Source: a virus. From it: DNA of 64,000 nt. The first letter of the stretch is position 1. Each line of letters opens with the position of its first letter. Of this stretch, positions 1-64,000 are shown piece by piece. A program made the translations under genes and the position numbers. The notes below the pieces were generated by a model. That model searched no databases, was not told where the DNA came from, and saw only the letters and a list, made by a program, of their open reading frames with translations. The DNA is taken from the IMG/VR virus record IMGVR_UViG_3300042382_000102, positions 1 to 64,000 of that record; one strand, 5' to 3'.

Positions 1-2150
1 CTTAAGGCTGAAGCAGCACTTGTCGAAGCTGAGTTAGCACTTGTTAAAGCATTTGCCTCAGAAATATCTGCATTTGCTTCGCTAGTTGCAGCGGCATTTT
101 TAGATGCCAAAGCATTTTGTTCGCTTGTCAAAGCATTGCTAGCACTTGTTCCAGCACTAGAGGCACTATTAGCCGCAGCCACTTTAGATGCATCAGCATT
201 ATTGGCACTTGTTAAAGCATTAGTAGCACTTAAAGCAGCAGCATTCTTAGAACCTAAAGCATCCGCAGCACTATTAGCTGCATTTGTTTCAGATAAACCA
301 ATATTAGCTAATGATGTAGCTGCTTGAGTAGCACTTGAGGCTGCATTAGTTGCACTAGTAGAAGCTTGAGACGCACTTGTAGCAGCAGCAGAAGCATTAG
401 TTGTTGTTTCTAACGCATAATGTTTAGCTGAATAATTTGTACCATCAACAGTACCACCTGTTTTAGAAGCCCAATCTAAAGCTAAAGCTTCACTAATATC
501 AGCATTATTAGCACTTGTTAGAGCATTAGCTTCACTTGTAGCAGCATTTATTTCAGATACACTAGCTGCAGTAGCACTCTGTCCTGCATTGTTAGCAGAA
601 GCTACAACACTAGATAAGTAAGTAGCAGCATTTGTTGCACTAGTAGAAGCACTCTGAGCTGAAATATTAGCATCCGAAGCTTTTGAGGAAGCAATATCGG
701 CACTAGTTGCAGCAGCATTCTTATAGTTTAAAGCATAGTTTTCAGATGCACTAGAGTTAGTCTCAGATGTAGCTGCAGCATTTTTAGATGCTAAAGCACT
801 GGTAGCGCTTTGTGAGGCACTTAAAGCAGAGGTAGCAGCTTCAGTGGCCTTAGTAATTGCTGTAGTAGCATAACTTTGAGAAGTAGCGCTTGAAGAAGCA
901 GCTTGTGAAGCACTTAAAGCAGCATTCTGTGAAGCTGTTTGTGCTGTCTCATCATAAAATTGCCACCCAGTAGATGTATAAACTTTTAATTTATTTTGAA
1001 CAGTGTTGAAATATTCAGCACCAATCATTACAGGATCACCATTACCATCTAAGGTAGGATCCGCATTCAGTTCACCTAAATAAGTACTTCTAAAAGAAGC
1101 AAGACTAGCTTGTGCGGCAGCTTGAGATGCGGCAGCATTTGCAGCACTTTGGGCAGCTTCGTTAGCTTTAGTAGATGCAATACTTGATTGAAGTGTCGCA
1201 GTACTAGCACTAGTAGCTGCACTAGTAGCACTTGTAGATGCCTCGCTAGCCTTTGTAGTTGCAGTAGATGCGCTTGTAAAGGCCTCATCTGCTTTTGTAG
1301 TTGCAGTTGTAGCACTTATAGCAGAAGCATTTTTAGAAGCTAGTGCATCAGCTTGACTTAATGCAGCGGCATTTTTACTGGCTTCAGCATTAGTAGCACT
1401 TAGATCAGCTAAGTCAGCACTATAGTCAGAGGCTACAGCACTAGCTGCAGAGGCAATTGCACTTTGGGCAGATTGTGTAGCGCTAGTACTAGCATTAGTT
1501 TGACTATTAGCTGCATTGTTAGCACTTGTTAAAGCATTTGCAGCACTATTGGTAGCCGAAGTAGCTTGAGTAGTAGCAATTACAGCTTTAGCATCTGCAG
1601 TAGTAGCTGATGTTTGAGCAGCATTCCTGTAAAGTAAGGCATTGGCCTCAGAACTAGCTGCAGCATCTTCGCTAGCAGAAGCATCAGCAGCAGCTAACTG
1701 TGAATCAGTAGCACTATCCTCAGACAAGTCTGCAGAGACACTAGCTTGTGCAGCACTTATAGCTGCATTTGTAGCACTCTGAGAAGCAGCATTAGCTTGG
1801 GCTGTAGAATTAACTACACTCTGAGCGGCAGCTTGGGCACTGCCACTTGCTAGGTTAGCACTTGTAGATGCGGCAGTAGCAGATAAAGCAGCTTGAGTTG
1901 CACTGGCAGCTGCAGCAGTTACTTTTTGAGCTAGTGTAGAAAGTTCATCAGCGAACTGTTGTGCAGTTCCTGTGTAACCATTTTGTACGGCAATCTCATA
2001 AGCACTAAAACCTTGTGCTCCTTGACCACCAGTACGAGACAATGATAAAATATAGTCTACTGTCTGTACTGTTAAAATGTTGTTTTGTGTAGTTACTCCA
2101 AGTTCAATAGAGCCAGGATTTACAACTACTTCATAATTTTGCGTAGCCAT
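1..2150 (-). CDS. Alanine-rich tail fibre protein (partial, C-terminus beyond window)
   Basis: The frame opens at an ATG one base after the stop of the upstream gene, with GGAGCT as ribosome binding site, and stays open to the window edge, giving about 716 residues of an unfinished protein. Residues 47-62 (GFSAYEIAVQNGYTGT) are a motif common near the start of phage tail fibres. Two further typical fibre modules are visible: one near residues 357-400 (YLGELNADPTLDGNGDPV then EYFNTVQNKLKVYTSTGWQ), and one near 557-577 (WASKTGGTVDGTNYSAKHYA). Between them run long Ala/Ser/Thr heptad-like stretches that should form a trimeric coiled-coil shaft, which makes the DNA highly repetitive. It is the last gene of the tail block here and probably carries the receptor-binding tip outside the window. 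Fibre assignment is firm; receptor unknown. Confidence 0.85.
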   Translation of the reverse strand, partial: MATQNYEVVVNPGSIELGVTTQNNILTVQTVDYILSLSRTGGQGAQGFSAYEIAVQNGYTGTAQQFADELSTLAQKVTAAAASATQAALSATAASTSANLASGSAQAAAQSVVNSTAQANAASQSATNAAISAAQASVSADLSEDSATDSQLAAADASASEDAAASSEANALLYRNAAQTSATTADAKAVIATTQATSATNSAANALTSANNAANSQTNASTSATQSAQSAIASAASAVASDYSADLADLSATNAEASKNAAALSQADALASKNASAISATTATTKADEAFTSASTATTKASEASTSATSAATSASTATLQSSIASTKANEAAQSAANAAASQAAAQASLASFRSTYLGELNADPTLDGNGDPVMIGAEYFNTVQNKLKVYTSTGWQFYDETAQTASQNAALSASQAASSSATSQSYATTAITKATEAATSALSASQSATSALASKNAAATSETNSSASENYALNYKNAAATSADIASSKASDANISAQSASTSATNAATYLSSVVASANNAGQSATAASVSEINAATSEANALTSANNADISEALALDWASKTGGTVDGTNYSAKHYALETTTNASAAATSASQASTSATNAASSATQAATSLANIGLSETNAANSAADALGSKNAAALSATNALTSANNADASKVAAANSASSAGTSASNALTSEQNALASKNAAATSEANADISEANALTSANSASTSAASAL

Positions 2151-2151
2151 A

Positions 2152-2589
2152 TTATAGCTCCGTTGGAGAGTATCTTACTTCAACTAAGCCTCTAAATGGT
2201 TTCCATACTTGTTTGCGACTACCTATACCTGTATCTCTGATCTCAAGATCAATATAGCCATATACAGGTTTGTTAGGGGATGGTTGTGGAGACCACCCTG
2301 CAATCAATGTTTCTGGTAACACCATAATAAATTGATTATTAGTGTCTGTTGTATCTAGTAATGGGATATCAACAGTTACACCGCCTGGTTTTACTGTCTC
2401 TGGAATTGTTCCAGCACCATCGTTATTTGCTTCTACGACTTTACTAAAGATCTCATAATTTGAAATATTAGTAAGCCATGATAGGGTTAAATTTAAATGT
2501 ATCTGTTCACCCTTAATAACAGATACTAGTACTGCACCATCATCGGATATTAAATCCTTTGATGCAGACGTAATTTTACTTCGTGCCAT
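2152..2589 (-). CDS. Unrecognised fibre-adjacent structural protein, 145 aa
   Basis: A compact 145-residue protein beginning MARSKITSAS with a good ribosome binding site (AAAGGAAG, 4 bases before ATG). It lacks a signal peptide or membrane segment and looks beta-rich, with alternating hydrophobic residues and a short proline-rich stretch (SPQPSPNKPVYGY) around residues 102-114. It sits directly between the acetyltransferase-like gene and the tail fibre, and its stop is one base from the fibre start, so the two are translationally linked. Proteins of this size next to fibres are often fibre-attachment or neck/baseplate accessory proteins; that role is inferred from position only. Confidence 0.6.
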   Translation of the reverse strand: MARSKITSASKDLISDDGAVLVSVIKGEQIHLNLTLSWLTNISNYEIFSKVVEANNDGAGTIPETVKPGGVTVDIPLLDTTDTNNQFIMVLPETLIAGWSPQPSPNKPVYGYIDLEIRDTGIGSRKQVWKPFRGLVEVRYSPTEL

Positions 2590-2633
2590 TTTCTTCCTTT
2601 CTCGATCCTCAGATGGAGCTTAGGTTAATGAAA

Positions 2634-3077
2634 TCACAATTTTTTAATTGCAATGTATCCTCTTCTTTCCCAACCATACCTTTCAAGTATTTTGGTAAAG
2701 GTATTGTCCTCGTCAAAATGACTTCCTGTGGACATAACTAGTTTAATGTCTAGTCTTTTTGCTTCTTCTATTAGTTCCTGATGTAGAAACTTTATAACCC
2801 TTGCAGCAGATATCCCTGTTTGATTTGAACAGAAATATGACTGTTGTAATATTTTTTCTTTTGTATGTAGATTTAATCCAGGAATAGCGTATATCCATCC
2901 TATGATCTTATCCTCTTTTACTGCCATTCTAACAAATTTATTTCTTCTAACTAAATTACTTAAGTTATCATAAGCTAATTGTTTATCTGCAGGGATAAAG
3001 CTTTCATCATTTAATTTCAGATACATATCAACACAAAAATGGATATCTTCTAATGTTCTTGGTTTAATTGATTCCAT
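2634..3077 (-). CDS. GNAT-family acetyltransferase-like protein
   Basis: The 147 residues have the layout of a GCN5-related N-acetyltransferase. There is an N-terminal helix pair, a VRMAVKEDKIIGWIYAIPG strand-turn-strand (about residues 49-67), a CoA-side helix region (TGISAARVIKFLHQELIEEAKRLDIKLVMSTGS, about 88-120), and a C-terminal KILERYGWERRGYIAIKKL segment typical of the last beta strands. The usual Q/RxxGxG/A pyrophosphate loop is degenerate (NQTGISA), so catalysis is uncertain. It is the first gene after a phage-type promoter, with a leader of about 48 bases, and precedes the fibre genes. It may modify a virion or host protein, or be a GNAT fold used structurally. Confidence 0.6.
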   Translation of the reverse strand: MESIKPRTLEDIHFCVDMYLKLNDESFIPADKQLAYDNLSNLVRRNKFVRMAVKEDKIIGWIYAIPGLNLHTKEKILQQSYFCSNQTGISAARVIKFLHQELIEEAKRLDIKLVMSTGSHFDEDNTFTKILERYGWERRGYIAIKKL

Positions 3078-3101
3078 TAATAATATCTTATAATAATATT
3101 A

Positions 3102-3140
3102 CCTAGGGAACGCCTAGGATCTCTCTTTAGCGTCCCCTGG
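3102..3140 (-). repeat. Inverted repeat overlapping promoter site 1
   Basis: On the minus strand CCAGGGGACGC can pair with GCGTTCCCTAGG, giving eleven pairs with one bulged A and one G-T pair, around a 16-base loop that contains the predicted start site. No clear T-run follows, so it does not look like a classical intrinsic terminator. It could be a cruciform, a terminator for upstream transcription, or a protective structure. Confidence 0.55.
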
Positions 3141-3141
3141 T
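3120..3141 (-). promoter_or_regulatory. T7-family phage promoter, site 1
   Basis: On the minus strand this reads ACCAGGGGACGCTAAAGAGA followed by GA. It is identical over the core to the sites near 25.1 kb and 43.0 kb. The CTAAAGAGAGA end matches the T3 promoter core (CTAAAGGGAGA) at 10 of 11 bases. By analogy transcription would start at the G at 3125, about 48 bases before the acetyltransferase-like gene, driving the fibre genes. It lies in the gap after the 2089-residue tail protein. Promoter role is inferred. Confidence 0.75.
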
Positions 3142-3164
3142 AAATGTAATAATTTTAACTCATT

Positions 3165-6100
3165 TTACCAACCTAAATTCAAATAAATTGTGCCACCAAT
3201 ACTACTAGAGGTAGCTCTTACATTTAATGTAGCAGCAGGTCCAGTAGCTTGATTTTGAATTAAACTTGTTGATTTTGTAGTATAGAATGCTGGAAAACTT
3301 AATGTTTCAAATGTATTCCAAGCACCTGTACTGTTAACTCTATACTCTACAAGTACAGGTATAGCTGATCCAGTATCATTATATCTACTAAGAGATACAT
3401 CTATCCAAAAATAACTTCCCCTAGGGATAGTTGTCATGCCAACAGTTGGATAACCAACTTGCATACTAGACAATGTTATTGGGGGTAATGGAGTAGTTGA
3501 AGTATCTGCAATAGCCCAAGATATAGCATTTCCAGCTTGAATTGTTCTAGCTGCATTTGTATACCAAGTTGCTGTAGCATTTTCTGTACCTTCTGTAAAT
3601 GAATCAGCTGTCATACTAAAGCTAAAGCTGCCGCTAGGTCCAGGAAAAGTTACTGAACCTTGTAATTGATTCTCAGATGTATCACCAGCCGTAACGTTAG
3701 TTCCACTTATAGTATAATATAAAGTAATTGGAAAAGAAGGAACATTGCTAAAACTCCAAAATACAGTTAAACCAGCACCTTCATTTACTGTGCTTGGCGA
3801 ACTAGAAAAACTATATGAGGGAGGACTTAAAGAAATGTCTCCAATATCCCAACTTAAACTGTTACCTGCAGATATAGTTCTGCTAGAATCTTTGAAAAAG
3901 CTAATAGTTGCTGTTTCTGGGCCATCTGTAAAACTATCTGGCGTCATTGTAAAACTAGGGGCTCCAGTGGATGCAAAGCTGCCAGTTAAAGAGCCTGATG
4001 TAATATCACTTGCTGAAATTCCAGATATACTATAATATAAGATAGCAACACCCTGTGAAGGGTTACTTGGAGTAGCATATATTTGAACACTACTGCCTTC
4101 ATTAATAGTCCCAAAAGGTGCTCTATCAAAAGTCCAAGTAGTTTGAGATGTATCATTAATAATAAGTGTTATCTTATTATCATTAGCAACAGGTCCAAAG
4201 TTTATTTGATTTTCTAATAATCTACTAGAAGAAGTGTAAAACCTAAAGGTTAAAGTTTCTGTACCTTCTGTTAATTGATCAGCAAGAGTATTAATATATG
4301 TATAATGATCTGCACTATCTAATATGATTTGGCCATCAATACCTCCAGAGATAGCGGTTGTAACTAAATCTGTATCTGAAGTAGTAACTCCAATTCCTGT
4401 AATTCTGTAATATATAGTCTTAGGGTAAGATGTAACATTAAAACTTCTTACTCTCAAGTATGTTAAACTACCTTCATTTTCAGTAGTGCTATAGGTAGTA
4501 GTATTGGGGTATACAGAAATTTCGTAACTTGGAGGACTTATGGAAGTGTCTTCAATAATCCAGCTAAGTGAATTGCCAATAGGTACTGTCCTTCCTGAAT
4601 CAGAGTAAAAGTTAATAGTAGCTGTTTCATTACCTTCTGTTGAAGTATCAGCGGCCATTGTTAATGTTGTTCCACTTGAGGAATTAAAACTTCCAGTTAA
4701 TGAGTTAGAAGTTAAGTCTGAGGCAAGTATTCCTGAAACAGAGTAGTACACTGTTATTGCTGGTGCCAGTGCATTGCTAGGGGTAGCACTAAATGATATA
4801 AAAGTATTACTTCCAGTTTCAGCAATTGAGCCTGTACTTGGATTCTTAGTGAAGGACCAAGTAGTTTTAGAAGTATCACTTATTGTTATAGATGCGGGTG
4901 TACCTAACTGTGTAGTAAAACCAGAGTCCAAATATAAAGTAACAGTTAATATTTCATTACCTTCGGTAAATTGATCAGCTGAAACATCTACTTTATAATA
5001 AGTGAAAGGTCCTGTGAGTGCTACTGGCCCTGATGTAGCAAAATTAGTATCTGCATTTGTAATACCAGTTCCAGTAAACTTGTAATATATTGTTACAGGG
5101 TAAGTAGGTATAAAACTACTATCTATACCAATATAAGTACTAGCGCCTTCATCTACAGTTCCAGGTGGAGTAAAGAAATAAACACTATAAACTGGAGCAC
5201 TAAAAGAGCTATCATTTACATCCCATGATAATGTATTGCCAATTTGTATAGTTCTACTAGAATTAGAATAGAATGTTATTCCTACTGTTTCTAAAGCTGG
5301 ATTTTCAGTAGTATTATCTGCAGCCATTGTTATAGTTAAACCACTTGTAGAAGTAAAACTACCTAACGTCCCAGCAGGACTAAAATCGCCATCTAAGATA
5401 TTAGTACCACTTAACCAATAGTAAATAGTAGTTGGAGCTTGTGCGGGATTACTTGGAGTAGCCGTGAATGAGATAGAATTATTAGTTGTCTCATTAAAGG
5501 AACCTGTAGCTGGAATTCTAGCAAATGTCCAAGTAGTTTTAGAAGCATCATTAAGTACAATTGATACTGAATTGCCAAGTTGAACTGTTCTATTTGAATC
5601 AGAATATAGGGAGAAGGTCAATGTTTCATTACCTTCAGTATATTGATCAGCAGTAGCATTAATATTAAAAGATACTGTTGGACCTGTCACAGATACTGAA
5701 CCTAATAAAGGATCAAAATCAGTATCATCAACTGTTATACCTGTACCAGATAGTCTATAATACGCTGTAAATGGGTAATTTAATACATTAGCACTATTTA
5801 TAGTAAAAGAGAAATCTGAACCCTCATCTATTGAAGTTTGGGATACAGATAACGAGTATGAAGGAGGAGTCTTGGAAGTATCTCCAATATCCCAACTTAG
5901 TAAATTACCAATAGGTATAGTCCTATTAGAGTCTGAATAAAAAGTAATTCCTGCTGTCTCTAAATTTTCAGTAGATAAGTCTTCTCTCATATTAAGAATA
6001 AGACCTGAATTACTATTAAAACTTCCTTCTAATGATGCAGAAACTACATCCCCAGAAGTAATTCCAGTTCCATTTAACCAATAATATATTGTTGTATTTG

Positions 6101-9100
6101 GAGCTAGAATATTACTAGGAGTAGCAGTAAAGGATATTGATTGGCCTTCATCAATAGTGCCACTTGAAGGGATTCTTGCAAATGTCCAAGTAGTCTTAGA
6201 AGCGTCTCCAATATTAAAAGTAATTTGATTTCCAATAGGAGTAGTGTAACCTGAATCAGAATAGAATGTAATTGTAACTGCTTCTGTACCTTCAGTAAGT
6301 TGATCTGACTGAATTAAAAATGAAATTGTTTCTAAAGCATCAGATATACTCCAAGAGCCTTGTAGTATACCTAAACTAAAATCTTCTGTTGTAATTCCAC
6401 TACCAATAATTTTATAGTATATAGTTGTTGGATAAACAGGAACATAAGTACTACTAGCTGTTACTGTTACAGATACCCCTTCATCTACAGTAGCTGTATT
6501 TGGATCTCTTGTGAATAACCAAGAGGGAGGTGGTGTCTTAGAAGTGTCTGCAATATCCCAAGTTACTGTATTACCAACTTGGCGAGTTAATTGTGTATCA
6601 TCATAGAAGGTTAGAGTAACTGTTTCTGGATTAGTTTCTGTAAATAAATCTGGAGCCATTGTAAGGCCGATACTTTGTCCAGTAGCAGTTATATTCCAAT
6701 TAAATATCGTAGAATTAGGAGGAGAGCTAAAGTCTGAATTTGTAATGTCAGTACCAGTCATTTTACCAAATATTAACTTTGGTAATACTGCATTTGTACT
6801 AATTGTGATTATTTGATTTGATCCCTCATCTACAGAAGCATAAGATCTAGAAAACACAAATTGAGGATCCCCCATTGACCAAGATATAGAATTACCAATA
6901 GGTATTGTTCTTCCTGAGTCTGAATACATATCAAAGAATACAACTTCTCCAAATATACCTTCATAAGTATAATCTTCTACACCAGTAAACTGTAAAGTAA
7001 CTGGAGTATTATCATAGAGTATTGTTTCAGTTAATAAAGTACCACTAATAAAATCAGCACTGGTTAAATTAGCATTTCCACCAGTTATCTCTCCATAAAC
7101 AGTATAAGGATAACTTAAATAATTAGGTGTTATAGTAAGTGTTTGAGTCTGACCTTCTACAACAAACCCCTCACTTCTAGATACGGAAATAGCATCTATA
7201 ATTTGCCATTCTAGTCCTGTAATAATATCAGTACCACTAGCATCTCTATAAAAAGTTATTTGAAAAGCTTCTGTACCCTCTGAAAAGTTATCTTCTTTTA
7301 TATCAAATAATACTTGTTGATCTGTAGATGTAATATTAAATGGAAAAACAGCATTAGTTAAGAAATTAGTATCAGAATCTGATGTACCATTTCCACTAGC
7401 AATTCTATAATATATAGTATAAGGATATGCAGGTACATTAGTACTTTGAACTCTAACAACTAGGCTAGTACCCTCTCTAACTAATGCAGTAGTAGGGTTA
7501 CCTGTTATTTTAGAAAAAGACCAATTAATTGGAGTTAATGAGGTATCTACTAGTGTTACATTAAACCCTAAATCTGCTAACCTAGTTCTTGGTATTGGCA
7601 TGTCCTTATCTAAGAATATTGTAAATGCTTCATTACCTTCTGTAGTTAAATCTGCTTTAAATTTAAGAGTAAATGATCCAGATCCATTTGTAGTAGTAAC
7701 GTAATAAGTATCACCTGAAACATAATTTACTCCATTGATTTGAGCGATATCATCTTCAGATGCACCTGTAATAGATGTTAATCCAATAATTGCTCTAGTA
7801 CCAGTTGGAGCTGCCGTAGTTACATTATATGTATATTCAATACCTTCGTTAATAGTACTTGGACCTGAGATAGACCAACTATACTCTAATGAAGTATCAT
7901 TAATTAACATATCAACAAATACAGAAGGATTATCATCAATAGATAATCGAAGTTTCTTTGGACCATCTACTCTAAAATCTAGTTTAGCATTAAATGTCCT
8001 TGAAGTGCTGGGTGGGTATACATTAGCAGGTAAAGTAAATCTGTTAGAGGTTACAGTCGCACCACTACCTAGCGTAACAAGAGATACCCAATCATTACTA
8101 TCGAAGTTTTGGTCTATAGCCCCTACTGCAGTTGGTATTTGTGTTAACGTATAATTTACTATTCTAGGTGAAGTTGAAGTTTCTAATGTGGTTAGAGTAA
8201 CTGTAAAAGACTCACCTTCATTTATACTACTTACATTTGGAGTAATTTTTAAATCATAAAAACTTGAATTTTTAAGACTAAAAGATTGTGGTATCCCAAC
8301 TAATGCAGTTCCACCTACAGAGGTGATAGTCATTGTTACTGTTTCAGTTTGTTCAAAAATACTATCAGATGCAGCATATATAAAAAAGCTTGCTGTATTA
8401 TTATTAACAACAAAAGTATTTGTTAACCCATCTCCAAAATCAGATGCAGTAACTCCAGTACCAGATAGAGTATATCTTAGTTGTCCACCAGTAGGGACAT
8501 TTGTTGTAGTTACATTACATTGTATAGGGCTAACATAACCTTCTTGAGTAATAGTTGGATTAAGAGTTAATACATAGCTAGCGGCAGGGAAACCACCACC
8601 ATTATAGCCAGGGTTGTAACTTAAAGCATTAGAAAATAACGGATTATGATCTATACTTGTTGGTAATATTTGTTTTACACTACTATATCTAGTAGAGTTA
8701 TTAAAAAACCTAGAACCTGTAAATGGTAAAGTACCTGTTTTATTCTCATCTAATATTTTTGGAAACCAAGAAGTTAAATAGCTTCCATTTTGATTGTAAA
8801 AACAAAGATATTTTTCTCTTTTAAAATTTGAACTATCAATATATGTTAACTTGTTAGTTTCTAGATTTGGTAAGAAATAACAAGCGTAGTCTGTTGGTGG
8901 CACGCTATTCTGCTGATTACCATTAGGCATTACATAATAATCAAAGAATTGTGAACTTGCAGGATCTATTTTAAGGTGAGACTTAGTTGTATCAAATACA
9001 CATTGATTAGAACTATTAAATAGTCTAGCTCCATAACCTAAACCAGCAGTTGTTATTTGTCCAAGACTAAAACAATATATTTCAGGTATATCTGAAGATA

Positions 9101-9434
9101 CAGGAAGATAATCAGTATTAGCAGCAGCGTATACATAAATATTTTCATTACCACTATAAAAGGGATTTGCAACATTATAAGCTTTATTATTAATACTGTC
9201 TGGAGGTAATGAAATATAGAACACTCCATTACTTACAGTTGGTGGTGTATACGTAATCCTATACACTACATAATTACGAGTAATTCCATCAGCATGAGTA
9301 AATGAAAAACTTGGAATGTCAGAAGAAACTTCTGCACTAACAAAAGTAGCTCTTCCAGCAAACCAAGGTTTTACTAATTCATTATCTAATACTAATTCTG
9401 ATGAATCATTAAAAAATTTAAAACCATAACTCAT
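3165..9434 (-). CDS. Giant tail protein with about 15 tandem Calx-beta-like repeats
   Basis: This 2089-residue protein begins MSYGFKFFNDSSELVLD, echoing the start of the 113-residue neighbour upstream (MAYGMQTYNDSGGLEFD). After about 360 residues of globular sequence it becomes a chain of roughly 110-130-residue modules. Each opens with a xVxEG(x)S/Txxxx motif and closes with TEGxExxTxxFYxDSxRTxxIGNxxSWxIxDTS; fifteen openings were counted, a few degenerate. This matches Calx-beta-type immunoglobulin-like repeats found in adhesins and phage tails. The last about 100 residues differ and may be a tip or oligomerisation domain. It overlaps the stop of the 113-residue gene by four bases. Likely an extended fibre or tail-tip decoration that binds the cell surface; ligand unknown. 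Confidence 0.8.
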   Translation of the reverse strand: MSYGFKFFNDSSELVLDNELVKPWFAGRATFVSAEVSSDIPSFSFTHADGITRNYVVYRITYTPPTVSNGVFYISLPPDSINNKAYNVANPFYSGNENIYVYAAANTDYLPVSSDIPEIYCFSLGQITTAGLGYGARLFNSSNQCVFDTTKSHLKIDPASSQFFDYYVMPNGNQQNSVPPTDYACYFLPNLETNKLTYIDSSNFKREKYLCFYNQNGSYLTSWFPKILDENKTGTLPFTGSRFFNNSTRYSSVKQILPTSIDHNPLFSNALSYNPGYNGGGFPAASYVLTLNPTITQEGYVSPIQCNVTTTNVPTGGQLRYTLSGTGVTASDFGDGLTNTFVVNNNTASFFIYAASDSIFEQTETVTMTITSVGGTALVGIPQSFSLKNSSFYDLKITPNVSSINEGESFTVTLTTLETSTSPRIVNYTLTQIPTAVGAIDQNFDSNDWVSLVTLGSGATVTSNRFTLPANVYPPSTSRTFNAKLDFRVDGPKKLRLSIDDNPSVFVDMLINDTSLEYSWSISGPSTINEGIEYTYNVTTAAPTGTRAIIGLTSITGASEDDIAQINGVNYVSGDTYYVTTTNGSGSFTLKFKADLTTEGNEAFTIFLDKDMPIPRTRLADLGFNVTLVDTSLTPINWSFSKITGNPTTALVREGTSLVVRVQSTNVPAYPYTIYYRIASGNGTSDSDTNFLTNAVFPFNITSTDQQVLFDIKEDNFSEGTEAFQITFYRDASGTDIITGLEWQIIDAISVSRSEGFVVEGQTQTLTITPNYLSYPYTVYGEITGGNANLTSADFISGTLLTETILYDNTPVTLQFTGVEDYTYEGIFGEVVFFDMYSDSGRTIPIGNSISWSMGDPQFVFSRSYASVDEGSNQIITISTNAVLPKLIFGKMTGTDITNSDFSSPPNSTIFNWNITATGQSIGLTMAPDLFTETNPETVTLTFYDDTQLTRQVGNTVTWDIADTSKTPPPSWLFTRDPNTATVDEGVSVTVTASSTYVPVYPTTIYYKIIGSGITTEDFSLGILQGSWSISDALETISFLIQSDQLTEGTEAVTITFYSDSGYTTPIGNQITFNIGDASKTTWTFARIPSSGTIDEGQSISFTATPSNILAPNTTIYYWLNGTGITSGDVVSASLEGSFNSNSGLILNMREDLSTENLETAGITFYSDSNRTIPIGNLLSWDIGDTSKTPPSYSLSVSQTSIDEGSDFSFTINSANVLNYPFTAYYRLSGTGITVDDTDFDPLLGSVSVTGPTVSFNINATADQYTEGNETLTFSLYSDSNRTVQLGNSVSIVLNDASKTTWTFARIPATGSFNETTNNSISFTATPSNPAQAPTTIYYWLSGTNILDGDFSPAGTLGSFTSTSGLTITMAADNTTENPALETVGITFYSNSSRTIQIGNTLSWDVNDSSFSAPVYSVYFFTPPGTVDEGASTYIGIDSSFIPTYPVTIYYKFTGTGITNADTNFATSGPVALTGPFTYYKVDVSADQFTEGNEILTVTLYLDSGFTTQLGTPASITISDTSKTTWSFTKNPSTGSIAETGSNTFISFSATPSNALAPAITVYYSVSGILASDLTSNSLTGSFNSSSGTTLTMAADTSTEGNETATINFYSDSGRTVPIGNSLSWIIEDTSISPPSYEISVYPNTTTYSTTENEGSLTYLRVRSFNVTSYPKTIYYRITGIGVTTSDTDLVTTAISGGIDGQIILDSADHYTYINTLADQLTEGTETLTFRFYTSSSRLLENQINFGPVANDNKITLIINDTSQTTWTFDRAPFGTINEGSSVQIYATPSNPSQGVAILYYSISGISASDITSGSLTGSFASTGAPSFTMTPDSFTDGPETATISFFKDSSRTISAGNSLSWDIGDISLSPPSYSFSSSPSTVNEGAGLTVFWSFSNVPSFPITLYYTISGTNVTAGDTSENQLQGSVTFPGPSGSFSFSMTADSFTEGTENATATWYTNAARTIQAGNAISWAIADTSTTPLPPITLSSMQVGYPTVGMTTIPRGSYFWIDVSLSRYNDTGSAIPVLVEYRVNSTGAWNTFETLSFPAFYTTKSTSLIQNQATGPAATLNVRATSSSIGGTIYLNLGW

Positions 9435-9772
9435 TTTAATAGCACCAATATTTTAGTTGGCTTCTTTTCAAAACCATGTGTTGCAAGAGTAGGAGAAAAA
9501 TCTGGATTGGCTGACCAATAACTAATCTGAGGATAATCACCTATTGGCGCATATCCTTGATAGGGATCATGAACTCTATATAGGTAATCTCCAGATACCA
9601 AGGGTATAACTGTAAGTCTACGGCCTGTTTGGGTTGTATATCTAATTACAGTTGGGGATCCAGAAGTAGCCGTTGTAGATAAGTCTAGTATACCAAGAGG
9701 TATTCCCCCATAGCTACTAGAATCAAATTCTAATCCACCTGAATCATTATATGTTTGCATACCATATGCCAT
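9431..9772 (-). CDS. Small tail-associated protein sharing the NDS N-terminal motif
   Basis: A 113-residue, glycine- and tyrosine-rich protein. Its first 17 residues (MAYGMQTYNDSGGLEFD) resemble the N-terminus of the next gene, the giant Calx-beta protein, suggesting a common docking module for the tail tip. The rest (RLTVIPLVSGDYLYRVHDP, then WSANPDFSPTL) is unrecognised. The stop overlaps the start of the giant gene (ATGA), indicating coupled translation. Probably a tail-tip accessory protein; evidence is position plus the shared N-terminus. Confidence 0.65.
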   Translation of the reverse strand: MAYGMQTYNDSGGLEFDSSSYGGIPLGILDLSTTATSGSPTVIRYTTQTGRRLTVIPLVSGDYLYRVHDPYQGYAPIGDYPQISYWSANPDFSPTLATHGFEKKPTKILVLLK

Positions 9773-9788
9773 ACTTTTCTCCTAAATT

Positions 9789-12700
9789 TTATATTGCTAA
9801 GTTACCTATAACAACTCTTTTCTGATTATCAGAACCATAGACTATTAATTGACTATCTGTTAGTAGTATTCTGTTAGCACCTGTTGTATTACCAATGGCT
9901 AAAGCGGAAGTAGAAAGAGTACCAGTAATAACTGCACTACCATCTACATACAGGGTCACTAGACCCCAACTAGATCCATTGTATAAATATGTCTTAGACC
10001 ACTTGGTAGCACTAGTATTATTAAACAAAGTAACTCTATCCCCAGATCTTGCTGTATTGTCAGGAGAAATATAGGCATTGTTTAATGCTGCCTGACATGC
10101 AGTTGGAATATCGGTTGCACCTTCTGAGGTTGTAACAGCCCAAGTCAATATAGCAATACCCCTTACTCCAGGAATGCCTGGGAGTCCCTTATCACCTTTT
10201 ACAGTTTGTAAAAAGAGTAAACTTTGAGTATCAACTACTGAATTACTTCCAGCTAGATATAATACACCTCTAACAAACTTTGTAGTCAAAGGTACACTAG
10301 AGCTATCAACTGTTATTGTTTTAGAAGTAGTGTTATCACTTGCAGAACCAATTGTTGTCCATGTAGTTCCATCTGCACTTCTTTGAATTTCAATTTTACC
10401 AGGATACGCAGAATAAGGATTATTACCAGACTTTACTTGAGCATCAAATGTTAAAGTAGTGGGTGCATAGGTTAATAATACGCTATCATAAACTAAACTA
10501 GTAACGTTAGGTGAAATCTTATAAATAGAGCTAGACTTCATTTTAGTTAATGAAAATATTTTCCTAGCTACAATTTCAGTACCTACTTTTGCAATATAGG
10601 TTACCGTTGCTATATTAACGGTAGGTGAAGGATCAACACCAGTTGTTATTTGATAAATACCAAGACTATTAATTGTACCTACAGGTGGAGTAATAAAGCC
10701 AGTACTGCTCTCATACTCATAAGTAACTCCAGCTGCAATTTCAGCTCCTTTATAAACTGTAAATTGTCCTGTAGCTCCCTCATAGCTAGTTACTGCACCA
10801 GTTTCATTTGAAGGAAGACCTTGACTATCATTGCTAATAGAACCACTATAAGGGCTAGTACCATCTTTACCATCAATACTTTTATTAACAATTAACTCTT
10901 TCCTACCGACTACAGTAGTGCCAATCTTAGCAATAAAAGTTGCTTTGCCTATATCACTAGATATTGCACTTACAGTAACAAGACCTGTTGTTTCATTAAT
11001 TGAAGCAGTAAGATTTGTTGGTGTAATTTCAGGATCTAAATAAAAAGTTAATCCAGAAGTAATATAAGATGCACCTCTTGCAACTTGCATAGTAGTATAG
11101 AATGGTAACTGGTTATTAGGTGATAAAACCCCAGCGGCTGTATATCGAAGAGTTTTATTTTCATTAGTAAGTGTAGCATTATAACTATCATCACCATCTT
11201 TAACAGAGAATATAGTTACTTGATCATAAACATTTACAGTTGGATCAGTAGATGAGGTTACTATAACTTTTACTAATTTTGGTTGACCAATATACTTAGG
11301 TACTGAATATGTAGCTACAGTCCCTGAAGGAACAACCTCAACAGTATCTACAAACCAAGTATATCTTGGATTTTCAATACCTTCTGCAGATGCAGTGAAT
11401 TCGATAGTTGCAGGAAATACATCAGCTAATGAAGTCGTATTCTTAGGCTGAATAAATGCAATACCATTGGAAGTAAGATTTACTACTGGGGCATCTAAAC
11501 CATCAGCACCATCTGCTGCTTTATTAATTACAATTTTCTTCTCATGTATAGAACCATCAGACGTTACTGTAGCTCTAATTATTGCAGAGCCAACACGAGA
11601 AATAAGAGGTCCTGTAAATTGACTTACAGTTACTATTCCTGTACTTGCATTAACTGAAACATTTAAATTAACTGGTGTTCCAACAACTGAGAAAGATACT
11701 GTATTTGTATTTGCTGGAGTTGTAATAGTATTAGCAATATTTGAAGTACCACGGAATAATAACGGAGTCATTATTAATGGTAAAAAGTCAGGAAGGATAT
11801 TTCCATCTGGATCAGTACCAATAGTTCTATTAGCATCTACATAATCAAAGTTATAAGCATTACTACCATCTTTTACACTATACATTGTAATGCTATCAAA
11901 ACGTCTAATATTAGTATCCGTTGATTCGTATACTTCTACACTAATATTTCTAGTCTGACCACTTGGAAAAGCAAGAAGGTTAATCATACTAGTGGTATTA
12001 GATACCCCAGGATTAACCCCATCTATATCCCATACATAACGAGGATCATCAAATGCTTCTTCTCTTGCATAAATATTAATTGAAGCGTAATCAGGATTAT
12101 TTGAATTAGAAGGATAAACAAAAGCTAATCTATCAGGGTCTAATGTAACAATTCTAGTAGCTGCAGCAGTTGATTTAGCTATTCTTAATGTAATACTTAA
12201 TGTTAAACTTGCGGCTGTAATAGTAGCATCAATATCTACTCTAGCATAGGGATCATCAACCGCAGTAATTGTGAAAACACCATTTGTAGTTGTGTTACTT
12301 TGTAATGTACAACCAACTGGATTTAATGTATATACTATACCAGTTGTTACAGGTGTGGCCCCTTTATAAACATCAATAGTTATAGCTTGTGGTAATTGAC
12401 CTGCCTCTGGAACTCCATCTGAATTACAAGTTAAATTTAAAGATGCTTCAGATAAACCGATAGCATAAGAATCAGAACCAGCATTAATAAAATATACTGT
12501 TTCAAAATCCTCTAGAAAAGTTGTACTTGTACCTTCGGTTACCCTAACTTTAATATCTTTAGTTGGTACATCAATAAAGCTTGGTAAGCTAAATGTAGCT
12601 GATGTTTGTCCAGCTTGTAAAACTTCGTTAATATACCATTTATAGTTAGGTGCATCAAAACCAGTTACATTAACTGAAAATAAGATTGCTGTTGGAGCGA

Positions 12701-15209
12701 TAACACTACTATTAGCTTGTTTTACGAATGCTCTACCACTACCTTTTAATTTAACAGATTTGCCTGAGAATGCAGTAGCAAATATTGGAGATACAACCCC
12801 AGTTACAGCAATATCTGATAATTTACCACCCTTACTTAATGCTCTTACACCAAAAATTGTTTGGTCTAAGGTTAATGGAGGTAATATGTATTGAGTGTCT
12901 GTTGTACGACCTAGTTCAGTCCAAATTACTTCTCCATTGCCTGTTACATTACCAGGAAAATGATAGTATGTTATATAGCAATCTAGTTTAGATGTATCTG
13001 GAATACCAGTCCATTCTAACCTCCCTGATGAGTTTAGAATTTGAGCTGTTTCAGCTATGTATAGTAAATTAGATGGAGTTCCAAAATCAAAGGAATAAAC
13101 ATTAAGAGCTTTAATGTATTCATTATCATCTACATTCCATGCTAACTGAGTGTAATCAAACCTAGTAGCATTTATTTCACACACAGCCTCATCTGTAATT
13201 TTTACTTCATTAATTCTTAAATAAAGATCTGTATCAACACCTAGTTTAAGTGTTTGACTAGATAACTTAATAAAATCACCTGGCTCTAAGAACTTATCTT
13301 TAATTACATATTTAAACTTAATACCAAAGGCTGTCCTACTTGTTCTAACAAGTTCTTCTGCTTTTGCTAATGCATGGTAATAGTCTGTAATACCATCAGC
13401 AAAAATATCAGTTTCTAAATCTAAATCATTATCTTCTAATTTCATAGCAGTATAAACTGCATTACTATTATTAATAGATATTAGACTAGTATAGTTATCA
13501 GATCTTGTGGTCCAATAAATAAATGAACCTTTTGATAATTTTCCAGCAATACCTTTACCTGTACCACCTGAGTCCTGGGCTGTTAATCTAATTCTGTATT
13601 CAGTATCTTTAGTTAGAGTCACTGTACCTGTAGTAGTAGCTTGCCAGTCAGTAGCCGCTCCTGAATATAACACTGTACCTGTAGTAGTAGTTATGGAAGC
13701 TGTTGCAGAGTTATCACCAGTGAATTCAAAAGTATATGCACCTGTTTCTTTTACAAAGAATTTCCATGTTTGATCAAAAGAAGAACCACTGCCCGACCAT
13801 ACAGAGTATTTCTTAAGCAGAACACCACCTACACTATCATTCCAAGCATCATCTACTGATTGTGGGTATTTAAATCCACCTACTCCTCTTAGAGAAACAC
13901 CTGTTTCTTTAGGAGGCCATGATACTGTGTCTTCTTTAAAGTTTTCAGATTCATTATGGAATCTTACTGTACAATGATTTAATCTCTCGCTTGAAGTAGG
14001 CCAGTTAATACTTACATTATCATCAATAATTAAATCATCATCTGTAAGTGTATTTGCAAGTACAATATTAGAATTAGTTGTTGGGTATTGTATGCTTAGT
14101 TTATATTTACCGCCAGACCAAATAAGTCTTGCATCACCCATTGTTGAGAGAATAGATTCAACATTTTCTCTTAGTGGTTTTTGGGTATCAATAATCGCAT
14201 TACATTCGTAGAGTCTAATAGTTCTAGTATTACTAGTTGTAACTCCCTCAGCACCTAATGTTCCTGTTGTAGGCTTATAAATTTTTCCGCCTATAGATGC
14301 ATTAGATAATACTGTAGTATCACAAACTAATTTAGCATTATAAAATGATTCTAAATCAATTAAGCTATTATCTAAACCTTTTCCAGATGTATCATCTAAC
14401 AAATAGTCTAGTAAACATAATGCAGGATTATTAGAATATGCTCTAGTGCTAGAAATAGCATAAGTATAATTACCTACAGAACCTGATCTAGTAATATCTT
14501 TAACCTTTTTACCTTCAATAAAGAATTGAACAGTAGGTACACCATTTAAGGCGGGATCATCTCTATCTAGTTTAATACAGACAGAAGCGTAAGCTAATCC
14601 TACTTGATCTTTGATCTGAGTAAAAATAGCATTAACTCGTTCTGGATTATTTGCAGTCATAACTGCATCTGCTATTGGTGTATCTCCATAATGCAAATCA
14701 ATACGTAAACCTGATTTTACTGAACTAGATGTTGTATAAGTGTATGGTACATTTTCACCATCCCCTGCACTTGTAGTTATTGTTTGAGTAGTGGATAGGT
14801 CTGGATCATCTAAATACCTAGACTCTTCTAATACTACATCGTATACTCTATTAATTGGACCCTGACACATTGCTTGTTGGAAAAATAGAAATTCATTAGA
14901 TCTACCTTCTACATTAGTATCAAATCCTGAACTTAGAAATACTTTATCAGAATTAGGAGTAGCCATTACAAAATTGTTAGACGTGTTATGATAAGACCTA
15001 ACACCACCAATTTTTGCTCTACCATATACTATTGGTAAAGTTACACCTTCACCTTCTACAACTAATTCATAACCTTTACGAGCTTCAGCAGCAGCTTGTG
15101 CTTGCTTTCTCATTTTTCTAGCTTGTGTAACTTGATATGCAATAGATGCTAAGGTAATCCAAGTACTAACTGTAAGTCCTAAATAGGTTGCTGCTAATAT
15201 TGCTGCCAT
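9789..15209 (-). CDS. Tail tip / central fibre protein (lambda gpJ type)
   Basis: The best start is the ATG overlapping the upstream stop as TAATG, with GGGGGAAG as ribosome binding site, giving 1806 residues. An N-terminal hydrophobic helix is followed by a KMRKQAQAAAEARKGYELVVEGEGVTLPIVYGRAKIGG region, the hallmark of gpJ-like tip proteins that close the end of the tail and contact the receptor. The middle third is the tip scaffold. About residues 850-1650 contain at least three related Ig-like modules marked by KDG(S/D)xxYN or AGSDSYA and a following VYKGA/VARGA motif. The end (VDGSAVITGTLSTSALAIG) is the classic gpJ C-terminal domain. Gene order after the two small distal tail genes agrees. 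Confidence 0.85.
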   Translation of the reverse strand: MAAILAATYLGLTVSTWITLASIAYQVTQARKMRKQAQAAAEARKGYELVVEGEGVTLPIVYGRAKIGGVRSYHNTSNNFVMATPNSDKVFLSSGFDTNVEGRSNEFLFFQQAMCQGPINRVYDVVLEESRYLDDPDLSTTQTITTSAGDGENVPYTYTTSSSVKSGLRIDLHYGDTPIADAVMTANNPERVNAIFTQIKDQVGLAYASVCIKLDRDDPALNGVPTVQFFIEGKKVKDITRSGSVGNYTYAISSTRAYSNNPALCLLDYLLDDTSGKGLDNSLIDLESFYNAKLVCDTTVLSNASIGGKIYKPTTGTLGAEGVTTSNTRTIRLYECNAIIDTQKPLRENVESILSTMGDARLIWSGGKYKLSIQYPTTNSNIVLANTLTDDDLIIDDNVSINWPTSSERLNHCTVRFHNESENFKEDTVSWPPKETGVSLRGVGGFKYPQSVDDAWNDSVGGVLLKKYSVWSGSGSSFDQTWKFFVKETGAYTFEFTGDNSATASITTTTGTVLYSGAATDWQATTTGTVTLTKDTEYRIRLTAQDSGGTGKGIAGKLSKGSFIYWTTRSDNYTSLISINNSNAVYTAMKLEDNDLDLETDIFADGITDYYHALAKAEELVRTSRTAFGIKFKYVIKDKFLEPGDFIKLSSQTLKLGVDTDLYLRINEVKITDEAVCEINATRFDYTQLAWNVDDNEYIKALNVYSFDFGTPSNLLYIAETAQILNSSGRLEWTGIPDTSKLDCYITYYHFPGNVTGNGEVIWTELGRTTDTQYILPPLTLDQTIFGVRALSKGGKLSDIAVTGVVSPIFATAFSGKSVKLKGSGRAFVKQANSSVIAPTAILFSVNVTGFDAPNYKWYINEVLQAGQTSATFSLPSFIDVPTKDIKVRVTEGTSTTFLEDFETVYFINAGSDSYAIGLSEASLNLTCNSDGVPEAGQLPQAITIDVYKGATPVTTGIVYTLNPVGCTLQSNTTTNGVFTITAVDDPYARVDIDATITAASLTLSITLRIAKSTAAATRIVTLDPDRLAFVYPSNSNNPDYASINIYAREEAFDDPRYVWDIDGVNPGVSNTTSMINLLAFPSGQTRNISVEVYESTDTNIRRFDSITMYSVKDGSNAYNFDYVDANRTIGTDPDGNILPDFLPLIMTPLLFRGTSNIANTITTPANTNTVSFSVVGTPVNLNVSVNASTGIVTVSQFTGPLISRVGSAIIRATVTSDGSIHEKKIVINKAADGADGLDAPVVNLTSNGIAFIQPKNTTSLADVFPATIEFTASAEGIENPRYTWFVDTVEVVPSGTVATYSVPKYIGQPKLVKVIVTSSTDPTVNVYDQVTIFSVKDGDDSYNATLTNENKTLRYTAAGVLSPNNQLPFYTTMQVARGASYITSGLTFYLDPEITPTNLTASINETTGLVTVSAISSDIGKATFIAKIGTTVVGRKELIVNKSIDGKDGTSPYSGSISNDSQGLPSNETGAVTSYEGATGQFTVYKGAEIAAGVTYEYESSTGFITPPVGTINSLGIYQITTGVDPSPTVNIATVTYIAKVGTEIVARKIFSLTKMKSSSIYKISPNVTSLVYDSVLLTYAPTTLTFDAQVKSGNNPYSAYPGKIEIQRSADGTTWTTIGSASDNTTSKTITVDSSSVPLTTKFVRGVLYLAGSNSVVDTQSLLFLQTVKGDKGLPGIPGVRGIAILTWAVTTSEGATDIPTACQAALNNAYISPDNTARSGDRVTLFNNTSATKWSKTYLYNGSSWGLVTLYVDGSAVITGTLSTSALAIGNTTGANRILLTDSQLIVYGSDNQKRVVIGNLAI

Positions 15210-15805
15210 TATTTCTTCCCCCATTTAAGTTGTAATACTCCAGAACCTTCGTATATTTGATCAAAAGAAGTGTCTGAAGAATCTCTGCCAAAAGTAGCAT
15301 CTTTAGTAGTATAAAAAGCTTTTGTTAGATCAAGATCATTCATTGGACTTGAGCAATTAACATTTAATAATACTTCACCTGTAGTTCCAGTGTTAATACT
15401 ATATTCTGTACTATCTATTTTTCCACGATATATTGTTAATAGATTAGCAATATCTAACTCTGGTAACTTAGTAGTTTGATTTACAAACCCTAGTTTAACA
15501 TCTACAAGTTTACCAATTAAACCTGAATCTACACTTGCACCAAATACAAAGGTAGGATCAGCAAAACTTATTTTAAATAATTCTCTATCTACAGTAGATG
15601 ATAATCTTGGAGTATCGATTTGTACTAGTTTGCCATCATTATAATATGTAGTAACTGGTACAGAATTATTTGTTATAACTACATCCCTATAATATGTAGT
15701 TGATCTGTATGTTGTACCTGAAGATACATATACTTCAACTAAATAGAATGCCTCAATAGTTGGTTGAGACAGTATATTTCTAACTGTTGTACTAAATTGA
15801 ATCAT
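15209..15805 (-). CDS. Distal tail / tip-complex protein, 198 aa
   Basis: A 198-residue beta-rich protein (MIQFSTTVRNILSQPTIEAFYLVEVYV...) in the position of lambda gpL or the DUF2163-like proteins of gene-transfer-agent tails, between the distal tail protein and the gpJ-like tip. Internal features include RLSSTVDRELFKISFADPTFVFGASVDSGLIGKLVDVKLGF, typical of hub proteins that describe strand-rich domains. The stop forms a TAATG junction with the tip gene and the start overlaps the previous stop. It lacks the Cys cluster of iron-sulfur gpL proteins. Role inferred from order and fold appearance. Confidence 0.65.
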   Translation of the reverse strand: MIQFSTTVRNILSQPTIEAFYLVEVYVSSGTTYRSTTYYRDVVITNNSVPVTTYYNDGKLVQIDTPRLSSTVDRELFKISFADPTFVFGASVDSGLIGKLVDVKLGFVNQTTKLPELDIANLLTIYRGKIDSTEYSINTGTTGEVLLNVNCSSPMNDLDLTKAFYTTKDATFGRDSSDTSFDQIYEGSGVLQLKWGKK

Positions 15806-16401
15806 AACTTCTCCAATAACCTTATCTGTCCAGTATCCATCATGATACCATCACTATAAACCATACCCGATACCACATCAGTATCATACAGGCATTGCAT
15901 TTGAACATCATCTCTATATGTCATTGTACCAGTTGCAGCAGCAACTAATGTAGGGAAAATACTAATCGTACTTGGTGTACCAGTAGTAAATGTAACATTT
16001 GTTGTTGTCATATAAACCTTAGAATGATTTGAAAACTTTATAAAAGTACCCTTTGGAATTAAACCAGATAAACCAGATATACTTACTTGTCCAGAACCAA
16101 TAGTTCCAGTTGCCGTGGCAGTTCCGTTAGCTGTTCTAGCTTTAATTACTCCATAGTTTTGAGGTACAATAATTGTAACTGCTTCAGAATACCCTTTAGT
16201 CACTAAATTAACCATTATGTCTTGGGCATTATCCGTATGAGGCTCAAGGCCAGCGTCGATTTCCCAACGTTGAGCACTCCTACGGCTAATAAACCTTTTT
16301 AGTGATAGGGTATCTGAAACGAAGACTGGTTGATTACTTCTTACAGTCAACGGTGCTGTAAAACGAGCAATCACCTCTCCATTTTCATAGATACCATACA
16401 T
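15802..16401 (-). CDS. Distal tail protein candidate, 199 aa
   Basis: The first gene after the tape measure. It begins MYGIYENGEVIARFTAPLTVRSNQPVFVSDTLSLKRFI, then RSAQRWEIDAGLEPHTDNAQDIMVNLVTKGY, a pattern seen in lambda gpM/distal tail-type proteins that cap the tail tube and connect it to the tip. A Gly/Thr-rich beta segment (TANGTATATGTIGSGQVSISGLSG, about residues 90-113) fills the middle. It overlaps the downstream gene by four bases. The assignment rests mainly on synteny (tape measure, distal tail, hub, tip). Confidence 0.65.
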   Translation of the reverse strand: MYGIYENGEVIARFTAPLTVRSNQPVFVSDTLSLKRFISRRSAQRWEIDAGLEPHTDNAQDIMVNLVTKGYSEAVTIIVPQNYGVIKARTANGTATATGTIGSGQVSISGLSGLIPKGTFIKFSNHSKVYMTTTNVTFTTGTPSTISIFPTLVAAATGTMTYRDDVQMQCLYDTDVVSGMVYSDGIMMDTGQIRLLEKL

Positions 16402-16405
16402 AATA

Positions 16406-19400
16406 TTACCTTAAACCTTTCTCTCTATTGTGGGAGTTAACCCCCTCAGCAATAGATGGGAGCATTCTATAAATTTCCGATTTTGTCTGACGACTAATAT
16501 CGCCAGTGATATTTAAATTAACTACTTGTTGACCTTGATTAGACATAGCAGAGGCTACTCTAGCTTGTTGTGCTTCGTTTAGAATTACTTCACCTGCGTG
16601 AGCAAGAACTGGTGTAGCGGTACCTGAAGAACCAGGAATAACACCACCTGAAGCAAATCCAGGTAAGAAGCTAAAGAATGAACTAAAACCTGAAAGTCCT
16701 TTAGTAAAGAAGTCTCCAATACCACTTCCAAATCCTTTTAGTTTATCAAACATGCCTGTAATACCTCCAGTGCCACCTAATAAATCTTGAGCACCTGCAA
16801 CTATTGAAACATACATTGGTTTTAGAGGAGATTCTCCTACAGTGCCAAATAGATCTACGCCTAGAGATTCACCTAATGATTTACTAATATCTTTAAATAA
16901 AAAGTCATTTAATTGACCAGCAAAAGCATCAGTAACAGTACTAGTAGCAGCATTTAAGAAAGTTTTGCCCCTATCTTTTTCACCAGTAATAGTATTTTTA
17001 ATTAGGTCTTTACTTGAACCAAGCAATGAAGAACCAATTTGTTTCTTACGATCTTCTTGATCACTAATACCTTGAACGATAGCAAGCTCTTTTTCTAGTA
17101 CAGCTAATCTCTCTTTATCTAGAGTATTTCCTTGTAGTTTTAAATTGTTTATTTCTTTATTAATATCAGCTATTTTTGTACTTGCAGCTTGAGCTAAACC
17201 AAATTCTTTAGGGTCTAATTTTCTTAATAAATCAGTAGGTAGTCCAGTATTAGCACTTATTTGAGAAAATAATTCACCAAATGTTGTTGGTTTAGCTTTA
17301 AATTCATCTAGGCTATTTGTAATTGCCTTGATGCTATCTTTAGCTTGATTAATTCTCTTTAGACTTTCTTCTGAAAGTGGATCAGCGCCTTTTTCAAGAT
17401 CAGCTAATTTCTTTTGCTCTGTACCTAAATCAATTAATAGTTGTTTTACTGTAGTAGCATCTTTTCCAAAACCAGCAATATCAACAATTTTAAAGTCATA
17501 CTTAGCCTTCTTAAGAATATTAGGTATCTCACCATTTACAAGTATATCAAATCTGTCTTTTACTTCTTCAACAGCTTTAAAATTTTCCTGTAATGCTGCT
17601 CTATCTAAAATCTTAAACGTATCACCCTCAGTAACTATTAGTTTCTTACGAGCATCATCTAGGTTATTAAGTTGTGTCCTAATAGCTTCAAACTTACCCG
17701 TGTCAGCATCTGTAAATCCTTGGAAGAATTCTTGACCAACAGTAACACCTGTACGACTAGCTAACGATTCTATTTTAGTAACTATATTACGATCTAACGC
17801 AGAATCTCTTTGTTTGTTTAATTCCTTAATTTGTCTATCAAATTCAGCAATCATTCCAACATCAAGGGTTGTTAAACCATTAGGATCATTTCTTCTAGTT
17901 AGTAGAAATTTATCTTTTTGATCTTGTAAAGTTCTTATCTGAGTAGTAAAGCCTTGTGCATCAAGAATATCTTTTGTAGCTAATCCAGAGGTAAATAGTT
18001 CATTAATGTCAATCTTTGATCCACTTTTAGAGATACTATCAGCAAATATTTCAAGAACATTCTTACCTTTGTCTCTCATAATACTAGCATACTCTGCTTC
18101 AGTACCTACAATTCTATCAGAAATTTCTTTAGCTCTTTTAGGATCACTTGGTAAACCTGTTATATTAGCCGATAAGCTCTTAAGTAAATTTTTGTCGTTA
18201 AAGCTTTGGACTAATAACTCAGACGCACGTTTAGACTCTGCTGGAGATAACATCAAAGACTTCATTAGATCAGCAGAAAGGTTTGTTTTACCAATTTGGA
18301 AACTAAAGTTTTCTGTAAAGTCTCTAACCTGAAATTCTTCTTGAATTATCTTCTTAGCTGCGATAGCTTGACGAGCAATAGCCGCCTTATAATTTGGTGG
18401 TAATCTTGGATCAGCACTTATAGCATCTGCCTTTTCAAGTTGTTCTCTAAACTTCTCTAGTCTGGCAGTACCTCTTGCCCCAAAAGCATCAATAAGCTCT
18501 CTGTTTAAGTTTACACCCAAACCTGATAAAGATTTAGATAAACCTTCATTTCCAGTTAGTCTTTCAATTTCTTTATTAAAATCTCTAAGTGCATCTCTAC
18601 CCATTAAAAAGGCTTTAGCTAATTTTTCAGCATCAGTTCCTGCTTCTGCCTCGGCTACTTTTGCTTCTTGTAATCTCTTTGTATATACAAATAAAGCGTC
18701 TTGTAATACTTTAGCATTATCAGCTCCTGCAAATTTGAAGAAGTCAGGTACACTAATATTTGTACCAGCTATTTTAAATAAGTTTTCAAGTTTCTTTTTA
18801 AGAGACCCTGCAGCTTTAGATTGTTCTAACTCAAAGTTTAGATTTTCAACCTTAGCATCAATCTGAACTTGAATAGCTAATGCTTCATCACTACCTTTAG
18901 CTTTTTCGCTTAATTGTTTAAATAATGCTTCTAACTCATTTGTAAGTGCATTGACTTGAGCAGGATTATCAAAACCAAATAAATCTTTTAACTCTACCTT
19001 AATACCTGCGCCTACTTGGAATTTCTCTAATCCAGCTAATGCTTTCTGTGCATCACCTAATGATGTTTTATATTTGTCAACAGCGGCACGTTCTTCAGCC
19101 AGTTTCTTAAACTCAGTACTTAATTTATTAACTTGTTTTCGAGCAAGCTCTAGTTCTAACTCTGATCTTTTAAATCCACCAAATAGTCTTGAGAATATTC
19201 CACTAAATCCAGTTAGATTACCAATAGCATTATTAAGTCTATTAAATGCCATTACTGACATTTGTATTTCTTCTGGCTTTAGATATTTGTCAATCTCTTT
19301 AAATACATCTACATTAGAAGAAAGTTCTTTGTTTACGTCTCTAGCACGAGAATCATTAAACTTACTAAACTTATCAATTATCTTTTCAAAAGGTAATACA

Positions 19401-22400
19401 AAGTTCTCAATAGAAAAGCTTGAAAAGAATGGTACTTGTCTATTTAAATCTCTATTCATAAATGCGAATAAAGAACCTGCTTGAATTTCAGCAGCTTTCA
19501 TAGAGGTAGCTAAATCATCCATGCTACTATTAAATGCGTACTTATCAGCCTTCTTATCAAATAAATCTCTAAGTTTCTGTAGGTCTGCTGTAGTTTCAGC
19601 TGTAACAGAACCTAAGTCTTCTTCTTCTTCTTTGGCTCTCTTAATAACTTCAGAGAGTCTAGTAGCTAAACTATTTAATGATTTAGATTGACCTTCGGTT
19701 AATTTACTATAGTTAATACCACTAATTTTTCCTGAGAAATCTAATGCTTGACCACCTAATTCAGACTTAGGTAATAATGCCTCTAATTGCTTTTGACCAG
19801 ATGGTTTCATACGGAATAACTTTGCAAGCTTCTCAATGACATCATCAAGTTTAGCCATGAAGCCATCACCTTCACCAAATAACCATATTGCAATAGCACC
19901 AATACCAAGAGTAGCTACAATAGTAATAATGCCTGCTACTGATGTGACTATAAGAGCAATACCCTTAATAACAACTCCTATAGCATATATTATACTACCT
20001 ACTACACCACCTAGAATACCACCTATAACTAAAATACCACTCATTAACGCTTTAAGACCAGCTGCTGTTTTAGCAAAGAAACCTATCCATCCACCAGTAA
20101 GTAATTGTAAAGAACCTGCAAGTACTCCAGTTGCAATACCTGCATAATTGATAGCCATACCTACACCCCAAAGGGCTTTGAGTCCAGCATTACCCATAAT
20201 ACTAAAGGCAGTAACTACATTCTTAAGTGCTCCACCAAAGAATGCCCAACCAGCTGGTGGTAGTAACAAAGCATAAATACCATAGTCACCTACAAAGGAA
20301 AGGATAGAATCAAATATATTAGAGGTAATACTAGTTGTCTCAGCTTGAGCGGCATTTGCTGCACCAGTAAACAATGCAAAGATAGAAATTAAAGCACCAG
20401 CAATAAATCCCTTTTTACCTTTAAATAGTTTACCAAGTAAGCCTTCAGGTCCAGCCATTCCTTCAACATCTACATTCATCTTATTTAAAACAGATTTAAT
20501 GTTATCTGTATAAACTTTAGCTCTTAACGCTGGATCAACTCCTTCTTTACCAAGAAGAGAAGTATCAAGTAAACTTTTACTCTTACCAAGATCTTTGAGC
20601 TTATCTGCGGCTTTAGAAACAGTTTCTTTAATAGTACTAGAGGCAGATTTTACTTTTTCATCTACCTTTTTCTTTATTGAATCCCCTTCTTCTTTACCGA
20701 ATAGGAAATCTGTAATACTTATTTTACCTTTAGTGTAGTCTTCTCTATTTTGACCGTTATTAATATTGCCAAGAACTTTACCTACAATGTCTTTTACTTT
20801 ATTAATCTTGCTAGTTATTTCACTAGCTTTGATATCTCCAAATAAACTAGTAAATAATTTTGTTTTGGATATAGTAGCTGCTGCTGCTAAGGATTGCGTA
20901 ATAAAGAATTTAAACACAGATGCGAGAGAATCTTTAATAAGTTTACCTGCAACATCCTCACCGAGCATTGCAAGAGTAACTAATGGAATGCCAGCAGCCA
21001 AAGCTACGGCCATGCTAACATGATCTGAGAATCCAGAGAATATTAGAGATACACCTGCAACTAAATACTTAAAGTTAGCGCCTAATAGGGCTTGACCTAA
21101 TAATCCACCACTGTTTGCACTAGAGCCTGCTGATCCAGCAACAAAAGCTAAAAAGCCGCTTACAAATTCTTTAACAACAGATACTTTACTAAGTATAGTA
21201 GCAATACCTGCTCCAACTAAAATAGTACCTAGTAAGCCTGAATCCCCTACACTAAAGAAAGAGAAAAGACTAGAGATAGCAGAGCCAATAATACCAAACT
21301 GTTCTAGGAATGCTTTTCCAAATGCATCAGCAAATGTTACTAATTGACCTAGTAATTCAGGAATAGCTTCTATAGCTTCTCTTAGATAGAACCCAATAAT
21401 AGATCCTGCAGTTTCACCAATTTCTTTAAATATATTAGCGTCAAATGCTTCGTATAATGCTTCTCCTATTTTTGGGATTAATGCTGCTTTGATTAATATT
21501 GCAGCACCCGAAAAGAATGCGGCAAATGTAGCAGGAGCTACTAATGCAACAATAGCAGCTAATACAAACACATCGGCAATATTCTTGAATACTGCGCCAA
21601 GTTCTTTGAGTGGTAGGCTAGAGATCATTTCCCTAACATCTATCTTTTCTATCTTAAGCTTTACTTTAGCTACAGTATCTTTTAGAGTATCTTTAACAGT
21701 ACTACCAATGCTACTGTTACCAATTGTATCTCTTGTGTCTAATCCTTTTGCTGTAATTTTAGTAAAAAGATCTTTAGTACTATTTTTCAAATCAGAGAAA
21801 GAAGCTTTAACTTTCTTTGTAAATGCGTCTATCTTTGTTGTGCCTTCTGTGTATAACTTATCAGCCCAACGTAATACACCATCAACCATATCTGGCCAGT
21901 AAGAATTACCTACTACTTTATCGTATATATCAAAAAAGTAACCCTTAATTTTAGTAGCAAAGTCTCGTATAAAACCTTCTACTTTACTTAACTTGGTAAA
22001 AATACTATCTTCAATTTTGCTACTCATATAAAGCATATAGCCTACAATAGCAATAACAGTATTTTCGATAACAGCTCTTACTTCTGCAAATGCAGTAACA
22101 AATCCGTATAATGAGCCAATTGCTACGTCTAGGCCTAGCAAGTTAGACACTAGTAATTTGAGACCAGCAACACCTTTGACTTGGAGTATAGCGAATGTTT
22201 CCAATAGACTAGGGTTTAAACCAAGTAAACTCCTAGTAAGATAGATTAAATTAGTTGTAAATTCTGCAATATAAGTTAACGAGAGTACTACTGCAGGTGC
22301 AAAGAATCTCTGAATAGTATAGCTTAAGATCTGTAATGATTGTAGACCTAATTCAAGAAACCTATCAAAACGTATATTAGAAAATTCAATAAGTGGATTA

Positions 22401-23722
22401 CTAGCAATACCTAATGCAGCACCAAATGTTTTTAGTACAGCTACACCTTGATAAAGAGGAGTTACAAAGAAGTCTCTAAATCCTACTGAGAAAGCTAAGA
22501 ATCCAAAGAAATTATTTGGATCTAAACCCTTTGCAAGTTTATTTATATTACTTGTAAATTCTACTACTGATTTTGAATTAAAAATATCACCAATAGTTCT
22601 TGAAGTTCTAGTATCACCAAAGGCTACGAATAGACCTAATTGCTCGACTACACCTCTAACTAATTTTCTAAATTCAAATACACTATCATAAAAGGCTAAG
22701 AAAGAGATTCTTAGTCTTTCAAAGAAAAATGAGTTTGCCAACACTGTTAATGGCGTTGTAAATGTACGAATAACAGGTACAATAGCACTAATGTTTCTAC
22801 CTACGGCAGAGAATAAATTTCCAAAAGCATTAATAACTAATTTTGCATCTCTAACTGTTTGACCAAATCTTGAACTTAAAATAGTAAAGTATACATCAGC
22901 AACTTCTGCTAAATTTGTTATGTATATTGAAATTCTATTTATGTTTCCACCAAGTATTTGTGAAAGTCCACTTGATTTAGATATCTCAGATAACAAAAGA
23001 TTTACGGAATCTTTTAGTCTAATAATTGATTGTTCAAAAGTAGGAGCTAGTGTTTCAAATTCACTATTTAATTTATCTGTTTGACTTAGTAATGCTTTAA
23101 ATACTACATCACTTGTTAATCTACCCTCTTCAGCTAGCTTTCTTAGTTCTCCAATAGAAGAACCAATTCCATCAGCAATAGCCTGTGCAATTCTAGGGGT
23201 TTGTTCTAGAACTGAGTTTAATTCCTCGCCACGTAATTGTCCAGAAGCAAGACCTTGCCCTAACTGAATTAAAGCGGCTCTTGCAGACTCACCAGCAGTA
23301 CCAGAAATAGTAACTGCCTTTTGTACGTTCTCAGTAGCTTGTAATAGTTGTTTTGTAGATGCACCTGCATTCTTTAATGAAGAACCAAATTTATTAAATA
23401 CACCTACTGTACCTTCCAATGAGCTTCTAGTCTTTACCGATAGAGCCAATAACTGGGATTGTACAACAACTAATTCTTTAGTCCTACCTACAACTAGAGC
23501 AATTCTATTCTCTAAATTTGTGAAGGTATCTGAAGCTCTAGTAATACTGTTAACTGCACCGAATGCAGCAAATGCAGCTGTAACACTAGTTGCAAGACCA
23601 GCTAATGTTCTAGTAGCGGAAGTCGTTGTCTTTTCTATTTTACCTACTGATGTAGAAAGTTTGTCTAAGTCCCTTTGTGCTTGTGACGAGTCAGACGTGA
23701 CTTTCAATGCGATATCTGACAT
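16406..23722 (-). CDS. Tail tape measure protein
   Basis: A 2438-residue protein, the longest here. The N-terminus has the tape measure domain: GTVGVFNKFGSSLKNAG, then ATENVQKAVTISGTAGESARAALIQLGQGLASGQLRGEELNSVLEQTPRIAQAIADGIG (about residues 105-190). It continues with hydrophobic helical blocks that may form the membrane channel during ejection, followed by long charged coiled-coil tracts. The end (ASGGVIPGSSGTATPVLAHAGEVILNEAQQARV) is the conserved tape measure C-terminal motif. The usual relation of about 0.15 nm per residue predicts a tail near 360 nm. Start is ATG preceded by AAGGAGAT. It also guides tube assembly through the chaperones encoded just upstream. Confidence 0.95.
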   Translation of the reverse strand: MSDIALKVTSDSSQAQRDLDKLSTSVGKIEKTTTSATRTLAGLATSVTAAFAAFGAVNSITRASDTFTNLENRIALVVGRTKELVVVQSQLLALSVKTRSSLEGTVGVFNKFGSSLKNAGASTKQLLQATENVQKAVTISGTAGESARAALIQLGQGLASGQLRGEELNSVLEQTPRIAQAIADGIGSSIGELRKLAEEGRLTSDVVFKALLSQTDKLNSEFETLAPTFEQSIIRLKDSVNLLLSEISKSSGLSQILGGNINRISIYITNLAEVADVYFTILSSRFGQTVRDAKLVINAFGNLFSAVGRNISAIVPVIRTFTTPLTVLANSFFFERLRISFLAFYDSVFEFRKLVRGVVEQLGLFVAFGDTRTSRTIGDIFNSKSVVEFTSNINKLAKGLDPNNFFGFLAFSVGFRDFFVTPLYQGVAVLKTFGAALGIASNPLIEFSNIRFDRFLELGLQSLQILSYTIQRFFAPAVVLSLTYIAEFTTNLIYLTRSLLGLNPSLLETFAILQVKGVAGLKLLVSNLLGLDVAIGSLYGFVTAFAEVRAVIENTVIAIVGYMLYMSSKIEDSIFTKLSKVEGFIRDFATKIKGYFFDIYDKVVGNSYWPDMVDGVLRWADKLYTEGTTKIDAFTKKVKASFSDLKNSTKDLFTKITAKGLDTRDTIGNSSIGSTVKDTLKDTVAKVKLKIEKIDVREMISSLPLKELGAVFKNIADVFVLAAIVALVAPATFAAFFSGAAILIKAALIPKIGEALYEAFDANIFKEIGETAGSIIGFYLREAIEAIPELLGQLVTFADAFGKAFLEQFGIIGSAISSLFSFFSVGDSGLLGTILVGAGIATILSKVSVVKEFVSGFLAFVAGSAGSSANSGGLLGQALLGANFKYLVAGVSLIFSGFSDHVSMAVALAAGIPLVTLAMLGEDVAGKLIKDSLASVFKFFITQSLAAAATISKTKLFTSLFGDIKASEITSKINKVKDIVGKVLGNINNGQNREDYTKGKISITDFLFGKEEGDSIKKKVDEKVKSASSTIKETVSKAADKLKDLGKSKSLLDTSLLGKEGVDPALRAKVYTDNIKSVLNKMNVDVEGMAGPEGLLGKLFKGKKGFIAGALISIFALFTGAANAAQAETTSITSNIFDSILSFVGDYGIYALLLPPAGWAFFGGALKNVVTAFSIMGNAGLKALWGVGMAINYAGIATGVLAGSLQLLTGGWIGFFAKTAAGLKALMSGILVIGGILGGVVGSIIYAIGVVIKGIALIVTSVAGIITIVATLGIGAIAIWLFGEGDGFMAKLDDVIEKLAKLFRMKPSGQKQLEALLPKSELGGQALDFSGKISGINYSKLTEGQSKSLNSLATRLSEVIKRAKEEEEDLGSVTAETTADLQKLRDLFDKKADKYAFNSSMDDLATSMKAAEIQAGSLFAFMNRDLNRQVPFFSSFSIENFVLPFEKIIDKFSKFNDSRARDVNKELSSNVDVFKEIDKYLKPEEIQMSVMAFNRLNNAIGNLTGFSGIFSRLFGGFKRSELELELARKQVNKLSTEFKKLAEERAAVDKYKTSLGDAQKALAGLEKFQVGAGIKVELKDLFGFDNPAQVNALTNELEALFKQLSEKAKGSDEALAIQVQIDAKVENLNFELEQSKAAGSLKKKLENLFKIAGTNISVPDFFKFAGADNAKVLQDALFVYTKRLQEAKVAEAEAGTDAEKLAKAFLMGRDALRDFNKEIERLTGNEGLSKSLSGLGVNLNRELIDAFGARGTARLEKFREQLEKADAISADPRLPPNYKAAIARQAIAAKKIIQEEFQVRDFTENFSFQIGKTNLSADLMKSLMLSPAESKRASELLVQSFNDKNLLKSLSANITGLPSDPKRAKEISDRIVGTEAEYASIMRDKGKNVLEIFADSISKSGSKIDINELFTSGLATKDILDAQGFTTQIRTLQDQKDKFLLTRRNDPNGLTTLDVGMIAEFDRQIKELNKQRDSALDRNIVTKIESLASRTGVTVGQEFFQGFTDADTGKFEAIRTQLNNLDDARKKLIVTEGDTFKILDRAALQENFKAVEEVKDRFDILVNGEIPNILKKAKYDFKIVDIAGFGKDATTVKQLLIDLGTEQKKLADLEKGADPLSEESLKRINQAKDSIKAITNSLDEFKAKPTTFGELFSQISANTGLPTDLLRKLDPKEFGLAQAASTKIADINKEINNLKLQGNTLDKERLAVLEKELAIVQGISDQEDRKKQIGSSLLGSSKDLIKNTITGEKDRGKTFLNAATSTVTDAFAGQLNDFLFKDISKSLGESLGVDLFGTVGESPLKPMYVSIVAGAQDLLGGTGGITGMFDKLKGFGSGIGDFFTKGLSGFSSFFSFLPGFASGGVIPGSSGTATPVLAHAGEVILNEAQQARVASAMSNQGQQVVNLNITGDISRQTKSEIYRMLPSIAEGVNSHNREKGLR

Positions 23723-23789
23723 AAAATCTCCTTAAAAAAATGCCCTAAGATATATCACGAATAGTGTGATGCATCAAAGGGCAAAAAAA

Positions 23790-24152
23790 TTATATTATAG
23801 TGGGTTCGAAACCACTTTTCATTAAAGTTTGTTCAATGAAATATGATGGTGCCTGTTTCGACCATCCAGCATTTAAATATGTAATATACTCAGCATCATT
23901 ATTAATATAATGACTACTTTCGGTTAAGCTAATCAAAAATTTATTTGATAGTGAAAAGGAGATTTTGAATGACTCTTGTTTATAAGAAGTCCATCTACTT
24001 GCAGCATATCCTGTATCTTTTGGAGTAACTCTTTTGAGTTCTTCTATAGCAGTTTCAACAGCATTATCTATTATCTTGTTAGTTGAATCTTCTAATGCAT
24101 TTGATATCTTTTTATCTAATGCCTTATTGACATTAAGTTTAATTTTTATCAA
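23790..24152 (-). CDS. Minor tail / tail completion protein (HK97 gp10-like), TTG start
   Basis: The TTG at 24152 is chosen because it is preceded by an almost ideal ribosome binding site (GGGAGG, six bases away), while the upstream ATG in frame has none. This gives 120 residues starting MIKIKLNVNKALDKK. The middle (RVTPKDTGYAASRW ... NDAEYITYLNAGWSKQAPSYFIEQTL) matches the pattern of HK97 gp10-like or lambda gpZ-like tail completion proteins. Its position between chaperones and tape measure is unusual, since such genes often sit nearer the connectors. It overlaps the chaperone extension by 14 bases. Confidence 0.7.
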   Translation of the reverse strand: MIKIKLNVNKALDKKISNALEDSTNKIIDNAVETAIEELKRVTPKDTGYAASRWTSYKQESFKISFSLSNKFLISLTESSHYINNDAEYITYLNAGWSKQAPSYFIEQTLMKSGFEPTII

Positions 24153-24788
24153 TTGTAACCTCCCATGGGATACCATTATCTGCTGCAGCCATTTGAAGTT
24201 TATTCAATAATCCTGAGCTAATAATAGAATTTGCAAGTCTACTCTCATCTTCATTATTAGCTCTTTTAATAGCAGCTAATGAAGCAAATAGTCTCTCGGG
24301 TTTTTCTTTAACCCCTTGTGCCTGTAATAACATATAAGTACGCTGGTCATCTTGCCAACCAACAGGTCTCTCTCTAAAATATTCGAACCAACCTAATAGT
24401 TCTTCATAGGGCATTTCTTTAAGTAGTCTATAAACTGGCATATGTAGTTTAAATGCCAAGTCATAGACTTCTATCATTTCCTTATCTAATGTTATTTGCC
24501 CTGATTCACGTTTCCCAATCCAGAGAATGTGAGTACTTCATTAGACAGACGAGATAGCTCATCGACAGGAAATGCACTGAAATCTTCAGTTGATAACTGA
24601 TCTGCTCCATCAACGGAACAACCAATCACATACTGTAATAGTTGGATACTTGCATTTTCATCTTCTCCAACAGCTTTTGACTTTTCTTGAATCTCCATAA
24701 CTTGAGATACAGAAAGCTTCTTAATTGTAACGTCTTCACCCATAAATTTGGTTTTCTTAGACATTACTTTTCCAACGAGATGTTTCAT
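24139..24788 (-). CDS. Tail assembly chaperone, frameshifted long form (gpGT-like)
   Basis: Slippage by -1 on GGGAAAC joins the first 93 residues of the short chaperone to RESGQITLDKE and then the 112-residue extension starting MIEVYDLAFKLHMPVYRLL, for about 216 residues. The extension frame is offset by exactly -1 and is open back to the slippery site. The first ATG of the extension (24477) has no convincing ribosome binding site. The extension sequence (MPYEELLGWFEYFRERPVGWQDDQRTYMLL) is typical of the T part of such pairs. In lambda the fused form recruits tube subunits to the tape measure. The ratio and use of the shift are inferred. Confidence 0.8.
24492..24788 (-). CDS. Tail assembly chaperone, short form (gpG-like)
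   Basis: The start at 24788 has a clear ribosome binding site (AAGGAA) and gives 98 residues; the longer open frame upstream overlaps the previous gene and has no such site. The protein (MKHLVGKVMSKKTKFMGEDVTIKKLSVSQVMEIQEKSKAV...) has the acidic, helical form of siphophage tail assembly chaperones, which coat the tape measure before tube polymerisation. Near its end lies the heptamer GGGAAAC in the zero frame, where part of the ribosomes should shift to the frame of the next gene. Confidence 0.8.
   Translation of the reverse strand: MKHLVGKVMSKKTKFMGEDVTIKKLSVSQVMEIQEKSKAVGEDENASIQLLQYVIGCSVDGADQLSTEDFSAFPVDELSRLSNEVLTFSGLGNVNQGK
24510..24516 (-). promoter_or_regulatory. Programmed -1 ribosomal frameshift site GGGAAAC
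   Basis: The minus strand reads G GGA AAC in the frame of the chaperone gene, a perfect X XXY YYZ heptamer, five codons before its stop. The -1 frame is open across it into the downstream extension. Lambda uses the close relative GGGAAAG at the equivalent place. Confidence 0.85.
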
Positions 24789-24804
24789 TTTATATTCCTT
24801 ACTT

Positions 24805-25050
24805 TTATTTACTATCATTAAATAACTGTTTGTTATTTTCTTGGAAGTCATCGAGTACTTTACGTACTGTATGTAACACAGATAATGTTTCCATGATCTC
24901 TCTACCTACTTCACTATTCTTGTCAAAATCTTGAAATCTTTCAAATGATTTACGAATACTAATATCAACACTACGTCTCATATGACGAAATGTAGTCTTC
25001 ATAACAAATGATTTACTGAATGGTGGTTTATCTTGATTGTTATCAATCAT
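24805..25050 (-). CDS. Unrecognised small protein between tail tube and chaperone, 81 aa
   Basis: An 81-residue charged, helical protein (MIDNNQDKPPFSKSFVMKTTFRHMRRSVDISIRKSFERFQDF...). It is the first gene after phage promoter site 2, with a leader of about 53 bases. There is no signal peptide or membrane segment. The block from residue 24 to 44 is rich in Arg and Lys, the rest acidic. It may assist tail assembly given its position immediately before the chaperones; this is inference. Confidence 0.6.
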   Translation of the reverse strand: MIDNNQDKPPFSKSFVMKTTFRHMRRSVDISIRKSFERFQDFDKNSEVGREIMETLSVLHTVRKVLDDFQENNKQLFNDSK

Positions 25051-25080
25051 AATTATCCTTAATATATACTATAAATACAA

Positions 25081-25118
25081 CCAAGGGGAGCCTCAGATCT
25101 CTCTTTAGCGTCCCCTGG
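25081..25118 (-). repeat. Inverted repeat overlapping promoter site 2
   Basis: CCAGGGGA at the upstream end of the promoter can pair with TCCCCTTGG downstream of the predicted start (eight pairs with one bulged T, loop about 21 bases). The arrangement parallels site 1 although the downstream arm has a different sequence, suggesting conserved structure. Only weak T-rich sequence follows. Confidence 0.5.
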
Positions 25119-25119
25119 T
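25098..25119 (-). promoter_or_regulatory. T7-family phage promoter, site 2
   Basis: The minus strand carries the same 22 bases as site 1, core GGGGACGCTAAAGAGA. The predicted start is the G at 25103. It lies between the tail tube gene and the chaperone block, so it would drive the chaperones, tape measure and tip genes. Shared flanking ATTT upstream extends the match with site 1. Confidence 0.75.
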
Positions 25120-25149
25120 AAATGGACTAGAAACTAGCCCAAATTGTCA

Positions 25150-25701
25150 TTAGACGAGACCAACAGTCGCAGGACCGAAGAAGCCGCCTTGTGAAGACAA
25201 TGTTAGTGTAGCTTGGTTAGCATCTGTTAACTGTGGGCTAACTAATAGAGCTTCGATTTTACCAACGAAGTAGAAGTTAGAGTTGTCAACAGAACCTAGA
25301 CCAGTAGAACCTGCAGTGGTGCTTAGACCAGCTGGTTTAGCATTTAGCATAGAAAACTGGAAAGCATAAATCTTACCATTACCTACTAAAGCACCTAATG
25401 CTGAGGATGGTGCCCAGTCAGCAGGAATGTAGTTTAGAGTAATTTCTAAGTTAGGTGAATCAGACTGGCCTTGAATTTGGCTAGAAGTCTTTTGACCATA
25501 AACAGGTACGTTAACGATGTTAGCTGGTGTACCGATTTGTGGGAATTCACGGACGTTCTTAATTTCAGTGAAAGAACCAGTAGTAGCAAACTTAGCTACT
25601 AGTTCTGCTAATGTATCTACAGTTGTGAGATCAGTAATCTCAGTTGTATTTACGGCCATTGCTGAGAAAATACCAGCTCCGATTGATGTAATATGTGCCA
25701 T
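25150..25701 (-). CDS. Major tail tube protein
   Basis: A 183-residue protein directly after the tail terminator gene, starting MAHITSIGAGIFSAMAVNTTEI. Features include LAELVAKFATTGSFTEIKNVREFPQIGTPANIVNVPVYGQKTSSQIQGQSDSPNLEITLNYIPADW, in the style of siphovirus tube proteins where a beta sandwich and loop build stacked hexamers. GC content and codon use look higher than in the flanking genes, as in the capsid gene, consistent with very high expression. Called from order, size and sequence pattern. Confidence 0.8.
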   Translation of the reverse strand: MAHITSIGAGIFSAMAVNTTEITDLTTVDTLAELVAKFATTGSFTEIKNVREFPQIGTPANIVNVPVYGQKTSSQIQGQSDSPNLEITLNYIPADWAPSSALGALVGNGKIYAFQFSMLNAKPAGLSTTAGSTGLGSVDNSNFYFVGKIEALLVSPQLTDANQATLTLSSQGGFFGPATVGLV

Positions 25702-25706
25702 GTGTT

Positions 25707-26114
25707 TTAATCTCCATAAGCTTTAAAATTTATTGAATAATCACCACGATAAAGAGATTTATCTGCGGGATCAAGGCCAAGCTTCATTACTGTGCTTGCG
25801 CCAAATTGGGTTCCATTTGTCAAAGTCTTACCTTGAAATAAGGAATCTATAGTATCAGCAATAGTGAACAATTCTGCATCACCATTACCTGCCTTGACAA
25901 AGATTGATAGTATTAACATACCTGAGAATTTTTTCTTAAACCCATGAGCATCAACAGTGCCTCTTCCTGGTAGAATACTAATTCTAATAAAAGAAGTAGT
26001 AGTATCTATTGTTCCACTATAGTTGGCAGGATAAGCTTTGTATCCAGTTGTTGTCCATGCGCTTGAAGCGAATAAACCATATATGTCTGACTTTAATTTA
26101 CTATACATACTCAT
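25707..26114 (-). CDS. Tail terminator protein (gpU/DUF4128-like)
   Basis: The 135-residue protein (MSMYSKLKSDIYGLFASSAWTTTGYKAYPANYSG...) contains FIRISILPGRGTVDAHGFKKKFSGMLILSIFVKAGNGDAELFTIADTIDSLFQGKTL, the recognisable core of DUF4128-type tail terminators that stop tube growth and form the joint to the head. It sits in the usual connector order immediately before the tube gene. Confidence 0.75.
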   Translation of the reverse strand: MSMYSKLKSDIYGLFASSAWTTTGYKAYPANYSGTIDTTTSFIRISILPGRGTVDAHGFKKKFSGMLILSIFVKAGNGDAELFTIADTIDSLFQGKTLTNGTQFGASTVMKLGLDPADKSLYRGDYSINFKAYGD

Positions 26115-26115
26115 A

Positions 26116-26460
26116 TTATACTCCTGCTAATGAGAGTACAACAACAAACTCATCTTTTGAAATAACGTTACAACCATATTCTACATTATCAACGGTTACC
26201 CGTGAATAGCTATCGAAGTTAATTGCAGGATTACTTTTAATTGTGAGTGAAGTTGTAGTAACAGGAATACCAGACTCAAAGGACTTACTAGTACCTAAAA
26301 AGCCTTGAGCGGTGTATGTCTGATCCGTTTTTACAATCGAACCAGTAGCAAAATTAAATCCACTGACGATCTTGTTGTCAAAAGTAGCAGTAACCGAAAG
26401 ATCCTTTAATTTTTCAAAGGCAGTATCCACGGATTTTTGTACTTTTGATTTGAGGGACAT
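26116..26460 (-). CDS. Head-tail connector / head closure protein, 114 aa
   Basis: A 114-residue basic-then-beta protein (MSLKSKVQKSVDTAFEKLKDLSVTATFDNKIVSGFNFATGSI...). The C-terminal part (SLTIKSNPAINFDSYSRVTVDNVEYGCNVISKDEFVVVLSLAGV) follows the pattern of head closure (stopper) proteins, in which a small beta barrel seals the capsid after packaging. It lies between the adaptor-like and terminator genes with one-base spacing. Confidence 0.65.
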   Translation of the reverse strand: MSLKSKVQKSVDTAFEKLKDLSVTATFDNKIVSGFNFATGSIVKTDQTYTAQGFLGTSKSFESGIPVTTTSLTIKSNPAINFDSYSRVTVDNVEYGCNVISKDEFVVVLSLAGV

Positions 26461-26958
26461 TTAGTTTGCCCTCCACCATTGAGTAGAACCTTGGTTTACT
26501 AAAAGTGGTTTTAGGTATTTTCTAACAATACTAGGAACTACTGGAGTTCTAGTTGTGTCATTATTACTATCTTTCAATGTAATAGTACCAATTGAAATTT
26601 CTTCAAAGTTTTGTGTTTTATTATCTAACAAATTTTCATTGGATAATAAATGATGAGCCATTTCTAAAACAGCCTGTTTCATTCTCTTTGGAATTTCACT
26701 CACACTAAAGTTAACTTCTTGTCCTAATCTAGGATCAAAAATATAAGCCCCTTTACGAGGCCACGCAAGACTCTGTGTGGAACTGACAGCAACACCGATA
26801 AATTGATTTTCATCAAGTATAAGAGTTGCAGTCACTAATGCTGACTCCTGGTCGTCGTCTTGAGCATTTAACCATGCACCCGCATCAATGCGAGTATCAA
26901 AGTATGCATCAGCTTCGGCCATAGTTACATATGTGTTTGTACCTAGGACTAGTGCCAT
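26461..26958 (-). CDS. Head-tail adaptor (DnaT-like annotation family)
   Basis: The 165-residue product begins MALVLGTNTYVTMAEADAYFDTRIDAGAWLNAQDDDQESALVTATLILDENQFIG and continues SLAWPRKGAYIFDPR ... IPKRMKQAVLEMAHHLLS. This is the widespread phage family often labelled DnaT-like, now regarded as a head-tail adaptor of the HK97 gp6 type that binds the portal. It is the first gene after the major capsid gene, with an AGGAGG ribosome binding site. A role in DNA replication is not implied. Confidence 0.75.
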   Translation of the reverse strand: MALVLGTNTYVTMAEADAYFDTRIDAGAWLNAQDDDQESALVTATLILDENQFIGVAVSSTQSLAWPRKGAYIFDPRLGQEVNFSVSEIPKRMKQAVLEMAHHLLSNENLLDNKTQNFEEISIGTITLKDSNNDTTRTPVVPSIVRKYLKPLLVNQGSTQWWRAN

Positions 26959-26975
26959 CAGTTCCTCCTAATAGA

Positions 26976-28070
26976 TTAAGCGTGGAGAATAGGTAGAATA
27001 CCTAAGTTCAATGCACTCATCTTACGTGCCCATGAACCAGCAGTTGCAAAAGCAGTGTTGGTAGCAAAAGCGTTAGTAGCGCCAGCCCAGTCGTAACCCA
27101 TTGGATGTACAACGAAGCCATAACGATACCAGATAGATGTAGAACCACCACCAGTGTAGGAAGCAGCAGAGCGGTCAACTTCAACAGGTGTAGGAACAGC
27201 AATATTTGTAAAGCTGATAGCGCCTGGCTTGCAAATGAATGTAGTCTTAGTAGAACGATCATTTACGTTAGCAGAAGCTGAGAGGTCACCTTGAGCAACA
27301 CGGCTGAGGATCAAACGGAACTTACCACCGAATACGGTTTGGAATGTTAGGTTACCATCAGTAACTGTAGTTACGTCTACTAAGTTAGCAGCACGTAATT
27401 CAGCTAAAACTTCAGGTGAAGTGATCATGTACATGAAGTCAGGCTCATAGTCTTTGAATGCCATACCAAGAGCTTGGAATAGACGTTGACCACGGGCAGC
27501 ACCAATAGCGGTAGCATCAAATAGCTTACGCTGATCAGAAGCAGAAGTAGCAGCTGCGGTACCGAATACACCAGCAGCGTTGATGTCTACGAAGTTACCA
27601 ACAGTAGAACCATCAGCGTCTGTGTCATAGCCAACAATACCAGCACCACGAGAAACTTCATAAGCAGCTACACCTTTGAGTGTAGATACGATAGAGTCAG
27701 ACTCGTCTTGGCTACGAACTTCAGAGAAGTCACGAGCGATTTTAGAGAGACCGTCTTGTTGAGAAACGATTTGCTGGAGGTTAACTTGTTGTGAACCGAA
27801 TGTACGGACTGTCTTGATGTAGTCAGCAATTTCAGTTGACACATCAGTGTAGTTGCCTTCATTAGCGCTAGATAAGCTAGCAACGTTAATGTTGGCAGCT
27901 AGAGGTTTGTACCAGCGCATTTGACCAATGAAGCTCTCGCCTGTTGGGTCAATACGGGCATCAGTACCAACGATACCAGTGCTGTTAAGCTTCTTGGCGT
28001 TTGTGTACATTTCATCAGCATATGCAGAAATAGCAATAGCTACGTTTTGGAACATTGTATGATTAATCAT
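26976..28070 (-). CDS. Major capsid protein
   Basis: The 364-residue protein follows the scaffold-like gene and has an AGGAG ribosome binding site eight bases before its ATG. It starts MINHTMFQNVAIAISAYADEMYTNAK and includes GQMRWYKPLAANINVASLSSANEGNYTDVSTEIADYIKTVRTFGSQQVNLQQIVSQQDGLSKI, then PDFMYMITSPEVLAELRAANLV. This resembles phage capsid proteins of HK97 fold that assemble around a separate scaffold. Its codon use is GC-richer than its neighbours, suggesting strong expression. No protease or delta-domain cleavage site is obvious. Confidence 0.85.
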   Translation of the reverse strand: MINHTMFQNVAIAISAYADEMYTNAKKLNSTGIVGTDARIDPTGESFIGQMRWYKPLAANINVASLSSANEGNYTDVSTEIADYIKTVRTFGSQQVNLQQIVSQQDGLSKIARDFSEVRSQDESDSIVSTLKGVAAYEVSRGAGIVGYDTDADGSTVGNFVDINAAGVFGTAAATSASDQRKLFDATAIGAARGQRLFQALGMAFKDYEPDFMYMITSPEVLAELRAANLVDVTTVTDGNLTFQTVFGGKFRLILSRVAQGDLSASANVNDRSTKTTFICKPGAISFTNIAVPTPVEVDRSAASYTGGGSTSIWYRYGFVVHPMGYDWAGATNAFATNTAFATAGSWARKMSALNLGILPILHA

Positions 28071-28090
28071 TTAAAAAATCTCCTATGATT

Positions 28091-28786
28091 TTAAAGTGTG
28101 AAGTTACCGAGTTTACCACCTGCAGCAAGTGCTAACACTTCTTCAGTAGTCATATCAGTAATCTTCTTATTGGGATCGAGTTTGGGAGTACCGTTCATAT
28201 TGCTACCACCACCCCCTGAATTAGATTTAGGTTTAAATAGGAAAGAATTATCTTCATTCTTTACGTATTGTCCTACAAAATCCTTGATTGATACACCAGA
28301 TTTGTGAATCCATGCACCAGTTTCTGGATCTTGGATGAGTTGATCGATAATATCACGATAGGCCATTTGGCCAGATCGCTCATTACGGAAATCAAGACTG
28401 GTTAATGCATTACGAACTGCACCATCACGGGTGAGTTCAGTTACTTTACCTTCGGCTAACGCAAGCTTTTCAGTGAGTTCTGCGAGCTTCATCTCAGCAA
28501 CTTCTTTATGCTTACCTTCATCCTCTAAAGCTTTCATCTTACGTTGTTTAGCATCATCTTCAAGACGAACACGCTCTTTAACAGCATTGTCACGTTCTTG
28601 ATAAGCTTTATCTAAACTTTGTTTGATTTTAGAAAGACGCTCTTCAACCATACGATTGATCATGTCTTCTGTATCTTTATTGTTAGTACCTGCACCTGGA
28701 TCTCCAACCTGATCGGCTTGAAACTCTGGGTTTAATGTGGTACCATCATCGAGGAACTCTTTGTTTCCGAACTTATCTACTTTCAT
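28091..28786 (-). CDS. Capsid scaffolding protein
   Basis: 231 residues with an acidic N-terminus, a long coiled coil (about residues 40-125, DTEDMINRMVEERLSKIKQ...MKLAELTEKLALAEGKVTEL), a middle region ending DFVGQYVKNEDNSFLFKP, a glycine-rich linker (GGGGS) and a short helical tail (ITDMTTEEVLALAAGGKLGNFTL). This is the standard layout of phage scaffolds, whose C-terminal tail binds the capsid shell. It lies immediately upstream of the major capsid gene. No serine protease motif is visible, so it is probably expelled rather than self-digesting. Confidence 0.8.
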   Translation of the reverse strand: MKVDKFGNKEFLDDGTTLNPEFQADQVGDPGAGTNNKDTEDMINRMVEERLSKIKQSLDKAYQERDNAVKERVRLEDDAKQRKMKALEDEGKHKEVAEMKLAELTEKLALAEGKVTELTRDGAVRNALTSLDFRNERSGQMAYRDIIDQLIQDPETGAWIHKSGVSIKDFVGQYVKNEDNSFLFKPKSNSGGGGSNMNGTPKLDPNKKITDMTTEEVLALAAGGKLGNFTL

Positions 28787-28852
28787 CTTTATTTTCCTTT
28801 GGCACAGCCATTTAATTTTAATTTTTTAGGGTTTAGTTACAAACATAAACTC

Positions 28853-31800
28853 TTACGGTCCAATACCATACCAATCCATACCTTTAGGTATAGGAGCGAG
28901 TATCTCTTTTCTCGTAATCTTGTTTTTGGGATTTAGTAAGCCATCCTCAATAGCTTTTTGGCGAAGCTTATTGTAAGTCTCGTTAGACATACCTTCAGCT
29001 TTTAATGCCAGTAATGTTTTCTCTATTGTGTTACCTTCAAGAGCATCCGCATAGATTTCTCTAAGCGCATACTTGGACTTTGCTGCTTGTCCAATGTTGG
29101 TGAAGAAAGCATCATGAATCGTAGCGGTTTCAATACCATTTTTACGACCCCATAAATGAAATCTTCTTACAATAGTAGCATCGTTCATGTGGTTACCATT
29201 AACCCCCATGCCAATACCTGCCCTCATCAGGCTTGATTTTCCTAGAAGTGAAGCATCTTCTGCTCGATCTTCGTAAATGTTACGGACCATCCTATTAGCT
29301 TCTTTGTCATAGAACTCAATGCTAGTTTGGATTTTAGGTCTGTATCTCTGGTATAAAGTCTTACCATCAAATGTTACCCAAGGTACATCAACCTTCTGAG
29401 TTTCATCAACGTAAGCTTTAGCAGCTTCTTTCCAGAATTGTACGAACTTTTGAGTTACTGGTGCTCTCTCAGCTAGTCTTCGAGACATAATCTCAGAGAC
29501 TGCTTTGAAGTCTTGAGGTCCAATTAGACCCCTACGAGCATTCATTAACTTATCGACAAACGCTTCTACGTCTGGGTGAGAATCACGAGCATGTGCTAAA
29601 AGTTCTTGCCCCACAGGGGTTTCACCTTCAACAACCTCATTCAACTCACGCTTTAATTGTTTCAAACCAAAGACAACATTTTCAGCACCTAGCTTATCTG
29701 CCTCTTTGATTTTTCCATCTATAATATTTGTTACACCACGAAGTTCTTCACGAGTAACAACAGTATATCCTTTTAACTCTAATACTGAAGCAAATTTAGC
29801 CTCAATATTAGCCGCCTGTGTTGCTTTACCAGCACCATAGAAAGAAACCATGTTCTGAGCTTTAGCAGCTTTCTGGAGATCAGTCCATTGAACATTAGCA
29901 TCTCTTAACCCTTGTATCTTTTGAAACTCTGGATCAGACACTGTATCCATAGCAACTAAGTCATACAAACGATTCTTTTGGAGTGTAGGTAACACATTTG
30001 AGTTGATTGAAATGTCTCTATCGCCTGTACTCAAACCGATAATCTGAGCACCAGAGGATGAGGCATCATTCTCAATCATTAATTTTGTTTTGTATTCTGC
30101 TAATTTATTTACATTAGTAAAATCACCATTTACAGCTTTATGCGCACGAGCGTATTCTATTGCTAATCGACTAATCTTTGGAACTTCCTCTGCTTCAGTA
30201 GCACGGATAATAGGATGCTCTAGGTATTCCCTAATCCTTCTATCTCGTTGAGTAGTTTCCATCATTAACCTACCAAGGCTTAGAATTTCTTTTTCATTTC
30301 TTAAAAAGATTTCCATTCTACCAGATTGTGTTAAAGCTTCTGTAGCAGGTCCAAGCATAGACCCAGTTTGAATCATTAACTCTCGTAGAATCTCAGGAGT
30401 CATATCTTCAGGTTTTGCACTATTAAGAAATGGTCTAACCACTTCACCACCAGTTGGTGTTAGGAATCCTTGATAGTATACACGTCCACGACCATCAATA
30501 TTAGCGACAACACTAAAAGGTTTACCAGTATCTCTGTGATACTTAACCGTCTGCATAAAACTGTAACCTTGATCTCCACGAGTCAAAATAAGTTTTCTAA
30601 AATCATTTAAGTCATCGTACTTCTTTACGTTCCCACGGGGATCTCTAAAGCGAACTAAGTCTTCCATGAATCCAGCATACTCGTTATCAACCTCATATTG
30701 AACTGACATTGTATGATTAAGCATATCAGCAAAATCATTGTCAATAAGAATTTTATCGTAATTAGCATTAGCCCTGCGAGTAATAATCGGAATACCTGTA
30801 TTATTGCCTCTAGCATCAAAATAAGTCTTAGCTCCAGAACGAACATACAGCTTGTCTCTTGGAGAATTAATACCAATACGTTTTGCTAGCAATGCACTAC
30901 GATTAGCTCTCTGTAAGTTTAACATATCTTTGTTTAAGATCTGTACTTCACGACTAACTGTATCTCTCCAAGGACCACTTGCACGACCTGTTTCTAGGTC
31001 AACAACTGATCTCCTAGTCTTACCTCTCATGACCACACGAATGTAGCCTTTGTCTTTTAAGGCAGTAAGAATTTGGGAACCATCAGCATGATAGTCTTGT
31101 AATGTAGGTTTAAAGAACGGGAACTCTGGGACATTCCAAGATTCTCTCAATGTCTTTCCTACATTAATAGCTAATGAGTCATAGTCAGTAGACTTACCAT
31201 CAGCAACTACAGTTAAAACTTTAGATAGGGCATCAATAGCCTTCTTGTCGTTAAGACCACCCTCAACTAATTGATTTAAATAATTTTGTCTTTGTTTACC
31301 AAATAGAAACTCTAAGTCTACTATTCTTCGATAGTCTTCTCTTCTGTTTCTTAAAAATTCATCAACTAATCTTTCAGTAGGCGCTTTATCTTTAAAAAAT
31401 AGTTTAGCACCAGGAATATTATCCTCTAAGTATTTAACTATTTTCTTTTTAAAAACATCAATACCAATTCTAGGAGTACCTTTAAACCATGTGTATAGTG
31501 GAGTTCTTCCAGTATAATACAAGCTTCTGGCTAGAGGTCTACCTTCAGTAGTAGCCCAATTACGAACATATCTTTGATCATCTATATTCTTTTGAATGAT
31601 TTCATCAAAGGTATAATACTTACCAAATATTTGTACTTTAGCAGGTTCTCCAGCAACTCCATATGAGTCAAATTGTGATGATCGTGCTCTTGATCTACGA
31701 TCTAGAATACGACTAGTGTTAACTACAGAATACTGCATTTCACCACGGGCAACATTCATGAAGTTTACCCAAGGCTGTTTATCATTGTTATATCGTTCAA

Positions 31801-33271
31801 ATACAACACGCAAATTTTCAGCAATAGCAGTCTGTTGGTTAACAGAAACAGAATCATCTAGGCTTTCAACGAATTGTTGAATCCAAACTTTTTGTTCTTG
31901 GTTTAGAGCCTTAGAGTTTTTAATAAAGTCTAATCGTTCCTGTAATACACCAAAGTCTGGGTCATACAAAAGAGTAGAACTCTGTTCACCTGTAAAGGGA
32001 TCAAAGCTATTATTACGTTCATCAAACTCGTTATTAGCCCTAATCCTAACTGATCGTTTACCTTGTAATGAGGTACCACGATAGTCTACTAGAGATAGTG
32101 TTTGTGCAGTATTTTCAGTGTCCGCTATATACATTGCCTTTAATTGTTTATTGGCCTCTGTATTTTTAATAAGTTCATTAGGTCTAGCTACATTAACAGC
32201 AAATAAATTAGATTCAGCTTCTGCTACTGCGGCTTGCCTAGTTGGAAAGAATGTTGTTCTTGCATTATCAAGTTTTCTTAATGCTGCAATACTTAATTGT
32301 TGACCCTTAGCGGTAGTAAATGCTTTAACGTCAAGAACACCTTTTTGTAGTAATCCTGCACGTTCTTCACTACCTAAATGTTTAACTTGTACCATCATAG
32401 GCTGACGCTTAAGCCATGTACCATAAGTTTCTACTGGGGGTAAGCTACCATCTAAAATATTCTCAGATGTTTCCTTAAGTTTATTTACTTTAACTCTTGA
32501 TTCAGCTTCCTCAGAAGCTTTTAATAGTTCTTCTTTGTTCTTTAAAACAGGAACCATAGAACTACGGCAATTCCAGTGTAAGGGAGGTCTAAAACGAAGA
32601 TCATCAATCTTATATACTTGACCATCATGGTGAGCACAGATCTTTGATGTTCTATTATCTAACACAGCAGTAAATCTATAACCTTTTAGTAATTCGTTAT
32701 TACGATCCATTACTAGATTAATTGCTTTAGCTTGCGTATTCGTAATAGCAGTTCTAACTAATACCTTAGCTTGCACTTCAGTCATAGTTGTAGTCTTAAT
32801 TACATCAGCAATAATTTCTTTAACAGGTTTATTGTCTGCTAATCCTGACTTAATTTTTCCATCAATCCTAGCTAACTCAGTTGTACCAATACTGTCAAAG
32901 TGATCTTTTAAACTCTTTGAGGCAGTAATATTAGGTCCAATCAGGAGAGGAATAGCATCACTACCTCTAGGTTTTTGTACCCTAAAGAAAGATCCAGCAC
33001 TTCTCTCTAGATTATTAGCATGGAAGCTTACAGAGGCATCTGCATAATCACTAACTGAATTTTTAGTAATCATGTGTAACTCTTTAGTTGCTCGAGTTAC
33101 TTCTGGTTTAACATCAGCCTTAATATTTTTAGATAATAAAATCTTTAATCTTTTCTGATGCCTACGGATGCCTCTAGAAACATTGGTTGATGTCTCTGCT
33201 TCATATAGCCTAGTGTCAGCTAAGTGTTGTACAATACGATCATAAACTTCCGTATTAATTGGTGTTGGCAT
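28853..33271 (-). CDS. Minor head protein (Mu gpF-like) fused to T7-family single-subunit RNA polymerase
   Basis: One uninterrupted 1472-residue frame. The N-terminal part ends in the signature of phage Mu gpF-like head morphogenesis proteins: YRFTAVLDNRTSKICAHHDG (198-217), then RPPLHWNCRSSMVP (228-241). The C-terminal half carries RNA polymerase motifs in the T7 order: DGRGRVY at 926-932, motif A with Asp1069 (NDASSSGAQ), motif B K(x7)YG at Lys1137-Tyr1145-Gly1146, and motif C IHDAF with His1386-Asp1387. These match T7 Asp537, Lys631, Tyr639 and Asp812; the A-to-C spacing is 318 against 275. Residues 270-900 are unassigned and may include the polymerase N-terminal domain. It occupies the normal gpF slot between portal and scaffold, so it is probably packaged in the head and injected. 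Catalytic residues look intact; activity is inferred. Confidence 0.9.
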   Translation of the reverse strand: MPTPINTEVYDRIVQHLADTRLYEAETSTNVSRGIRRHQKRLKILLSKNIKADVKPEVTRATKELHMITKNSVSDYADASVSFHANNLERSAGSFFRVQKPRGSDAIPLLIGPNITASKSLKDHFDSIGTTELARIDGKIKSGLADNKPVKEIIADVIKTTTMTEVQAKVLVRTAITNTQAKAINLVMDRNNELLKGYRFTAVLDNRTSKICAHHDGQVYKIDDLRFRPPLHWNCRSSMVPVLKNKEELLKASEEAESRVKVNKLKETSENILDGSLPPVETYGTWLKRQPMMVQVKHLGSEERAGLLQKGVLDVKAFTTAKGQQLSIAALRKLDNARTTFFPTRQAAVAEAESNLFAVNVARPNELIKNTEANKQLKAMYIADTENTAQTLSLVDYRGTSLQGKRSVRIRANNEFDERNNSFDPFTGEQSSTLLYDPDFGVLQERLDFIKNSKALNQEQKVWIQQFVESLDDSVSVNQQTAIAENLRVVFERYNNDKQPWVNFMNVARGEMQYSVVNTSRILDRRSRARSSQFDSYGVAGEPAKVQIFGKYYTFDEIIQKNIDDQRYVRNWATTEGRPLARSLYYTGRTPLYTWFKGTPRIGIDVFKKKIVKYLEDNIPGAKLFFKDKAPTERLVDEFLRNRREDYRRIVDLEFLFGKQRQNYLNQLVEGGLNDKKAIDALSKVLTVVADGKSTDYDSLAINVGKTLRESWNVPEFPFFKPTLQDYHADGSQILTALKDKGYIRVVMRGKTRRSVVDLETGRASGPWRDTVSREVQILNKDMLNLQRANRSALLAKRIGINSPRDKLYVRSGAKTYFDARGNNTGIPIITRRANANYDKILIDNDFADMLNHTMSVQYEVDNEYAGFMEDLVRFRDPRGNVKKYDDLNDFRKLILTRGDQGYSFMQTVKYHRDTGKPFSVVANIDGRGRVYYQGFLTPTGGEVVRPFLNSAKPEDMTPEILRELMIQTGSMLGPATEALTQSGRMEIFLRNEKEILSLGRLMMETTQRDRRIREYLEHPIIRATEAEEVPKISRLAIEYARAHKAVNGDFTNVNKLAEYKTKLMIENDASSSGAQIIGLSTGDRDISINSNVLPTLQKNRLYDLVAMDTVSDPEFQKIQGLRDANVQWTDLQKAAKAQNMVSFYGAGKATQAANIEAKFASVLELKGYTVVTREELRGVTNIIDGKIKEADKLGAENVVFGLKQLKRELNEVVEGETPVGQELLAHARDSHPDVEAFVDKLMNARRGLIGPQDFKAVSEIMSRRLAERAPVTQKFVQFWKEAAKAYVDETQKVDVPWVTFDGKTLYQRYRPKIQTSIEFYDKEANRMVRNIYEDRAEDASLLGKSSLMRAGIGMGVNGNHMNDATIVRRFHLWGRKNGIETATIHDAFFTNIGQAAKSKYALREIYADALEGNTIEKTLLALKAEGMSNETYNKLRQKAIEDGLLNPKNKITRKEILAPIPKGMDWYGIGP

Positions 33272-33325
33272 TTAAACTCCTTGATGCTAGTTAACAACTG
33301 CATCTTGGATGCCCTCGTTAATAGC

Positions 33326-33562
33326 TTATTCTGGTTGTTGTGGATATACAACTTCACCCTCTGTTGGAGGATTATTCATAATATCAGTTATAGCTTGTCT
33401 ATAGGTTGCCCATTTTTCACGAGTAACTCCACTTATATTGCTTGATGCAATCCACTCTGTTTTAGCTAGAATTTCAGCACATTTTTCTTGTACTTCGTTT
33501 ACCTCAATTGGCTCCTCTAGCTTTAGAGGTTTTTGTTTCTTGTTTAGTTTACTGTATTCCAT
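33326..33562 (-). CDS. Unrecognised 78-aa protein between portal and minor head gene
   Basis: The ATG at 33562 has a strong ribosome binding site (AGGAGCTTAAT) overlapping the end of the portal gene, giving MEYSKLNKKQKPLKLEEPIEVNEVQEKCAEILAKTEWIASSNISG and a total of 78 residues. It ends in acidic and proline-rich sequence (NNPPTEGEVVYPQQPE). The central TEWIASSNISGVTREKWATYRQAITDIMNNPP resembles the short phage tail-fibre-assembly-type helical motif (xWxxYRQALxDI), but its location argues for a head-related role. Confidence 0.65.
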   Translation of the reverse strand: MEYSKLNKKQKPLKLEEPIEVNEVQEKCAEILAKTEWIASSNISGVTREKWATYRQAITDIMNNPPTEGEVVYPQQPE

Positions 33563-33563
33563 A

Positions 33564-35177
33564 TTAAGCTCCTGAATTATTATCTGTACGATTGTTGTCA
33601 TTCATATCAGATACATTTGAGTCAATTCTAGTTGCCATAGTATCTACAAGAGGATCACTCTGAATCTCAGCTATACCTTCTTCATCGTTATACTCAGCAG
33701 GGAGTACATCGTTAAACTTAGCAATAGAGATAAATGTAGAACGTGGAATAATACCTTGCTGGTACCATTCTGTAACTAGTCTCATCCAGTCAGCACCTAC
33801 AGGTGTAGGATTAAAGTCAGCACTTAATGTAAACTTAATGTCTGTTGGAAGAACATCAACATTATATTTCCACTTAAGCATAACTGTAATAATCTGTCTC
33901 ATTGTCTCTGAGATACGAGTATTAAGCATGCCTAATTGAGCAGTCTGAGCAGCATTACGGATTTCTAAGCTTACGCCTGACTCACCTGAAGAACCTTCTG
34001 GCGATAACATGCGGATTCCCATACGAGCCATCTCTTCGATAGTAGCAGCAATACTTGCCTCCATATCTTTTAGAGCACCTGTAGGTGTATCTAGTGCTTT
34101 GATATCATCTCCTGCACGAAGTTTAATCCATGAGCCTAAACCAGCAGCTACAATATCCTCAAACTCTTCATCAGTCATATCTGACATGACTACTGGAGTG
34201 TATGTTGCAGCGCCATAGAGTAAATGATTACGTCTACTAATCTTGTTGTATAGTGCAATCTCACGATCAATTAATGATTGTAGAATTGGTTCAACAGGAT
34301 CAATTTGACCATTTAATGGGTAGGCAGGAATGAAATTCATTCTCTCACCATTCATTAATGGTATTTCTGTGCGTGTTTTAGTCCATGCTGCATTAGCGTT
34401 ATCTGTCTGATACTTAGAAGTAACATTACCATTAATAACGTTAACAGACTCATTAGTGTCTCGTGTGTAAGTATCCACAACAAGTAAGCCTGCATCATCT
34501 AGGTAGTAGTGAGTAACTGTGTCTACATAGTCTGGATGGAATTGATTTTTAGTATAGTCTTCCATATAATAACGGAAGAGTAAACTTGTTAATACTTGTT
34601 TGTTAGTATTACGGTCTTGACCTCTACGCCAGTTAATAATATTCTCTGCTTGAATGAGCATAACATATGGTGATAGAGCCTTAGCTTCTTCTACTGTTAA
34701 TGCGTCTGGGTTAGCAACTGTAGGATAGTCTACTAAGCACCAAGCTCTGGATGACTGTAATTCTTCCCAAATAGCAGCATCTAAAAATCCATGTAGTGAG
34801 GTACCATCAGAGCCAAAAGAAGTACGAATCCAATCTTCAGTTCCTTCTGGGAACATATTATCAGGTAATTCAATAGCCGCTTGTTTACGTAGTAGTCCAC
34901 CCACTAAAACTTTAGCATATTGTGCTGTTAGACCTGGAAGTTCACCTTCAGCACGATAAAAATTGTACTGTTGAGAACTCATTGTAGGAGAAAATGGTAA
35001 CAATAGGTTACTAAAATTTACTGGATCAATTGTATCATCATATGCTCGTGCATGTGTCTGTCCATTTAGAACAGCTCTGGATCGTTCCCAGAGTGGCCGC
35101 ATAGATTCGTATGCAGCATTAGGATCCCCAAGGCTTTTTGTCTTAGCCTTTGATGGGGTCGTTGTTAGGTTTGCCAT
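33564..35177 (-). CDS. Portal protein (DUF4055-like)
   Basis: The 537-residue protein starts at the ATG directly before the PhoH stop. It contains YESMRPLWERSRAVLNGQTHARAY near the N-terminus, QYAKVLVGGLLRKQAAIELP, ILQSLIDREIALYNKISRRNHLLYGAATYTPVV, and a stem/crown region with SGESGVSLEIRNAAQTAQLGMLNTRISETMRQIITVMLKWKY. This is the DUF4055 portal family, forming the dodecameric ring through which DNA enters and leaves the capsid. Length is normal for the family. It precedes the minor head fusion. Confidence 0.85.
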   Translation of the reverse strand: MANLTTTPSKAKTKSLGDPNAAYESMRPLWERSRAVLNGQTHARAYDDTIDPVNFSNLLLPFSPTMSSQQYNFYRAEGELPGLTAQYAKVLVGGLLRKQAAIELPDNMFPEGTEDWIRTSFGSDGTSLHGFLDAAIWEELQSSRAWCLVDYPTVANPDALTVEEAKALSPYVMLIQAENIINWRRGQDRNTNKQVLTSLLFRYYMEDYTKNQFHPDYVDTVTHYYLDDAGLLVVDTYTRDTNESVNVINGNVTSKYQTDNANAAWTKTRTEIPLMNGERMNFIPAYPLNGQIDPVEPILQSLIDREIALYNKISRRNHLLYGAATYTPVVMSDMTDEEFEDIVAAGLGSWIKLRAGDDIKALDTPTGALKDMEASIAATIEEMARMGIRMLSPEGSSGESGVSLEIRNAAQTAQLGMLNTRISETMRQIITVMLKWKYNVDVLPTDIKFTLSADFNPTPVGADWMRLVTEWYQQGIIPRSTFISIAKFNDVLPAEYNDEEGIAEIQSDPLVDTMATRIDSNVSDMNDNNRTDNNSGA

Positions 35178-35903
35178 TTAAAGATTCTCCTCCATAAGCA
35201 TCCTAACAATTCTAGCAACGATGTCTGAACGAACAATATCGTCTACACCAAACTCGATGATAGGAATGTCAATGTTATGTTTTTTACATAGGTGGACAAA
35301 TTTGAGTATGTCCTTACCACTATTAATGTCACTCTGGGCAGGATCGCCACAGAGGACCATTTTAGAATTTTCACCAAGCCTTGTTGTAATAGCTTTTAAT
35401 TCTTCAAATGTTAAATTCTGACACTCGTCTACAATGACAAGTGAGTTTTCATAAGATCGACCACGAATAGTTTCTAGTGGTTGGATCTCGATTGAACCTT
35501 TATTTACTAGGTATTGATAGAAGCCTAATCCGAAAGACTTTTCTAAAACACTAGTAATAGGCATTAACCAAGGAGCCATCTTATCAGCGATGGTCCCTGG
35601 GAAATGTCCTAAAGATTTTCCCGTAGCTACGTTAGCTCTACTTAAAATTATTTTGTCATACTTCCCTGTTAAAAACAGAGAGGCTACCATAGATGAGGAG
35701 CAATAAGTTTTACCTGTACCAGCGCAGCCAATAGTGACAGTGATAGGATAGTGGCGAATTGCAGTAAGTAGATTATCTTGCTTGTCATTTTTTGGTTGAA
35801 CATGAAATGGCCTTGGGGCCTTAATAACTTTAACATTAGATTGATAATCCTCAATATGTGTAACTTGAGCTTGTTTACGTGGAACTCTACGGGGTTTATT
35901 CAT
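35178..35903 (-). CDS. phoH: PhoH-family P-loop NTPase
   Basis: 241 residues with Walker A GCAGTGKT at 59-66 and Walker B LVIVDECQNL with Asp159-Glu160. Between them is the PhoH-typical stretch SRANVATGKSLGHFPGTIADKMAPWLMPI, and CGDPAQSD follows as the sensor. The N-terminal 40 residues are a basic extension (MNKPRRVPRKQAQVTHIED). PhoH-like proteins are common in aquatic phages; RNA-related or phosphate-starvation roles have been suggested but not settled. Its place between lysis genes and portal is unusual. It joins the portal gene without a gap. Confidence 0.9.
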   Translation of the reverse strand: MNKPRRVPRKQAQVTHIEDYQSNVKVIKAPRPFHVQPKNDKQDNLLTAIRHYPITVTIGCAGTGKTYCSSSMVASLFLTGKYDKIILSRANVATGKSLGHFPGTIADKMAPWLMPITSVLEKSFGLGFYQYLVNKGSIEIQPLETIRGRSYENSLVIVDECQNLTFEELKAITTRLGENSKMVLCGDPAQSDINSGKDILKFVHLCKKHNIDIPIIEFGVDDIVRSDIVARIVRMLMEENL

Positions 35904-35916
35904 ATATAATTAGTCC

Positions 35917-36030
35917 TTACTTCTTGAACTTAGATACTAGCTTGTCTTGTATTGTAATTGCCCATGATGGTTGCGGAACATGCCAACCAATAACAATACC
36001 TACGGCAATGCAAATTAATGCTGTTATCAT
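35917..36030 (-). CDS. Small membrane protein, 37 aa
   Basis: A short gene read as MITALICIAVGIVIGWHVPQ then PSWAITIQDKLVSKFKK, with AAGGGGA as ribosome binding site six bases before the ATG. The first 16 residues form one transmembrane helix, followed by a short amphipathic basic tail. Good start signal, full use of the gap between neighbours and a plausible protein make it a real gene. It may take part in lysis or membrane insertion; function unknown. Confidence 0.65.
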   Translation of the reverse strand: MITALICIAVGIVIGWHVPQPSWAITIQDKLVSKFKK

Positions 36031-36039
36031 AATATCCCC

Positions 36040-36225
36040 TTATTTCTTAGTAGGTACTTCTGTACCTTCTAGCTTTTTATGTATTTTAATTTCTTTACAT
36101 ACTTCCTTAGACTTTCCAGTCTTAGGGTCTTTAGTCTCTTTACAAACCTTCTTTGTTGTTTGTTCTGCAGAATGAACTGTAGGAACTATAAACATAAAGG
36201 CAAATAATAATATAAACTTATTCAT
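36040..36225 (-). CDS. Small secreted protein with paired VCKE motifs
   Basis: 61 residues: an obvious signal peptide (MNKFILLFAFMFIVPTVHSA, cleavage likely after Ala20), then a basic mature part of about 41 residues containing VCKETKDPKTGKSKEVCKEI, where two VCKE units could be linked by a disulfide. It ends HKKLEGTEVPTKK. The protein should be exported to the periplasm. It sits within the lysis and membrane gene group. Unrecognised family; periplasmic location is the only firm inference. Confidence 0.65.
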   Translation of the reverse strand: MNKFILLFAFMFIVPTVHSAEQTTKKVCKETKDPKTGKSKEVCKEIKIHKKLEGTEVPTKK

Positions 36226-36234
36226 TTGTATCCT

Positions 36235-36702
36235 TTAAATAAGGGGATGCTCTGGATGAGGAGGTGCTAGCTTACCACCATAACCTGTAGTTACAGTAGT
36301 CTCAGTAATTGTACGCTGTTGTTGTACTGCTGGATAATTTTGTCCATACTGTTGTGGTTGCTGGTTGCCCATAGGCATACCCATTGATTGGCTTTGAATT
36401 GGACCTGAAGACACTCCTGCCATTTTCTCTTGACCCCTAGACCAGGCAGTAATACCTAATACAGCACCCATAGCCATATGAAATAAACCACCGCCCTGAA
36501 GGGTTAATGGAGCCCACTGCCTAAAGGCATCATTTTGAATAGCAACTTCCCAGAATTGTACAATAGTAAATCCAATAGGGAATATAATAAAGTCACATGC
36601 GCATACACACATATACATCATAGCCATTAGTGGACGCCATTTCTTTTGCATCCAACTTTCTTCTTCTTTCTTAGGTTCTTCAACCTTAGCTTCTTCTGCC
36701 AT
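36235..36702 (-). CDS. Holin candidate (3TM family), 155 aa
   Basis: The acidic-basic N-terminus (MAEEAKVEEPKKEEESWMQKKWRPLMAMMYMCVCACDFIIFPIGFTIVQF) leads into hydrophobic segments at about residues 28-50 and 70-90 (LTLQGGGLFHMAMGAVLGITAW). KWRPLMAxxYxxxxxxDFIIFPI is the signature of a holin family from T7-like and gene-transfer-agent contexts. The C-terminal 60 residues are a Gln/Gly/Pro-rich cytoplasmic tail. It would form the inner-membrane pore that releases the endolysin encoded a few genes upstream. Confidence 0.7.
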   Translation of the reverse strand: MAEEAKVEEPKKEEESWMQKKWRPLMAMMYMCVCACDFIIFPIGFTIVQFWEVAIQNDAFRQWAPLTLQGGGLFHMAMGAVLGITAWSRGQEKMAGVSSGPIQSQSMGMPMGNQQPQQYGQNYPAVQQQRTITETTVTTGYGGKLAPPHPEHPLI

Positions 36703-36711
36703 AAGAAATCC

Positions 36712-37260
36712 TTAAATTGTTAGGGGTAGCCATAGCCATATAGCTTGTGACATTAAGAATGCTGCTACAGCACCTACTCCAATACTTGCTTGGAATAATT
36801 TTCTATTAACTGCTAGTATAGAAGCAGTAAGCAATACAATAGCAATCTGGAATAATGATCCAGCGTATGTATAAAACGGTGAACGCTGTTTAGCTACTGT
36901 TCTTTCAGCCTCTAGCTTACGAGCTTTAGCCATAAGTTCTTTCTTACCTTCACCTGTAGAAGGTTCTGACTCATATCTATCTATTTTCTTTTGAAGCTCT
37001 GCGGCTTTCTTAATGTTGCCTCTAGCTAATGCATTCTCTTGAGAGATCTCAGCTAGGCGACTCTTGATATCTTTAGATTGGTAGAATGACCATGTGTTAT
37101 TAGCATCAATTGTGTTGTTGAGTACTTTAGAACTATTAGATCCACCCATTAAGGTGTTAATAGCAAGCAATGCAGCAAGCACTGTAATAACCCATCCAGC
37201 CTTATCTTTTAAGAGGGCTTCTCTCTCGCTTCTACTTAAAGGTTTAGTTTCTTCTGTCAT
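36712..37260 (-). CDS. Membrane protein, DUF4337-like
   Basis: The start at 37260 (AAGGACACT before ATG) gives 182 residues beginning MTEETKPLSRSEREALL. A transmembrane helix at about 22-40 (GWVITVLAALLAINTLMGG) is followed by SSKVLNNTIDANNTWSFYQSKDIKSRLAEI, a coiled-coil region, and two more helices near the C-terminus (about 129-150 and 158-178). The order helix, NNAWxFYQAKxIK, coiled coil, helices is that of DUF4337-type membrane proteins of unknown function. It could affect membrane state at lysis or superinfection. Confidence 0.65.
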   Translation of the reverse strand: MTEETKPLSRSEREALLKDKAGWVITVLAALLAINTLMGGSNSSKVLNNTIDANNTWSFYQSKDIKSRLAEISQENALARGNIKKAAELQKKIDRYESEPSTGEGKKELMAKARKLEAERTVAKQRSPFYTYAGSLFQIAIVLLTASILAVNRKLFQASIGVGAVAAFLMSQAIWLWLPLTI

Positions 37261-37267
37261 AGTGTCC

Positions 37268-37420
37268 TTAGAAAGGTAAGTATTTAGCAATTAGCCCATT
37301 AACAATTCTGTCTGATAGGTCGTCAGGTAGGAACTTAAGAAAACCTAGAAAGTATAGGCCTACAGCACCATAGCAGAATATCTTTAAACATAAGTCGAAG
37401 GTCTTTTGATACTCGTTCAT
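37268..37420 (-). CDS. Small membrane protein, 50 aa
   Basis: The start overlaps the upstream stop as ATGA. Translation gives MNEYQKTFDLCLKIFCYGAV then GLYFLGFLKFLPDDLSDRIV and NGLIAKYLPF. One hydrophobic helix spans roughly residues 10-30 and an amphipathic C-terminus follows. The four-base overlap shows it is part of the same translated chain as its neighbours. Function unknown; the location suggests a holin, antiholin or membrane accessory. Confidence 0.65.
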   Translation of the reverse strand: MNEYQKTFDLCLKIFCYGAVGLYFLGFLKFLPDDLSDRIVNGLIAKYLPF

Positions 37421-37914
37421 CGTCCACACCTATTGCCTACTTGACAGTATTGCATTAGCTCGTAACCACCAATAACCATTATAAATAATACAAAGGAAAC
37501 TACACTTAAAATAATAGCTAACTCATTTAGTTCTTCTTCTTTTTGTTTACGTTTCCGTTCATTAGCATTAAATAGTCTTAACTCTTGAGCATCGTCAGCA
37601 TCCATCTCAGCTTGACGAGCCTTAATTTTATTCCACACATCTATCTTACCTGTTTGCATAAAAAGCATTTTAAGCTCTTCTTCGAATGCCCTAGCTTGTT
37701 CTAGAGCCATCTCGATCTGGAGAGCCGTTCCCATATTGGAACCCTTGCCACTTTTCTTAGCCTCTATCAAGGCTTTAGTAGCAGTACTCTTAGCATCAAA
37801 CATCTTGCCTATCATAGGTGCAAGAGAACCTAGGTCATTAGCTACTTTACTAGCTTTCTTAACCATTGATATAGCTGACTGTATGCCAGCAAGAGCCGTT
37901 AGCGGATCAATCAT
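37417..37914 (-). CDS. C-terminally anchored helical protein, 165 aa
   Basis: The protein begins MIDPLTALAGIQSAISMVKKASKVANDLGSLAPMIGKMFDAKSTATKALIEAKKSG. A long helical, charged middle (ALEQARAFEEELKMLFMQTGKIDVWNKI, then ERKRKQKEEELNE) follows. One transmembrane helix lies at about residues 132-152 (LAIILSVVSFVLFIMVIGGYELM), ahead of a short Cys-containing tail (QYCQVGNRCGR). Tail-anchored topology with a coiled-coil cytoplasmic part. Proteins of this type occur among phage internal virion or membrane accessory proteins; unrecognised otherwise. Overlaps both neighbours by four bases. Confidence 0.65.
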   Translation of the reverse strand: MIDPLTALAGIQSAISMVKKASKVANDLGSLAPMIGKMFDAKSTATKALIEAKKSGKGSNMGTALQIEMALEQARAFEEELKMLFMQTGKIDVWNKIKARQAEMDADDAQELRLFNANERKRKQKEEELNELAIILSVVSFVLFIMVIGGYELMQYCQVGNRCGR

Positions 37915-38066
37915 TTTCTTTTTTCCTTATCCGTTTTGTCGTTGTTCTTCCACTTTAAACAACTAACCTTACGGTTATAAGGAGGACCTTGCCATGTCCA
38001 TCTCTCGCATTGAGGAAGGCGGGGGTCATAACCAGCTAACACTAAGGTAAGAAGAATAGTAGACAT
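37911..38066 (-). CDS. Small Cys-containing protein, 51 aa
   Basis: Starts at an ATG directly after the endolysin stop and ends as ATGA over the next start. The product is MSTILLTLVLAGYDPRLPQC, then ERWTWQGPPYNRKVSCLKWK, then NNDKTDKEKRK. A short hydrophobic N-terminus (residues 3-11) precedes a hydrophilic part with Cys20 and Cys36, so export and a disulfide are possible, though the hydrophobic stretch is short for a signal peptide. Tight junctions on both sides support a real gene. Function unknown. Confidence 0.6.
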   Translation of the reverse strand: MSTILLTLVLAGYDPRLPQCERWTWQGPPYNRKVSCLKWKNNDKTDKEKRK

Positions 38067-38681
38067 TTACACACCGAGTACATGGAGTGCATGTGCATAG
38101 TGCTTTTTACGGTCCTCGATACCAATGGTACCTCCGTTAATTTTTCTTGTTAATGTCTCTATATCGCCTTGATCTGCCCATTTATTTAAGTTATTAGTTT
38201 CCCAGAACCAGCAAGCACTCTGTGCAGCACCCTCAAAGGTACTCATGTACTCACTAGCTTCTTCTGCGGAAATACCAATAGACTCAGCAAACCAAAAATA
38301 ATTATCTTTACCTGTTAACTGGATTAGGCCTCTACCAGAGTACCTATATCCATCTCCTGAAGCCTCATCCCCATTACCCATACGATTAGCATAAACCTTA
38401 TTAGCAATAGCTTCAGGCTTCTGAGCGAACTGTTTAGCAAGTTCATCTGTAGGGAAATATTTAGGGAATATCTTACGGAGTGTCTCCCAACGATAGTTGA
38501 GATTTTCTTTAATCATTGTGAACTCACCTGACTCATGAGCGCATTGAGCAACAAATGCTGCTATACGCTTCTCATTATCAATACCATAGTCTGGTAGGAG
38601 TTGTTCTAAGGCATTATGCCAGTACGTAACATGCTTGTTCTTTGGGATAAGCTGTTTAAGTTGGTCTAGTGTTAGATTCAT
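38067..38681 (-). CDS. GH19 family endolysin
   Basis: 204 residues forming a glycoside hydrolase family 19 domain: MNLTLDQLKQLIPKN at the start, then IAAFVAQCAHESGEFTMIKENLNYRW with the catalytic Glu50, GNGDEASGDGYRYSGRGLIQLTGKDNY (about 102-127) and a closing RKINGGTIGIEDRKKHY. This is the bacteriophage peptidoglycan-degrading branch of the chitinase fold. No signal peptide is present, so release needs a holin. It overlaps the o-spanin gene by four bases, the usual lysis-cassette arrangement. Confidence 0.92.
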   Translation of the reverse strand: MNLTLDQLKQLIPKNKHVTYWHNALEQLLPDYGIDNEKRIAAFVAQCAHESGEFTMIKENLNYRWETLRKIFPKYFPTDELAKQFAQKPEAIANKVYANRMGNGDEASGDGYRYSGRGLIQLTGKDNYFWFAESIGISAEEASEYMSTFEGAAQSACWFWETNNLNKWADQGDIETLTRKINGGTIGIEDRKKHYAHALHVLGV

Positions 38682-38941
38682 TTAAGTGCCTCAAAAAGTT
38701 TCTTTTGTTCGATATACCACTCATTCCAAGCATCTAGGCGGATAGCACATATGTGATATTCAGCATAGTTATGCAGAATAGTCTTAGTAAGCTCTGATAG
38801 TTCAGGCTTAGAGTCAGCCTCTTTTAACTTAGCACATGCCACAGTTAGCTGACTAGGTACCTCTGGGAACTTAGCTACAACAGGTACTGTAGTAGAGCAT
38901 CCTGATATCGTTAACAATAGAATAGCTAATAGGTATTTCAT
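38678..38941 (-). CDS. o-spanin candidate (outer membrane lipoprotein)
   Basis: 87 residues with a lipoprotein signal: MKYLLAILLLTISGCSTTV, where LTISGC is a lipobox and Cys15 would be lipidated. The mature part of about 73 residues is helical and charged (LTKTILHNYAEYHICAIRLDAWNEWYIEQKKLFEALK). Position between the i-spanin-like and endolysin genes and the lipobox support an o-spanin that reaches from the outer membrane to the i-spanin. It is longer and less proline-rich than lambda Rz1. Confidence 0.75.
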   Translation of the reverse strand: MKYLLAILLLTISGCSTTVPVVAKFPEVPSQLTVACAKLKEADSKPELSELTKTILHNYAEYHICAIRLDAWNEWYIEQKKLFEALK

Positions 38942-39327
38942 TGTGTAACTGCCTTATTATGTATAGTTATAACCTCTGGAGGAATCTTACATTGATCATT
39001 GTATTTAATTATCTCACGATCAACATATTGTATTTGGCCTTCAACAACCTGTTTAACAATTAATTCTTTATTAACAACTTTTGTTACTATTTTAGTATTA
39101 ACTATTGCTTTCTTAGCATCTAACTCAGCTACCTTCTTTTCAAGTTCAGTAACTCTGTCTTGCCATACTTTATCAGCAGTCTTATAACCGATTAGAAATA
39201 AAGATGCAAAGATTAATCCCACAGCAATAGGTCTGTAAGTCTCAAATTCCTTTACTAACCATCCAAACAACCCTACCATTAGGGTAATAAACAATAGCCA
39301 AGTAGGTATATAGTTTAATATAAACAT
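38938..39327 (-). CDS. i-spanin candidate (inner membrane)
   Basis: 129 residues: hydrophobic segments near residues 8-25 (PTWLLFITLMVGLFGWLV) and 32-48 (PIAVGLIFASLFLIGYK), then a periplasmic coiled coil (WQDRVTELEKKVAELDAKKAIVNTKIVTKVVNKELIVKQV) and a short tail ending ITIHNKAVTQ. A membrane anchor plus coiled coil next to a lipoprotein gene is the i-spanin pattern, although two hydrophobic segments rather than one are present. The stop overlaps the o-spanin start. Confidence 0.72.
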   Translation of the reverse strand: MFILNYIPTWLLFITLMVGLFGWLVKEFETYRPIAVGLIFASLFLIGYKTADKVWQDRVTELEKKVAELDAKKAIVNTKIVTKVVNKELIVKQVVEGQIQYVDREIIKYNDQCKIPPEVITIHNKAVTQ

Positions 39328-39345
39328 TTAAATCCTTTAAAAGAA

Positions 39346-39418
39346 GAGTGATAGTGGGAGTCGAACTCACATTCCGAAGCAATTAAATCCTCGATTCTAC
39401 CGATTGAATTATACCACT
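39346..39418 (-). tRNA. tRNA-like gene, apparent anticodon TAA
   Basis: The minus strand folds as a cloverleaf. The acceptor is AGTGGTA with TATCACT (7 pairs, one G-T), the D stem ATTC/GAAT with loop AATCGGTA, and the T arm GTGAG-TTCGACT-CCCAC (one mismatch) with the canonical TTCGANT loop. The anticodon stem GAGGA/GCTTC has four pairs including a G-T, with an A-G mismatch beside the loop TTTAATT. Positions 34-36 read TAA, nominally leucine, but there is no long variable arm and position 37 is T. The discriminator is C and no CCA is encoded. Either a divergent phage tRNA or a decaying one; identity uncertain. The next 100 bases show no second clear cloverleaf. Confidence 0.6.
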
Positions 39419-39559
39419 CTAGTGACGCCTTTTACTGTAGCGACAACAGCCCTAAGGTGGGATCATGCTGAATACCTCATGAACTTAATCACTTGGCTAC
39501 CAGAGGGTTATTTAAATTTGTTTGTCCACTTAACTACCCATGCTAATCAATAGCCATGG

Positions 39560-39607
39560 TTACTTACCTTTAGGCTTAGGTGGTTTTTTCTTTTTATTGT
39601 TATACAT
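39560..39607 (-). CDS. Possible 15-aa basic micro-ORF
   Basis: The start overlaps the stop of the upstream gene as TAATG. The product would be MYNNKKKKPPKPKGK, almost entirely Lys and Pro. The junction resembles the real overlaps in this genome, but at this length chance cannot be excluded. If made, it could bind nucleic acid or be a leader-like peptide ahead of the tRNA. Confidence 0.3.
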   Translation of the reverse strand: MYNNKKKKPPKPKGK

Positions 39608-39825
39608 TATTTTTTCTCTTTTTGAGGATATAGAATATCTGATTGTTTATCAAAACAATATTTTGTAATAGTTGTTGTATTATTTACTACCATGTTAGCC
39701 CAAGCTGTTTGAGCATCAATAAAGTCATTGGCTACTTTATTTAAAGTGGTATCAGTAATGACCTTATTAGTAAAGTCATGCTTAAGACTCTGAAAAGAGT
39801 TAATATAAAATTGAGGTGTAAACAT
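39607..39825 (-). CDS. Unrecognised 72-aa protein after terminase
   Basis: MFTPQFYINSFQSLKHDFTNKVITDTTLNKVANDFIDAQTAWANMVVNNTTTITKYCFDKQSDILYPQKEKK. The layout (FxPxFYINxFQxxKxxFTNxxI...LNKxAxxFIDAQTAWA) resembles short phasin-like helical proteins found in some aquatic phages. No membrane segment. AAGGAACTAT precedes the ATG. Function unknown; it sits between the large terminase and the tRNA-like gene. Confidence 0.6.
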   Translation of the reverse strand: MFTPQFYINSFQSLKHDFTNKVITDTTLNKVANDFIDAQTAWANMVVNNTTTITKYCFDKQSDILYPQKEKK

Positions 39826-39834
39826 ATAGTTCCT

Positions 39835-41160
39835 TTAAAACATAAAACCTTTAGTGACTGTCTTAGTACCTGAACGAACAGGGAATAAGTATTCAACAGC
39901 ATACCTTAGTGCATCTGTCCAATGTTCTACATTTTCAGACTTAGATATTTGTGCTGTATTAGGGTTATTCTCAACCCATACAGTTCTTTCAAGGGATCGA
40001 ATTGTGTGTTCTGCTCGTGGATGAATATACATGTCTATATCACCATTAGCATTCTTAAATTTACGATTAACAGCAGCTACAGAGTCAACAATAGGAGGAG
40101 CAGCTCTATGTGCTCTACAGACAATGCCATAACTCTCTAAGATAGAGAAGTCAGTGGCTCCAGCAACAGCACTAGTTTTTCTAGCACGTCCTGCAGGATC
40201 TGGATAAGCAAATATCCTGTGTCCCTTGTCCTTAAATTGTGTCTTAAGCTTTTTAGCTAATTGTTCAGTATCGAGTACATTCTGCATATCCTCTAAGATA
40301 TGTATTTGTCCAGCTCTAACAGCAAATACTACTGCGGCCATAATACCAATGTTAAAGTCGATAGCTACATGTACATCTTCTTTGTTTGCTGTCTCTACAT
40401 TGAAGTAAGGGAGATCAGCAGTAACATGAGTCTTACGATCAAACATGTAGAATACCTTAGCACCTGAGTCTTCAAAGGAACACTCATACTCTCGAGCAAA
40501 CTTCATAGGATCGATTAAACGCTTAGTTCTCTCAATCTCTTGTACAGATAAATATGGAGAGTCTCTGTAAGTATATCTAAAGGTTTTCCAACGATTATCC
40601 ATTGTCTCAAAGTTAGTCATGTCATAAAAGTAATTCATACCTTTAGGAGTACCAATAATGAGAGCCTTGTGATTACCTGCCCAACGTGTAGTCATGGCAG
40701 GTTGAATGATAGATTCCCAAGACTCTTTAAGTCCTGGTTGACCTGTCCAGTCAGAGACCTCATCTCCAACAACAAAGTATTGACCTGATCCTCGCATCCT
40801 CTCAGATGCTTCATAAGACCATAACTTAAGCTTAACATTATTTGGAAACCAAAATGTTCCAGCTGTCTGGGAAGACTTTTCAGCATAATCCTCTAGACCT
40901 AAGTTATAGGCTAATAGTGGCCAATAAATATCTAATGACTGTTGATATGTAGGGCAGATGATAGACACATTCTTATTAGGAACATCCTGATCCATCTCCA
41001 GTAACTCATGCACAGCCATTGTAGCAGCAACACTAGCAAGGTAACTTTTACCAAAGCCTCGTGAGGCAACTGTGGCAGCATATCTTGTGCCGCCTTTCTC
41101 AGAGAATAAATACTTTAATACTTCTGACTGACCTCTGTGTAATTTAATTTCATTTGACAT
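39835..41160 (-). CDS. terL: Terminase large subunit
   Basis: 441 residues with an ATPase and a nuclease domain. Walker A is SRGFGKS (33-39), Walker B YFVVGDE with Asp133-Glu134, and IIGTPKG (168-174) is the coupling motif. The RNase H-like nuclease shows VAIDFNIG with Asp268, AYPDPAG with Asp321 and EHWTDALRY with Asp416, a complete acidic set. It cuts concatemeric DNA and pumps it through the portal. Gene order terS, small gene, terL is standard. Confidence 0.93.
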   Translation of the reverse strand: MSNEIKLHRGQSEVLKYLFSEKGGTRYAATVASRGFGKSYLASVAATMAVHELLEMDQDVPNKNVSIICPTYQQSLDIYWPLLAYNLGLEDYAEKSSQTAGTFWFPNNVKLKLWSYEASERMRGSGQYFVVGDEVSDWTGQPGLKESWESIIQPAMTTRWAGNHKALIIGTPKGMNYFYDMTNFETMDNRWKTFRYTYRDSPYLSVQEIERTKRLIDPMKFAREYECSFEDSGAKVFYMFDRKTHVTADLPYFNVETANKEDVHVAIDFNIGIMAAVVFAVRAGQIHILEDMQNVLDTEQLAKKLKTQFKDKGHRIFAYPDPAGRARKTSAVAGATDFSILESYGIVCRAHRAAPPIVDSVAAVNRKFKNANGDIDMYIHPRAEHTIRSLERTVWVENNPNTAQISKSENVEHWTDALRYAVEYLFPVRSGTKTVTKGFMF

Positions 41161-41364
41161 TTAAACGTATAAGTCTACACTATCCTTAGTTAAGACACCC
41201 TTTTTATTCTTTGCATTAATCTCTTCAAGTTTTCGATAGAACTCTGCTATCTCCATTCTAGCTTGGAGGCCTTCTCGGAATACTTTATCAGAAGCTTCCT
41301 TGAGTGCATTGTATTGTTCTTGGTACTTCTTTATGCTGTATTCAGCAGGTGGTTGGACTCTCAT
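41161..41364 (-). CDS. Unrecognised 67-aa coiled-coil protein before terL
   Basis: MRVQPPAEYSIKKYQEQYNALKEASDKVFREGLQARMEIAEFYRKLEEINAKNKKGVLTKDSVDLYV. Mostly one charged alpha helix. AAGGATAAGCT upstream of the ATG serves as ribosome binding site. The stop abuts the terL start, suggesting coupled translation and possibly a role in packaging. No known family recognised. Confidence 0.65.
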   Translation of the reverse strand: MRVQPPAEYSIKKYQEQYNALKEASDKVFREGLQARMEIAEFYRKLEEINAKNKKGVLTKDSVDLYV

Positions 41365-41381
41365 AGCTTATCCTTAAAAAT

Positions 41382-41433
41382 GTATACTTTATTACTAAAA
41401 AACTAATATCTAATTAATTTGTATACTTTATTA
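41382..41433 (-). repeat. Paired direct repeat beside the small terminase gene
   Basis: The plus-strand sequence GTATACTTTATTA occurs at 41382-41394 and again at 41421-41433, 39 bases apart. The second copy overlaps the small terminase stop codon. Spacing of nearly four helical turns could suit a DNA-binding protein; the short length means chance is possible. Confidence 0.4.
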
Positions 41434-41829
41434 TTCGTTTGTAAACACAATTTTAAGAGGCTTTTTGTCCTCAATCACTTGTTCGGTCTTCTCAGGAACC
41501 TGTCTATAACCATAGCGCATTAACGTGTTCATGACATTGGTTTGTATGTTAAGTAGGTTAGCCATAGCAACAGCAGAGAACCTTGTCTTGCCTTCTTCCA
41601 TGTCCGTAACCTTATCCTGTACAGTGTAGTAGTGCTCCACTAGCTTCTCAATAGGATCAAATCCCAATGTCTGAAGCTTCTTAACAGACTCCTTAGAGTA
41701 TATAGTGGTAGTTCCCTTTGGACGTCCTTGTCCAGGTCGCAAGCCTCCACGCTGACCATAAGTAGTTCTAGCTTTATAGTCTTTACTCGTGGGATCAGGT
41801 GAAGACACTTTTTCATCAGTGTCTGACAT
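41431..41829 (-). CDS. terS: Terminase small subunit candidate
   Basis: 132 residues upstream of terL. The N-terminus is disordered and basic (YKARTTYGQRGGLRPGQGRPKGTTTIYSKESVKKL), followed by a helical segment (LGFDPIEKLVEHYYTVQDKVTDMEEGK) and FSAVAMANLLNIQTNVMNTLMRYGYRQVPEK. The GRPKG-plus-helices plan is common among small terminase subunits that select DNA for packaging. Two copies of GTATACTTTATTA lie at and just beyond its stop. Confidence 0.7.
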   Translation of the reverse strand: MSDTDEKVSSPDPTSKDYKARTTYGQRGGLRPGQGRPKGTTTIYSKESVKKLQTLGFDPIEKLVEHYYTVQDKVTDMEEGKTRFSAVAMANLLNIQTNVMNTLMRYGYRQVPEKTEQVIEDKKPLKIVFTNE

Positions 41830-41832
41830 AGT

Positions 41833-42132
41833 TTATTTTCCTTGCATTGGGTTCTTGGAGTTGCGTCTAGCTACTGGTTTAGCAGGAGTCTTAACAACAG
41901 GAACAATATTATTGCTGTGTAATTGGATCTTTAGATCAGAGATCATAGTGAGTAACTCATCTTTATCTCTAAGCAGTTTGTCAACTTTACCCTCTAACTT
42001 CTTCACCTCTGACATAAGCAGATTAGTGAGCATATCATGGGCCTCTTGGCGCTGCTTATCTTTGTTATGGAGGTAGGTCCAGAAGGCACCAGTACTTAAC
42101 ACAACAATAGCCACTTGTACGATTGATTCCAT
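41833..42132 (-). CDS. Membrane-anchored coiled-coil protein, 99 aa
   Basis: The ATG at 42132 has a clear AAAGGAA ribosome binding site, so the longer upstream frame is not used. Product: MESIVQVAIVVLSTGAFWTY, an N-terminal membrane helix, then a coiled coil (LHNKDKQRQEAHDMLTNLLMSEVKKLEGKVDKLLRDKDELLTMISDLKIQL) and a basic tail (KPVARRNSKNPMQGK). Holin-like or a membrane tether; first gene after promoter site 3, with a long structured leader. Confidence 0.65.
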   Translation of the reverse strand: MESIVQVAIVVLSTGAFWTYLHNKDKQRQEAHDMLTNLLMSEVKKLEGKVDKLLRDKDELLTMISDLKIQLHSNNIVPVVKTPAKPVARRNSKNPMQGK

Positions 42133-42368
42133 TTTAATTCCTTTAATTTTGGCGATTTCTATACACATCGGGAGGTACCCTCTATTGGTCGGGAGCCAAT
42201 AGTACCTCTACACAAATGTTACAGAAACATCTAAAATAATATTTTAAAGTACTTTTTAAAGTACTCCTTAAAAATATTTTATAATATTATTTTAATAATA
42301 ACAACAATAACAATAATAATTTAAATATTATTATAGTTAACCCCCTAAATCCCCCTTTTGGGTAGGAC
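42133..42368 (-). other. Structured, extremely AT-rich leader between promoter site 3 and its first gene
   Basis: About 240 bases with no gene. Nearest the gene is an imperfect hairpin at 42172-42208: on the minus strand GAGGTACTATTGG pairs with CCAATAG then GTACCTC, with a small bulge. From 42209 to about 42345 the sequence is almost pure A/T, including a direct repeat TTTTAAAGTACT and runs such as AATAATAACAACAATAACAA. Close to the promoter are C-rich/G-rich blocks (CCCCCTAAATCCCCC). It could act as an mRNA leader, a DNA-unwinding or origin-like element, or both; no direct evidence for either. Confidence 0.5.
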
Positions 42369-42390
42369 TCTCTCTTTAGCGTCACCTGGT
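42369..42390 (-). promoter_or_regulatory. T7-family phage promoter, site 3
   Basis: The minus strand reads ACCAGGTGACGCTAAAGAGA. It differs from the other sites by one base (GGTGAC for GGGGAC), and that change makes it even closer to the SP6 promoter: AGGTGACGCTAAAGAG against AGGTGACACTATAGAA, 13 of 16 identical. Predicted start at 42374. It lies immediately after a terminator and ahead of the packaging and lysis block. Confidence 0.8.
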
Positions 42391-42400
42391 CTTTTTTGAC

Positions 42401-42477
42401 AAAAAAAAAAAGAATTACCCCTCCAGAGTACCCTCTAACCACCCCCGAAGGAGCAGCTAAAGAGTACCCTGGAGGGG
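42401..42477 (-). terminator. Strong intrinsic terminator after the SleB-type gene
   Basis: On the minus strand CCCCTCCAG (from 42477) pairs perfectly with CTGGAGGGG (to 42418). The inner sequence extends the stem through GTAC/GTAC and TCT/AGA to CTGCTCC-TTCG-GGGGTGG, ending in a TTCG tetraloop. TAATTC and a run of eleven to twelve T residues follow. This is a textbook rho-independent terminator. It would insulate the packaging operon, which starts at promoter site 3 only a few bases later. Confidence 0.88.
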
Positions 42478-42490
42478 ATCTTTTGGCTAA

Positions 42491-42964
42491 TCATGCATAA
42501 AACACATGATTGCCTATTGTTACAGTTTTAGTAACTTTACTAGCCCACTTTGGTAGGACATAGTGAGCATGATAGAAGATAGAACCATTTGTAGGATCTT
42601 TTAGCTTCCCTTGAACGTAGTTAGATGCAATAGCATGAGCTAACTCGTATCTCTTCCTGTCTTTAGGTGAGTGGTTCTTTAGTAGTTTAACCCAAGAGAA
42701 CTGATTGGGTTGATAGACTACTTGGCAAATAGAGGTTGGATACCCCTGTGATAAGAGTCTATTGATCGTGACAGCTGCAACAGCTATCTGACCCTTTATT
42801 GACTCTCCCCTAGCTTCATGGTAAATGTTATGAGCTAGGCAGTCTACTTCTTTTTTAGGTTGAAACCCTAGATTAAAGAGTTTCGTGTTAATTGAATCTA
42901 GTGCTGTGACAGTAGATAATTGTAGAGGAAAAAGAAGTAGCATTATTAGTGCTAACTTGTTCAT
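42491..42964 (-). CDS. Secreted cell-wall hydrolase, SleB/Hydrolase_2 family
   Basis: 157 residues: a signal peptide (MNKLALIMLLLFPLQLSTVTA), then DCLAHNIYHEARGESIKGQIAVAAVTINRL with the catalytic Glu50, YPTSICQVVYQPNQFSW, and GSIFYHAHYVLPKWASKVTKTVTIGNHVFY. This is the SleB-like lytic transglycosylase fold, known from spore germination and phages. It has its own phage promoter (leader only about 17 bases) and a dedicated terminator, forming a single-gene transcription unit. It could be a second lysis enzyme exported by the host secretion system. Confidence 0.9.
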   Translation of the reverse strand: MNKLALIMLLLFPLQLSTVTALDSINTKLFNLGFQPKKEVDCLAHNIYHEARGESIKGQIAVAAVTINRLLSQGYPTSICQVVYQPNQFSWVKLLKNHSPKDRKRYELAHAIASNYVQGKLKDPTNGSIFYHAHYVLPKWASKVTKTVTIGNHVFYA

Positions 42965-42975
42965 TTTGATCTCTC

Positions 42976-42997
42976 TTTCTCTTTAGCGTCCCCTGGT
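42976..42997 (-). promoter_or_regulatory. T7-family phage promoter, site 4
   Basis: The minus strand reads ACCAGGGGACGCTAAAGAGA then AA. Identical core to sites 1 and 2 but without a matching inverted repeat downstream, which shows that the hairpin is not an obligatory part. Predicted start 42981. It is the first such site met when reading from the replication region. Confidence 0.78.
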
Positions 42998-43001
42998 AGT
43001 T

Positions 43002-43223
43002 TTAGCTGATAAAGACAGCCTTTGCCTGTTTATTAAATGGGTAACTATTGTTAGGAGTTACTAGCTCATGAGGTCCATAATACCACTCATTGTTAATGTC
43101 TAATGCAATTGTGCATGGACCAGTTCCTGCGATCTCAGTAACCCCTCCCTCATAACCAGCCTTAACGACTATTACTTCAGGGTCTAATTTACTAAGTTGT
43201 TCGATTAATTCTTTAACTTTCAT
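43002..43223 (-). CDS. Unrecognised 73-aa protein
   Basis: MKVKELIEQLSKLDPEVIVVKAGYEGGVTEIAGTGPCTIALDINNEWYYGPHELVTPNNSYPFNKQAKAVFIS. The opening MKVKELIEQLSKLDPEVIVV is widely seen in small phage proteins that form an alpha-beta fold. Last gene of the early small-gene cluster, with promoter site 4 just beyond its stop. Overlaps the upstream gene by 11 bases. Function unknown. Confidence 0.7.
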   Translation of the reverse strand: MKVKELIEQLSKLDPEVIVVKAGYEGGVTEIAGTGPCTIALDINNEWYYGPHELVTPNNSYPFNKQAKAVFIS

Positions 43224-43398
43224 AGTCTAGTCCTAGTTCCCTAGCATCCTCAGCTTTCTTCTCTAAAGCATCCTGAGCTTTATCGAAAGCAAAGTCACGT
43301 TCTTTGTCACCTTTATCACGACCAAAGATCAAATCCCACCTAGCTTCATACTGTTCTTGAGCCACACTAAATGGCCTTGGCTTAGATCCTTTACTCAT
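43213..43398 (-). CDS. Unrecognised 61-aa charged protein
   Basis: MSKGSKPRPFSVAQEQYEARWDLIFGRDKGDKERDFAFDKAQDALEKKAEDARELGLDYES. Strongly charged and helical. SKGSxPRPFSV-x-Q-x-x-Y-x-x-x-WDxIFGRD is a pattern that recurs in phage small proteins of unknown role. Overlaps its downstream neighbour by 11 bases. Confidence 0.7.
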   Translation of the reverse strand: MSKGSKPRPFSVAQEQYEARWDLIFGRDKGDKERDFAFDKAQDALEKKAEDARELGLDYES

Positions 43399-43401
43399 AT
43401 C

Positions 43402-43905
43402 TTAATCCCATAGTGCTTGATAATATTTGCCAAATAGCCTAAATCCGTTTTGGATTCTAGCCTCGTGTTTTTCTAGACCTTCCATGTCTATTTTGAATGT
43501 ATCGTTGGGTCCTCTTACCATCTCAGAATAAAATGGATATTCTTTTGATTTAATAAACTGGAGATCATGTGTTCCTGAATAGAACTTTTTATCATGATCA
43601 ATATCAATTTTAGTACTAAATGACCAAATCATTTCATCTAAAATCCAGTCCCATCGCTTAAACCAATTTTCATCTGTATCCCACTCGTTTTCTTTAGGTG
43701 GGGCACTTGTACTTTTAAGATAATCAGGTACGTCATCATCATCTATATTAGGACTACCCTGTTTCTTTTCTTTAAGCAAAAGAAGAGCAGGATGAATAAT
43801 ATAAGCTAATGTATGATCTAAACTCCAGATATCATAGTTGTCAATTGTGACATCAATCTCTCGATCAAGGTCATCGTCACGGTATTCACCAATTAATACT
43901 TTCAT
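43402..43905 (-). CDS. Unrecognised 167-aa acidic protein
   Basis: The ATG at 43905 overlaps the upstream stop as ATGA. The product (MKVLIGEYRDDDLDREIDVTIDNYDIWSLDHTLAYIIHPALLLLKEKKQGSPNIDDDDVPDYL...) contains repeated acidic clusters and WDTDENWFKRWDWILDEMIWSF, and ends HEARIQNGFRLFGKYYQALWD. Similar proteins occur in marine and freshwater myo- and siphophages without known function. No membrane segment. Confidence 0.7.
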   Translation of the reverse strand: MKVLIGEYRDDDLDREIDVTIDNYDIWSLDHTLAYIIHPALLLLKEKKQGSPNIDDDDVPDYLKSTSAPPKENEWDTDENWFKRWDWILDEMIWSFSTKIDIDHDKKFYSGTHDLQFIKSKEYPFYSEMVRGPNDTFKIDMEGLEKHEARIQNGFRLFGKYYQALWD

Positions 43906-44195
43906 ACTAAATCTAAATTTTCCCAAAGTTCAGGTACACAACAAATTAGTAGTTCATTCTTTGAGTAACGATAGAATACAAGACGACTAGGTACTCCAAT
44001 ACTATTATTAAGAATATCAAATACTTCTTCACAAAACTGGCCTATATACATAGTACCATTAATAACAGCCTTTATCATATGATGATTATTTTTTGTATAA
44101 AATTCGGTGACAAAAGAGACTAAACAATTTTCATATGTTTCAAATAGTTTATATGAGCCAGATACATATTTAGTTGTGCTATCGATTTTATGCAT
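43902..44195 (-). CDS. Unrecognised 97-aa protein
   Basis: AAGGAAAGTAAA before the ATG at 44195 sets the start. Product: MHKIDSTTKYVSGSYKLFETYENCLVSFVTEFYTKNNHHMIKAVINGTMYIGQFCEEVFDILNNSIGVPSRLVFYRYSKNELLICCVPELWENLDLV. Mixed alpha/beta, four Cys residues without a clear metal-site pattern. Function unknown. Confidence 0.55.
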   Translation of the reverse strand: MHKIDSTTKYVSGSYKLFETYENCLVSFVTEFYTKNNHHMIKAVINGTMYIGQFCEEVFDILNNSIGVPSRLVFYRYSKNELLICCVPELWENLDLV

Positions 44196-44208
44196 TTTAC
44201 TTTCCTTA

Positions 44209-44505
44209 TTAAATAATTTTTGCTGAGATAAGATCACCTGTACTATCAAACTCTAACTCAAGATTTTCTATTTCACCATGAGTAGCTACTTTAAATATAG
44301 GTGCTCTGCCAATCTGGATTACATTATACCTATAAATTTTGTTTTTAGGCGTTTCTCTATACTCTACATTTTCATTAAAGCTAGGGAAATTACCACCCAT
44401 TACTGATAGTCTAGGCACATCAACCCATTCGCCTAAGCTATAGTACTGAATTTGCTTATCTTCTAGATAGGCAATAATTAAATCATGATGAGGATGAATT
44501 TTCAT
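44209..44505 (-). CDS. Unrecognised 98-aa beta-rich protein
   Basis: MKIHPHHDLIIAYLEDKQIQYYSLGEWVDVPRLSVMGGNFPSFNENVEYRETPKNKIYRYNVIQIGRAPIFKVATHGEIENLELEFDSTGDLISAKII. The first 60 residues follow a small phage beta-domain pattern (ExkxIQYYxxGEWxDV...F...xEYRxxP). Overlaps its upstream neighbour by 23 bases. Function unknown. Confidence 0.6.
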   Translation of the reverse strand: MKIHPHHDLIIAYLEDKQIQYYSLGEWVDVPRLSVMGGNFPSFNENVEYRETPKNKIYRYNVIQIGRAPIFKVATHGEIENLELEFDSTGDLISAKII

Positions 44506-44731
44506 ACATTTCCTGTGTAATATAGTTGTTTTTCATTAGCTGATTCCTTACATCGGTAGGTAAGAAATAAACACCATCATAGTCTTCTAGTTGCATATCT
44601 TTATCAAACCAAAGACCACCTCCATTTTCGTCACCAAAAATCTTATCTTCAAACCAACCATATCTAGCGTCAGTATTAATCCATATCTCAAACTTATTAG
44701 TTGAGAGGTTTACGTTGTACGAATTCAACAC
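44483..44731 (-). CDS. Unrecognised 82-aa protein
   Basis: MLNSYNVNLSTNKFEIWINTDARYGWFEDKIFGDENGGGLWFDKDMQLEDYDGVYFLPTDVRNQLMKNNYITQEMYENSSSS. Reads like other phage proteins with WFEH-x-x-GxExGGGLWF-x-D-x-x-LxDYDGVFxLP. It overlaps the upstream gene by 35 bases and the downstream by 23. Function unknown. Confidence 0.65.
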   Translation of the reverse strand: MLNSYNVNLSTNKFEIWINTDARYGWFEDKIFGDENGGGLWFDKDMQLEDYDGVYFLPTDVRNQLMKNNYITQEMYENSSSS

Positions 44732-45326
44732 GTACCTCCTCTGGATAAACTAAATTGTAAATAGTATTTAATGTTTCAAAGGTACTATCAGACAGTTGCC
44801 CAACTACAACACTAGTAGTAATCCATCGATTTACTAAGTCTGGTCTACCTTCATGTCCAATACAAAATCCCTTTAACCGATCATGAATACCATCAGAGGA
44901 AACAGCCTCATTATCTAGTTTAACAACTAAAATAGCTAAAGGTTTACCTTTACGAAACTCTAATTCATCTCTGAATACTTTGACTAAGTGTTGACGAGCA
45001 TAGCCTTCATCAAGAATCTTTTCAATATGATTCGTTGATAAATGCTTTAACTTTGACCATACAAGCGGTCCTTTACCTTCTTTGCCATAAGTACCCCATC
45101 GGAACCAATCACGAATTTTAGCATGAGGATCATCATCATAGACTGACAAGTCTTCCCCATTATCTTCATCGTGCCATGTTCTACGGATGTACTGGACACC
45201 ACCATCCACCATATACAACTTACCATTAGCATCTGTATGTTCTACATAGTCATGCACATGACAGGATTGTAATACAGTACCGTCTGGTGTCCTCATTACA
45301 TTAGCTAATAATTTACGTTCATTCAC
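44697..45326 (-). CDS. Conserved-looking phage protein, 209 aa, unknown function
   Basis: MNERKLLANVMRTPDGTVLQSCHVHDYVEHTDANGKLYMVDGGVQYIRRTW is followed by DLSVYDDDPHAKIRDWFRWGTYGKEGKGPLVW, then helices and a basic end (VRVEFVQRKPLN). TPDGTxLxSxxxHDYxxHxDxNGxxYMVDGGxxYxRR is a motif seen in several large lytic phages. The His, Asp and Arg content could support catalysis or nucleic acid binding, but no family function is known to me. Confidence 0.7.
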   Translation of the reverse strand: MNERKLLANVMRTPDGTVLQSCHVHDYVEHTDANGKLYMVDGGVQYIRRTWHDEDNGEDLSVYDDDPHAKIRDWFRWGTYGKEGKGPLVWSKLKHLSTNHIEKILDEGYARQHLVKVFRDELEFRKGKPLAILVVKLDNEAVSSDGIHDRLKGFCIGHEGRPDLVNRWITTSVVVGQLSDSTFETLNTIYNLVYPEEVRVEFVQRKPLN

Positions 45327-45508
45327 TTAATATCTCCACTATTAGTTAGCCATTCAAATGTATTCCATAATTGTTTAAATTTTAAATCATAGTATTTTGC
45401 TAATACTTCAATATCATTCTCGTTATCAATTCTACGAAGATCCTCAATCACATTCATACATGCAAGGATGTCTTGCTCAAGATCGATTCTTGTGGTTTCT
45501 TTTTCCAT
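45323..45508 (-). CDS. Unrecognised 61-aa helical protein
   Basis: MEKETTRIDLEQDILACMNVIEDLRRIDNENDIEVLAKYYDLKFKQLWNTFEWLTNSGDIK. All-helical and acidic, with a four-base ATGA overlap to the next gene. The layout suggests a small helical bundle. Its first 55 bases overlap the end of the gene before it in another frame. Confidence 0.65.
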   Translation of the reverse strand: MEKETTRIDLEQDILACMNVIEDLRRIDNENDIEVLAKYYDLKFKQLWNTFEWLTNSGDIK

Positions 45509-45612
45509 ACAATGTAAATTCCATTTGCGTTAAGTTTAGCCCATTCAATAGCCTCTTTACGAGTTTTGAATACCTTGTCAAGATTACCCGTTGTCCTACA
45601 AATCCACTTCAT
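45454..45612 (-). CDS. Small unrecognised protein, 52 aa
   Basis: Starts with GGAAAG six bases before the ATG. Translation: MKWICRTTGNLDKVFKTRKE then AIEWAKLNANGIYIVWKKKP and QESILSKTSLHV. The pattern FKTRKEAIEWAxxNxxGxYxV is a compact alpha-beta motif. It bridges an otherwise empty 87-base gap but overlaps the downstream gene by 55 bases, which is long for this cluster, so the C-terminal end deserves caution. Confidence 0.5.
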   Translation of the reverse strand: MKWICRTTGNLDKVFKTRKEAIEWAKLNANGIYIVWKKKPQESILSKTSLHV

Positions 45613-45808
45613 TTTCAGCTTTCCAAATATTTATTTCAGATGGTGTCATATAGTATTCCAATATTGCTTGTATGTGAGGTAAAATACTTCTGTCTAAAAC
45701 ATTATTATTTGAACTGTGAGTATTAATAAACTTATAGTTTGCCTTTAATTCTTGAACAATTATTAAGTCAATTTGTTCAGGTTCTAAATCAATAGTTACT
45801 CTAGTCAT
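45596..45808 (-). CDS. Unrecognised 70-aa protein
   Basis: MTRVTIDLEPEQIDLIIVQELKANYKFINTHSSNNNVLDRSILPHIQAILEYYMTPSEINIWKAENEVDL. A VTIDLEPEQIDLIIVQELK opening followed by helices and YYMTPxEixxW; short phage proteins with this plan are frequent. Four-base ATGA overlap with the preceding membrane-protein gene. Confidence 0.65.
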   Translation of the reverse strand: MTRVTIDLEPEQIDLIIVQELKANYKFINTHSSNNNVLDRSILPHIQAILEYYMTPSEINIWKAENEVDL

Positions 45809-45951
45809 TTTGCTGCTTCCATATATAATCCTACATTACCTAATGCATAACCTACAAAGGCAATACCTAATCCTGTACTGCCCTTCATAAGTAAATCGAT
45901 TGCTACTACAGTGTATACAACACCTACTACTCCGATCAACCAAGCGCTCAT
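45805..45951 (-). CDS. Small two-helix membrane protein, 48 aa
   Basis: Both ends are ATGA overlaps with neighbours, and AGGAAATAAA precedes the ATG. Translation: MSAWLIGVVGVVYTVVAIDL then LMKGSTGLGIAFVGYALGNV and GLYMEAAK. Two hydrophobic segments (about residues 3-20 and 26-43) with a Lys-Gly turn. The junctions make it convincing although very short. Function unknown. Confidence 0.7.
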   Translation of the reverse strand: MSAWLIGVVGVVYTVVAIDLLMKGSTGLGIAFVGYALGNVGLYMEAAK

Positions 45952-46172
45952 TTTATTTCCTCATAAATAGTGTCATTATATGTGTCTTTAAAAGACCATA
46001 CTCGATTACAAGAAGAGCAGCTTAACTTACCAGTAGTTACACTTAAATCTACTGCTAAATTATTTCCTTCTTTGTCATACATAGGCGCAGAATAACCACC
46101 TGTCCTATCGGTATCAGTAAGCGTAAACCTACAATCACTTCTCATACAATCTAACAATTTAAAGTTTTTCAT
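45948..46172 (-). CDS. Small zinc-ribbon-like protein, 74 aa
   Basis: MKNFKLLDCMRSDCRFTLTDTDRTGGYSAPMYDKEGNNLAVDLSVTTGKLSCSSCNRVWSFKDTYNDTIYEEIK. Cys9/Cys14 and Cys52/Cys55 could hold one zinc ion. Proteins of this sort often bind nucleic acid or another protein; no specific family identified. Confidence 0.65.
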   Translation of the reverse strand: MKNFKLLDCMRSDCRFTLTDTDRTGGYSAPMYDKEGNNLAVDLSVTTGKLSCSSCNRVWSFKDTYNDTIYEEIK

Positions 46173-46474
46173 GTGTGTTCAATTATTTTAATACCAGCCT
46201 CTTTAATAGCTGACATACAGATCGGACAAGGTTTGGCATTTAATGAATCACCCTGTCTGCCGTATCTAGCTACAAAGATTCTGTGAGCTTTGTTTAAATC
46301 TTTACATTTAAGAATAGCATGTACCTCTGCGTGTAAATATATTTTATATGGTTCACCAACCCCCACAGCATGTTTTGCCATAAGAGGGTGGCTCTTCACA
46401 TAATTATTTTGACCTACAGAAAGTACACGTCCCTTCTTATCATATAAGATAGCAGTCAGGGCATGCTTAGTCAT
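46169..46474 (-). CDS. Cytidine/deoxycytidylate deaminase-fold protein, 101 aa
   Basis: A second deaminase-fold gene besides the dCMP deaminase near 59.7 kb. Motifs: HAEVHAILKC with His48 and Glu50, and KPCPICMSAI with Cys83 and Cys86, the complete zinc site and catalytic Glu. At 101 residues it is minimal. The substrate is unclear: the PCPIC motif is shared with nucleoside, nucleotide and nucleic acid deaminases. Overlaps the zinc-ribbon gene by four bases. Confidence 0.8.
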   Translation of the reverse strand: MTKHALTAILYDKKGRVLSVGQNNYVKSHPLMAKHAVGVGEPYKIYLHAEVHAILKCKDLNKAHRIFVARYGRQGDSLNAKPCPICMSAIKEAGIKIIEHT

Positions 46475-46755
46475 TACTCGTAATCGTAATCCCAGTCAAT
46501 ATCTTTTTGGTTTAAAAATGCATCACTGATTTCATCAAGAATATCTTCCTTAATAATATCTGTAACATCTACCCCTTTAAGACTAACAGAGATTACATTT
46601 GCTACCGCATCATAATCTGGGTCAAGTTGTAGACCTGTACCGTATTCTCGAGAACCCCTCTCACCTGGCTCATACTCAATTTTACAATCAAGAAATAAAC
46701 TTCCATATTTAAAAGTATAATCGTGATCTCTAAAATAAACTTTAGTTGTACTCAT
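46474..46755 (-). CDS. Unrecognised 93-aa acidic protein
   Basis: MSTTKVYFRDHDYTFKYGSLFLDCKIEYEPGERGSREYGTGLQLDPDYDAVANVISVSLKGVDVTDIIKEDILDEISDAFLNQKDIDWDYDYE. Beta-rich first half, helical second half, very acidic end. Shares one base with the deaminase-fold gene downstream. GAGGTAAT precedes the ATG. Function unknown. Confidence 0.65.
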   Translation of the reverse strand: MSTTKVYFRDHDYTFKYGSLFLDCKIEYEPGERGSREYGTGLQLDPDYDAVANVISVSLKGVDVTDIIKEDILDEISDAFLNQKDIDWDYDYE

Positions 46756-46756
46756 A

Positions 46757-46900
46757 TTACCTCATGTGTAAAGCTTGGATTAAAATATTAATGGATTGGA
46801 TTACCATTTGCTGTCGTTGGATTCCTAACTTATGCCAATCAGGTAAAGGTTCAGGCCATTTAGCACGAATAGCATCATAGTACTTTTCTACATCGCTCAT
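46757..46900 (-). CDS. Small unrecognised protein, 47 aa
   Basis: The ATG overlaps the upstream stop (ATGA). Translation: MSDVEKYYDAIRAKWPEPLP then DWHKLGIQRQQMVIQSINIL and IQALHMR. Helical, soluble. Fills the gap between two well-supported genes and uses the same overlap style, so likely real. Function unknown. Confidence 0.65.
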   Translation of the reverse strand: MSDVEKYYDAIRAKWPEPLPDWHKLGIQRQQMVIQSINILIQALHMR

Positions 46901-47115
46901 TCTAACTTCAACTCCATTTCACAATAAACATCATCATTAAAACGTTCAGCAACCCACTCTTCAGGATCACCTGTTCTAGCTTTCTTTATACCATAAGGTA
47001 TATCATCAAAATAGTGGTCATAAAGGTCTTGAAATAATTCGTCTGACATATCCCATCTTTCTAAAAAATTAGGAATTTCTTCCTTGTGCTTTTCACATAT
47101 TTCAGTTAGTGTCAT
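46897..47115 (-). CDS. Unrecognised 72-aa acidic protein
   Basis: MTLTEICEKHKEEIPNFLERWDMSDELFQDLYDHYFDDIPYGIKKARTGDPEEWVAERFNDDVYCEMELKLE. Acidic and helical, with the GDPEEWVxERFxDD phrase seen in other phage small proteins. Overlaps the preceding gene by 14 bases. Function unknown. Confidence 0.65.
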   Translation of the reverse strand: MTLTEICEKHKEEIPNFLERWDMSDELFQDLYDHYFDDIPYGIKKARTGDPEEWVAERFNDDVYCEMELKLE

Positions 47116-47332
47116 AAATCTGTTCTGCTAAATTACAGATGTCCCAGAATGGTGCTCTACGAATTGATGCATTATCTGGCAATTCAATCCAAAAGTCATT
47201 CCAGAAATAAGGGGTATTCATCTTCATATTGCGATCAATATAATACTTTCTTACAGTATTAAAAATATGAATATAGTAATCATGAGCATAAACTAACTCA
47301 ACTACTTTTGCATGTTCTTCATCTGAGATCAT
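47102..47332 (-). CDS. Unrecognised 76-aa protein
   Basis: The start at 47332 (AAGG, six bases before ATG) gives MISDEEHAKVVELVYAHDYYIHIFNTVRKYYIDRNMKMNTPYFWNDFWIELPDNASIRRAPFWDICNLAEQIYDTN. Aromatic-rich and helical. Overlaps both neighbours by about 14 bases. Function unknown. Confidence 0.6.
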   Translation of the reverse strand: MISDEEHAKVVELVYAHDYYIHIFNTVRKYYIDRNMKMNTPYFWNDFWIELPDNASIRRAPFWDICNLAEQIYDTN

Positions 47333-47498
47333 ATTCAACCTTGTTTAAAAATACTTCTGCATCTTCTTTAGTTTTAAATGGTCCATAGATATTATCTGAA
47401 TCATAGTGATAAGCAGTAAATGTATTATCATTAGGGTCTTCAGTTACATCACCAATTGGATAGCCAAATAAATCTTCAAGAGTATAAACTATTTTCAT
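47319..47498 (-). CDS. Unrecognised 59-aa protein
   Basis: The start overlaps the upstream stop (ATGA) and AGGAAAC lies upstream. Product: MKIVYTLEDLFGYPIGDVTEDPNDNTFTAYHYDSDNIYGPFKTKEDAEVFLNKVEYDLR. Ends in a small alpha-beta motif (GPFKTKEDAEVFL), common in phage accessory proteins. Function unknown. Confidence 0.65.
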   Translation of the reverse strand: MKIVYTLEDLFGYPIGDVTEDPNDNTFTAYHYDSDNIYGPFKTKEDAEVFLNKVEYDLR

Positions 47499-47749
47499 AC
47501 TGTGTTTCCTAAGAATGTCCATGTTTTAGGTAATATAAATCCAAACTCTCTCTTGAATTTGAATCTCATAAATACCTGAAGTTCTTCAAATGTCTTTTCT
47601 AATAAAACTTTCTTTATATAGATTTGTGCTAATATTTGCCTTGTCTTTTTATCTAATAATTGAACTTTAATTGTACCGTCTTTCTCTGGTCTAAAACGAT
47701 TATATGCAATAATGACTTGCTCCAATTTAACATTTTTATTGGCGTTCAT
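47495..47749 (-). CDS. Unrecognised 84-aa basic protein
   Basis: MNANKNVKLEQVIIAYNRFRPEKDGTIKVQLLDKKTRQILAQIYIKKVLLEKTFEELQVFMRFKFKREFGFILPKTWTFLGNTV. Basic, with a beta-hairpin-like start and amphipathic helices. Possibly nucleic-acid binding by charge; no family recognised. Confidence 0.6.
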   Translation of the reverse strand: MNANKNVKLEQVIIAYNRFRPEKDGTIKVQLLDKKTRQILAQIYIKKVLLEKTFEELQVFMRFKFKREFGFILPKTWTFLGNTV

Positions 47750-47903
47750 TCTCGATTACCCTATAAAGTTCTTTTCTTAAAATAGCTAACTCGTCTAGAG
47801 TGTCAACTGTTGCTTCTCCTGAGATTTGTATTAGGCTTAGTAGCAAGAATCGTTTAACGATTTTATCTTGCTCTCGAATTAACTTATTTACTACTTTAAT
47901 CAA
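47736..47903 (-). CDS. Small unrecognised protein with TTG start, 55 aa
   Basis: No ATG is available, but a TTG with GGAG nine bases upstream opens MIKVVNKLIREQDKIVKRFL then LLSLIQISGEATVDTLDELA and ILRKELYRVIENERQ. All-helical. It overlaps the upstream gene by 8 bases and the downstream one by 14, matching the packing of this cluster. The TTG start lowers certainty. Confidence 0.5.
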   Translation of the reverse strand: MIKVVNKLIREQDKIVKRFLLLSLIQISGEATVDTLDELAILRKELYRVIENERQ

Positions 47904-48093
47904 TCCAAGTTGCTCCTACTACTGATGGATAAAATCCGCTTACCATATTATTTTTCTTTACATATACTAATCCAGTAGAACTAGAGTTATGTGGTTTAAC
48001 GAAACTAACAATTTCACAAAGATCACCACGGAAGGTTTTAACTTTATCTCCTTCCATTACACAACGACCTGTATCATCATAAACTAGTTTCAT
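47896..48093 (-). CDS. Unrecognised 65-aa SH3-like small protein
   Basis: MKLVYDDTGRCVMEGDKVKTFRGDLCEIVSFVKPHNSSSTGLVYVKKNNMVSGFYPSVVGATWID. GDxVxTFRGDxxxIxxFxxPHxxxSTGRVxVxxxxxxxxYYPxVxGxxWI is a motif frequent in phage genomes, predicted to form a small beta barrel. AAGGAGTAAAC precedes the ATG. Role unknown. Confidence 0.7.
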   Translation of the reverse strand: MKLVYDDTGRCVMEGDKVKTFRGDLCEIVSFVKPHNSSSTGLVYVKKNNMVSGFYPSVVGATWID

Positions 48094-48095
48094 GT

Positions 48096-49241
48096 TTACT
48101 CCTTGTATAATATATCAAACAAATACTCAATTACTTGATGCTCTTCATAACCTACACGAATCATATCTTCTGCATCAAGAATAACTTCCTCTGTTAATGC
48201 ATTTCTATTTAAGAATTTAATTGCAGTATCTGGATTTTCAGGATGAATAAAGTTAGCTACTAAGTTTAATAACTCTGTCTTTAAACCAAACTTAGCATCT
48301 GCTAAACAATCAATCAACGCAGTAGCTTCTTCCGTATATGTTGTTGGACCTACAGGATCTTCATCGTTATCTAAACCATAATCAGCAGAAGGAGTTCCAT
48401 AGTTACTATAGCCATAAGCATCTTTATTATAGGTAGGGAATGAGGTATAATAAGTAGGCGCAAGCTCATCTGGATCTGGTAAACTTGGATCACGAACTAC
48501 TGGTAATTTATCCCATTGCATTTCTAATACAGCTTTAGCTAAGTCTTCAAAGTGAATTATATCTAATTTTTCATTAGGTGTATGTTCAGAATAATAACCA
48601 ACACTAATATTAGTACATTCAGGGATTATTCCAGAGAATTCAGCAGTATCAGTATAAACACCAGTATCATCAGGGACATACATAAAATCAGGGCATAAAT
48701 CGTTAAGCTGATCAGATAATGCGTAAGCAAAATCATCAGAGCAAGTACGACCACACATTTGATGAGTAATAACACTATGAGTTCCTTTACGATCAAATGT
48801 AATTGCCTTAGTAAACTGTTCAACTAATTCTTGATCATTTAACGCTAGCCAGCTAGAACCGATACCGCCTTTTTCTTCGCCTTGAAAGAACACATAGTAA
48901 CCAGGTACTCTATGGTCAATCATATGAAGTAAAATAGCAACACCTGCACCGTCATCAGCGCCAAGAGGTTTTCCACCATCAGCTAATAAGTATTGGCCCT
49001 CATATTTAAAAGTATTAAAGCCATCTTCACGATGTACAGTGTCTACGTGAGCAGTAAACATAGTTTCGTTAGATGAATCATCTCTCATGTCAACATGAAT
49101 ATTACCACAGAAATCTACGGATAGATCTCCCTCACCAACACGTTCTACAATATAGTTACATAGCGCAGTTACTCCAGTTCCACCATGTGGTCTCTTGAAG
49201 GATAACGCATATTCTAGATCTTTGATTAATTGAGTCTTCAT
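48096..49241 (-). CDS. Zinc-dependent aminopeptidase-like protein (M20/M28/M42 clan)
   Basis: 381 residues. All co-catalytic zinc-peptidase landmarks are present: TAHVDTV with His65 and Asp67, GADDGAGVA with Asp96/Asp97, GEEKGGIGS with Glu122/Glu123, ITFDRKG with Asp150, and SEHTPNE with His220. These correspond to the two-metal site of M20/M28/M42-type peptidases. Beyond residue 250 is an acidic, Tyr-rich tail (DPSLPDPDELAPTYYTSF...) and a helical end not typical of the family. No signal peptide, so it acts in the cytoplasm. It may trim a phage or host peptide; substrate unknown. Overlaps the Cys-rich gene by four bases. Confidence 0.8.
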   Translation of the reverse strand: MKTQLIKDLEYALSFKRPHGGTGVTALCNYIVERVGEGDLSVDFCGNIHVDMRDDSSNETMFTAHVDTVHREDGFNTFKYEGQYLLADGGKPLGADDGAGVAILLHMIDHRVPGYYVFFQGEEKGGIGSSWLALNDQELVEQFTKAITFDRKGTHSVITHQMCGRTCSDDFAYALSDQLNDLCPDFMYVPDDTGVYTDTAEFSGIIPECTNISVGYYSEHTPNEKLDIIHFEDLAKAVLEMQWDKLPVVRDPSLPDPDELAPTYYTSFPTYNKDAYGYSNYGTPSADYGLDNDEDPVGPTTYTEEATALIDCLADAKFGLKTELLNLVANFIHPENPDTAIKFLNRNALTEEVILDAEDMIRVGYEEHQVIEYLFDILYKE

Positions 49242-50587
49242 TCTGTTTCTTCCAATGTTACTGGCAAATGTTCAGGGTGATAAGTCTTACCATTAAATTC
49301 TACAGGCTCTGCATCATCTATTAAATACCAAGTAAGTGATGCGTAACAGCAATACACTTCATGTCTTGGATAAGCAATACCATCATGCAAGAGCACCCAG
49401 TCTTTTTCTGGACCTACATCAGATTTTAATACACGGATATCGTCACTATTAGTCTCATATGTATCCTCTTCTTTAGCATACTCACCATCTTGTACTTCTA
49501 CTAAATCATGATGATCTAAATACTCCATATGGTAGTATTCGCCTTCAAATGTAATCACATTATCTTCATGAATACGCTCTTTATAGAGAGTACTATCTAC
49601 ATAAGCCATTACATAATAGTTATCTGCACAATCATAGCAAACATCATCATCTTCGTATACAGATCTCATATCATCTGAATTATAGTACTCATCGCAGCAA
49701 TTACAATGACAATCAGCACTATTGCAAGGAGCGCCATCAGTATTAGTACATTCAAAGTCACCATCTTCACAAATAACTAAGCTATGTGGAACCCCTTTAT
49801 AAGTCATTCCACTTCTTTTACTTACTCGCTGATGTTCTCCGTCAATATACGGAGCTAAGAATTCACTATTGTTACTAAAATACTTTAATGGAGCGCCATC
49901 AGGCCATCCATCATAGTGCATGTAACCACTCTCTTTTAACCAATACTCTAATGCCTCATCAGCATAACTATAATCAGTCCCTCTCTTATAAGTACGAACA
50001 AAACATTTTTGCTTATCATCATCAGAATGCCATACTAAAGCACGACCATTAATTGACTTTGTATCAGGGTCAAGTCTAACTGCAGCTTTCCAACCTAGTT
50101 CAGGTGCATAAACCCGATAAGGATGTAAATAATCAGGGCAATATTCATCATGTCCAGGTGTATAGGCAGAATCCCAAGTCATGCAAGAACGTGGACCTTT
50201 CTGAACACTTAGAATAATACCATCTGAGTCTTCCCAGATCTCAAATGTATCATTACGACATTTAGTAGCAAAGTCACGGATCTCATGATCTTTTAACTGT
50301 GGAAACATTCTACGGATATAACGTCCGAAGGTAGTAACAGTTTGACGATCACTTTCGCCTGAACGCTCATCACGAGTAAATGCAACATTACTAGCATCCT
50401 TAATAGACATATGAGGATACTCTAATGCTAACAAGCGATAATTTTCAGGAACATGTTTCTTCATGATATCTTTAATCACAGGGTGAAACTCATAAGCCCT
50501 CTGTTCTCTTGCATGCCAATCTCTTGACATACGGAGAATCTCTAATACTACAGGAAATTTAACTTCTAACTCTTGAATTGTGATCAT
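49238..50587 (-). CDS. Cys-rich zinc-module protein, 449 aa, unknown function
   Basis: The N-terminal half (MITIQELEVKFPVVLEILRMSRDWHAREQRAYEFHPVIKDIMKKHVPENYRLLALEYPHMSI...) is basic and helical. It continues to SCMTWDSAYTPGHDEYC and LHPYRVYAPELGWKAAVRLDPDTKSINGRALVW (about 154-186). Residues 273-320 carry nine cysteines (273, 280, 288, 293, 295, 297, 298, 317, 320), probably two or more zinc sites. The acidic C-terminus repeats a xITFEGEYYHxEYL / xxxFNGKTYHPEHL phrase. Phages of several groups encode proteins of this look but I know no assigned function. It is co-translated with the peptidase downstream. Confidence 0.7.
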   Translation of the reverse strand: MITIQELEVKFPVVLEILRMSRDWHAREQRAYEFHPVIKDIMKKHVPENYRLLALEYPHMSIKDASNVAFTRDERSGESDRQTVTTFGRYIRRMFPQLKDHEIRDFATKCRNDTFEIWEDSDGIILSVQKGPRSCMTWDSAYTPGHDEYCPDYLHPYRVYAPELGWKAAVRLDPDTKSINGRALVWHSDDDKQKCFVRTYKRGTDYSYADEALEYWLKESGYMHYDGWPDGAPLKYFSNNSEFLAPYIDGEHQRVSKRSGMTYKGVPHSLVICEDGDFECTNTDGAPCNSADCHCNCCDEYYNSDDMRSVYEDDDVCYDCADNYYVMAYVDSTLYKERIHEDNVITFEGEYYHMEYLDHHDLVEVQDGEYAKEEDTYETNSDDIRVLKSDVGPEKDWVLLHDGIAYPRHEVYCCYASLTWYLIDDAEPVEFNGKTYHPEHLPVTLEETE

Positions 50588-50912
50588 TTATTTCTCTTGA
50601 AAGATTTAAAATATAATTTGCTTTCTGGAAAACCCAAGGGTTTCTGTGTGGCAGATGTGCTCCAGTAGCTCCATCCCAATCTCTAAATTCCCAATCGTAA
50701 AAATCAATTCTTAAACAACTTGGGTGTTCTTCTTGTAGTTTTTGTAATTCATCAGCCCATGCTTGCCACTGATGATCAGAGATTATGCTTTCATTTAGCT
50801 CATAATAGATACACGAATGTATTAACATTTGTGATCTTCGCCTTCTTACTAATTCTACTAATTCGCTTGAACAAATAGTTTTAGTAGTCGTTATTTTCTT
50901 AGGCCGTGGCAT
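50559..50912 (-). CDS. Unrecognised 117-aa protein
   Basis: Basic start (MPRPKKITTTKTICSSELVELVRRRRSQMLIHSCIYYELNESIISDHQWQAWADELQKLQEEHPSCLRIDFYDWEFRDWDGATGAHLPHRNPWVFQKANYIL). The phrase YYELNESIISDHQWQxWAxEL is shared with NAD-dependent DNA ligase adenylation-domain starts (YYxxDxPxxSDxEYDxLxxEL), and similar stand-alone phage proteins exist. Here nothing more of a ligase is present, so it is a Ia-domain-like small protein at most. Overlaps the next gene by 29 bases. Confidence 0.65.
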   Translation of the reverse strand: MPRPKKITTTKTICSSELVELVRRRRSQMLIHSCIYYELNESIISDHQWQAWADELQKLQEEHPSCLRIDFYDWEFRDWDGATGAHLPHRNPWVFQKANYILNLSREINDHNSRVRS

Positions 50913-51171
50913 CTTCCCTACTCAATATTTTAAAGAGAGTTTCTTGTCTGATTCTTGTAGGTGGGCCATCTTCTAATAATTCAAGTGTATCCTGAAGTAG
51001 ACTAATGTTATCCCATTCAAAAGAGTATCTTGACTGAATAACATTACTAGATTTAATCATACGTAATGCTAAATATGCTCCGTAGCTAGAGGTATAACTA
51101 AAGTTAGTAGTATTGTTAATTGCATGAATTTCTTCTAACAATTCATTTGCTAGTGTCGTCAGTGTTTTCAT
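50899..51171 (-). CDS. Unrecognised 90-aa protein
   Basis: MKTLTTLANELLEEIHAINNTTNFSYTSSYGAYLALRMIKSSNVIQSRYSFEWDNISLLQDTLELLEDGPPTRIRQETLFKILSREDATA. Helical, soluble. Overlaps both neighbours (14 and 29 bases). No known family. Confidence 0.6.
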   Translation of the reverse strand: MKTLTTLANELLEEIHAINNTTNFSYTSSYGAYLALRMIKSSNVIQSRYSFEWDNISLLQDTLELLEDGPPTRIRQETLFKILSREDATA

Positions 51172-51448
51172 CTGTAAGTTCCTTTATGATATAAGACCTT
51201 GTATCAAATATTGTGGAGTTATGAGGGTTATAAGTATCCCTCCAACTAAACCTTCTTCCTCTACTTTCCATCTCAAATCTACGCTTACTATTAATATTAC
51301 TTACTGCCATAGCTACTATCTTATCTGCAAAGAAATGTTCTCTTCCTTTCTGATCTGCTTTTGGTTTAAAATCTTTTAATTCTCCAAGTAGTTTGTATTC
51401 TTTTAATACTCTTCTAGCTTCTATTGATAATGTATTTGATTTAACCAT
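51143..51448 (-). CDS. Unrecognised 101-aa basic protein
   Basis: MVKSNTLSIEARRVLKEYKLLGELKDFKPKADQKGREHFFADKIVAMAVSNINSKRRFEMESRGRRFSWRDTYNPHNSTIFDTRSYIIKELTDENTDDTSK. Arg/Lys-rich central part suggests nucleic acid contact; acidic end. Overlaps upstream and downstream frames. Function unknown. Confidence 0.6.
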   Translation of the reverse strand: MVKSNTLSIEARRVLKEYKLLGELKDFKPKADQKGREHFFADKIVAMAVSNINSKRRFEMESRGRRFSWRDTYNPHNSTIFDTRSYIIKELTDENTDDTSK

Positions 51449-51653
51449 CTATATCCTTTTTACATAATGCACAAACTTTATTTAATTTAGGAAGTGAGTC
51501 TAATGCTTCAGAGAGCCCCTCATAAGCATAGTGACTAGCACAGGCATAACCATTTTCGAAATCATTCTTAATATCATCTGTTTTACTTTCATTTTTAAAT
51601 CTATCTAAAAGTTTAATTAGTAATTTATAATTCTCGATTGGAATTGATATCAT
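51441..51653 (-). CDS. Unrecognised 70-aa protein with terminal CxxC
   Basis: MISIPIENYKLLIKLLDRFKNESKTDDIKNDFENGYACASHYAYEGLSEALDSLPKLNKVCALCKKDIDG. Ends in VCALCKKDI, half of a zinc knuckle, with an additional Cys pair partner at Cys38 only. Could be redox-active or dimerise through zinc. Overlaps its neighbours by 8 and 29 bases. Confidence 0.6.
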   Translation of the reverse strand: MISIPIENYKLLIKLLDRFKNESKTDDIKNDFENGYACASHYAYEGLSEALDSLPKLNKVCALCKKDIDG

Positions 51654-51825
51654 TTAACCTCTTTAAAATACGTGTGATTTGGCCAAGACTTTTATTATAA
51701 GAATGTTTAAGTTCCTCATTAGTACATAATGAATTAGAGAATTGCCAATAACTCTTTTCCATTTGCTGTTCTACTTCCTTTAGTTCATAATGTAACCAAT
51801 CTTCAATATCTTTTTCACTTATCAT
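51625..51825 (-). CDS. Unrecognised 66-aa helical protein
   Basis: MISEKDIEDWLHYELKEVEQQMEKSYWQFSNSLCTNEELKHSYNKSLGQITRILKRLNDINSNREL. A two-helix charged protein, with AAGGATACT before the ATG. The 47 bases between its start and the protease-like gene upstream hold no gene. Function unknown. Confidence 0.6.
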   Translation of the reverse strand: MISEKDIEDWLHYELKEVEQQMEKSYWQFSNSLCTNEELKHSYNKSLGQITRILKRLNDINSNREL

Positions 51826-51872
51826 AGTATCCTTAATAAAATAGCCCCAACTATTTCTAGTCAGGGCTTGGG

Positions 51873-52556
51873 TTATGGATTCTTAATCACTTCATCTACA
51901 ATACCATGTATAACTGCTTCATCTGGAGAGAAGAAACAATCTGATTGTTGTAGTAAGTGTTTACGAATATATGCTACAGATTTACCTGTACATTTACGAT
52001 AATGGGTTAGCATTCTTGCTGAATCTAATTGGAAATCTTTTGAGGCAGCAGCTATTTCATGTTCTTTACCAACTACTCCACGAGAGAATTGATGAGACAT
52101 TACAGAACAATTTTCAGTAATAAACCGATTGCCTTTAGCTCCAGCCATTAATAACATTACCCCAGCAGATGCAATTTCACCTGTACCAATAGTAGCTATT
52201 GGAATAGTAGACTGTTTAATAGTGTCAATTAAATGATATGCTGATGAAACAAAACCACCTGGACTGTTAATAAATAGTACTAATTTAGTTGGTTGATCTT
52301 CTTTAGCCATAAGATTATATTCCATAATAGCCATAATAATAGGCTGTACAGAATCGTCTTCTACTTCACCCATAAGATACATAATGCCATTACGCATAAT
52401 GTTCTTTCCAAACCAATAGTAATTACCTTCATTATCTTCAGGAATTACAGGTTGAGGTGGATTTGGGGACTCTGGCTCTTGAGGTGCTTTAGGTCTAGCC
52501 TTCGCATTAAATACACTTGAGTAGCTTTTGAACTGGCAACCGAATAGTTTGCTCAT
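51873..52556 (-). CDS. ClpP-like serine protease (S14)
   Basis: AAGGAATTATC before the ATG at 52556 sets a 227-residue product. A proline-rich N-terminal segment (RPKAPQEPESPNPPQPVIPEDN, 21-42) leads into a ClpP fold with LFINSPGGFVSSAYHLIDTI (94-113), GEIASAGVMLL with Ser130, SVMSHQFSRG with His155, and LLQQSDCFFSPDEAVIHGIVDEVI with Asp206. The Ser-His-Asp triad is intact. Unlike capsid maturation proteases it lies far from the head genes, beside ribonucleotide reductase. It may assemble with host ClpX/ClpA or degrade host proteins. The upstream gene overlaps its start by 50 bases. Confidence 0.88.
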   Translation of the reverse strand: MSKLFGCQFKSYSSVFNAKARPKAPQEPESPNPPQPVIPEDNEGNYYWFGKNIMRNGIMYLMGEVEDDSVQPIIMAIMEYNLMAKEDQPTKLVLFINSPGGFVSSAYHLIDTIKQSTIPIATIGTGEIASAGVMLLMAGAKGNRFITENCSVMSHQFSRGVVGKEHEIAAASKDFQLDSARMLTHYRKCTGKSVAYIRKHLLQQSDCFFSPDEAVIHGIVDEVIKNP

Positions 52557-52848
52557 CTGATAATTCCTTAGTTGAAATAAATAGCTCTGCTGGTTCAAGA
52601 TAAATATCTGCTGGAGTTGTTACTTTCCAACGACCAATAGATCCTGACCGATTAATAATTTTGTTGTTTAGTTCATTTAACGCAACTAAATCTGTAGAAC
52701 CACTTACAATAAATGTAATACCAGTATCCCATAAATCATCAACAAGTTTTGTAGTTGTCTTGTTAATATCATCAATAATTAACCTAAACTGAGAGACATG
52801 AACAGTACTATTAACTACAAAGTCTTTAATTTGATCCGTCAATGTCAT
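52507..52848 (-). CDS. Unrecognised 113-aa protein
   Basis: The ATG at 52848 (GAAGAAG upstream) is preferred over a GTG further up that would overlap the previous gene by 140 bases. Product: MTLTDQIKDFVVNSTVHVSQFRLIIDDINKTTTKLVDDLWDTGITFIVSGSTDLVALNELNNKIINRSGSIGRWKVTTPADIYLEPAELFISTKELSDEQ..., ending KLLKCI. Alpha-beta appearance; function unknown. Its end overlaps the protease start. Confidence 0.55.
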   Translation of the reverse strand: MTLTDQIKDFVVNSTVHVSQFRLIIDDINKTTTKLVDDLWDTGITFIVSGSTDLVALNELNNKIINRSGSIGRWKVTTPADIYLEPAELFISTKELSDEQTIRLPVQKLLKCI

Positions 52849-53005
52849 CGTCTTCTTCGGAACTATATTCGTCCCACCATCTTCCTTGTTGTCGCTCTCG
52901 CTTATAGGGTCTTTTGTGTCTATCTGAGTGAGAGGTTCGCTCGTCTTTAAATTGCTTTTCTTCACGTTCTAATTCCTGCCAATTTGTGGTATTATTTCTG
53001 TTCAT
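52826..53005 (-). CDS. Unrecognised 59-aa polyampholyte
   Basis: MNRNNTTNWQELEREEKQFKDERTSHSDRHKRPYKRERQQGRWWDEYSSEEDDDIDGSN. Basic centre (RHKRPYKRERQQGR) and acidic end (SSEEDDDID), probably disordered and able to bind nucleic acid. It overlaps both neighbours by 14 and 23 bases. The alternative frame over the same DNA is discussed with the next gene. Confidence 0.55.
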   Translation of the reverse strand: MNRNNTTNWQELEREEKQFKDERTSHSDRHKRPYKRERQQGRWWDEYSSEEDDDIDGSN

Positions 53006-53237
53006 CTGTGTAACTACGTTTAACACCTAACTTATCCGCTTTCTTTTGTAGATATACTGCAAAGAATTTTACAAGATCTTCTGAATCTTCAAAAGAAGAT
53101 CCTTCTACAATAGATAAAGAAACTCTCTCAAAATGATTCATAATTTCTTCTGGATTTGTTACACTTAATGCTGATAAAGTATGGTTAACACCTTGATCAA
53201 CCATATTTGTAAGTTTAATTTTATCTGATGGAGTCAT
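52992..53237 (-). CDS. Unrecognised 81-aa protein after nrdB
   Basis: The start uses the TAATG junction with nrdB. Product: MTPSDKIKLTNMVDQGVNHTLSALSVTNPEEIMNHFERVSLSIVEGSSFEDSEDLVKFFAVYLQKKADKLGVKRSYTDEQK. Helical, acidic. Coupled to nrdB, so co-expressed with ribonucleotide reductase; role unknown. Confidence 0.65.
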   Translation of the reverse strand: MTPSDKIKLTNMVDQGVNHTLSALSVTNPEEIMNHFERVSLSIVEGSSFEDSEDLVKFFAVYLQKKADKLGVKRSYTDEQK

Positions 53238-54220
53238 TACCAATCCCAGTTACCATTCATACCATTAACACTATACTCAGTAACACGCTTCTCAAAGAAG
53301 TTATCGTGAGATACACCTGATAAAACCCAGTCAAGCCAAGTTAAAGGATTTTCTTTTACTCGGAATACTGGTTTTAAACCAAGCTGAATAAGGCGACGAT
53401 CTGTGATAAATCTAATATAATTTCTTACATCTTCTTTAGTTAATCCTTCAATTTTATTACCAGTAAAGGCAAGATCAATAAACCTATCTTCTAACTCAAC
53501 AGCTTCTTTAGCCATTTGATAAATTTTAGATTTAAACTCATCATTGATAATACGAGGATGTTCTTCACAATACTTACGGAATAATGCCGCACCGCCCTCT
53601 ACATGTACTGTTTCATCTCGAATAGACCATTCAACTACAGTTCCCATACCTTTCATTTTACCGAAACGTTGGAAGTTAAGTAACATAACAAATGAAGCGA
53701 ATAAAGCAACACCTTCATTAAATACACCTTTGGCTAAAGTTAAAGCTACGCCAGAATGTGTTCCTGTATCATTAGATTGCATAAAGTCAATCTTATCTGC
53801 CATCTCTTTGTATTCTAAAAATCGATGATATTCTTCATCAGGCAAACCTAGGGTATCATTCAATAGTGCATAAGCTCTTTGATGAGTACCTTCACGACCA
53901 GCAAAGGAACCTAGCATAACACGAACTTCATTGTTCTTAAATTTAGGTATTAAATAGTCATAATAGTTTTGACCTACTTGAACATCACCTTGAGTAAATA
54001 ATCTTAAGATATGAGTAATAAACTCTTTTTCCTGATCATTTAACTTTAGTTTCCAATCTGATACATCTTCAGATAAATCAGCTTCATCTTCAGTCCAATG
54101 AATTTCTTCATGTTTCTTTGTTAAATCTACAGCCCAATCATGAAAGAAAGGTTTATAAGTTTTATTAAAAGTGGTTAATGTTGATGCAGGAATATTATCC
54201 TTCACAAGCTTTGCATTCAT
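53237..54220 (-). CDS. nrdB: Ribonucleotide reductase class I small subunit
   Basis: 327 residues. The radical-generating site is complete: Asp79, Glu110, His113, Glu169, Glu203 and His206 as metal ligands, with the spacing of the E. coli enzyme, and Tyr117 at the tyrosyl radical position (REGTHQRAY). Also visible are FNEGVALFASF and SIRDETVHVEGG. The C-terminal end (SVNGMNGNWDW) should dock into the large subunit. It supplies the radical for deoxynucleotide synthesis during phage replication. The start overlaps the nrdA end by 26 bases. Confidence 0.93.
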   Translation of the reverse strand: MNAKLVKDNIPASTLTTFNKTYKPFFHDWAVDLTKKHEEIHWTEDEADLSEDVSDWKLKLNDQEKEFITHILRLFTQGDVQVGQNYYDYLIPKFKNNEVRVMLGSFAGREGTHQRAYALLNDTLGLPDEEYHRFLEYKEMADKIDFMQSNDTGTHSGVALTLAKGVFNEGVALFASFVMLLNFQRFGKMKGMGTVVEWSIRDETVHVEGGAALFRKYCEEHPRIINDEFKSKIYQMAKEAVELEDRFIDLAFTGNKIEGLTKEDVRNYIRFITDRRLIQLGLKPVFRVKENPLTWLDWVLSGVSHDNFFEKRVTEYSVNGMNGNWDW

Positions 54221-56198
54221 TGTCTTCTGCCTCTACTGCGTTTGTTAATGTTTGGAAATGAGCATATAGTTTATCAAATCCACCGATATACTCTCCGTCT
54301 AAATAAATTTGTGGTAACGATCTAACATCATCACGACCAGTAACTTCAGCCGCTGTTTTGCCTAAAGCTACAATATCAATATAGTCAAATGGAATACTCT
54401 TTGAATTTAACAAAGCTTTAGCCATTTCACAATTTGGACAATTTGGTTTACCATATATGATTGTTGTCTTCTCATATTTTAATTTATCTTCTTTAACTTT
54501 TTCTGAGACATTTTCAGCACGAACTTTAGCTTCTGTACGGAGATAATACAAACCTTTCAACCCAGATTCCCAAGCTAAAATATGTGCATCTTTAACATAT
54601 TTCTTTTCTGCTCCTGCAGGGAAAAATAAGTTAACAGATTGGCCTTGACAAACATATTTTTGTCTATCTGAAGCATGTTTAATAACCCAACTTTGATCTA
54701 ACTCAAAACTAGTTTTAAACACATCTTTTATACTATCTTCTAAGAATGGCAAATGTTGCACAGATCCACCACTAGTAATAATATTAGCCCATACTTCATT
54801 TGTATTATGTTGAATCTTATCTAAATACTTTTCAAGATATTTGTTTTTAACTAAGAAAGATCCTGCACGAGTACGATGTGTATATGCATTAGCCTTATTA
54901 GGTTCAATACTAGGAGAAGTACTTAACAGAATACCAGAAGAAGCATTAGGGGCTACTGCTAGTAAATGTGAATGCCTTACCATTACTGGAGACATATCTG
55001 GAGCAGGTCCACGACTTTCAGCTAAAGCGCCAGAGATCTCTTTTGCTTGATTTTTAATATAATCAAATATTTCAATGTTTAGCTTGGATGCATCGTTACT
55101 TTCAAAAGGTATCATTCTACTCTGTAACAAGTTATGAAAACCCATTGCTCCAACACCAATAGATCTTTCTTGAGTAGCGCTATATACTGCCCTACTAAGA
55201 CTGTCTGGAGCATTCTCAATAAAATATTCTAGTACGTTGTCAAGCATTGTTACTAAATCTTTGACCATTGATGTATGTTTCCATTGGTCATAGTGTTCTA
55301 GATTAACAGAGCTTAAACAACATACTGCTGTACGATCTTCATTCGTAGGTAAATGAATTTCATTACAGAGGTTGCTACCATGTACTTTTAAACCTTTTTC
55401 CTTTAATTGAATAGGTAATGCGTCATTAACAGTATCAATGAAGTTAAGGTAAGGCTCACCTGTACGGAAGCGAGTTTCCAATAACTTGATAAATACTTTT
55501 CTAGCATCAAGGGATTCGCCTGTTGGTCCTTTCTTTGGATCAACAAGCTCATATGTTCTACCTTCTTTGACAGCTTCCATGAAATTATCAGTGATATTAA
55601 CAGCGTTATGTAAGTTAAGACATTTACGATTGTTATCACCTGTGGGAACACGAATACTAATAAATTCAAGAATATCAGGATGATCAATATCGAGATATGC
55701 AGCATAAGAGCCCTTTCTAGTTTTACCCTGCCTATAAGCAGTCATATCAGCATCAATTGTGCTTAAGAAAGGTATAGGCCCAGGAGCAATGTCAGATACA
55801 CTACGGATGTCAGACCAATGACCTCCGACCCCTCCGCCCATGACGGATAACCAACGAATTTCAGAACTATGATCAATAAGACCAGAGACAGTATCAGGAA
55901 CATAAGTTAAAAAGCAAGAGATTGGCATTCCTTTACCTTTACCATTAATATCGGGAGCATTCGATAATACAGGTGAGGCAAACATAAACCATTTGTTTGA
56001 GATATAGTCATACAGTCTTTGAGCTAACTCTAAATCTGTTTGACCTTTAAATGTGCTCCAAGCACGACAAGCTCTAGCATAAACTTCCTGTGGAGATTTT
56101 TCATTATCTTTTGCATAGAACTCTAGTACCATGTCAAAGGCATAATCTGTTAAAAGTTTATCTTTATCTAAATCAATTTCAATATCGTAGTATTTCAT
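54195..56198 (-). CDS. nrdA: Ribonucleotide reductase large subunit with C-terminal glutaredoxin domain
   Basis: 667 residues. There is no N-terminal ATP-cone, so allosteric activity control is probably missing. Catalytic features: PISCFLTYVPD (first active-site Cys), SNLCNEIHLPT (Asn, radical Cys, Glu), VCCLSSVNL (second redox Cys), and GLKGLYYLRTEAK with the paired radical-transfer tyrosines. From about residue 574 a glutaredoxin fold follows: TIIYGKPNCPNCEMAKALL with Cys587 and Cys590, SLPQIYLDGEYIGGFDKL with the cis-Pro. After this the chain ends NECKACEG, whose Cys662/Cys665 look like the normal NrdA redox tail. The reductant is thus built in, between core and tail. Confidence 0.93.
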   Translation of the reverse strand: MKYYDIEIDLDKDKLLTDYAFDMVLEFYAKDNEKSPQEVYARACRAWSTFKGQTDLELAQRLYDYISNKWFMFASPVLSNAPDINGKGKGMPISCFLTYVPDTVSGLIDHSSEIRWLSVMGGGVGGHWSDIRSVSDIAPGPIPFLSTIDADMTAYRQGKTRKGSYAAYLDIDHPDILEFISIRVPTGDNNRKCLNLHNAVNITDNFMEAVKEGRTYELVDPKKGPTGESLDARKVFIKLLETRFRTGEPYLNFIDTVNDALPIQLKEKGLKVHGSNLCNEIHLPTNEDRTAVCCLSSVNLEHYDQWKHTSMVKDLVTMLDNVLEYFIENAPDSLSRAVYSATQERSIGVGAMGFHNLLQSRMIPFESNDASKLNIEIFDYIKNQAKEISGALAESRGPAPDMSPVMVRHSHLLAVAPNASSGILLSTSPSIEPNKANAYTHRTRAGSFLVKNKYLEKYLDKIQHNTNEVWANIITSGGSVQHLPFLEDSIKDVFKTSFELDQSWVIKHASDRQKYVCQGQSVNLFFPAGAEKKYVKDAHILAWESGLKGLYYLRTEAKVRAENVSEKVKEDKLKYEKTTIIYGKPNCPNCEMAKALLNSKSIPFDYIDIVALGKTAAEVTGRDDVRSLPQIYLDGEYIGGFDKLYAHFQTLTNAVEAEDNECKACEG

Positions 56199-56212
56199 TA
56201 TTATTTTTATTA

Positions 56213-56416
56213 TTAAGCGTTAAAGCAAGCACCAGGGCGTAATAACACTTCTGCTATCATACCCTCCATCGACTCATCTGAAATACATATAAAGGCAGTA
56301 ATATCAAACTCCGTAAAGCTTTCAAGAGCTGCCTCACATTCTTTACTATTTTCATAGATATACTCATTATATTTTTTACTAGAGTGATCAAAAGCAAATA
56401 CAGAATATCTCATCAT
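56213..56416 (-). CDS. Unrecognised 67-aa protein
   Basis: MMRYSVFAFDHSSKKYNEYIYENSKECEAALESFTEFDITAFICISDESMEGMIAEVLLRPGACFNA. The start overlaps the helicase stop (ATGA), a second ATG follows at once. Alternating helix-strand pattern. Lies between helicase and nrdA; function unknown. Confidence 0.6.
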   Translation of the reverse strand: MMRYSVFAFDHSSKKYNEYIYENSKECEAALESFTEFDITAFICISDESMEGMIAEVLLRPGACFNA

Positions 56417-58044
56417 ATAGTAAGATCCTCAAAACTATTACTTGCATTAATCAATCTACCAGTGTCTTCAATAAATCTATATTGACCCATAGGACCAGTT
56501 CTGCCAGTCCATCTATCTTTTAGTACCCAAAGCTTACTAGTGTGCCTCTGCACAGGGTCTGCTTCAAGTTTATTCCTACTAATAGCAATTAGTTGAGCAC
56601 CAATTTGCTTTAGAGAACCAGAACCTTTTAAATCATCATCTGAAGGTACAGCACCCTCTTCAAAAGATTTTTGATTATTGTTTGTTTTTCTTAAATGACT
56701 AACAACTCCAAGCCATATCCCATGACGCTTGGCTAGCTTTAGTAGGTCTGACATAAGTTTATCTGTAGCTCGATTAACATCATTATCTTCAGCATCTGAT
56801 ACTGCAATAGTAATGTGATCAAGATATATAAATTTACATCCACTTAAAGCCATGAATTCCATTTTATCAATTAGAGAATCGTCTCCCATTGAGCCTTGGT
56901 GATCTAAGAACATTATGCGACCTGTACCCATAGTCTCAGCCCAAGCAGACTTTTCTTCATCTTCAGTAACTTCAACATCAGGTAATTGGATACGCTTATT
57001 TAAGTGTAAAGCCATAATACCTTCAACTGTCTCAGACACACTTTCTTCTAAAGAACAAATACCAATCTTTTCATTTGTTGTTTGAAGTAAATGATATTGA
57101 TCTTCTTTTAGAAAAGAACTCTTACCCATACCAGTACCTGAGCAAAGTACAGTAATAGAGCCTAAACATCTACCATAAATCTTTTTATTAAGATCTACAG
57201 CAAATTCAGGCCAAGGTACATAATCAATCTCTGATTCGGCCTTGTATAAATCCCAAGTATCCGCTGAGTTAACAATGCCAACTGGACTCCAAGCTTGAGC
57301 ATCCCAAACTTGAGATAAGACTGCCATATGCCCTTCTTTTAAATAAAGTTCATTGGCATCTTTTAACTTAGTGTTCTTAACAATTTTAACTTTGTCAAAA
57401 CCAATAATCTTAGCAGCACGATCAGCAGCTTCTTTTCCTGGCTCATCATTGTCAAACCAAATAACTACTGAATCAAAACTACGTAACCAATCTCTATTAC
57501 TCAATAAGATACTAGTTTGACTTGCTGATGGTATAGAAACTACTGGATAAATCTTTTCATATTTATCGAACCAAGCCTGTGATACAGTTAATGCATCAAT
57601 CTCACCTTCAGTAATTACTAACTGTTTACCCCCATTACCCGCTTGCATTTGTCCAAAAAGACTTTTAATTTTTCCGACAACTGTGAAGTCTTTAGGGAGA
57701 ATCCGTTTCTTATATCCTGTAATTTCATTAATACCATATGGGTAATAATGTGTATCCACATCACCTTTTTCATTTACGGTAACCCTTATATTGAAGTGTT
57801 CTGCAATTTTCTTTGTGATCTTGCGGTCAGCAAAACCTCTTATAGCGTAACTAGAAATTTCTTCTAATGTTTCAGTGCCATAATTTTCCTTCTTAGTTGT
57901 CACTAGAGAATCCTTACTTTGATCTGGAAACCAACCACTACATGAAAAACAATATGAGGTTCTATCCTCGTATATCTGTCTAGCATCACTACTACCACAG
58001 TCTTCACTTAGGCAAGGTTGATCCTTTACAACTATTTTTCCCAT
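56413..58044 (-). CDS. Replicative primase-helicase (T7 gp4-like)
   Basis: 543 residues. A zinc module at the start (Cys11, Cys16, Cys32, Cys35) is followed by a TOPRIM primase domain (VITEGEIDAL with Glu146, VIWFDNDEPGKEAA with Asp198 and Asp200). The RecA-like helicase has Walker A GTGMGKSS (303-310), catalytic CSLEES (Glu333/334) and Walker B KFIYLDH (Asp409). The order zinc, TOPRIM, helicase in one chain is that of T7 gp4. It unwinds DNA and primes the lagging strand. It works with the T7-type polymerase encoded upstream. Confidence 0.93.
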   Translation of the reverse strand: MGKIVVKDQPCLSEDCGSSDARQIYEDRTSYCFSCSGWFPDQSKDSLVTTKKENYGTETLEEISSYAIRGFADRKITKKIAEHFNIRVTVNEKGDVDTHYYPYGINEITGYKKRILPKDFTVVGKIKSLFGQMQAGNGGKQLVITEGEIDALTVSQAWFDKYEKIYPVVSIPSASQTSILLSNRDWLRSFDSVVIWFDNDEPGKEAADRAAKIIGFDKVKIVKNTKLKDANELYLKEGHMAVLSQVWDAQAWSPVGIVNSADTWDLYKAESEIDYVPWPEFAVDLNKKIYGRCLGSITVLCSGTGMGKSSFLKEDQYHLLQTTNEKIGICSLEESVSETVEGIMALHLNKRIQLPDVEVTEDEEKSAWAETMGTGRIMFLDHQGSMGDDSLIDKMEFMALSGCKFIYLDHITIAVSDAEDNDVNRATDKLMSDLLKLAKRHGIWLGVVSHLRKTNNNQKSFEEGAVPSDDDLKGSGSLKQIGAQLIAISRNKLEADPVQRHTSKLWVLKDRWTGRTGPMGQYRFIEDTGRLINASNSFEDLTI

Positions 58045-58045
58045 T

Positions 58046-58222
58046 TTATTTATTTATTACATTGTTAGCTGCGAAACAAGCTGTTGATACAAAACTTAGT
58101 GCTATAGATACTAGTAAAAAGTCTGCTGAAGTCCATTGCTCTGTACCTGTTAATAAGTTAACTGATTGTGTTAATACCACAAGCATTGAACAAAAACCAA
58201 GTATAAAACCAATTAATTTCAT
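58046..58222 (-). CDS. Small membrane protein, 58 aa
   Basis: The start forms a TAATG junction with the upstream gene. Product: MKLIGFILGFCSMLVVLTQS then VNLLTGTEQWTSADFLLVSI and ALSFVSTACFAANNVINK. Two hydrophobic helices (about 2-19 and 34-52). The opposite strand is also open over this stretch but lacks context. Convincing by position; function unknown. Confidence 0.65.
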   Translation of the reverse strand: MKLIGFILGFCSMLVVLTQSVNLLTGTEQWTSADFLLVSIALSFVSTACFAANNVINK

Positions 58223-58668
58223 TATTTTAATCCTGCTAATTTATTTAATCTTTTACGATGTCTGAGAGATACTGTTTCAGAAGAGCGCCATTGTACTTTA
58301 TCAATGAATCTATTATACCAGATATGATTATTAGTTGGAACTTCTACAAAACATTGAGACCATGTTTCTGCCCAACTTAAACCTCCTCTAGTATAATATT
58401 GCTCTAATACGTGGAATTCAAATGAGTCTATACCATTCTCTTCTATTAGTGCATTGATGTCTTTAGATGAACTAGTATAAACTCTCCAATTGCTTGGTTT
58501 GCCTTTATTAAGTCTACCATTCCCTTTAAACATCTTTTTACCAATATACATCATACCATTCTTTTTATCTTTAATTAAATAAATAAATCCAAAAGCATTT
58601 TCATGATCTAGTTGTTCAGTAAATTCCCAGTGCCCATTATCCTTCTTCTTTAATTTGGAAGTGGTCAT
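58222..58668 (-). CDS. GIY-YIG-like nuclease
   Basis: 148 residues. Near the start lies ENAFGFIYLIKDKKNGMMYIGKKMF (about 24-48), a GIY...YIG core in the form GFIYLI-x-MYIGKK. WRVYTSSSKDIN and ESFEFHVLEQYYTRGGLSWAETWSQC follow, consistent with the catalytic fold. The typical conserved Arg and Glu are only partly clear. Similar small proteins occur in T4- and T7-type phages as putative endonucleases. It overlaps the exonuclease gene by 32 bases. Confidence 0.7.
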   Translation of the reverse strand: MTTSKLKKKDNGHWEFTEQLDHENAFGFIYLIKDKKNGMMYIGKKMFKGNGRLNKGKPSNWRVYTSSSKDINALIEENGIDSFEFHVLEQYYTRGGLSWAETWSQCFVEVPTNNHIWYNRFIDKVQWRSSETVSLRHRKRLNKLAGLK

Positions 58669-59341
58669 TTATATAGCGCCAGATGTGGATCAACCTGCCA
58701 TTGGCAAGTAAATAAGGTTTCCACTGGTCGCCATATTGTTGTTTGTAAGCATTTATTACTGCTGCCTTTCTTTTATTATTATTATCACAGCCCTCTAAAA
58801 TCTTTAAGGCCTTTACTGGCCCGATCTTAGGTAGTCCAGGAATATTATCTACTGCATCACCCATTAAAATTTGTTTCCAATAGTGTATATCAGCTGATTC
58901 CTCATCTACTTCATAATGTTCATCCTTTCCTGGTTTAAAATGTTTACCAGGAATACAATCTAGATCTTTGTCTATTGTACATACTACAAACGGATCATTA
59001 TCCCTAGTTGCTTCTACCGCCCAAATTCGAATTAAGTCATCTGCCTCAAATCCGTGAGCAACTACAGCATTAGGATGATTACAAAACCATTCTTTGAGTT
59101 CATCAAAATATTCAGCCCTATTTTTCTTAGATGCTAACCTAGATGCACTTCTTTTATATTCTTTAAAAAACTCTTCTCTCCAATTATTTAGACCACCAAT
59201 TGCAATGAGATAATCAGTGCAAAAGGTGTTTTCAATAACTTCTTGAAGAACTATGTCTAATTTAATCTTAGCTTCTTCTACGTTTTCAGTATCCCAAATA
59301 GCCTGATATAGTAGAACGTCTCCGTCTACTAATGCTATCAT
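58637..59341 (-). CDS. 5'-3' exonuclease / flap endonuclease (T7 gp6-like)
   Basis: 234 residues beginning MIALVDGDVLLYQA, with acidic metal-binding residues Asp6 and Asp8. Then come VVAHGFEADDLI (about 92-103), VVCTIDKDLDCIPG, and GDAVDNIPGLPKIGPVKALKIL, the helix-hairpin-helix DNA grip of the FEN family. It removes RNA primers and degrades DNA ends in T7-type replication. Adjacent to the GIY-YIG gene and upstream polymerase genes. Confidence 0.9.
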   Translation of the reverse strand: MIALVDGDVLLYQAIWDTENVEEAKIKLDIVLQEVIENTFCTDYLIAIGGLNNWREEFFKEYKRSASRLASKKNRAEYFDELKEWFCNHPNAVVAHGFEADDLIRIWAVEATRDNDPFVVCTIDKDLDCIPGKHFKPGKDEHYEVDEESADIHYWKQILMGDAVDNIPGLPKIGPVKALKILEGCDNNNKRKAAVINAYKQQYGDQWKPYLLANGRLIHIWRYINDHFQIKEEG

Positions 59342-59526
59342 ACTGGGTAGGTTACTTTCTCAAAGCCATATCTCTTAACTCGAGCTAATAGTTTCTTGCC
59401 AACTTTATTACGAACTTTATACTTAATAATTGTAGGACGATCTACAAAGCTAAGATATAAATACTTATCGCCACGAGGATAAGTATATGTTGCCGATGGA
59501 ACTCTGTATACTAATGATTTTTTCAT
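59338..59526 (-). CDS. Unrecognised 62-aa basic protein
   Basis: MKKSLVYRVPSATYTYPRGDKYLYLSFVDRPTIIKYKVRNKVGKKLLARVKRYGFEKVTYPV. Basic, beta-rich. Overlaps both neighbours by four bases (ATGA), so part of the dCMP deaminase-exonuclease string. May bind nucleic acid; no family recognised. Confidence 0.65.
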   Translation of the reverse strand: MKKSLVYRVPSATYTYPRGDKYLYLSFVDRPTIIKYKVRNKVGKKLLARVKRYGFEKVTYPV

Positions 59527-59936
59527 TTTTGTTGTACTCTTATATTACTGTGAATTAATGTTAAAATACCTGAATCAGTTTTATATCTGTCTGAAAATAT
59601 TACTCTTTCAACGCCAGATTGGATTAGTAGCAGTGAACAATTGTCACAAGGAGCAGTTGTCACATATACTGTTGATCCTTTTAAACTCAAACCTTCTGCA
59701 GCAGCCTTAGAGACTAAATTTGCTTCAGCATGAATTACATAGGATAATGTTTTATTATAATCATCTTCACATTTATTAGGAAAACCTGTGGGAGTTCCAT
59801 TAAATCCGAAGCTGAGAATATTATTATTTTTTACTGCTATAGCACCAACCTTACGCTTTTCAGCATGAGACATTAGTGCTATTCTTTTAGCAAGATCTAA
59901 ATACAGGGAATCGTAGCGATCTTCTTTTGTAACCAT
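59523..59936 (-). CDS. dCMP deaminase
   Basis: 137 residues with the zinc motif HAEANLVSKA (His69, Glu71) and TTAPCDNCSLLLIQSGV (Cys97, Cys100), plus RKVGAIAVKNNNILSFGFNGTPTGFPNKCED typical of deoxycytidylate deaminase. It converts dCMP to dUMP, the substrate of thymidylate synthase, and so supplies dTTP. No thymidylate synthase is visible in the window, so a host or distant phage enzyme must complete the step. Confidence 0.9.
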   Translation of the reverse strand: MVTKEDRYDSLYLDLAKRIALMSHAEKRKVGAIAVKNNNILSFGFNGTPTGFPNKCEDDYNKTLSYVIHAEANLVSKAAAEGLSLKGSTVYVTTAPCDNCSLLLIQSGVERVIFSDRYKTDSGILTLIHSNIRVQQK

Positions 59937-60388
59937 GAAGGTGCATCTCTATTTGTATATCGCATTAAATTTATTTTTTCAGTTAAATAATAATTTCGAT
60001 ATGATTCAACTGTATCATTTAACTTACAATGATCTGGCATGGCTAAGGGAGGGTCTTGCCAATCTTCTGCTTTAATGTCCCTTGGAAAACTAGAAAGTGT
60101 ACCTGAATGATCTAAAATAGTTTTATGTACTTTTCCAAATCGGTGAGTATACTCTTTACCAAGTTCTTCCATAAGAATATAAAGCCACATATAATGCTTA
60201 ATACTACTACGAACCCAAACAGCAGAAGGATGATTGTCATGTGTCTTTTTGTAAGGCCCACCATCACCAACTAGATGATGGGCGGTAGATAATAACTGTG
60301 CTGACTCAAGAATCATCTTTACTACATGAGAATCATAGTGAGCCTTAGCACATTCTGTTTGGTTTTTGTCTAAATAAAAAATGTTCAT
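59897..60388 (-). CDS. Conserved phage protein, 163 aa, unknown function
   Basis: MNIFYLDKNQTECAKAHYDSHVVKMILESAQLLSTAHHLVGDG leads to HPSAVWVRSSIKHYMWLYILMEELGKEYTHRFGKVHKTI. The His-rich HYDSHVVKMxLESAQxLSTAH and HPxxxWxRxSxxxYxWL motifs define a family common in aquatic phages. It faintly recalls pyrimidine-dimer glycosylase-type sequences, but I cannot assign that. All-helical. Overlaps the dCMP deaminase by 40 bases. Confidence 0.75.
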   Translation of the reverse strand: MNIFYLDKNQTECAKAHYDSHVVKMILESAQLLSTAHHLVGDGGPYKKTHDNHPSAVWVRSSIKHYMWLYILMEELGKEYTHRFGKVHKTILDHSGTLSSFPRDIKAEDWQDPPLAMPDHCKLNDTVESYRNYYLTEKINLMRYTNRDAPSWLQKKIATIPCI

Positions 60389-61023
60389 GATTCGTGTATG
60401 TGTGTAAATTCAGGGTATTTAGCTTTAATTTTAGCTATATACTTTGGATCATCATTCTTTCTAATTAAATGAACTTTGAATTCTTTACTAATGTCAAACT
60501 CTACACTAGTGTCTAATTCATAATCTTCCGAATTAGTTAAATAATCCCAATAATAACCACGAGTATAAGAAGCTTTAGACAAACTTCCATGAAATGTGTT
60601 TAACATCTCAATTGGTTGTCTATCACATAATACAATTTGAATTGGCATAAAACAATTTTTTACGTTTAATACACCAACAACTCCATTATCTAAACTATGT
60701 GTATAATAAGAATTATTTGTTACATCTTCTAATTCATCAGCTTGAAGCTGTAATGCTTGTGATATTCTGTCTTTGATACTATTTCTAGACTCATTAGGAT
60801 ACCCATGAATATAGATATCTAAATCCTTTGCAGGGTTACCTAATGCCCAGTCTCGTGGTGCTCCACCTAGAATACAAGAATAAGGGTCCACAATATGTAA
60901 CATGTTTAATGCTGCATGAGCACAGTTTTTCTGTGATTCAATAGTTTTACTTTTCATTTCAGTTTTTAAAGAAAGAGATTCTAAAAGTGCTTTTTTAATT
61001 CTATCATTTATATCGTTATACAT
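60385..61023 (-). CDS. Nucleotidyltransferase-fold protein
   Basis: 212 residues. The motif CILGGAPRDWALGNPAKDLDIYIHG (50-74) contains GG..RD and the Asp67-x-Asp69 metal pair of polymerase-beta-like nucleotidyltransferases, as in CCA-adding and poly(A) enzymes. A third acidic residue is not obvious further on (candidates in VGVLNVKNCFMPIQIVLCD). The enzyme lacks the usual tRNA-binding C-terminal domain, so it is a small phage-type version. Possible target: tRNA ends or a small molecule. Four-base overlap with the next gene. Confidence 0.75.
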   Translation of the reverse strand: MYNDINDRIKKALLESLSLKTEMKSKTIESQKNCAHAALNMLHIVDPYSCILGGAPRDWALGNPAKDLDIYIHGYPNESRNSIKDRISQALQLQADELEDVTNNSYYTHSLDNGVVGVLNVKNCFMPIQIVLCDRQPIEMLNTFHGSLSKASYTRGYYWDYLTNSEDYELDTSVEFDISKEFKVHLIRKNDDPKYIAKIKAKYPEFTHIHES

Positions 61024-61034
61024 TTTATTCCCAG

Positions 61035-62912
61035 TTAATGTACATCATACCAGTTATTACCGATTTTGGACTCACCATCCATAATATCCACACCAAATAA
61101 CTTTGGACCATCTTGAAAAGCTTTTTTAGCAATTGCAGATGCTCTTTCAGCATACTCGATAGGAACTTCAAATTCAATCTCGTCATGATAAAATATCAAC
61201 GGATTGAATGGTATGTTCTCCTCTTGGAGTCTAACATAAGTAAGAGCAGTAGCTGCTTTACATGTAATAGCTTCACAACTCTGTAATAGATAATTGAGAG
61301 ACTTATGAGCAGATTCACAAGGAATCTTTCTACCATCAAGTGCAGGAATCCAAGGACTGCCACGTAACTCTGTTTGGTTATAAACAGCATTAATACGCTT
61401 AATCAATGAATCTAGTCCTGGAATACGTTTTGCAAACTCAGCTTTAATCTTATTACCAAGTTTAGCATTACGAACACCAGTTAAAATTAAAGAAACCTTC
61501 TCACCACCAGCACCAAACAAATAAGCATAAATGAATGGCTTCGCTAATTTACGAGATACAGTAGGGTCTTTAATAATCTTAGGAAACTTAGATTGTTCTT
61601 CTGTCATTACAGCTGTTAGTACATCTGCATTCTTTTGATGCACATCTCCATTTAAAACTTCATTAGTATACTCATCATTTTTTAGATAATGACATAAAGC
61701 TCTAAATTGATTACCAGAAGAGTCAGCGCCAATAATTGCATACCCAGGACTAGCCATAAATAATTTACGAATATCTGGACCCCATTCGGAATCAGCACCT
61801 GGAACATTGACAATACCACTATGTCTAGCACGACCAGTTGGAGTAGAGATAGTAAAACAACTACCATGTAATCTGTTATTCTCATCTAAAGACTCCAACC
61901 ATCCAGACAATATAGAGTGTCTAGATCTAGTAGTATAATACTTATCAATTAGCATCCCTACTTCACCTAACTTCTCTAGTGAACTAGTAGTTAACTTTTC
62001 AGATACTTTAATAAATTCATTACCTTGTTTTTTCCAATTCCAGTCGTCAGGCTCCCAACCAATTTTGTGTAAATATAATTTAACTGAATCAATATTACCT
62101 AAATCAGGTTGTACATATTCAAATCGTTGATATGGACCCTCTACCATACGATCATCCCTGCCATTAGAAGGATCAATATTAAAATATCTAGCAGTAACGG
62201 CATCATAATTACCGTTCTTAATCCACTTTGGTATTTTAGGTTGTTTATCCAAGACTTTAGTTTCTGTACTAAGTCGTGGCTCAATAACAGCTTGAACTTC
62301 TGCCATTTGAGCTTCCATAGCAGCCAATAGTTTTGTAGCAGCATCTTTGTCAAATTGCCATCCTATATATTCTGCATCAGCACAAAATTGTGCGGTAAGG
62401 TGCTCATTTTTAATAGAAGTTTTAAGATATGGCTTTTTCTCAGTCATACCTTTTAATTCTTTAATAAGACCTCTATAGACCTTAACGTTGATTTTTACGT
62501 CTTCTCTACACCGATGTAGCATGTCGGTTGAGTACTGACTCCAGTCCTCATGCTCGACCTTACTATGACCAAGGTATTCACCCCATACAGCTAGAGAATG
62601 CTTTCCATTAAATCGATCATAATTAATGACTTGCGATAGTAACATCGTATCATATAATTTAGTTTCTTTATTTGGAATCCAATTGTATAGTTTTCGGAGA
62701 ACAAGTAAGTCATAGCCAATAATATTATGGCCAATTAAACTTGTTGCTTTCGATAGGTGTTGTAAGCCTTGCTCTAAGCTTGGATATTGTGGATCATAGT
62801 CGGTAAAGATTAGCTCTTCACCAGTACTAGTATCATTTGTCACAATCATCCAAACTTTACTTACAGTGTCTAGTAAACCATCACTTTCGATGTCAAATAC
62901 TAGATTGCTCAT
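61035..62912 (-). CDS. DNA polymerase, family A (T7 gp5-like)
   Basis: 625 residues. The 3'-5' exonuclease domain shows VFDIES (Asp7, Glu9), GHNIIGYD (Asp68) and HRCREDVKIN (Asp138). At the last, the usual tyrosine four residues before Asp138 is Arg134, with His133 beside it. The polymerase domain has motif A IIGADSSGNQFRAL (Asp397), motif B RKLAKPFIYAYLFGAG (Arg454, Lys458, Tyr462) and motif C FYHDEIEFEV (His576, Asp577, Glu578). Slightly shorter than T7 gp5 (about 700). It is the replicative polymerase, paired with the helicase-primase and exonuclease here. Confidence 0.94.
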   Translation of the reverse strand: MSNLVFDIESDGLLDTVSKVWMIVTNDTSTGEELIFTDYDPQYPSLEQGLQHLSKATSLIGHNIIGYDLLVLRKLYNWIPNKETKLYDTMLLSQVINYDRFNGKHSLAVWGEYLGHSKVEHEDWSQYSTDMLHRCREDVKINVKVYRGLIKELKGMTEKKPYLKTSIKNEHLTAQFCADAEYIGWQFDKDAATKLLAAMEAQMAEVQAVIEPRLSTETKVLDKQPKIPKWIKNGNYDAVTARYFNIDPSNGRDDRMVEGPYQRFEYVQPDLGNIDSVKLYLHKIGWEPDDWNWKKQGNEFIKVSEKLTTSSLEKLGEVGMLIDKYYTTRSRHSILSGWLESLDENNRLHGSCFTISTPTGRARHSGIVNVPGADSEWGPDIRKLFMASPGYAIIGADSSGNQFRALCHYLKNDEYTNEVLNGDVHQKNADVLTAVMTEEQSKFPKIIKDPTVSRKLAKPFIYAYLFGAGGEKVSLILTGVRNAKLGNKIKAEFAKRIPGLDSLIKRINAVYNQTELRGSPWIPALDGRKIPCESAHKSLNYLLQSCEAITCKAATALTYVRLQEENIPFNPLIFYHDEIEFEVPIEYAERASAIAKKAFQDGPKLFGVDIMDGESKIGNNWYDVH

Positions 62913-63495
62913 TTAATAATTTTTCTATATCTTTAATTTTAATTGGTTGGTTATTGTTTTTAGTGTAAGCAAGTAGGAACTTTAAATACCATAATGCTTT
63001 ACCTAATTCTTGTTCTTCAGCATCTTTACCGCCAAGGCGATCTAGATACTTTCGTACTTGTAGTTCAACTGCTGCCTTGAAGCAATCAGGATTTCTAAAG
63101 CTCGGTAGATATTGCATAGCCTCTAGCCATTGTAAATCCATTATATAACTCTGATAGTGACTAGGATTAATAGCACTCTGGTAGTTAGGAGTAAGAATAG
63201 TGCTCTTTAATGTTGTTGGATTTTCTTTTAAGTATTTCATAAGCTGATCTACTTCCCACTCATCATCACCATCTTCAATAGCCCACGTATTTAATAAGTT
63301 ACGATAGTCATTTACAGCACCAATTGTATTTAACTCCTTAGATCTGTTTTTTACAGATGTAGGCCAAATACATTTGATAGTAAAGAAATTCATATTGTCT
63401 TTCCATGCAGTTACAGCATTTTCAAAGTCATTATATGTTCCTACTACCCCACGCTTATCATCATACGAATACACTTCATATACTGGTACGTACAT
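62893..63495 (-). CDS. DUF3310-containing protein
   Basis: GAGGATCAAG before the ATG at 63495 gives 200 residues starting MYVPVYEVYSYDDKRGVVG. The N-terminal half is unassigned. The C-terminal half has the DUF3310 pattern: INPSHYQSYIMDLQWLEAMQYLPSF, then CFKAAVELQVRKYLDRLGGKDAEEQELGKALWYLKFLLAY. The family is frequent in phages near replication genes; its biochemical role is not established. Overlaps the polymerase start by 20 bases. Confidence 0.8.
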   Translation of the reverse strand: MYVPVYEVYSYDDKRGVVGTYNDFENAVTAWKDNMNFFTIKCIWPTSVKNRSKELNTIGAVNDYRNLLNTWAIEDGDDEWEVDQLMKYLKENPTTLKSTILTPNYQSAINPSHYQSYIMDLQWLEAMQYLPSFRNPDCFKAAVELQVRKYLDRLGGKDAEEQELGKALWYLKFLLAYTKNNNQPIKIKDIEKLLNEQSSI

Positions 63496-63658
63496 CTTGA
63501 TCCTCTGGTTTATATAGTTTGCCCTCATCAATAGCTTGTTTTAGCATATGTATAAAAGCATAATTCATAAGGTATTCTCTTGCTTCGTTATCTAAGTCTA
63601 GTATAACATTAGCACTACCATCTTCATTTTCATTAATCTTAGATATTGTAAACTTCAT
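63476..63658 (-). CDS. Unrecognised 60-aa protein
   Basis: MKFTISKINENEDGSANVILDLDNEAREYLMNYAFIHMLKQAIDEGKLYKPEDQDVRTSI. The form (beta hairpin, then NYAFxxMLKQAIDEG) recurs in phage proteins next to DNA replication genes. Its stop overlaps the DUF3310 start by 20 bases. Function unknown. Confidence 0.7.
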   Translation of the reverse strand: MKFTISKINENEDGSANVILDLDNEAREYLMNYAFIHMLKQAIDEGKLYKPEDQDVRTSI

Positions 63659-63921
63659 TAGTATACATCTCCATTTTCTTGAATCTTTTTATCTTCATAA
63701 GGTGCAGCTATTCTACGATAAAACTCAATCTTAGCACCTTCTAGAGCACCTACAATGTCGTTAATTGCTTGGTAGTTACCTTTATCTGTACGATTAAAAT
63801 AATCTCGTACAATAGAAGTAATAACAAAGTTTAACTCACCAGGGGTAGTGCATAAATCACCAACCTCAGCTACACTCTTTGTATGTAAGAACTGTTTAAA
63901 GTCTTGTCGAATATAAGGCAT
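63658..63921 (-). CDS. Widespread phage protein (DUF6899-like), 87 aa
   Basis: MPYIRQDFKQFLHTKSVAEVGDLCTTPGELNFVITSIVRDYFNRTDKGNYQAINDIVGALEGAKIEFYRRIAAPYEDKKIQENGDVY. TPGELNxVIT...YQAINDIxGALEGAKxEFYRRxxAPYEDxKIxENGDVY is a very conserved family in marine and other lytic phages, usually near nucleotide metabolism genes. Function unknown. Confidence 0.8.
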   Translation of the reverse strand: MPYIRQDFKQFLHTKSVAEVGDLCTTPGELNFVITSIVRDYFNRTDKGNYQAINDIVGALEGAKIEFYRRIAAPYEDKKIQENGDVY

Positions 63922-64000
63922 TAATCTAAATACTCCGTAATAATAGTGTCACAAGCTTTGTCTACTGTAGATCTCCACTCTGTAACTAGAGACTCAAAGA
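63921..64000 (-). CDS. 3' end of an unidentified gene (partial)
   Basis: The last 26 codons of a frame entering from beyond the window: FESLVTEWRSTVDKACDTII then TEYLD and stop, with a TAATG junction to the next gene. Too short to identify. Confidence 0.55.
   Translation of the reverse strand, partial: FESLVTEWRSTVDKACDTIITEYLD

Follow-up and report, generated by a model that had tools for sequence, protein, structure and literature searches.

RNA stem-loops that overlap promoters are known, and the hairpin described here, which covaries and is conserved at two of four promoters, differs from those of T7 in its register. In phage T7, the phi/R pairs place RNase III stem-loops next to late promoters, for example phi3.8/R3.8 and phi13/R13. 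Processing of the middle and late T7 messages by host RNase III is described in PMC4858673. The locus analyzed here resembles this arrangement in that a predicted promoter of a single-subunit polymerase is overlapped by a stable stem-loop between late cistrons, but in T7 the arm consists of the first transcribed bases, whereas here it is the recognition half of the promoter and the predicted start lies in the loop. T7 promoters do not pair this same half: when positions -20 to -5 were tested as they are below, the 17 annotated T7 promoters gave -1.7 to -8.4 kcal/mol and none reached p<0.05. The strong stems of T7 start close to +1, so that the initial bases of the transcript are part of them.

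A further comparison is offered by phage N4, whose short promoter hairpin is needed for recognition by the virion polymerase, lies upstream of the start with its center at -11, and is read on the template strand, as set out in PMC4496689. The likeness is that a phage encoding a putative virion polymerase has an inverted repeat at a predicted promoter. The N4 hairpin lies upstream, however, while the hairpin here extends from -18 to +27 and encloses the start in its loop. A hairpin of the N4 kind would be expected at every promoter of the class, whereas here two of four sites have one and the core motif stands without it.

The phages DSS3_VP1 and DSS3_PM1 (Naomviridae), reported in PMC12697855 to carry deoxyuridine DNA, encode a homologue of the polymerase fusion described below, have a second RNA polymerase annotated, and carry promoter-like ATAGG...CGTTAAAGA motifs, some of them stemmed. 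Their promoter sequence is different and their upstream half pairs more weakly (p 0.04-0.07); in most of their promoter-like motifs (L077/L078), a strong stem is instead formed by the bases transcribed first.

Four predicted late promoters and two polymerases

The window, meaning the whole stretch of DNA analyzed here, comprises the first 64,000 of the 80,335 bases in phage record IMGVR_UViG_3300042382_000102. With up to three mismatches allowed, the record contains four copies of a 19-base promoter core, all of them on the minus strand and in intergenic DNA preceding genes. Sites 1 to 4 are called promoters here from the repetition of this motif, which, as in T7/SP6-type single-subunit polymerase promoters, spans about 20 bases and ends in the start region, and from what we take to be a resemblance to the SP6, T3, and T7 promoters; their starts are predicted. 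The four sites, and the polymerase gene within the window, are as follows.

3122 to 3140, minus strand: site 1 promoter core CCAGGGGACGCTAAAGAGA, predicted +1 at 3125 (the G of TAAAG)
25100 to 25118, minus strand: site 2 promoter core, predicted +1 at 25103 (motif scan of the record)
28853 to 33271, minus strand: putative virion polymerase of 1472 aa, in which a MuF head protein is joined to a single-subunit RNA polymerase domain (profile, PDB, and PHROG matches)
42371 to 42389, minus strand: site 3 promoter core, CCAGGTGACGC variant, without hairpin, predicted +1 at 42374
42978 to 42996, minus strand: site 4 promoter core, without hairpin, predicted +1 at 42981, preceding an endolysin gene (PHROG)

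Site 1 comes after the stop codon of a 2089-aa open reading frame and site 2 after the major tail protein gene; all four sites lie upstream of structural and lysis genes, not early genes. In an Rfam scan of the 64,000-base window, the gathering score was reached by tRNA only, and among the matches listed in searches of open-licence PMC papers, none dealt with the promoters of these phages. Dense degenerate repeats occupy large structural open reading frames at 1-1800 and 3500-7600, with a 21-base periodicity and units of about 330 bases.

Two candidate readers of these promoters are encoded. The MuF-polymerase fusion matches PF04233 (E 9.6e-11) and PF00940 (E 4.8e-7), has a PDB polymerase match at E 4.2e-5, and is 48.8% identical over its full length to its DSS3_VP1/DSS3_PM1 homologue. 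It is a candidate virion polymerase delivered with a head protein. In the DSS3 phages, the homologue is annotated as a minor head protein or as head morphogenesis; in EBPR siphovirus 1 (L079, 20040-25413), the match is split over gp47 and gp49 with the annotated HNH endonuclease gp48 between them, which looks like an interruption by a mobile element. A 722-aa open reading frame at 65968-68136 of the record, outside the window (L134), has T7 RNA polymerase as its best PDB match (E 8.7e-63), so that a T7-type polymerase is present in a genome with predicted T7/SP6-type promoters. It is most likely this polymerase, as the more natural reader of such promoters, and not the fusion that transcribes from sites 1 to 4.

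Pairing at sites 1 and 2

The preliminary description had noted an 11-pair inverted repeat at site 1, in which the upstream half of the promoter can pair with sequence downstream of the predicted start and the initiation region lies in the loop. Both points hold on the minus strand. There, CCAGGGGACGC at 3140-3130 pairs with GCGTTCCCTAGG at 3113-3102, the count of 11 pairs including one G.U (G.T in DNA) and the stem containing one bulged base, 3104. The hairpins considered here are listed below.

3129 to 3143, minus strand: 5' arm of the site 1 hairpin, -18 to -4 (RNA fold and DNA fold)
3099 to 3114, minus strand: 3' arm of the site 1 hairpin, +12 to +27, with base 3104 bulged and a GU opposite a promoter G
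25080 to 25119, minus strand: site 2 hairpin, with 5' arm 25119-25107 and 3' arm 25092-25080 (RNA and DNA folds)
25123 to 25141, minus strand: small hairpin GGGCTAG/CTAGTCC, then ATTT, directly upstream of site 2 (comparison with relatives)

At site 1, the stem is lengthened outwards by TTA/TAA and inwards by a U.G to a total of 15 pairs (3143-3129 with 3114-3099). Without the inner U.G, 3143-3130 (-18 to -5) is paired with 3113-3099 and a 16-base loop is left between the arms, within which a GA/UC step closes a GAGA loop around the predicted start in the RNA fold and in the DNA fold of both strands. The 50-base RNA fold reaches -23.2 kcal/mol (z -5.08), and none of 200 shuffles was as good. 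When the arm from -20 to -5 was tested against downstream sequence, the duplex gave -21.7 kcal/mol, and the p values of three runs were 0.004, 0.003, and 0.001. As DNA, both strands can fold, at -10.3 and -8.7 kcal/mol. The paired stretch from -18 to -5 is that contacted upstream by T7-type polymerases, for which PMC4496689 gives -17 to -5.

Site 2 is weaker alone than site 1, its arm giving -15.8 kcal/mol against downstream sequence with p of 0.046, 0.050, and 0.068/0.048 in repeat runs. No pairing with downstream sequence is seen at site 3 (-5.5 kcal/mol, p 0.61; fold z +0.79) or at site 4 (-4.2 kcal/mol, p 0.56; fold z +1.85).

Conservation and compensating changes among relatives

The exact core was found in 72 stretches of viral contigs, and a search by the polymerase fusion added 51 further loci, some of them on the same contigs, at identities down to 48%. 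Promoters were assigned to sites by tblastn of the window's flanking genes, with the arms not used. This gave 59 unique 80-base rows: 7 for site 1, 20 for site 2, 18 for site 3, 9 for site 4, and 5 unassigned. The window's promoter type reads GACGC; the other type, referred to here as group B, reads GACGT.

Among variants with the window's promoter type, the hairpin is present in all 7 unique site 1 variants, so that the arms at site 1 are conserved in relatives, and in all 15 unique site 2 variants, with duplex energies of -15.8 to -24.9 kcal/mol; p<0.05 is reached in 7/7 and 14/15 rows, respectively, many variants being closely related, such that these counts are not independent events. It is found in none of the 21 unique site 3 and site 4 variants of this type (0/12 and 0/9), where energies run from about -3.4 to -13.5 kcal/mol with none at p<0.05 (strongest, L065, at -13.5 and p 0.30), and the core motif persists there without it. 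The site 4 variant L032 gives -14.2 kcal/mol and p 0.014 with downstream sequence taken to +54, and -9.5 kcal/mol and p 0.21 with +49. Three of the five unassigned rows pair (L021, L039, and L058) and the other two, both from L167 with unclassified context, do not. The arms are kept across variants even though the loop between them measures anywhere from 16 to 22 bases.

Within group B, pairing at p<0.05 is seen in 0/5 site 2 rows and 1/6 site 3 rows, the latter (L104/L122) at -16.5 kcal/mol and p 0.033. The group-B site 2 variants L106, L157, L169, and L170 leave the upstream half unpaired and have the promoter stemmed through its initiation half; the T7-like register is seen only in these four relatives and in several DSS3 motifs. 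From these initiation-half stems, it seems that a stem in the RNA matters more than any one register. A second strong hairpin of about 12 pairs (AGGGGTA.../...TACCCCT) follows the site 2 promoter in these four and in L164. No convincing motif was found in EBPR siphovirus 1 with up to 6 of 20 mismatches allowed, nor was a convincing promoter motif found in L105, L114, or L118 within the part of each genome examined. In the scan for the DSS3-type pattern, many contigs look like chance matches, and five of the stretches come from IMGVR_UViG_2974727065 and share DSS3_VP1 sequence.

As the first arm is fixed by the core pattern in these conservation counts, site 2 places with a changed promoter were sought via the flanking genes, and two were found in close relatives. 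In L091, GACGC has become GACAT and the far arm is changed too (-6 from G-C to A-U, -5 from C-G to U.G), leaving a stem of 20 pairs with z -6.3 and a duplex p of 0.022. In L093, an A of the first arm is replaced by a G, now opposite U (duplex p 0.025). DSS3_VP1 and DSS3_PM1 show a paired A-U to G-C exchange at one promoter, with arms GTACG/CGTAC in the former and GTGCG/CGCAC in the latter; it accounts for two of the five differences in the surrounding 71 bases, and taken by themselves the pairings are weak, with p of 0.052 and 0.068 and fold z of -1.3 and -2.2. The comparison of arms for compensatory changes that the preliminary description had proposed thus finds them in L091 and between the two DSS3 phages. 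Position-specific conservation together with these compensating changes indicates that the hairpin is probably under selection at sites 1 and 2.

The energies do not separate RNA from DNA. Sense and template duplexes average -18.9 and -19.3 kcal/mol, the sense strand being stronger in 3 of 20 variants, and we dropped this comparison as an argument for RNA in view of the lack of overall difference. One-sided substitutions in the core stem (window type, L020, L074, and L093) all give G.U on the transcribed strand, and among the few cases, no reverse change giving G.U on the template strand was seen. Because the two strands fold about equally, the strand argument rests on these few G.U pairs.

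Readings of the hairpin

The reading that we favor, and in which we place about even confidence, is that the hairpin is an RNA processing site, possibly for RNase III, and/or a stem-loop protecting a 3' end on read-through message. Sites 1 to 4 would be late promoters of the T7/SP6 kind, and polymerases from upstream promoters would read through the ends of long late genes into sites 1 and 2. In the read-through RNA, the promoter would supply the 5' arm and loop, with the 3' arm falling within bases 1 to 27 of the transcript that follows. A transcript initiated at the promoter would start in the loop without the 5' arm and would be unable to fold the stem-loop. As the predicted start lies in the loop, only read-through RNA could fold the hairpin, and the element could tell read-through from promoter-begun RNA because the latter would start inside the loop. 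On the read-through message, the stem-loop could then act as a cleavage site for an RNase III-like endonuclease and/or as a barrier shielding the 3' end of the upstream message. Against this reading, the window's stem is short: a classical RNase III site has a longer stem than the continuous 15 pairs and short inner step found here.

A hairpin that is purely protective, insulating the upstream message from exonucleases and never itself cut, would account for the same comparative conservation and for the position of the stems directly 3' of the stop codons of the 2089-aa open reading frame and the major tail protein gene. The 3' end must be made first, however, and no T-run follows, and we consider such a barrier-only role unlikely.

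There is likewise only a small chance that the hairpin is a non-canonical terminator or pause site for the phage polymerase reading through, with restart at the nested promoter. This would be in keeping with a terminator-promoter tandem at site 3, where the sequence contains the following feature.

42401 to 42478, minus strand: intrinsic terminator directly preceding site 3, made up of a long GC-rich hairpin with T11 after it

A run of T10 to T15 precedes site 3 in 11/12 window-type variants. It would also fit the small compensated hairpin that lies directly upstream of site 2 in most window-type variants and is followed by T4-5 (ATTT in the window's type); weak termination may occur there, before the promoter hairpin. 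In relatives, the stems of this small hairpin are exchanged yet paired (GGGGA/TCCCC, GGAGG/CCTCC, and GGGAG/CTCCC), with T3-5 following in a terminator-like manner. The promoter hairpin itself has no such tail: up to +70, the longest T-run is 2 in the nine site 1 rows and 2-4 in the 22 site 2 rows, whereas terminators in the same genomes use runs of 7 to 15 T residues. An intrinsic terminator, with a GC-rich stem and T-run, was rejected for sites 1 and 2 for lack of the T-run. Two runs of seven T residues at 23734-23789 (minus strand), each after a hairpin-like stretch, are located in the interval from the tail chaperone region to the tape measure gene and are likely terminators. A tidy rule of either hairpin or terminator is not clean, as the group-B site 3 promoter L104/L122 combines a T10-12 run upstream with pairing, and a T-run likewise precedes the DSS3 promoter that carries the compensating change.

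The preliminary description had drawn an analogy with the promoter hairpins of the N4 virion polymerase, and an extruded DNA hairpin could be imagined as the promoter form recognized by the MuF-fused polymerase, as a putative virion polymerase is encoded and both DNA strands fold. This is very unlikely and was rejected on geometry, the loop holding the start in contrast to the N4 hairpins described in PMC4496689, and on the absence of the hairpin from sites 3 and 4, where the same core stands without it in all 21 variants of the window's promoter type. In addition, the promoters precede structural and lysis genes rather than early ones.

That the dyad serves as an operator bound by a protein, or is what remains of an antisense promoter, is highly improbable. 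When read on the plus strand, the 3' arm does resemble the upstream half of the promoter, but the spacer varies from 16 to 22 bases, which suits a stem-loop with persistent arms better than a dimer-binding site, and pairing is kept through G.U and compensating changes; an antisense promoter was rejected, the plus-strand copy in the window being without TAAAG. Least probable is chance complementarity kept by relatedness alone, which the borderline p of about 0.05 at site 2 alone and the many close relatives might suggest, but which is at odds with the presence of the hairpin at two separate genome positions, with the divergence of the flanks, and with the differing loop lengths and compensating changes.

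Returning to processing or protection of read-through message, a further and more speculative step, possible but on balance doubtful, would be a self-marking late promoter, the recognition half of which doubles as an RNA hairpin arm and marks RNA copied through it for processing, with the mark kept only at internal read-through promoters and terminators used elsewhere. The present comparison removes the tempting link of the hairpin to an N4-like virion-polymerase mechanism, a link that is probably wrong. If the favored reading is true, one short stretch would serve as a DNA recognition site and as an RNA structure, under both constraints simultaneously, and read-through and primary transcripts would be separated without a terminator. 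This would also reveal how long late regions are punctuated in phages that rely on single-subunit polymerases.
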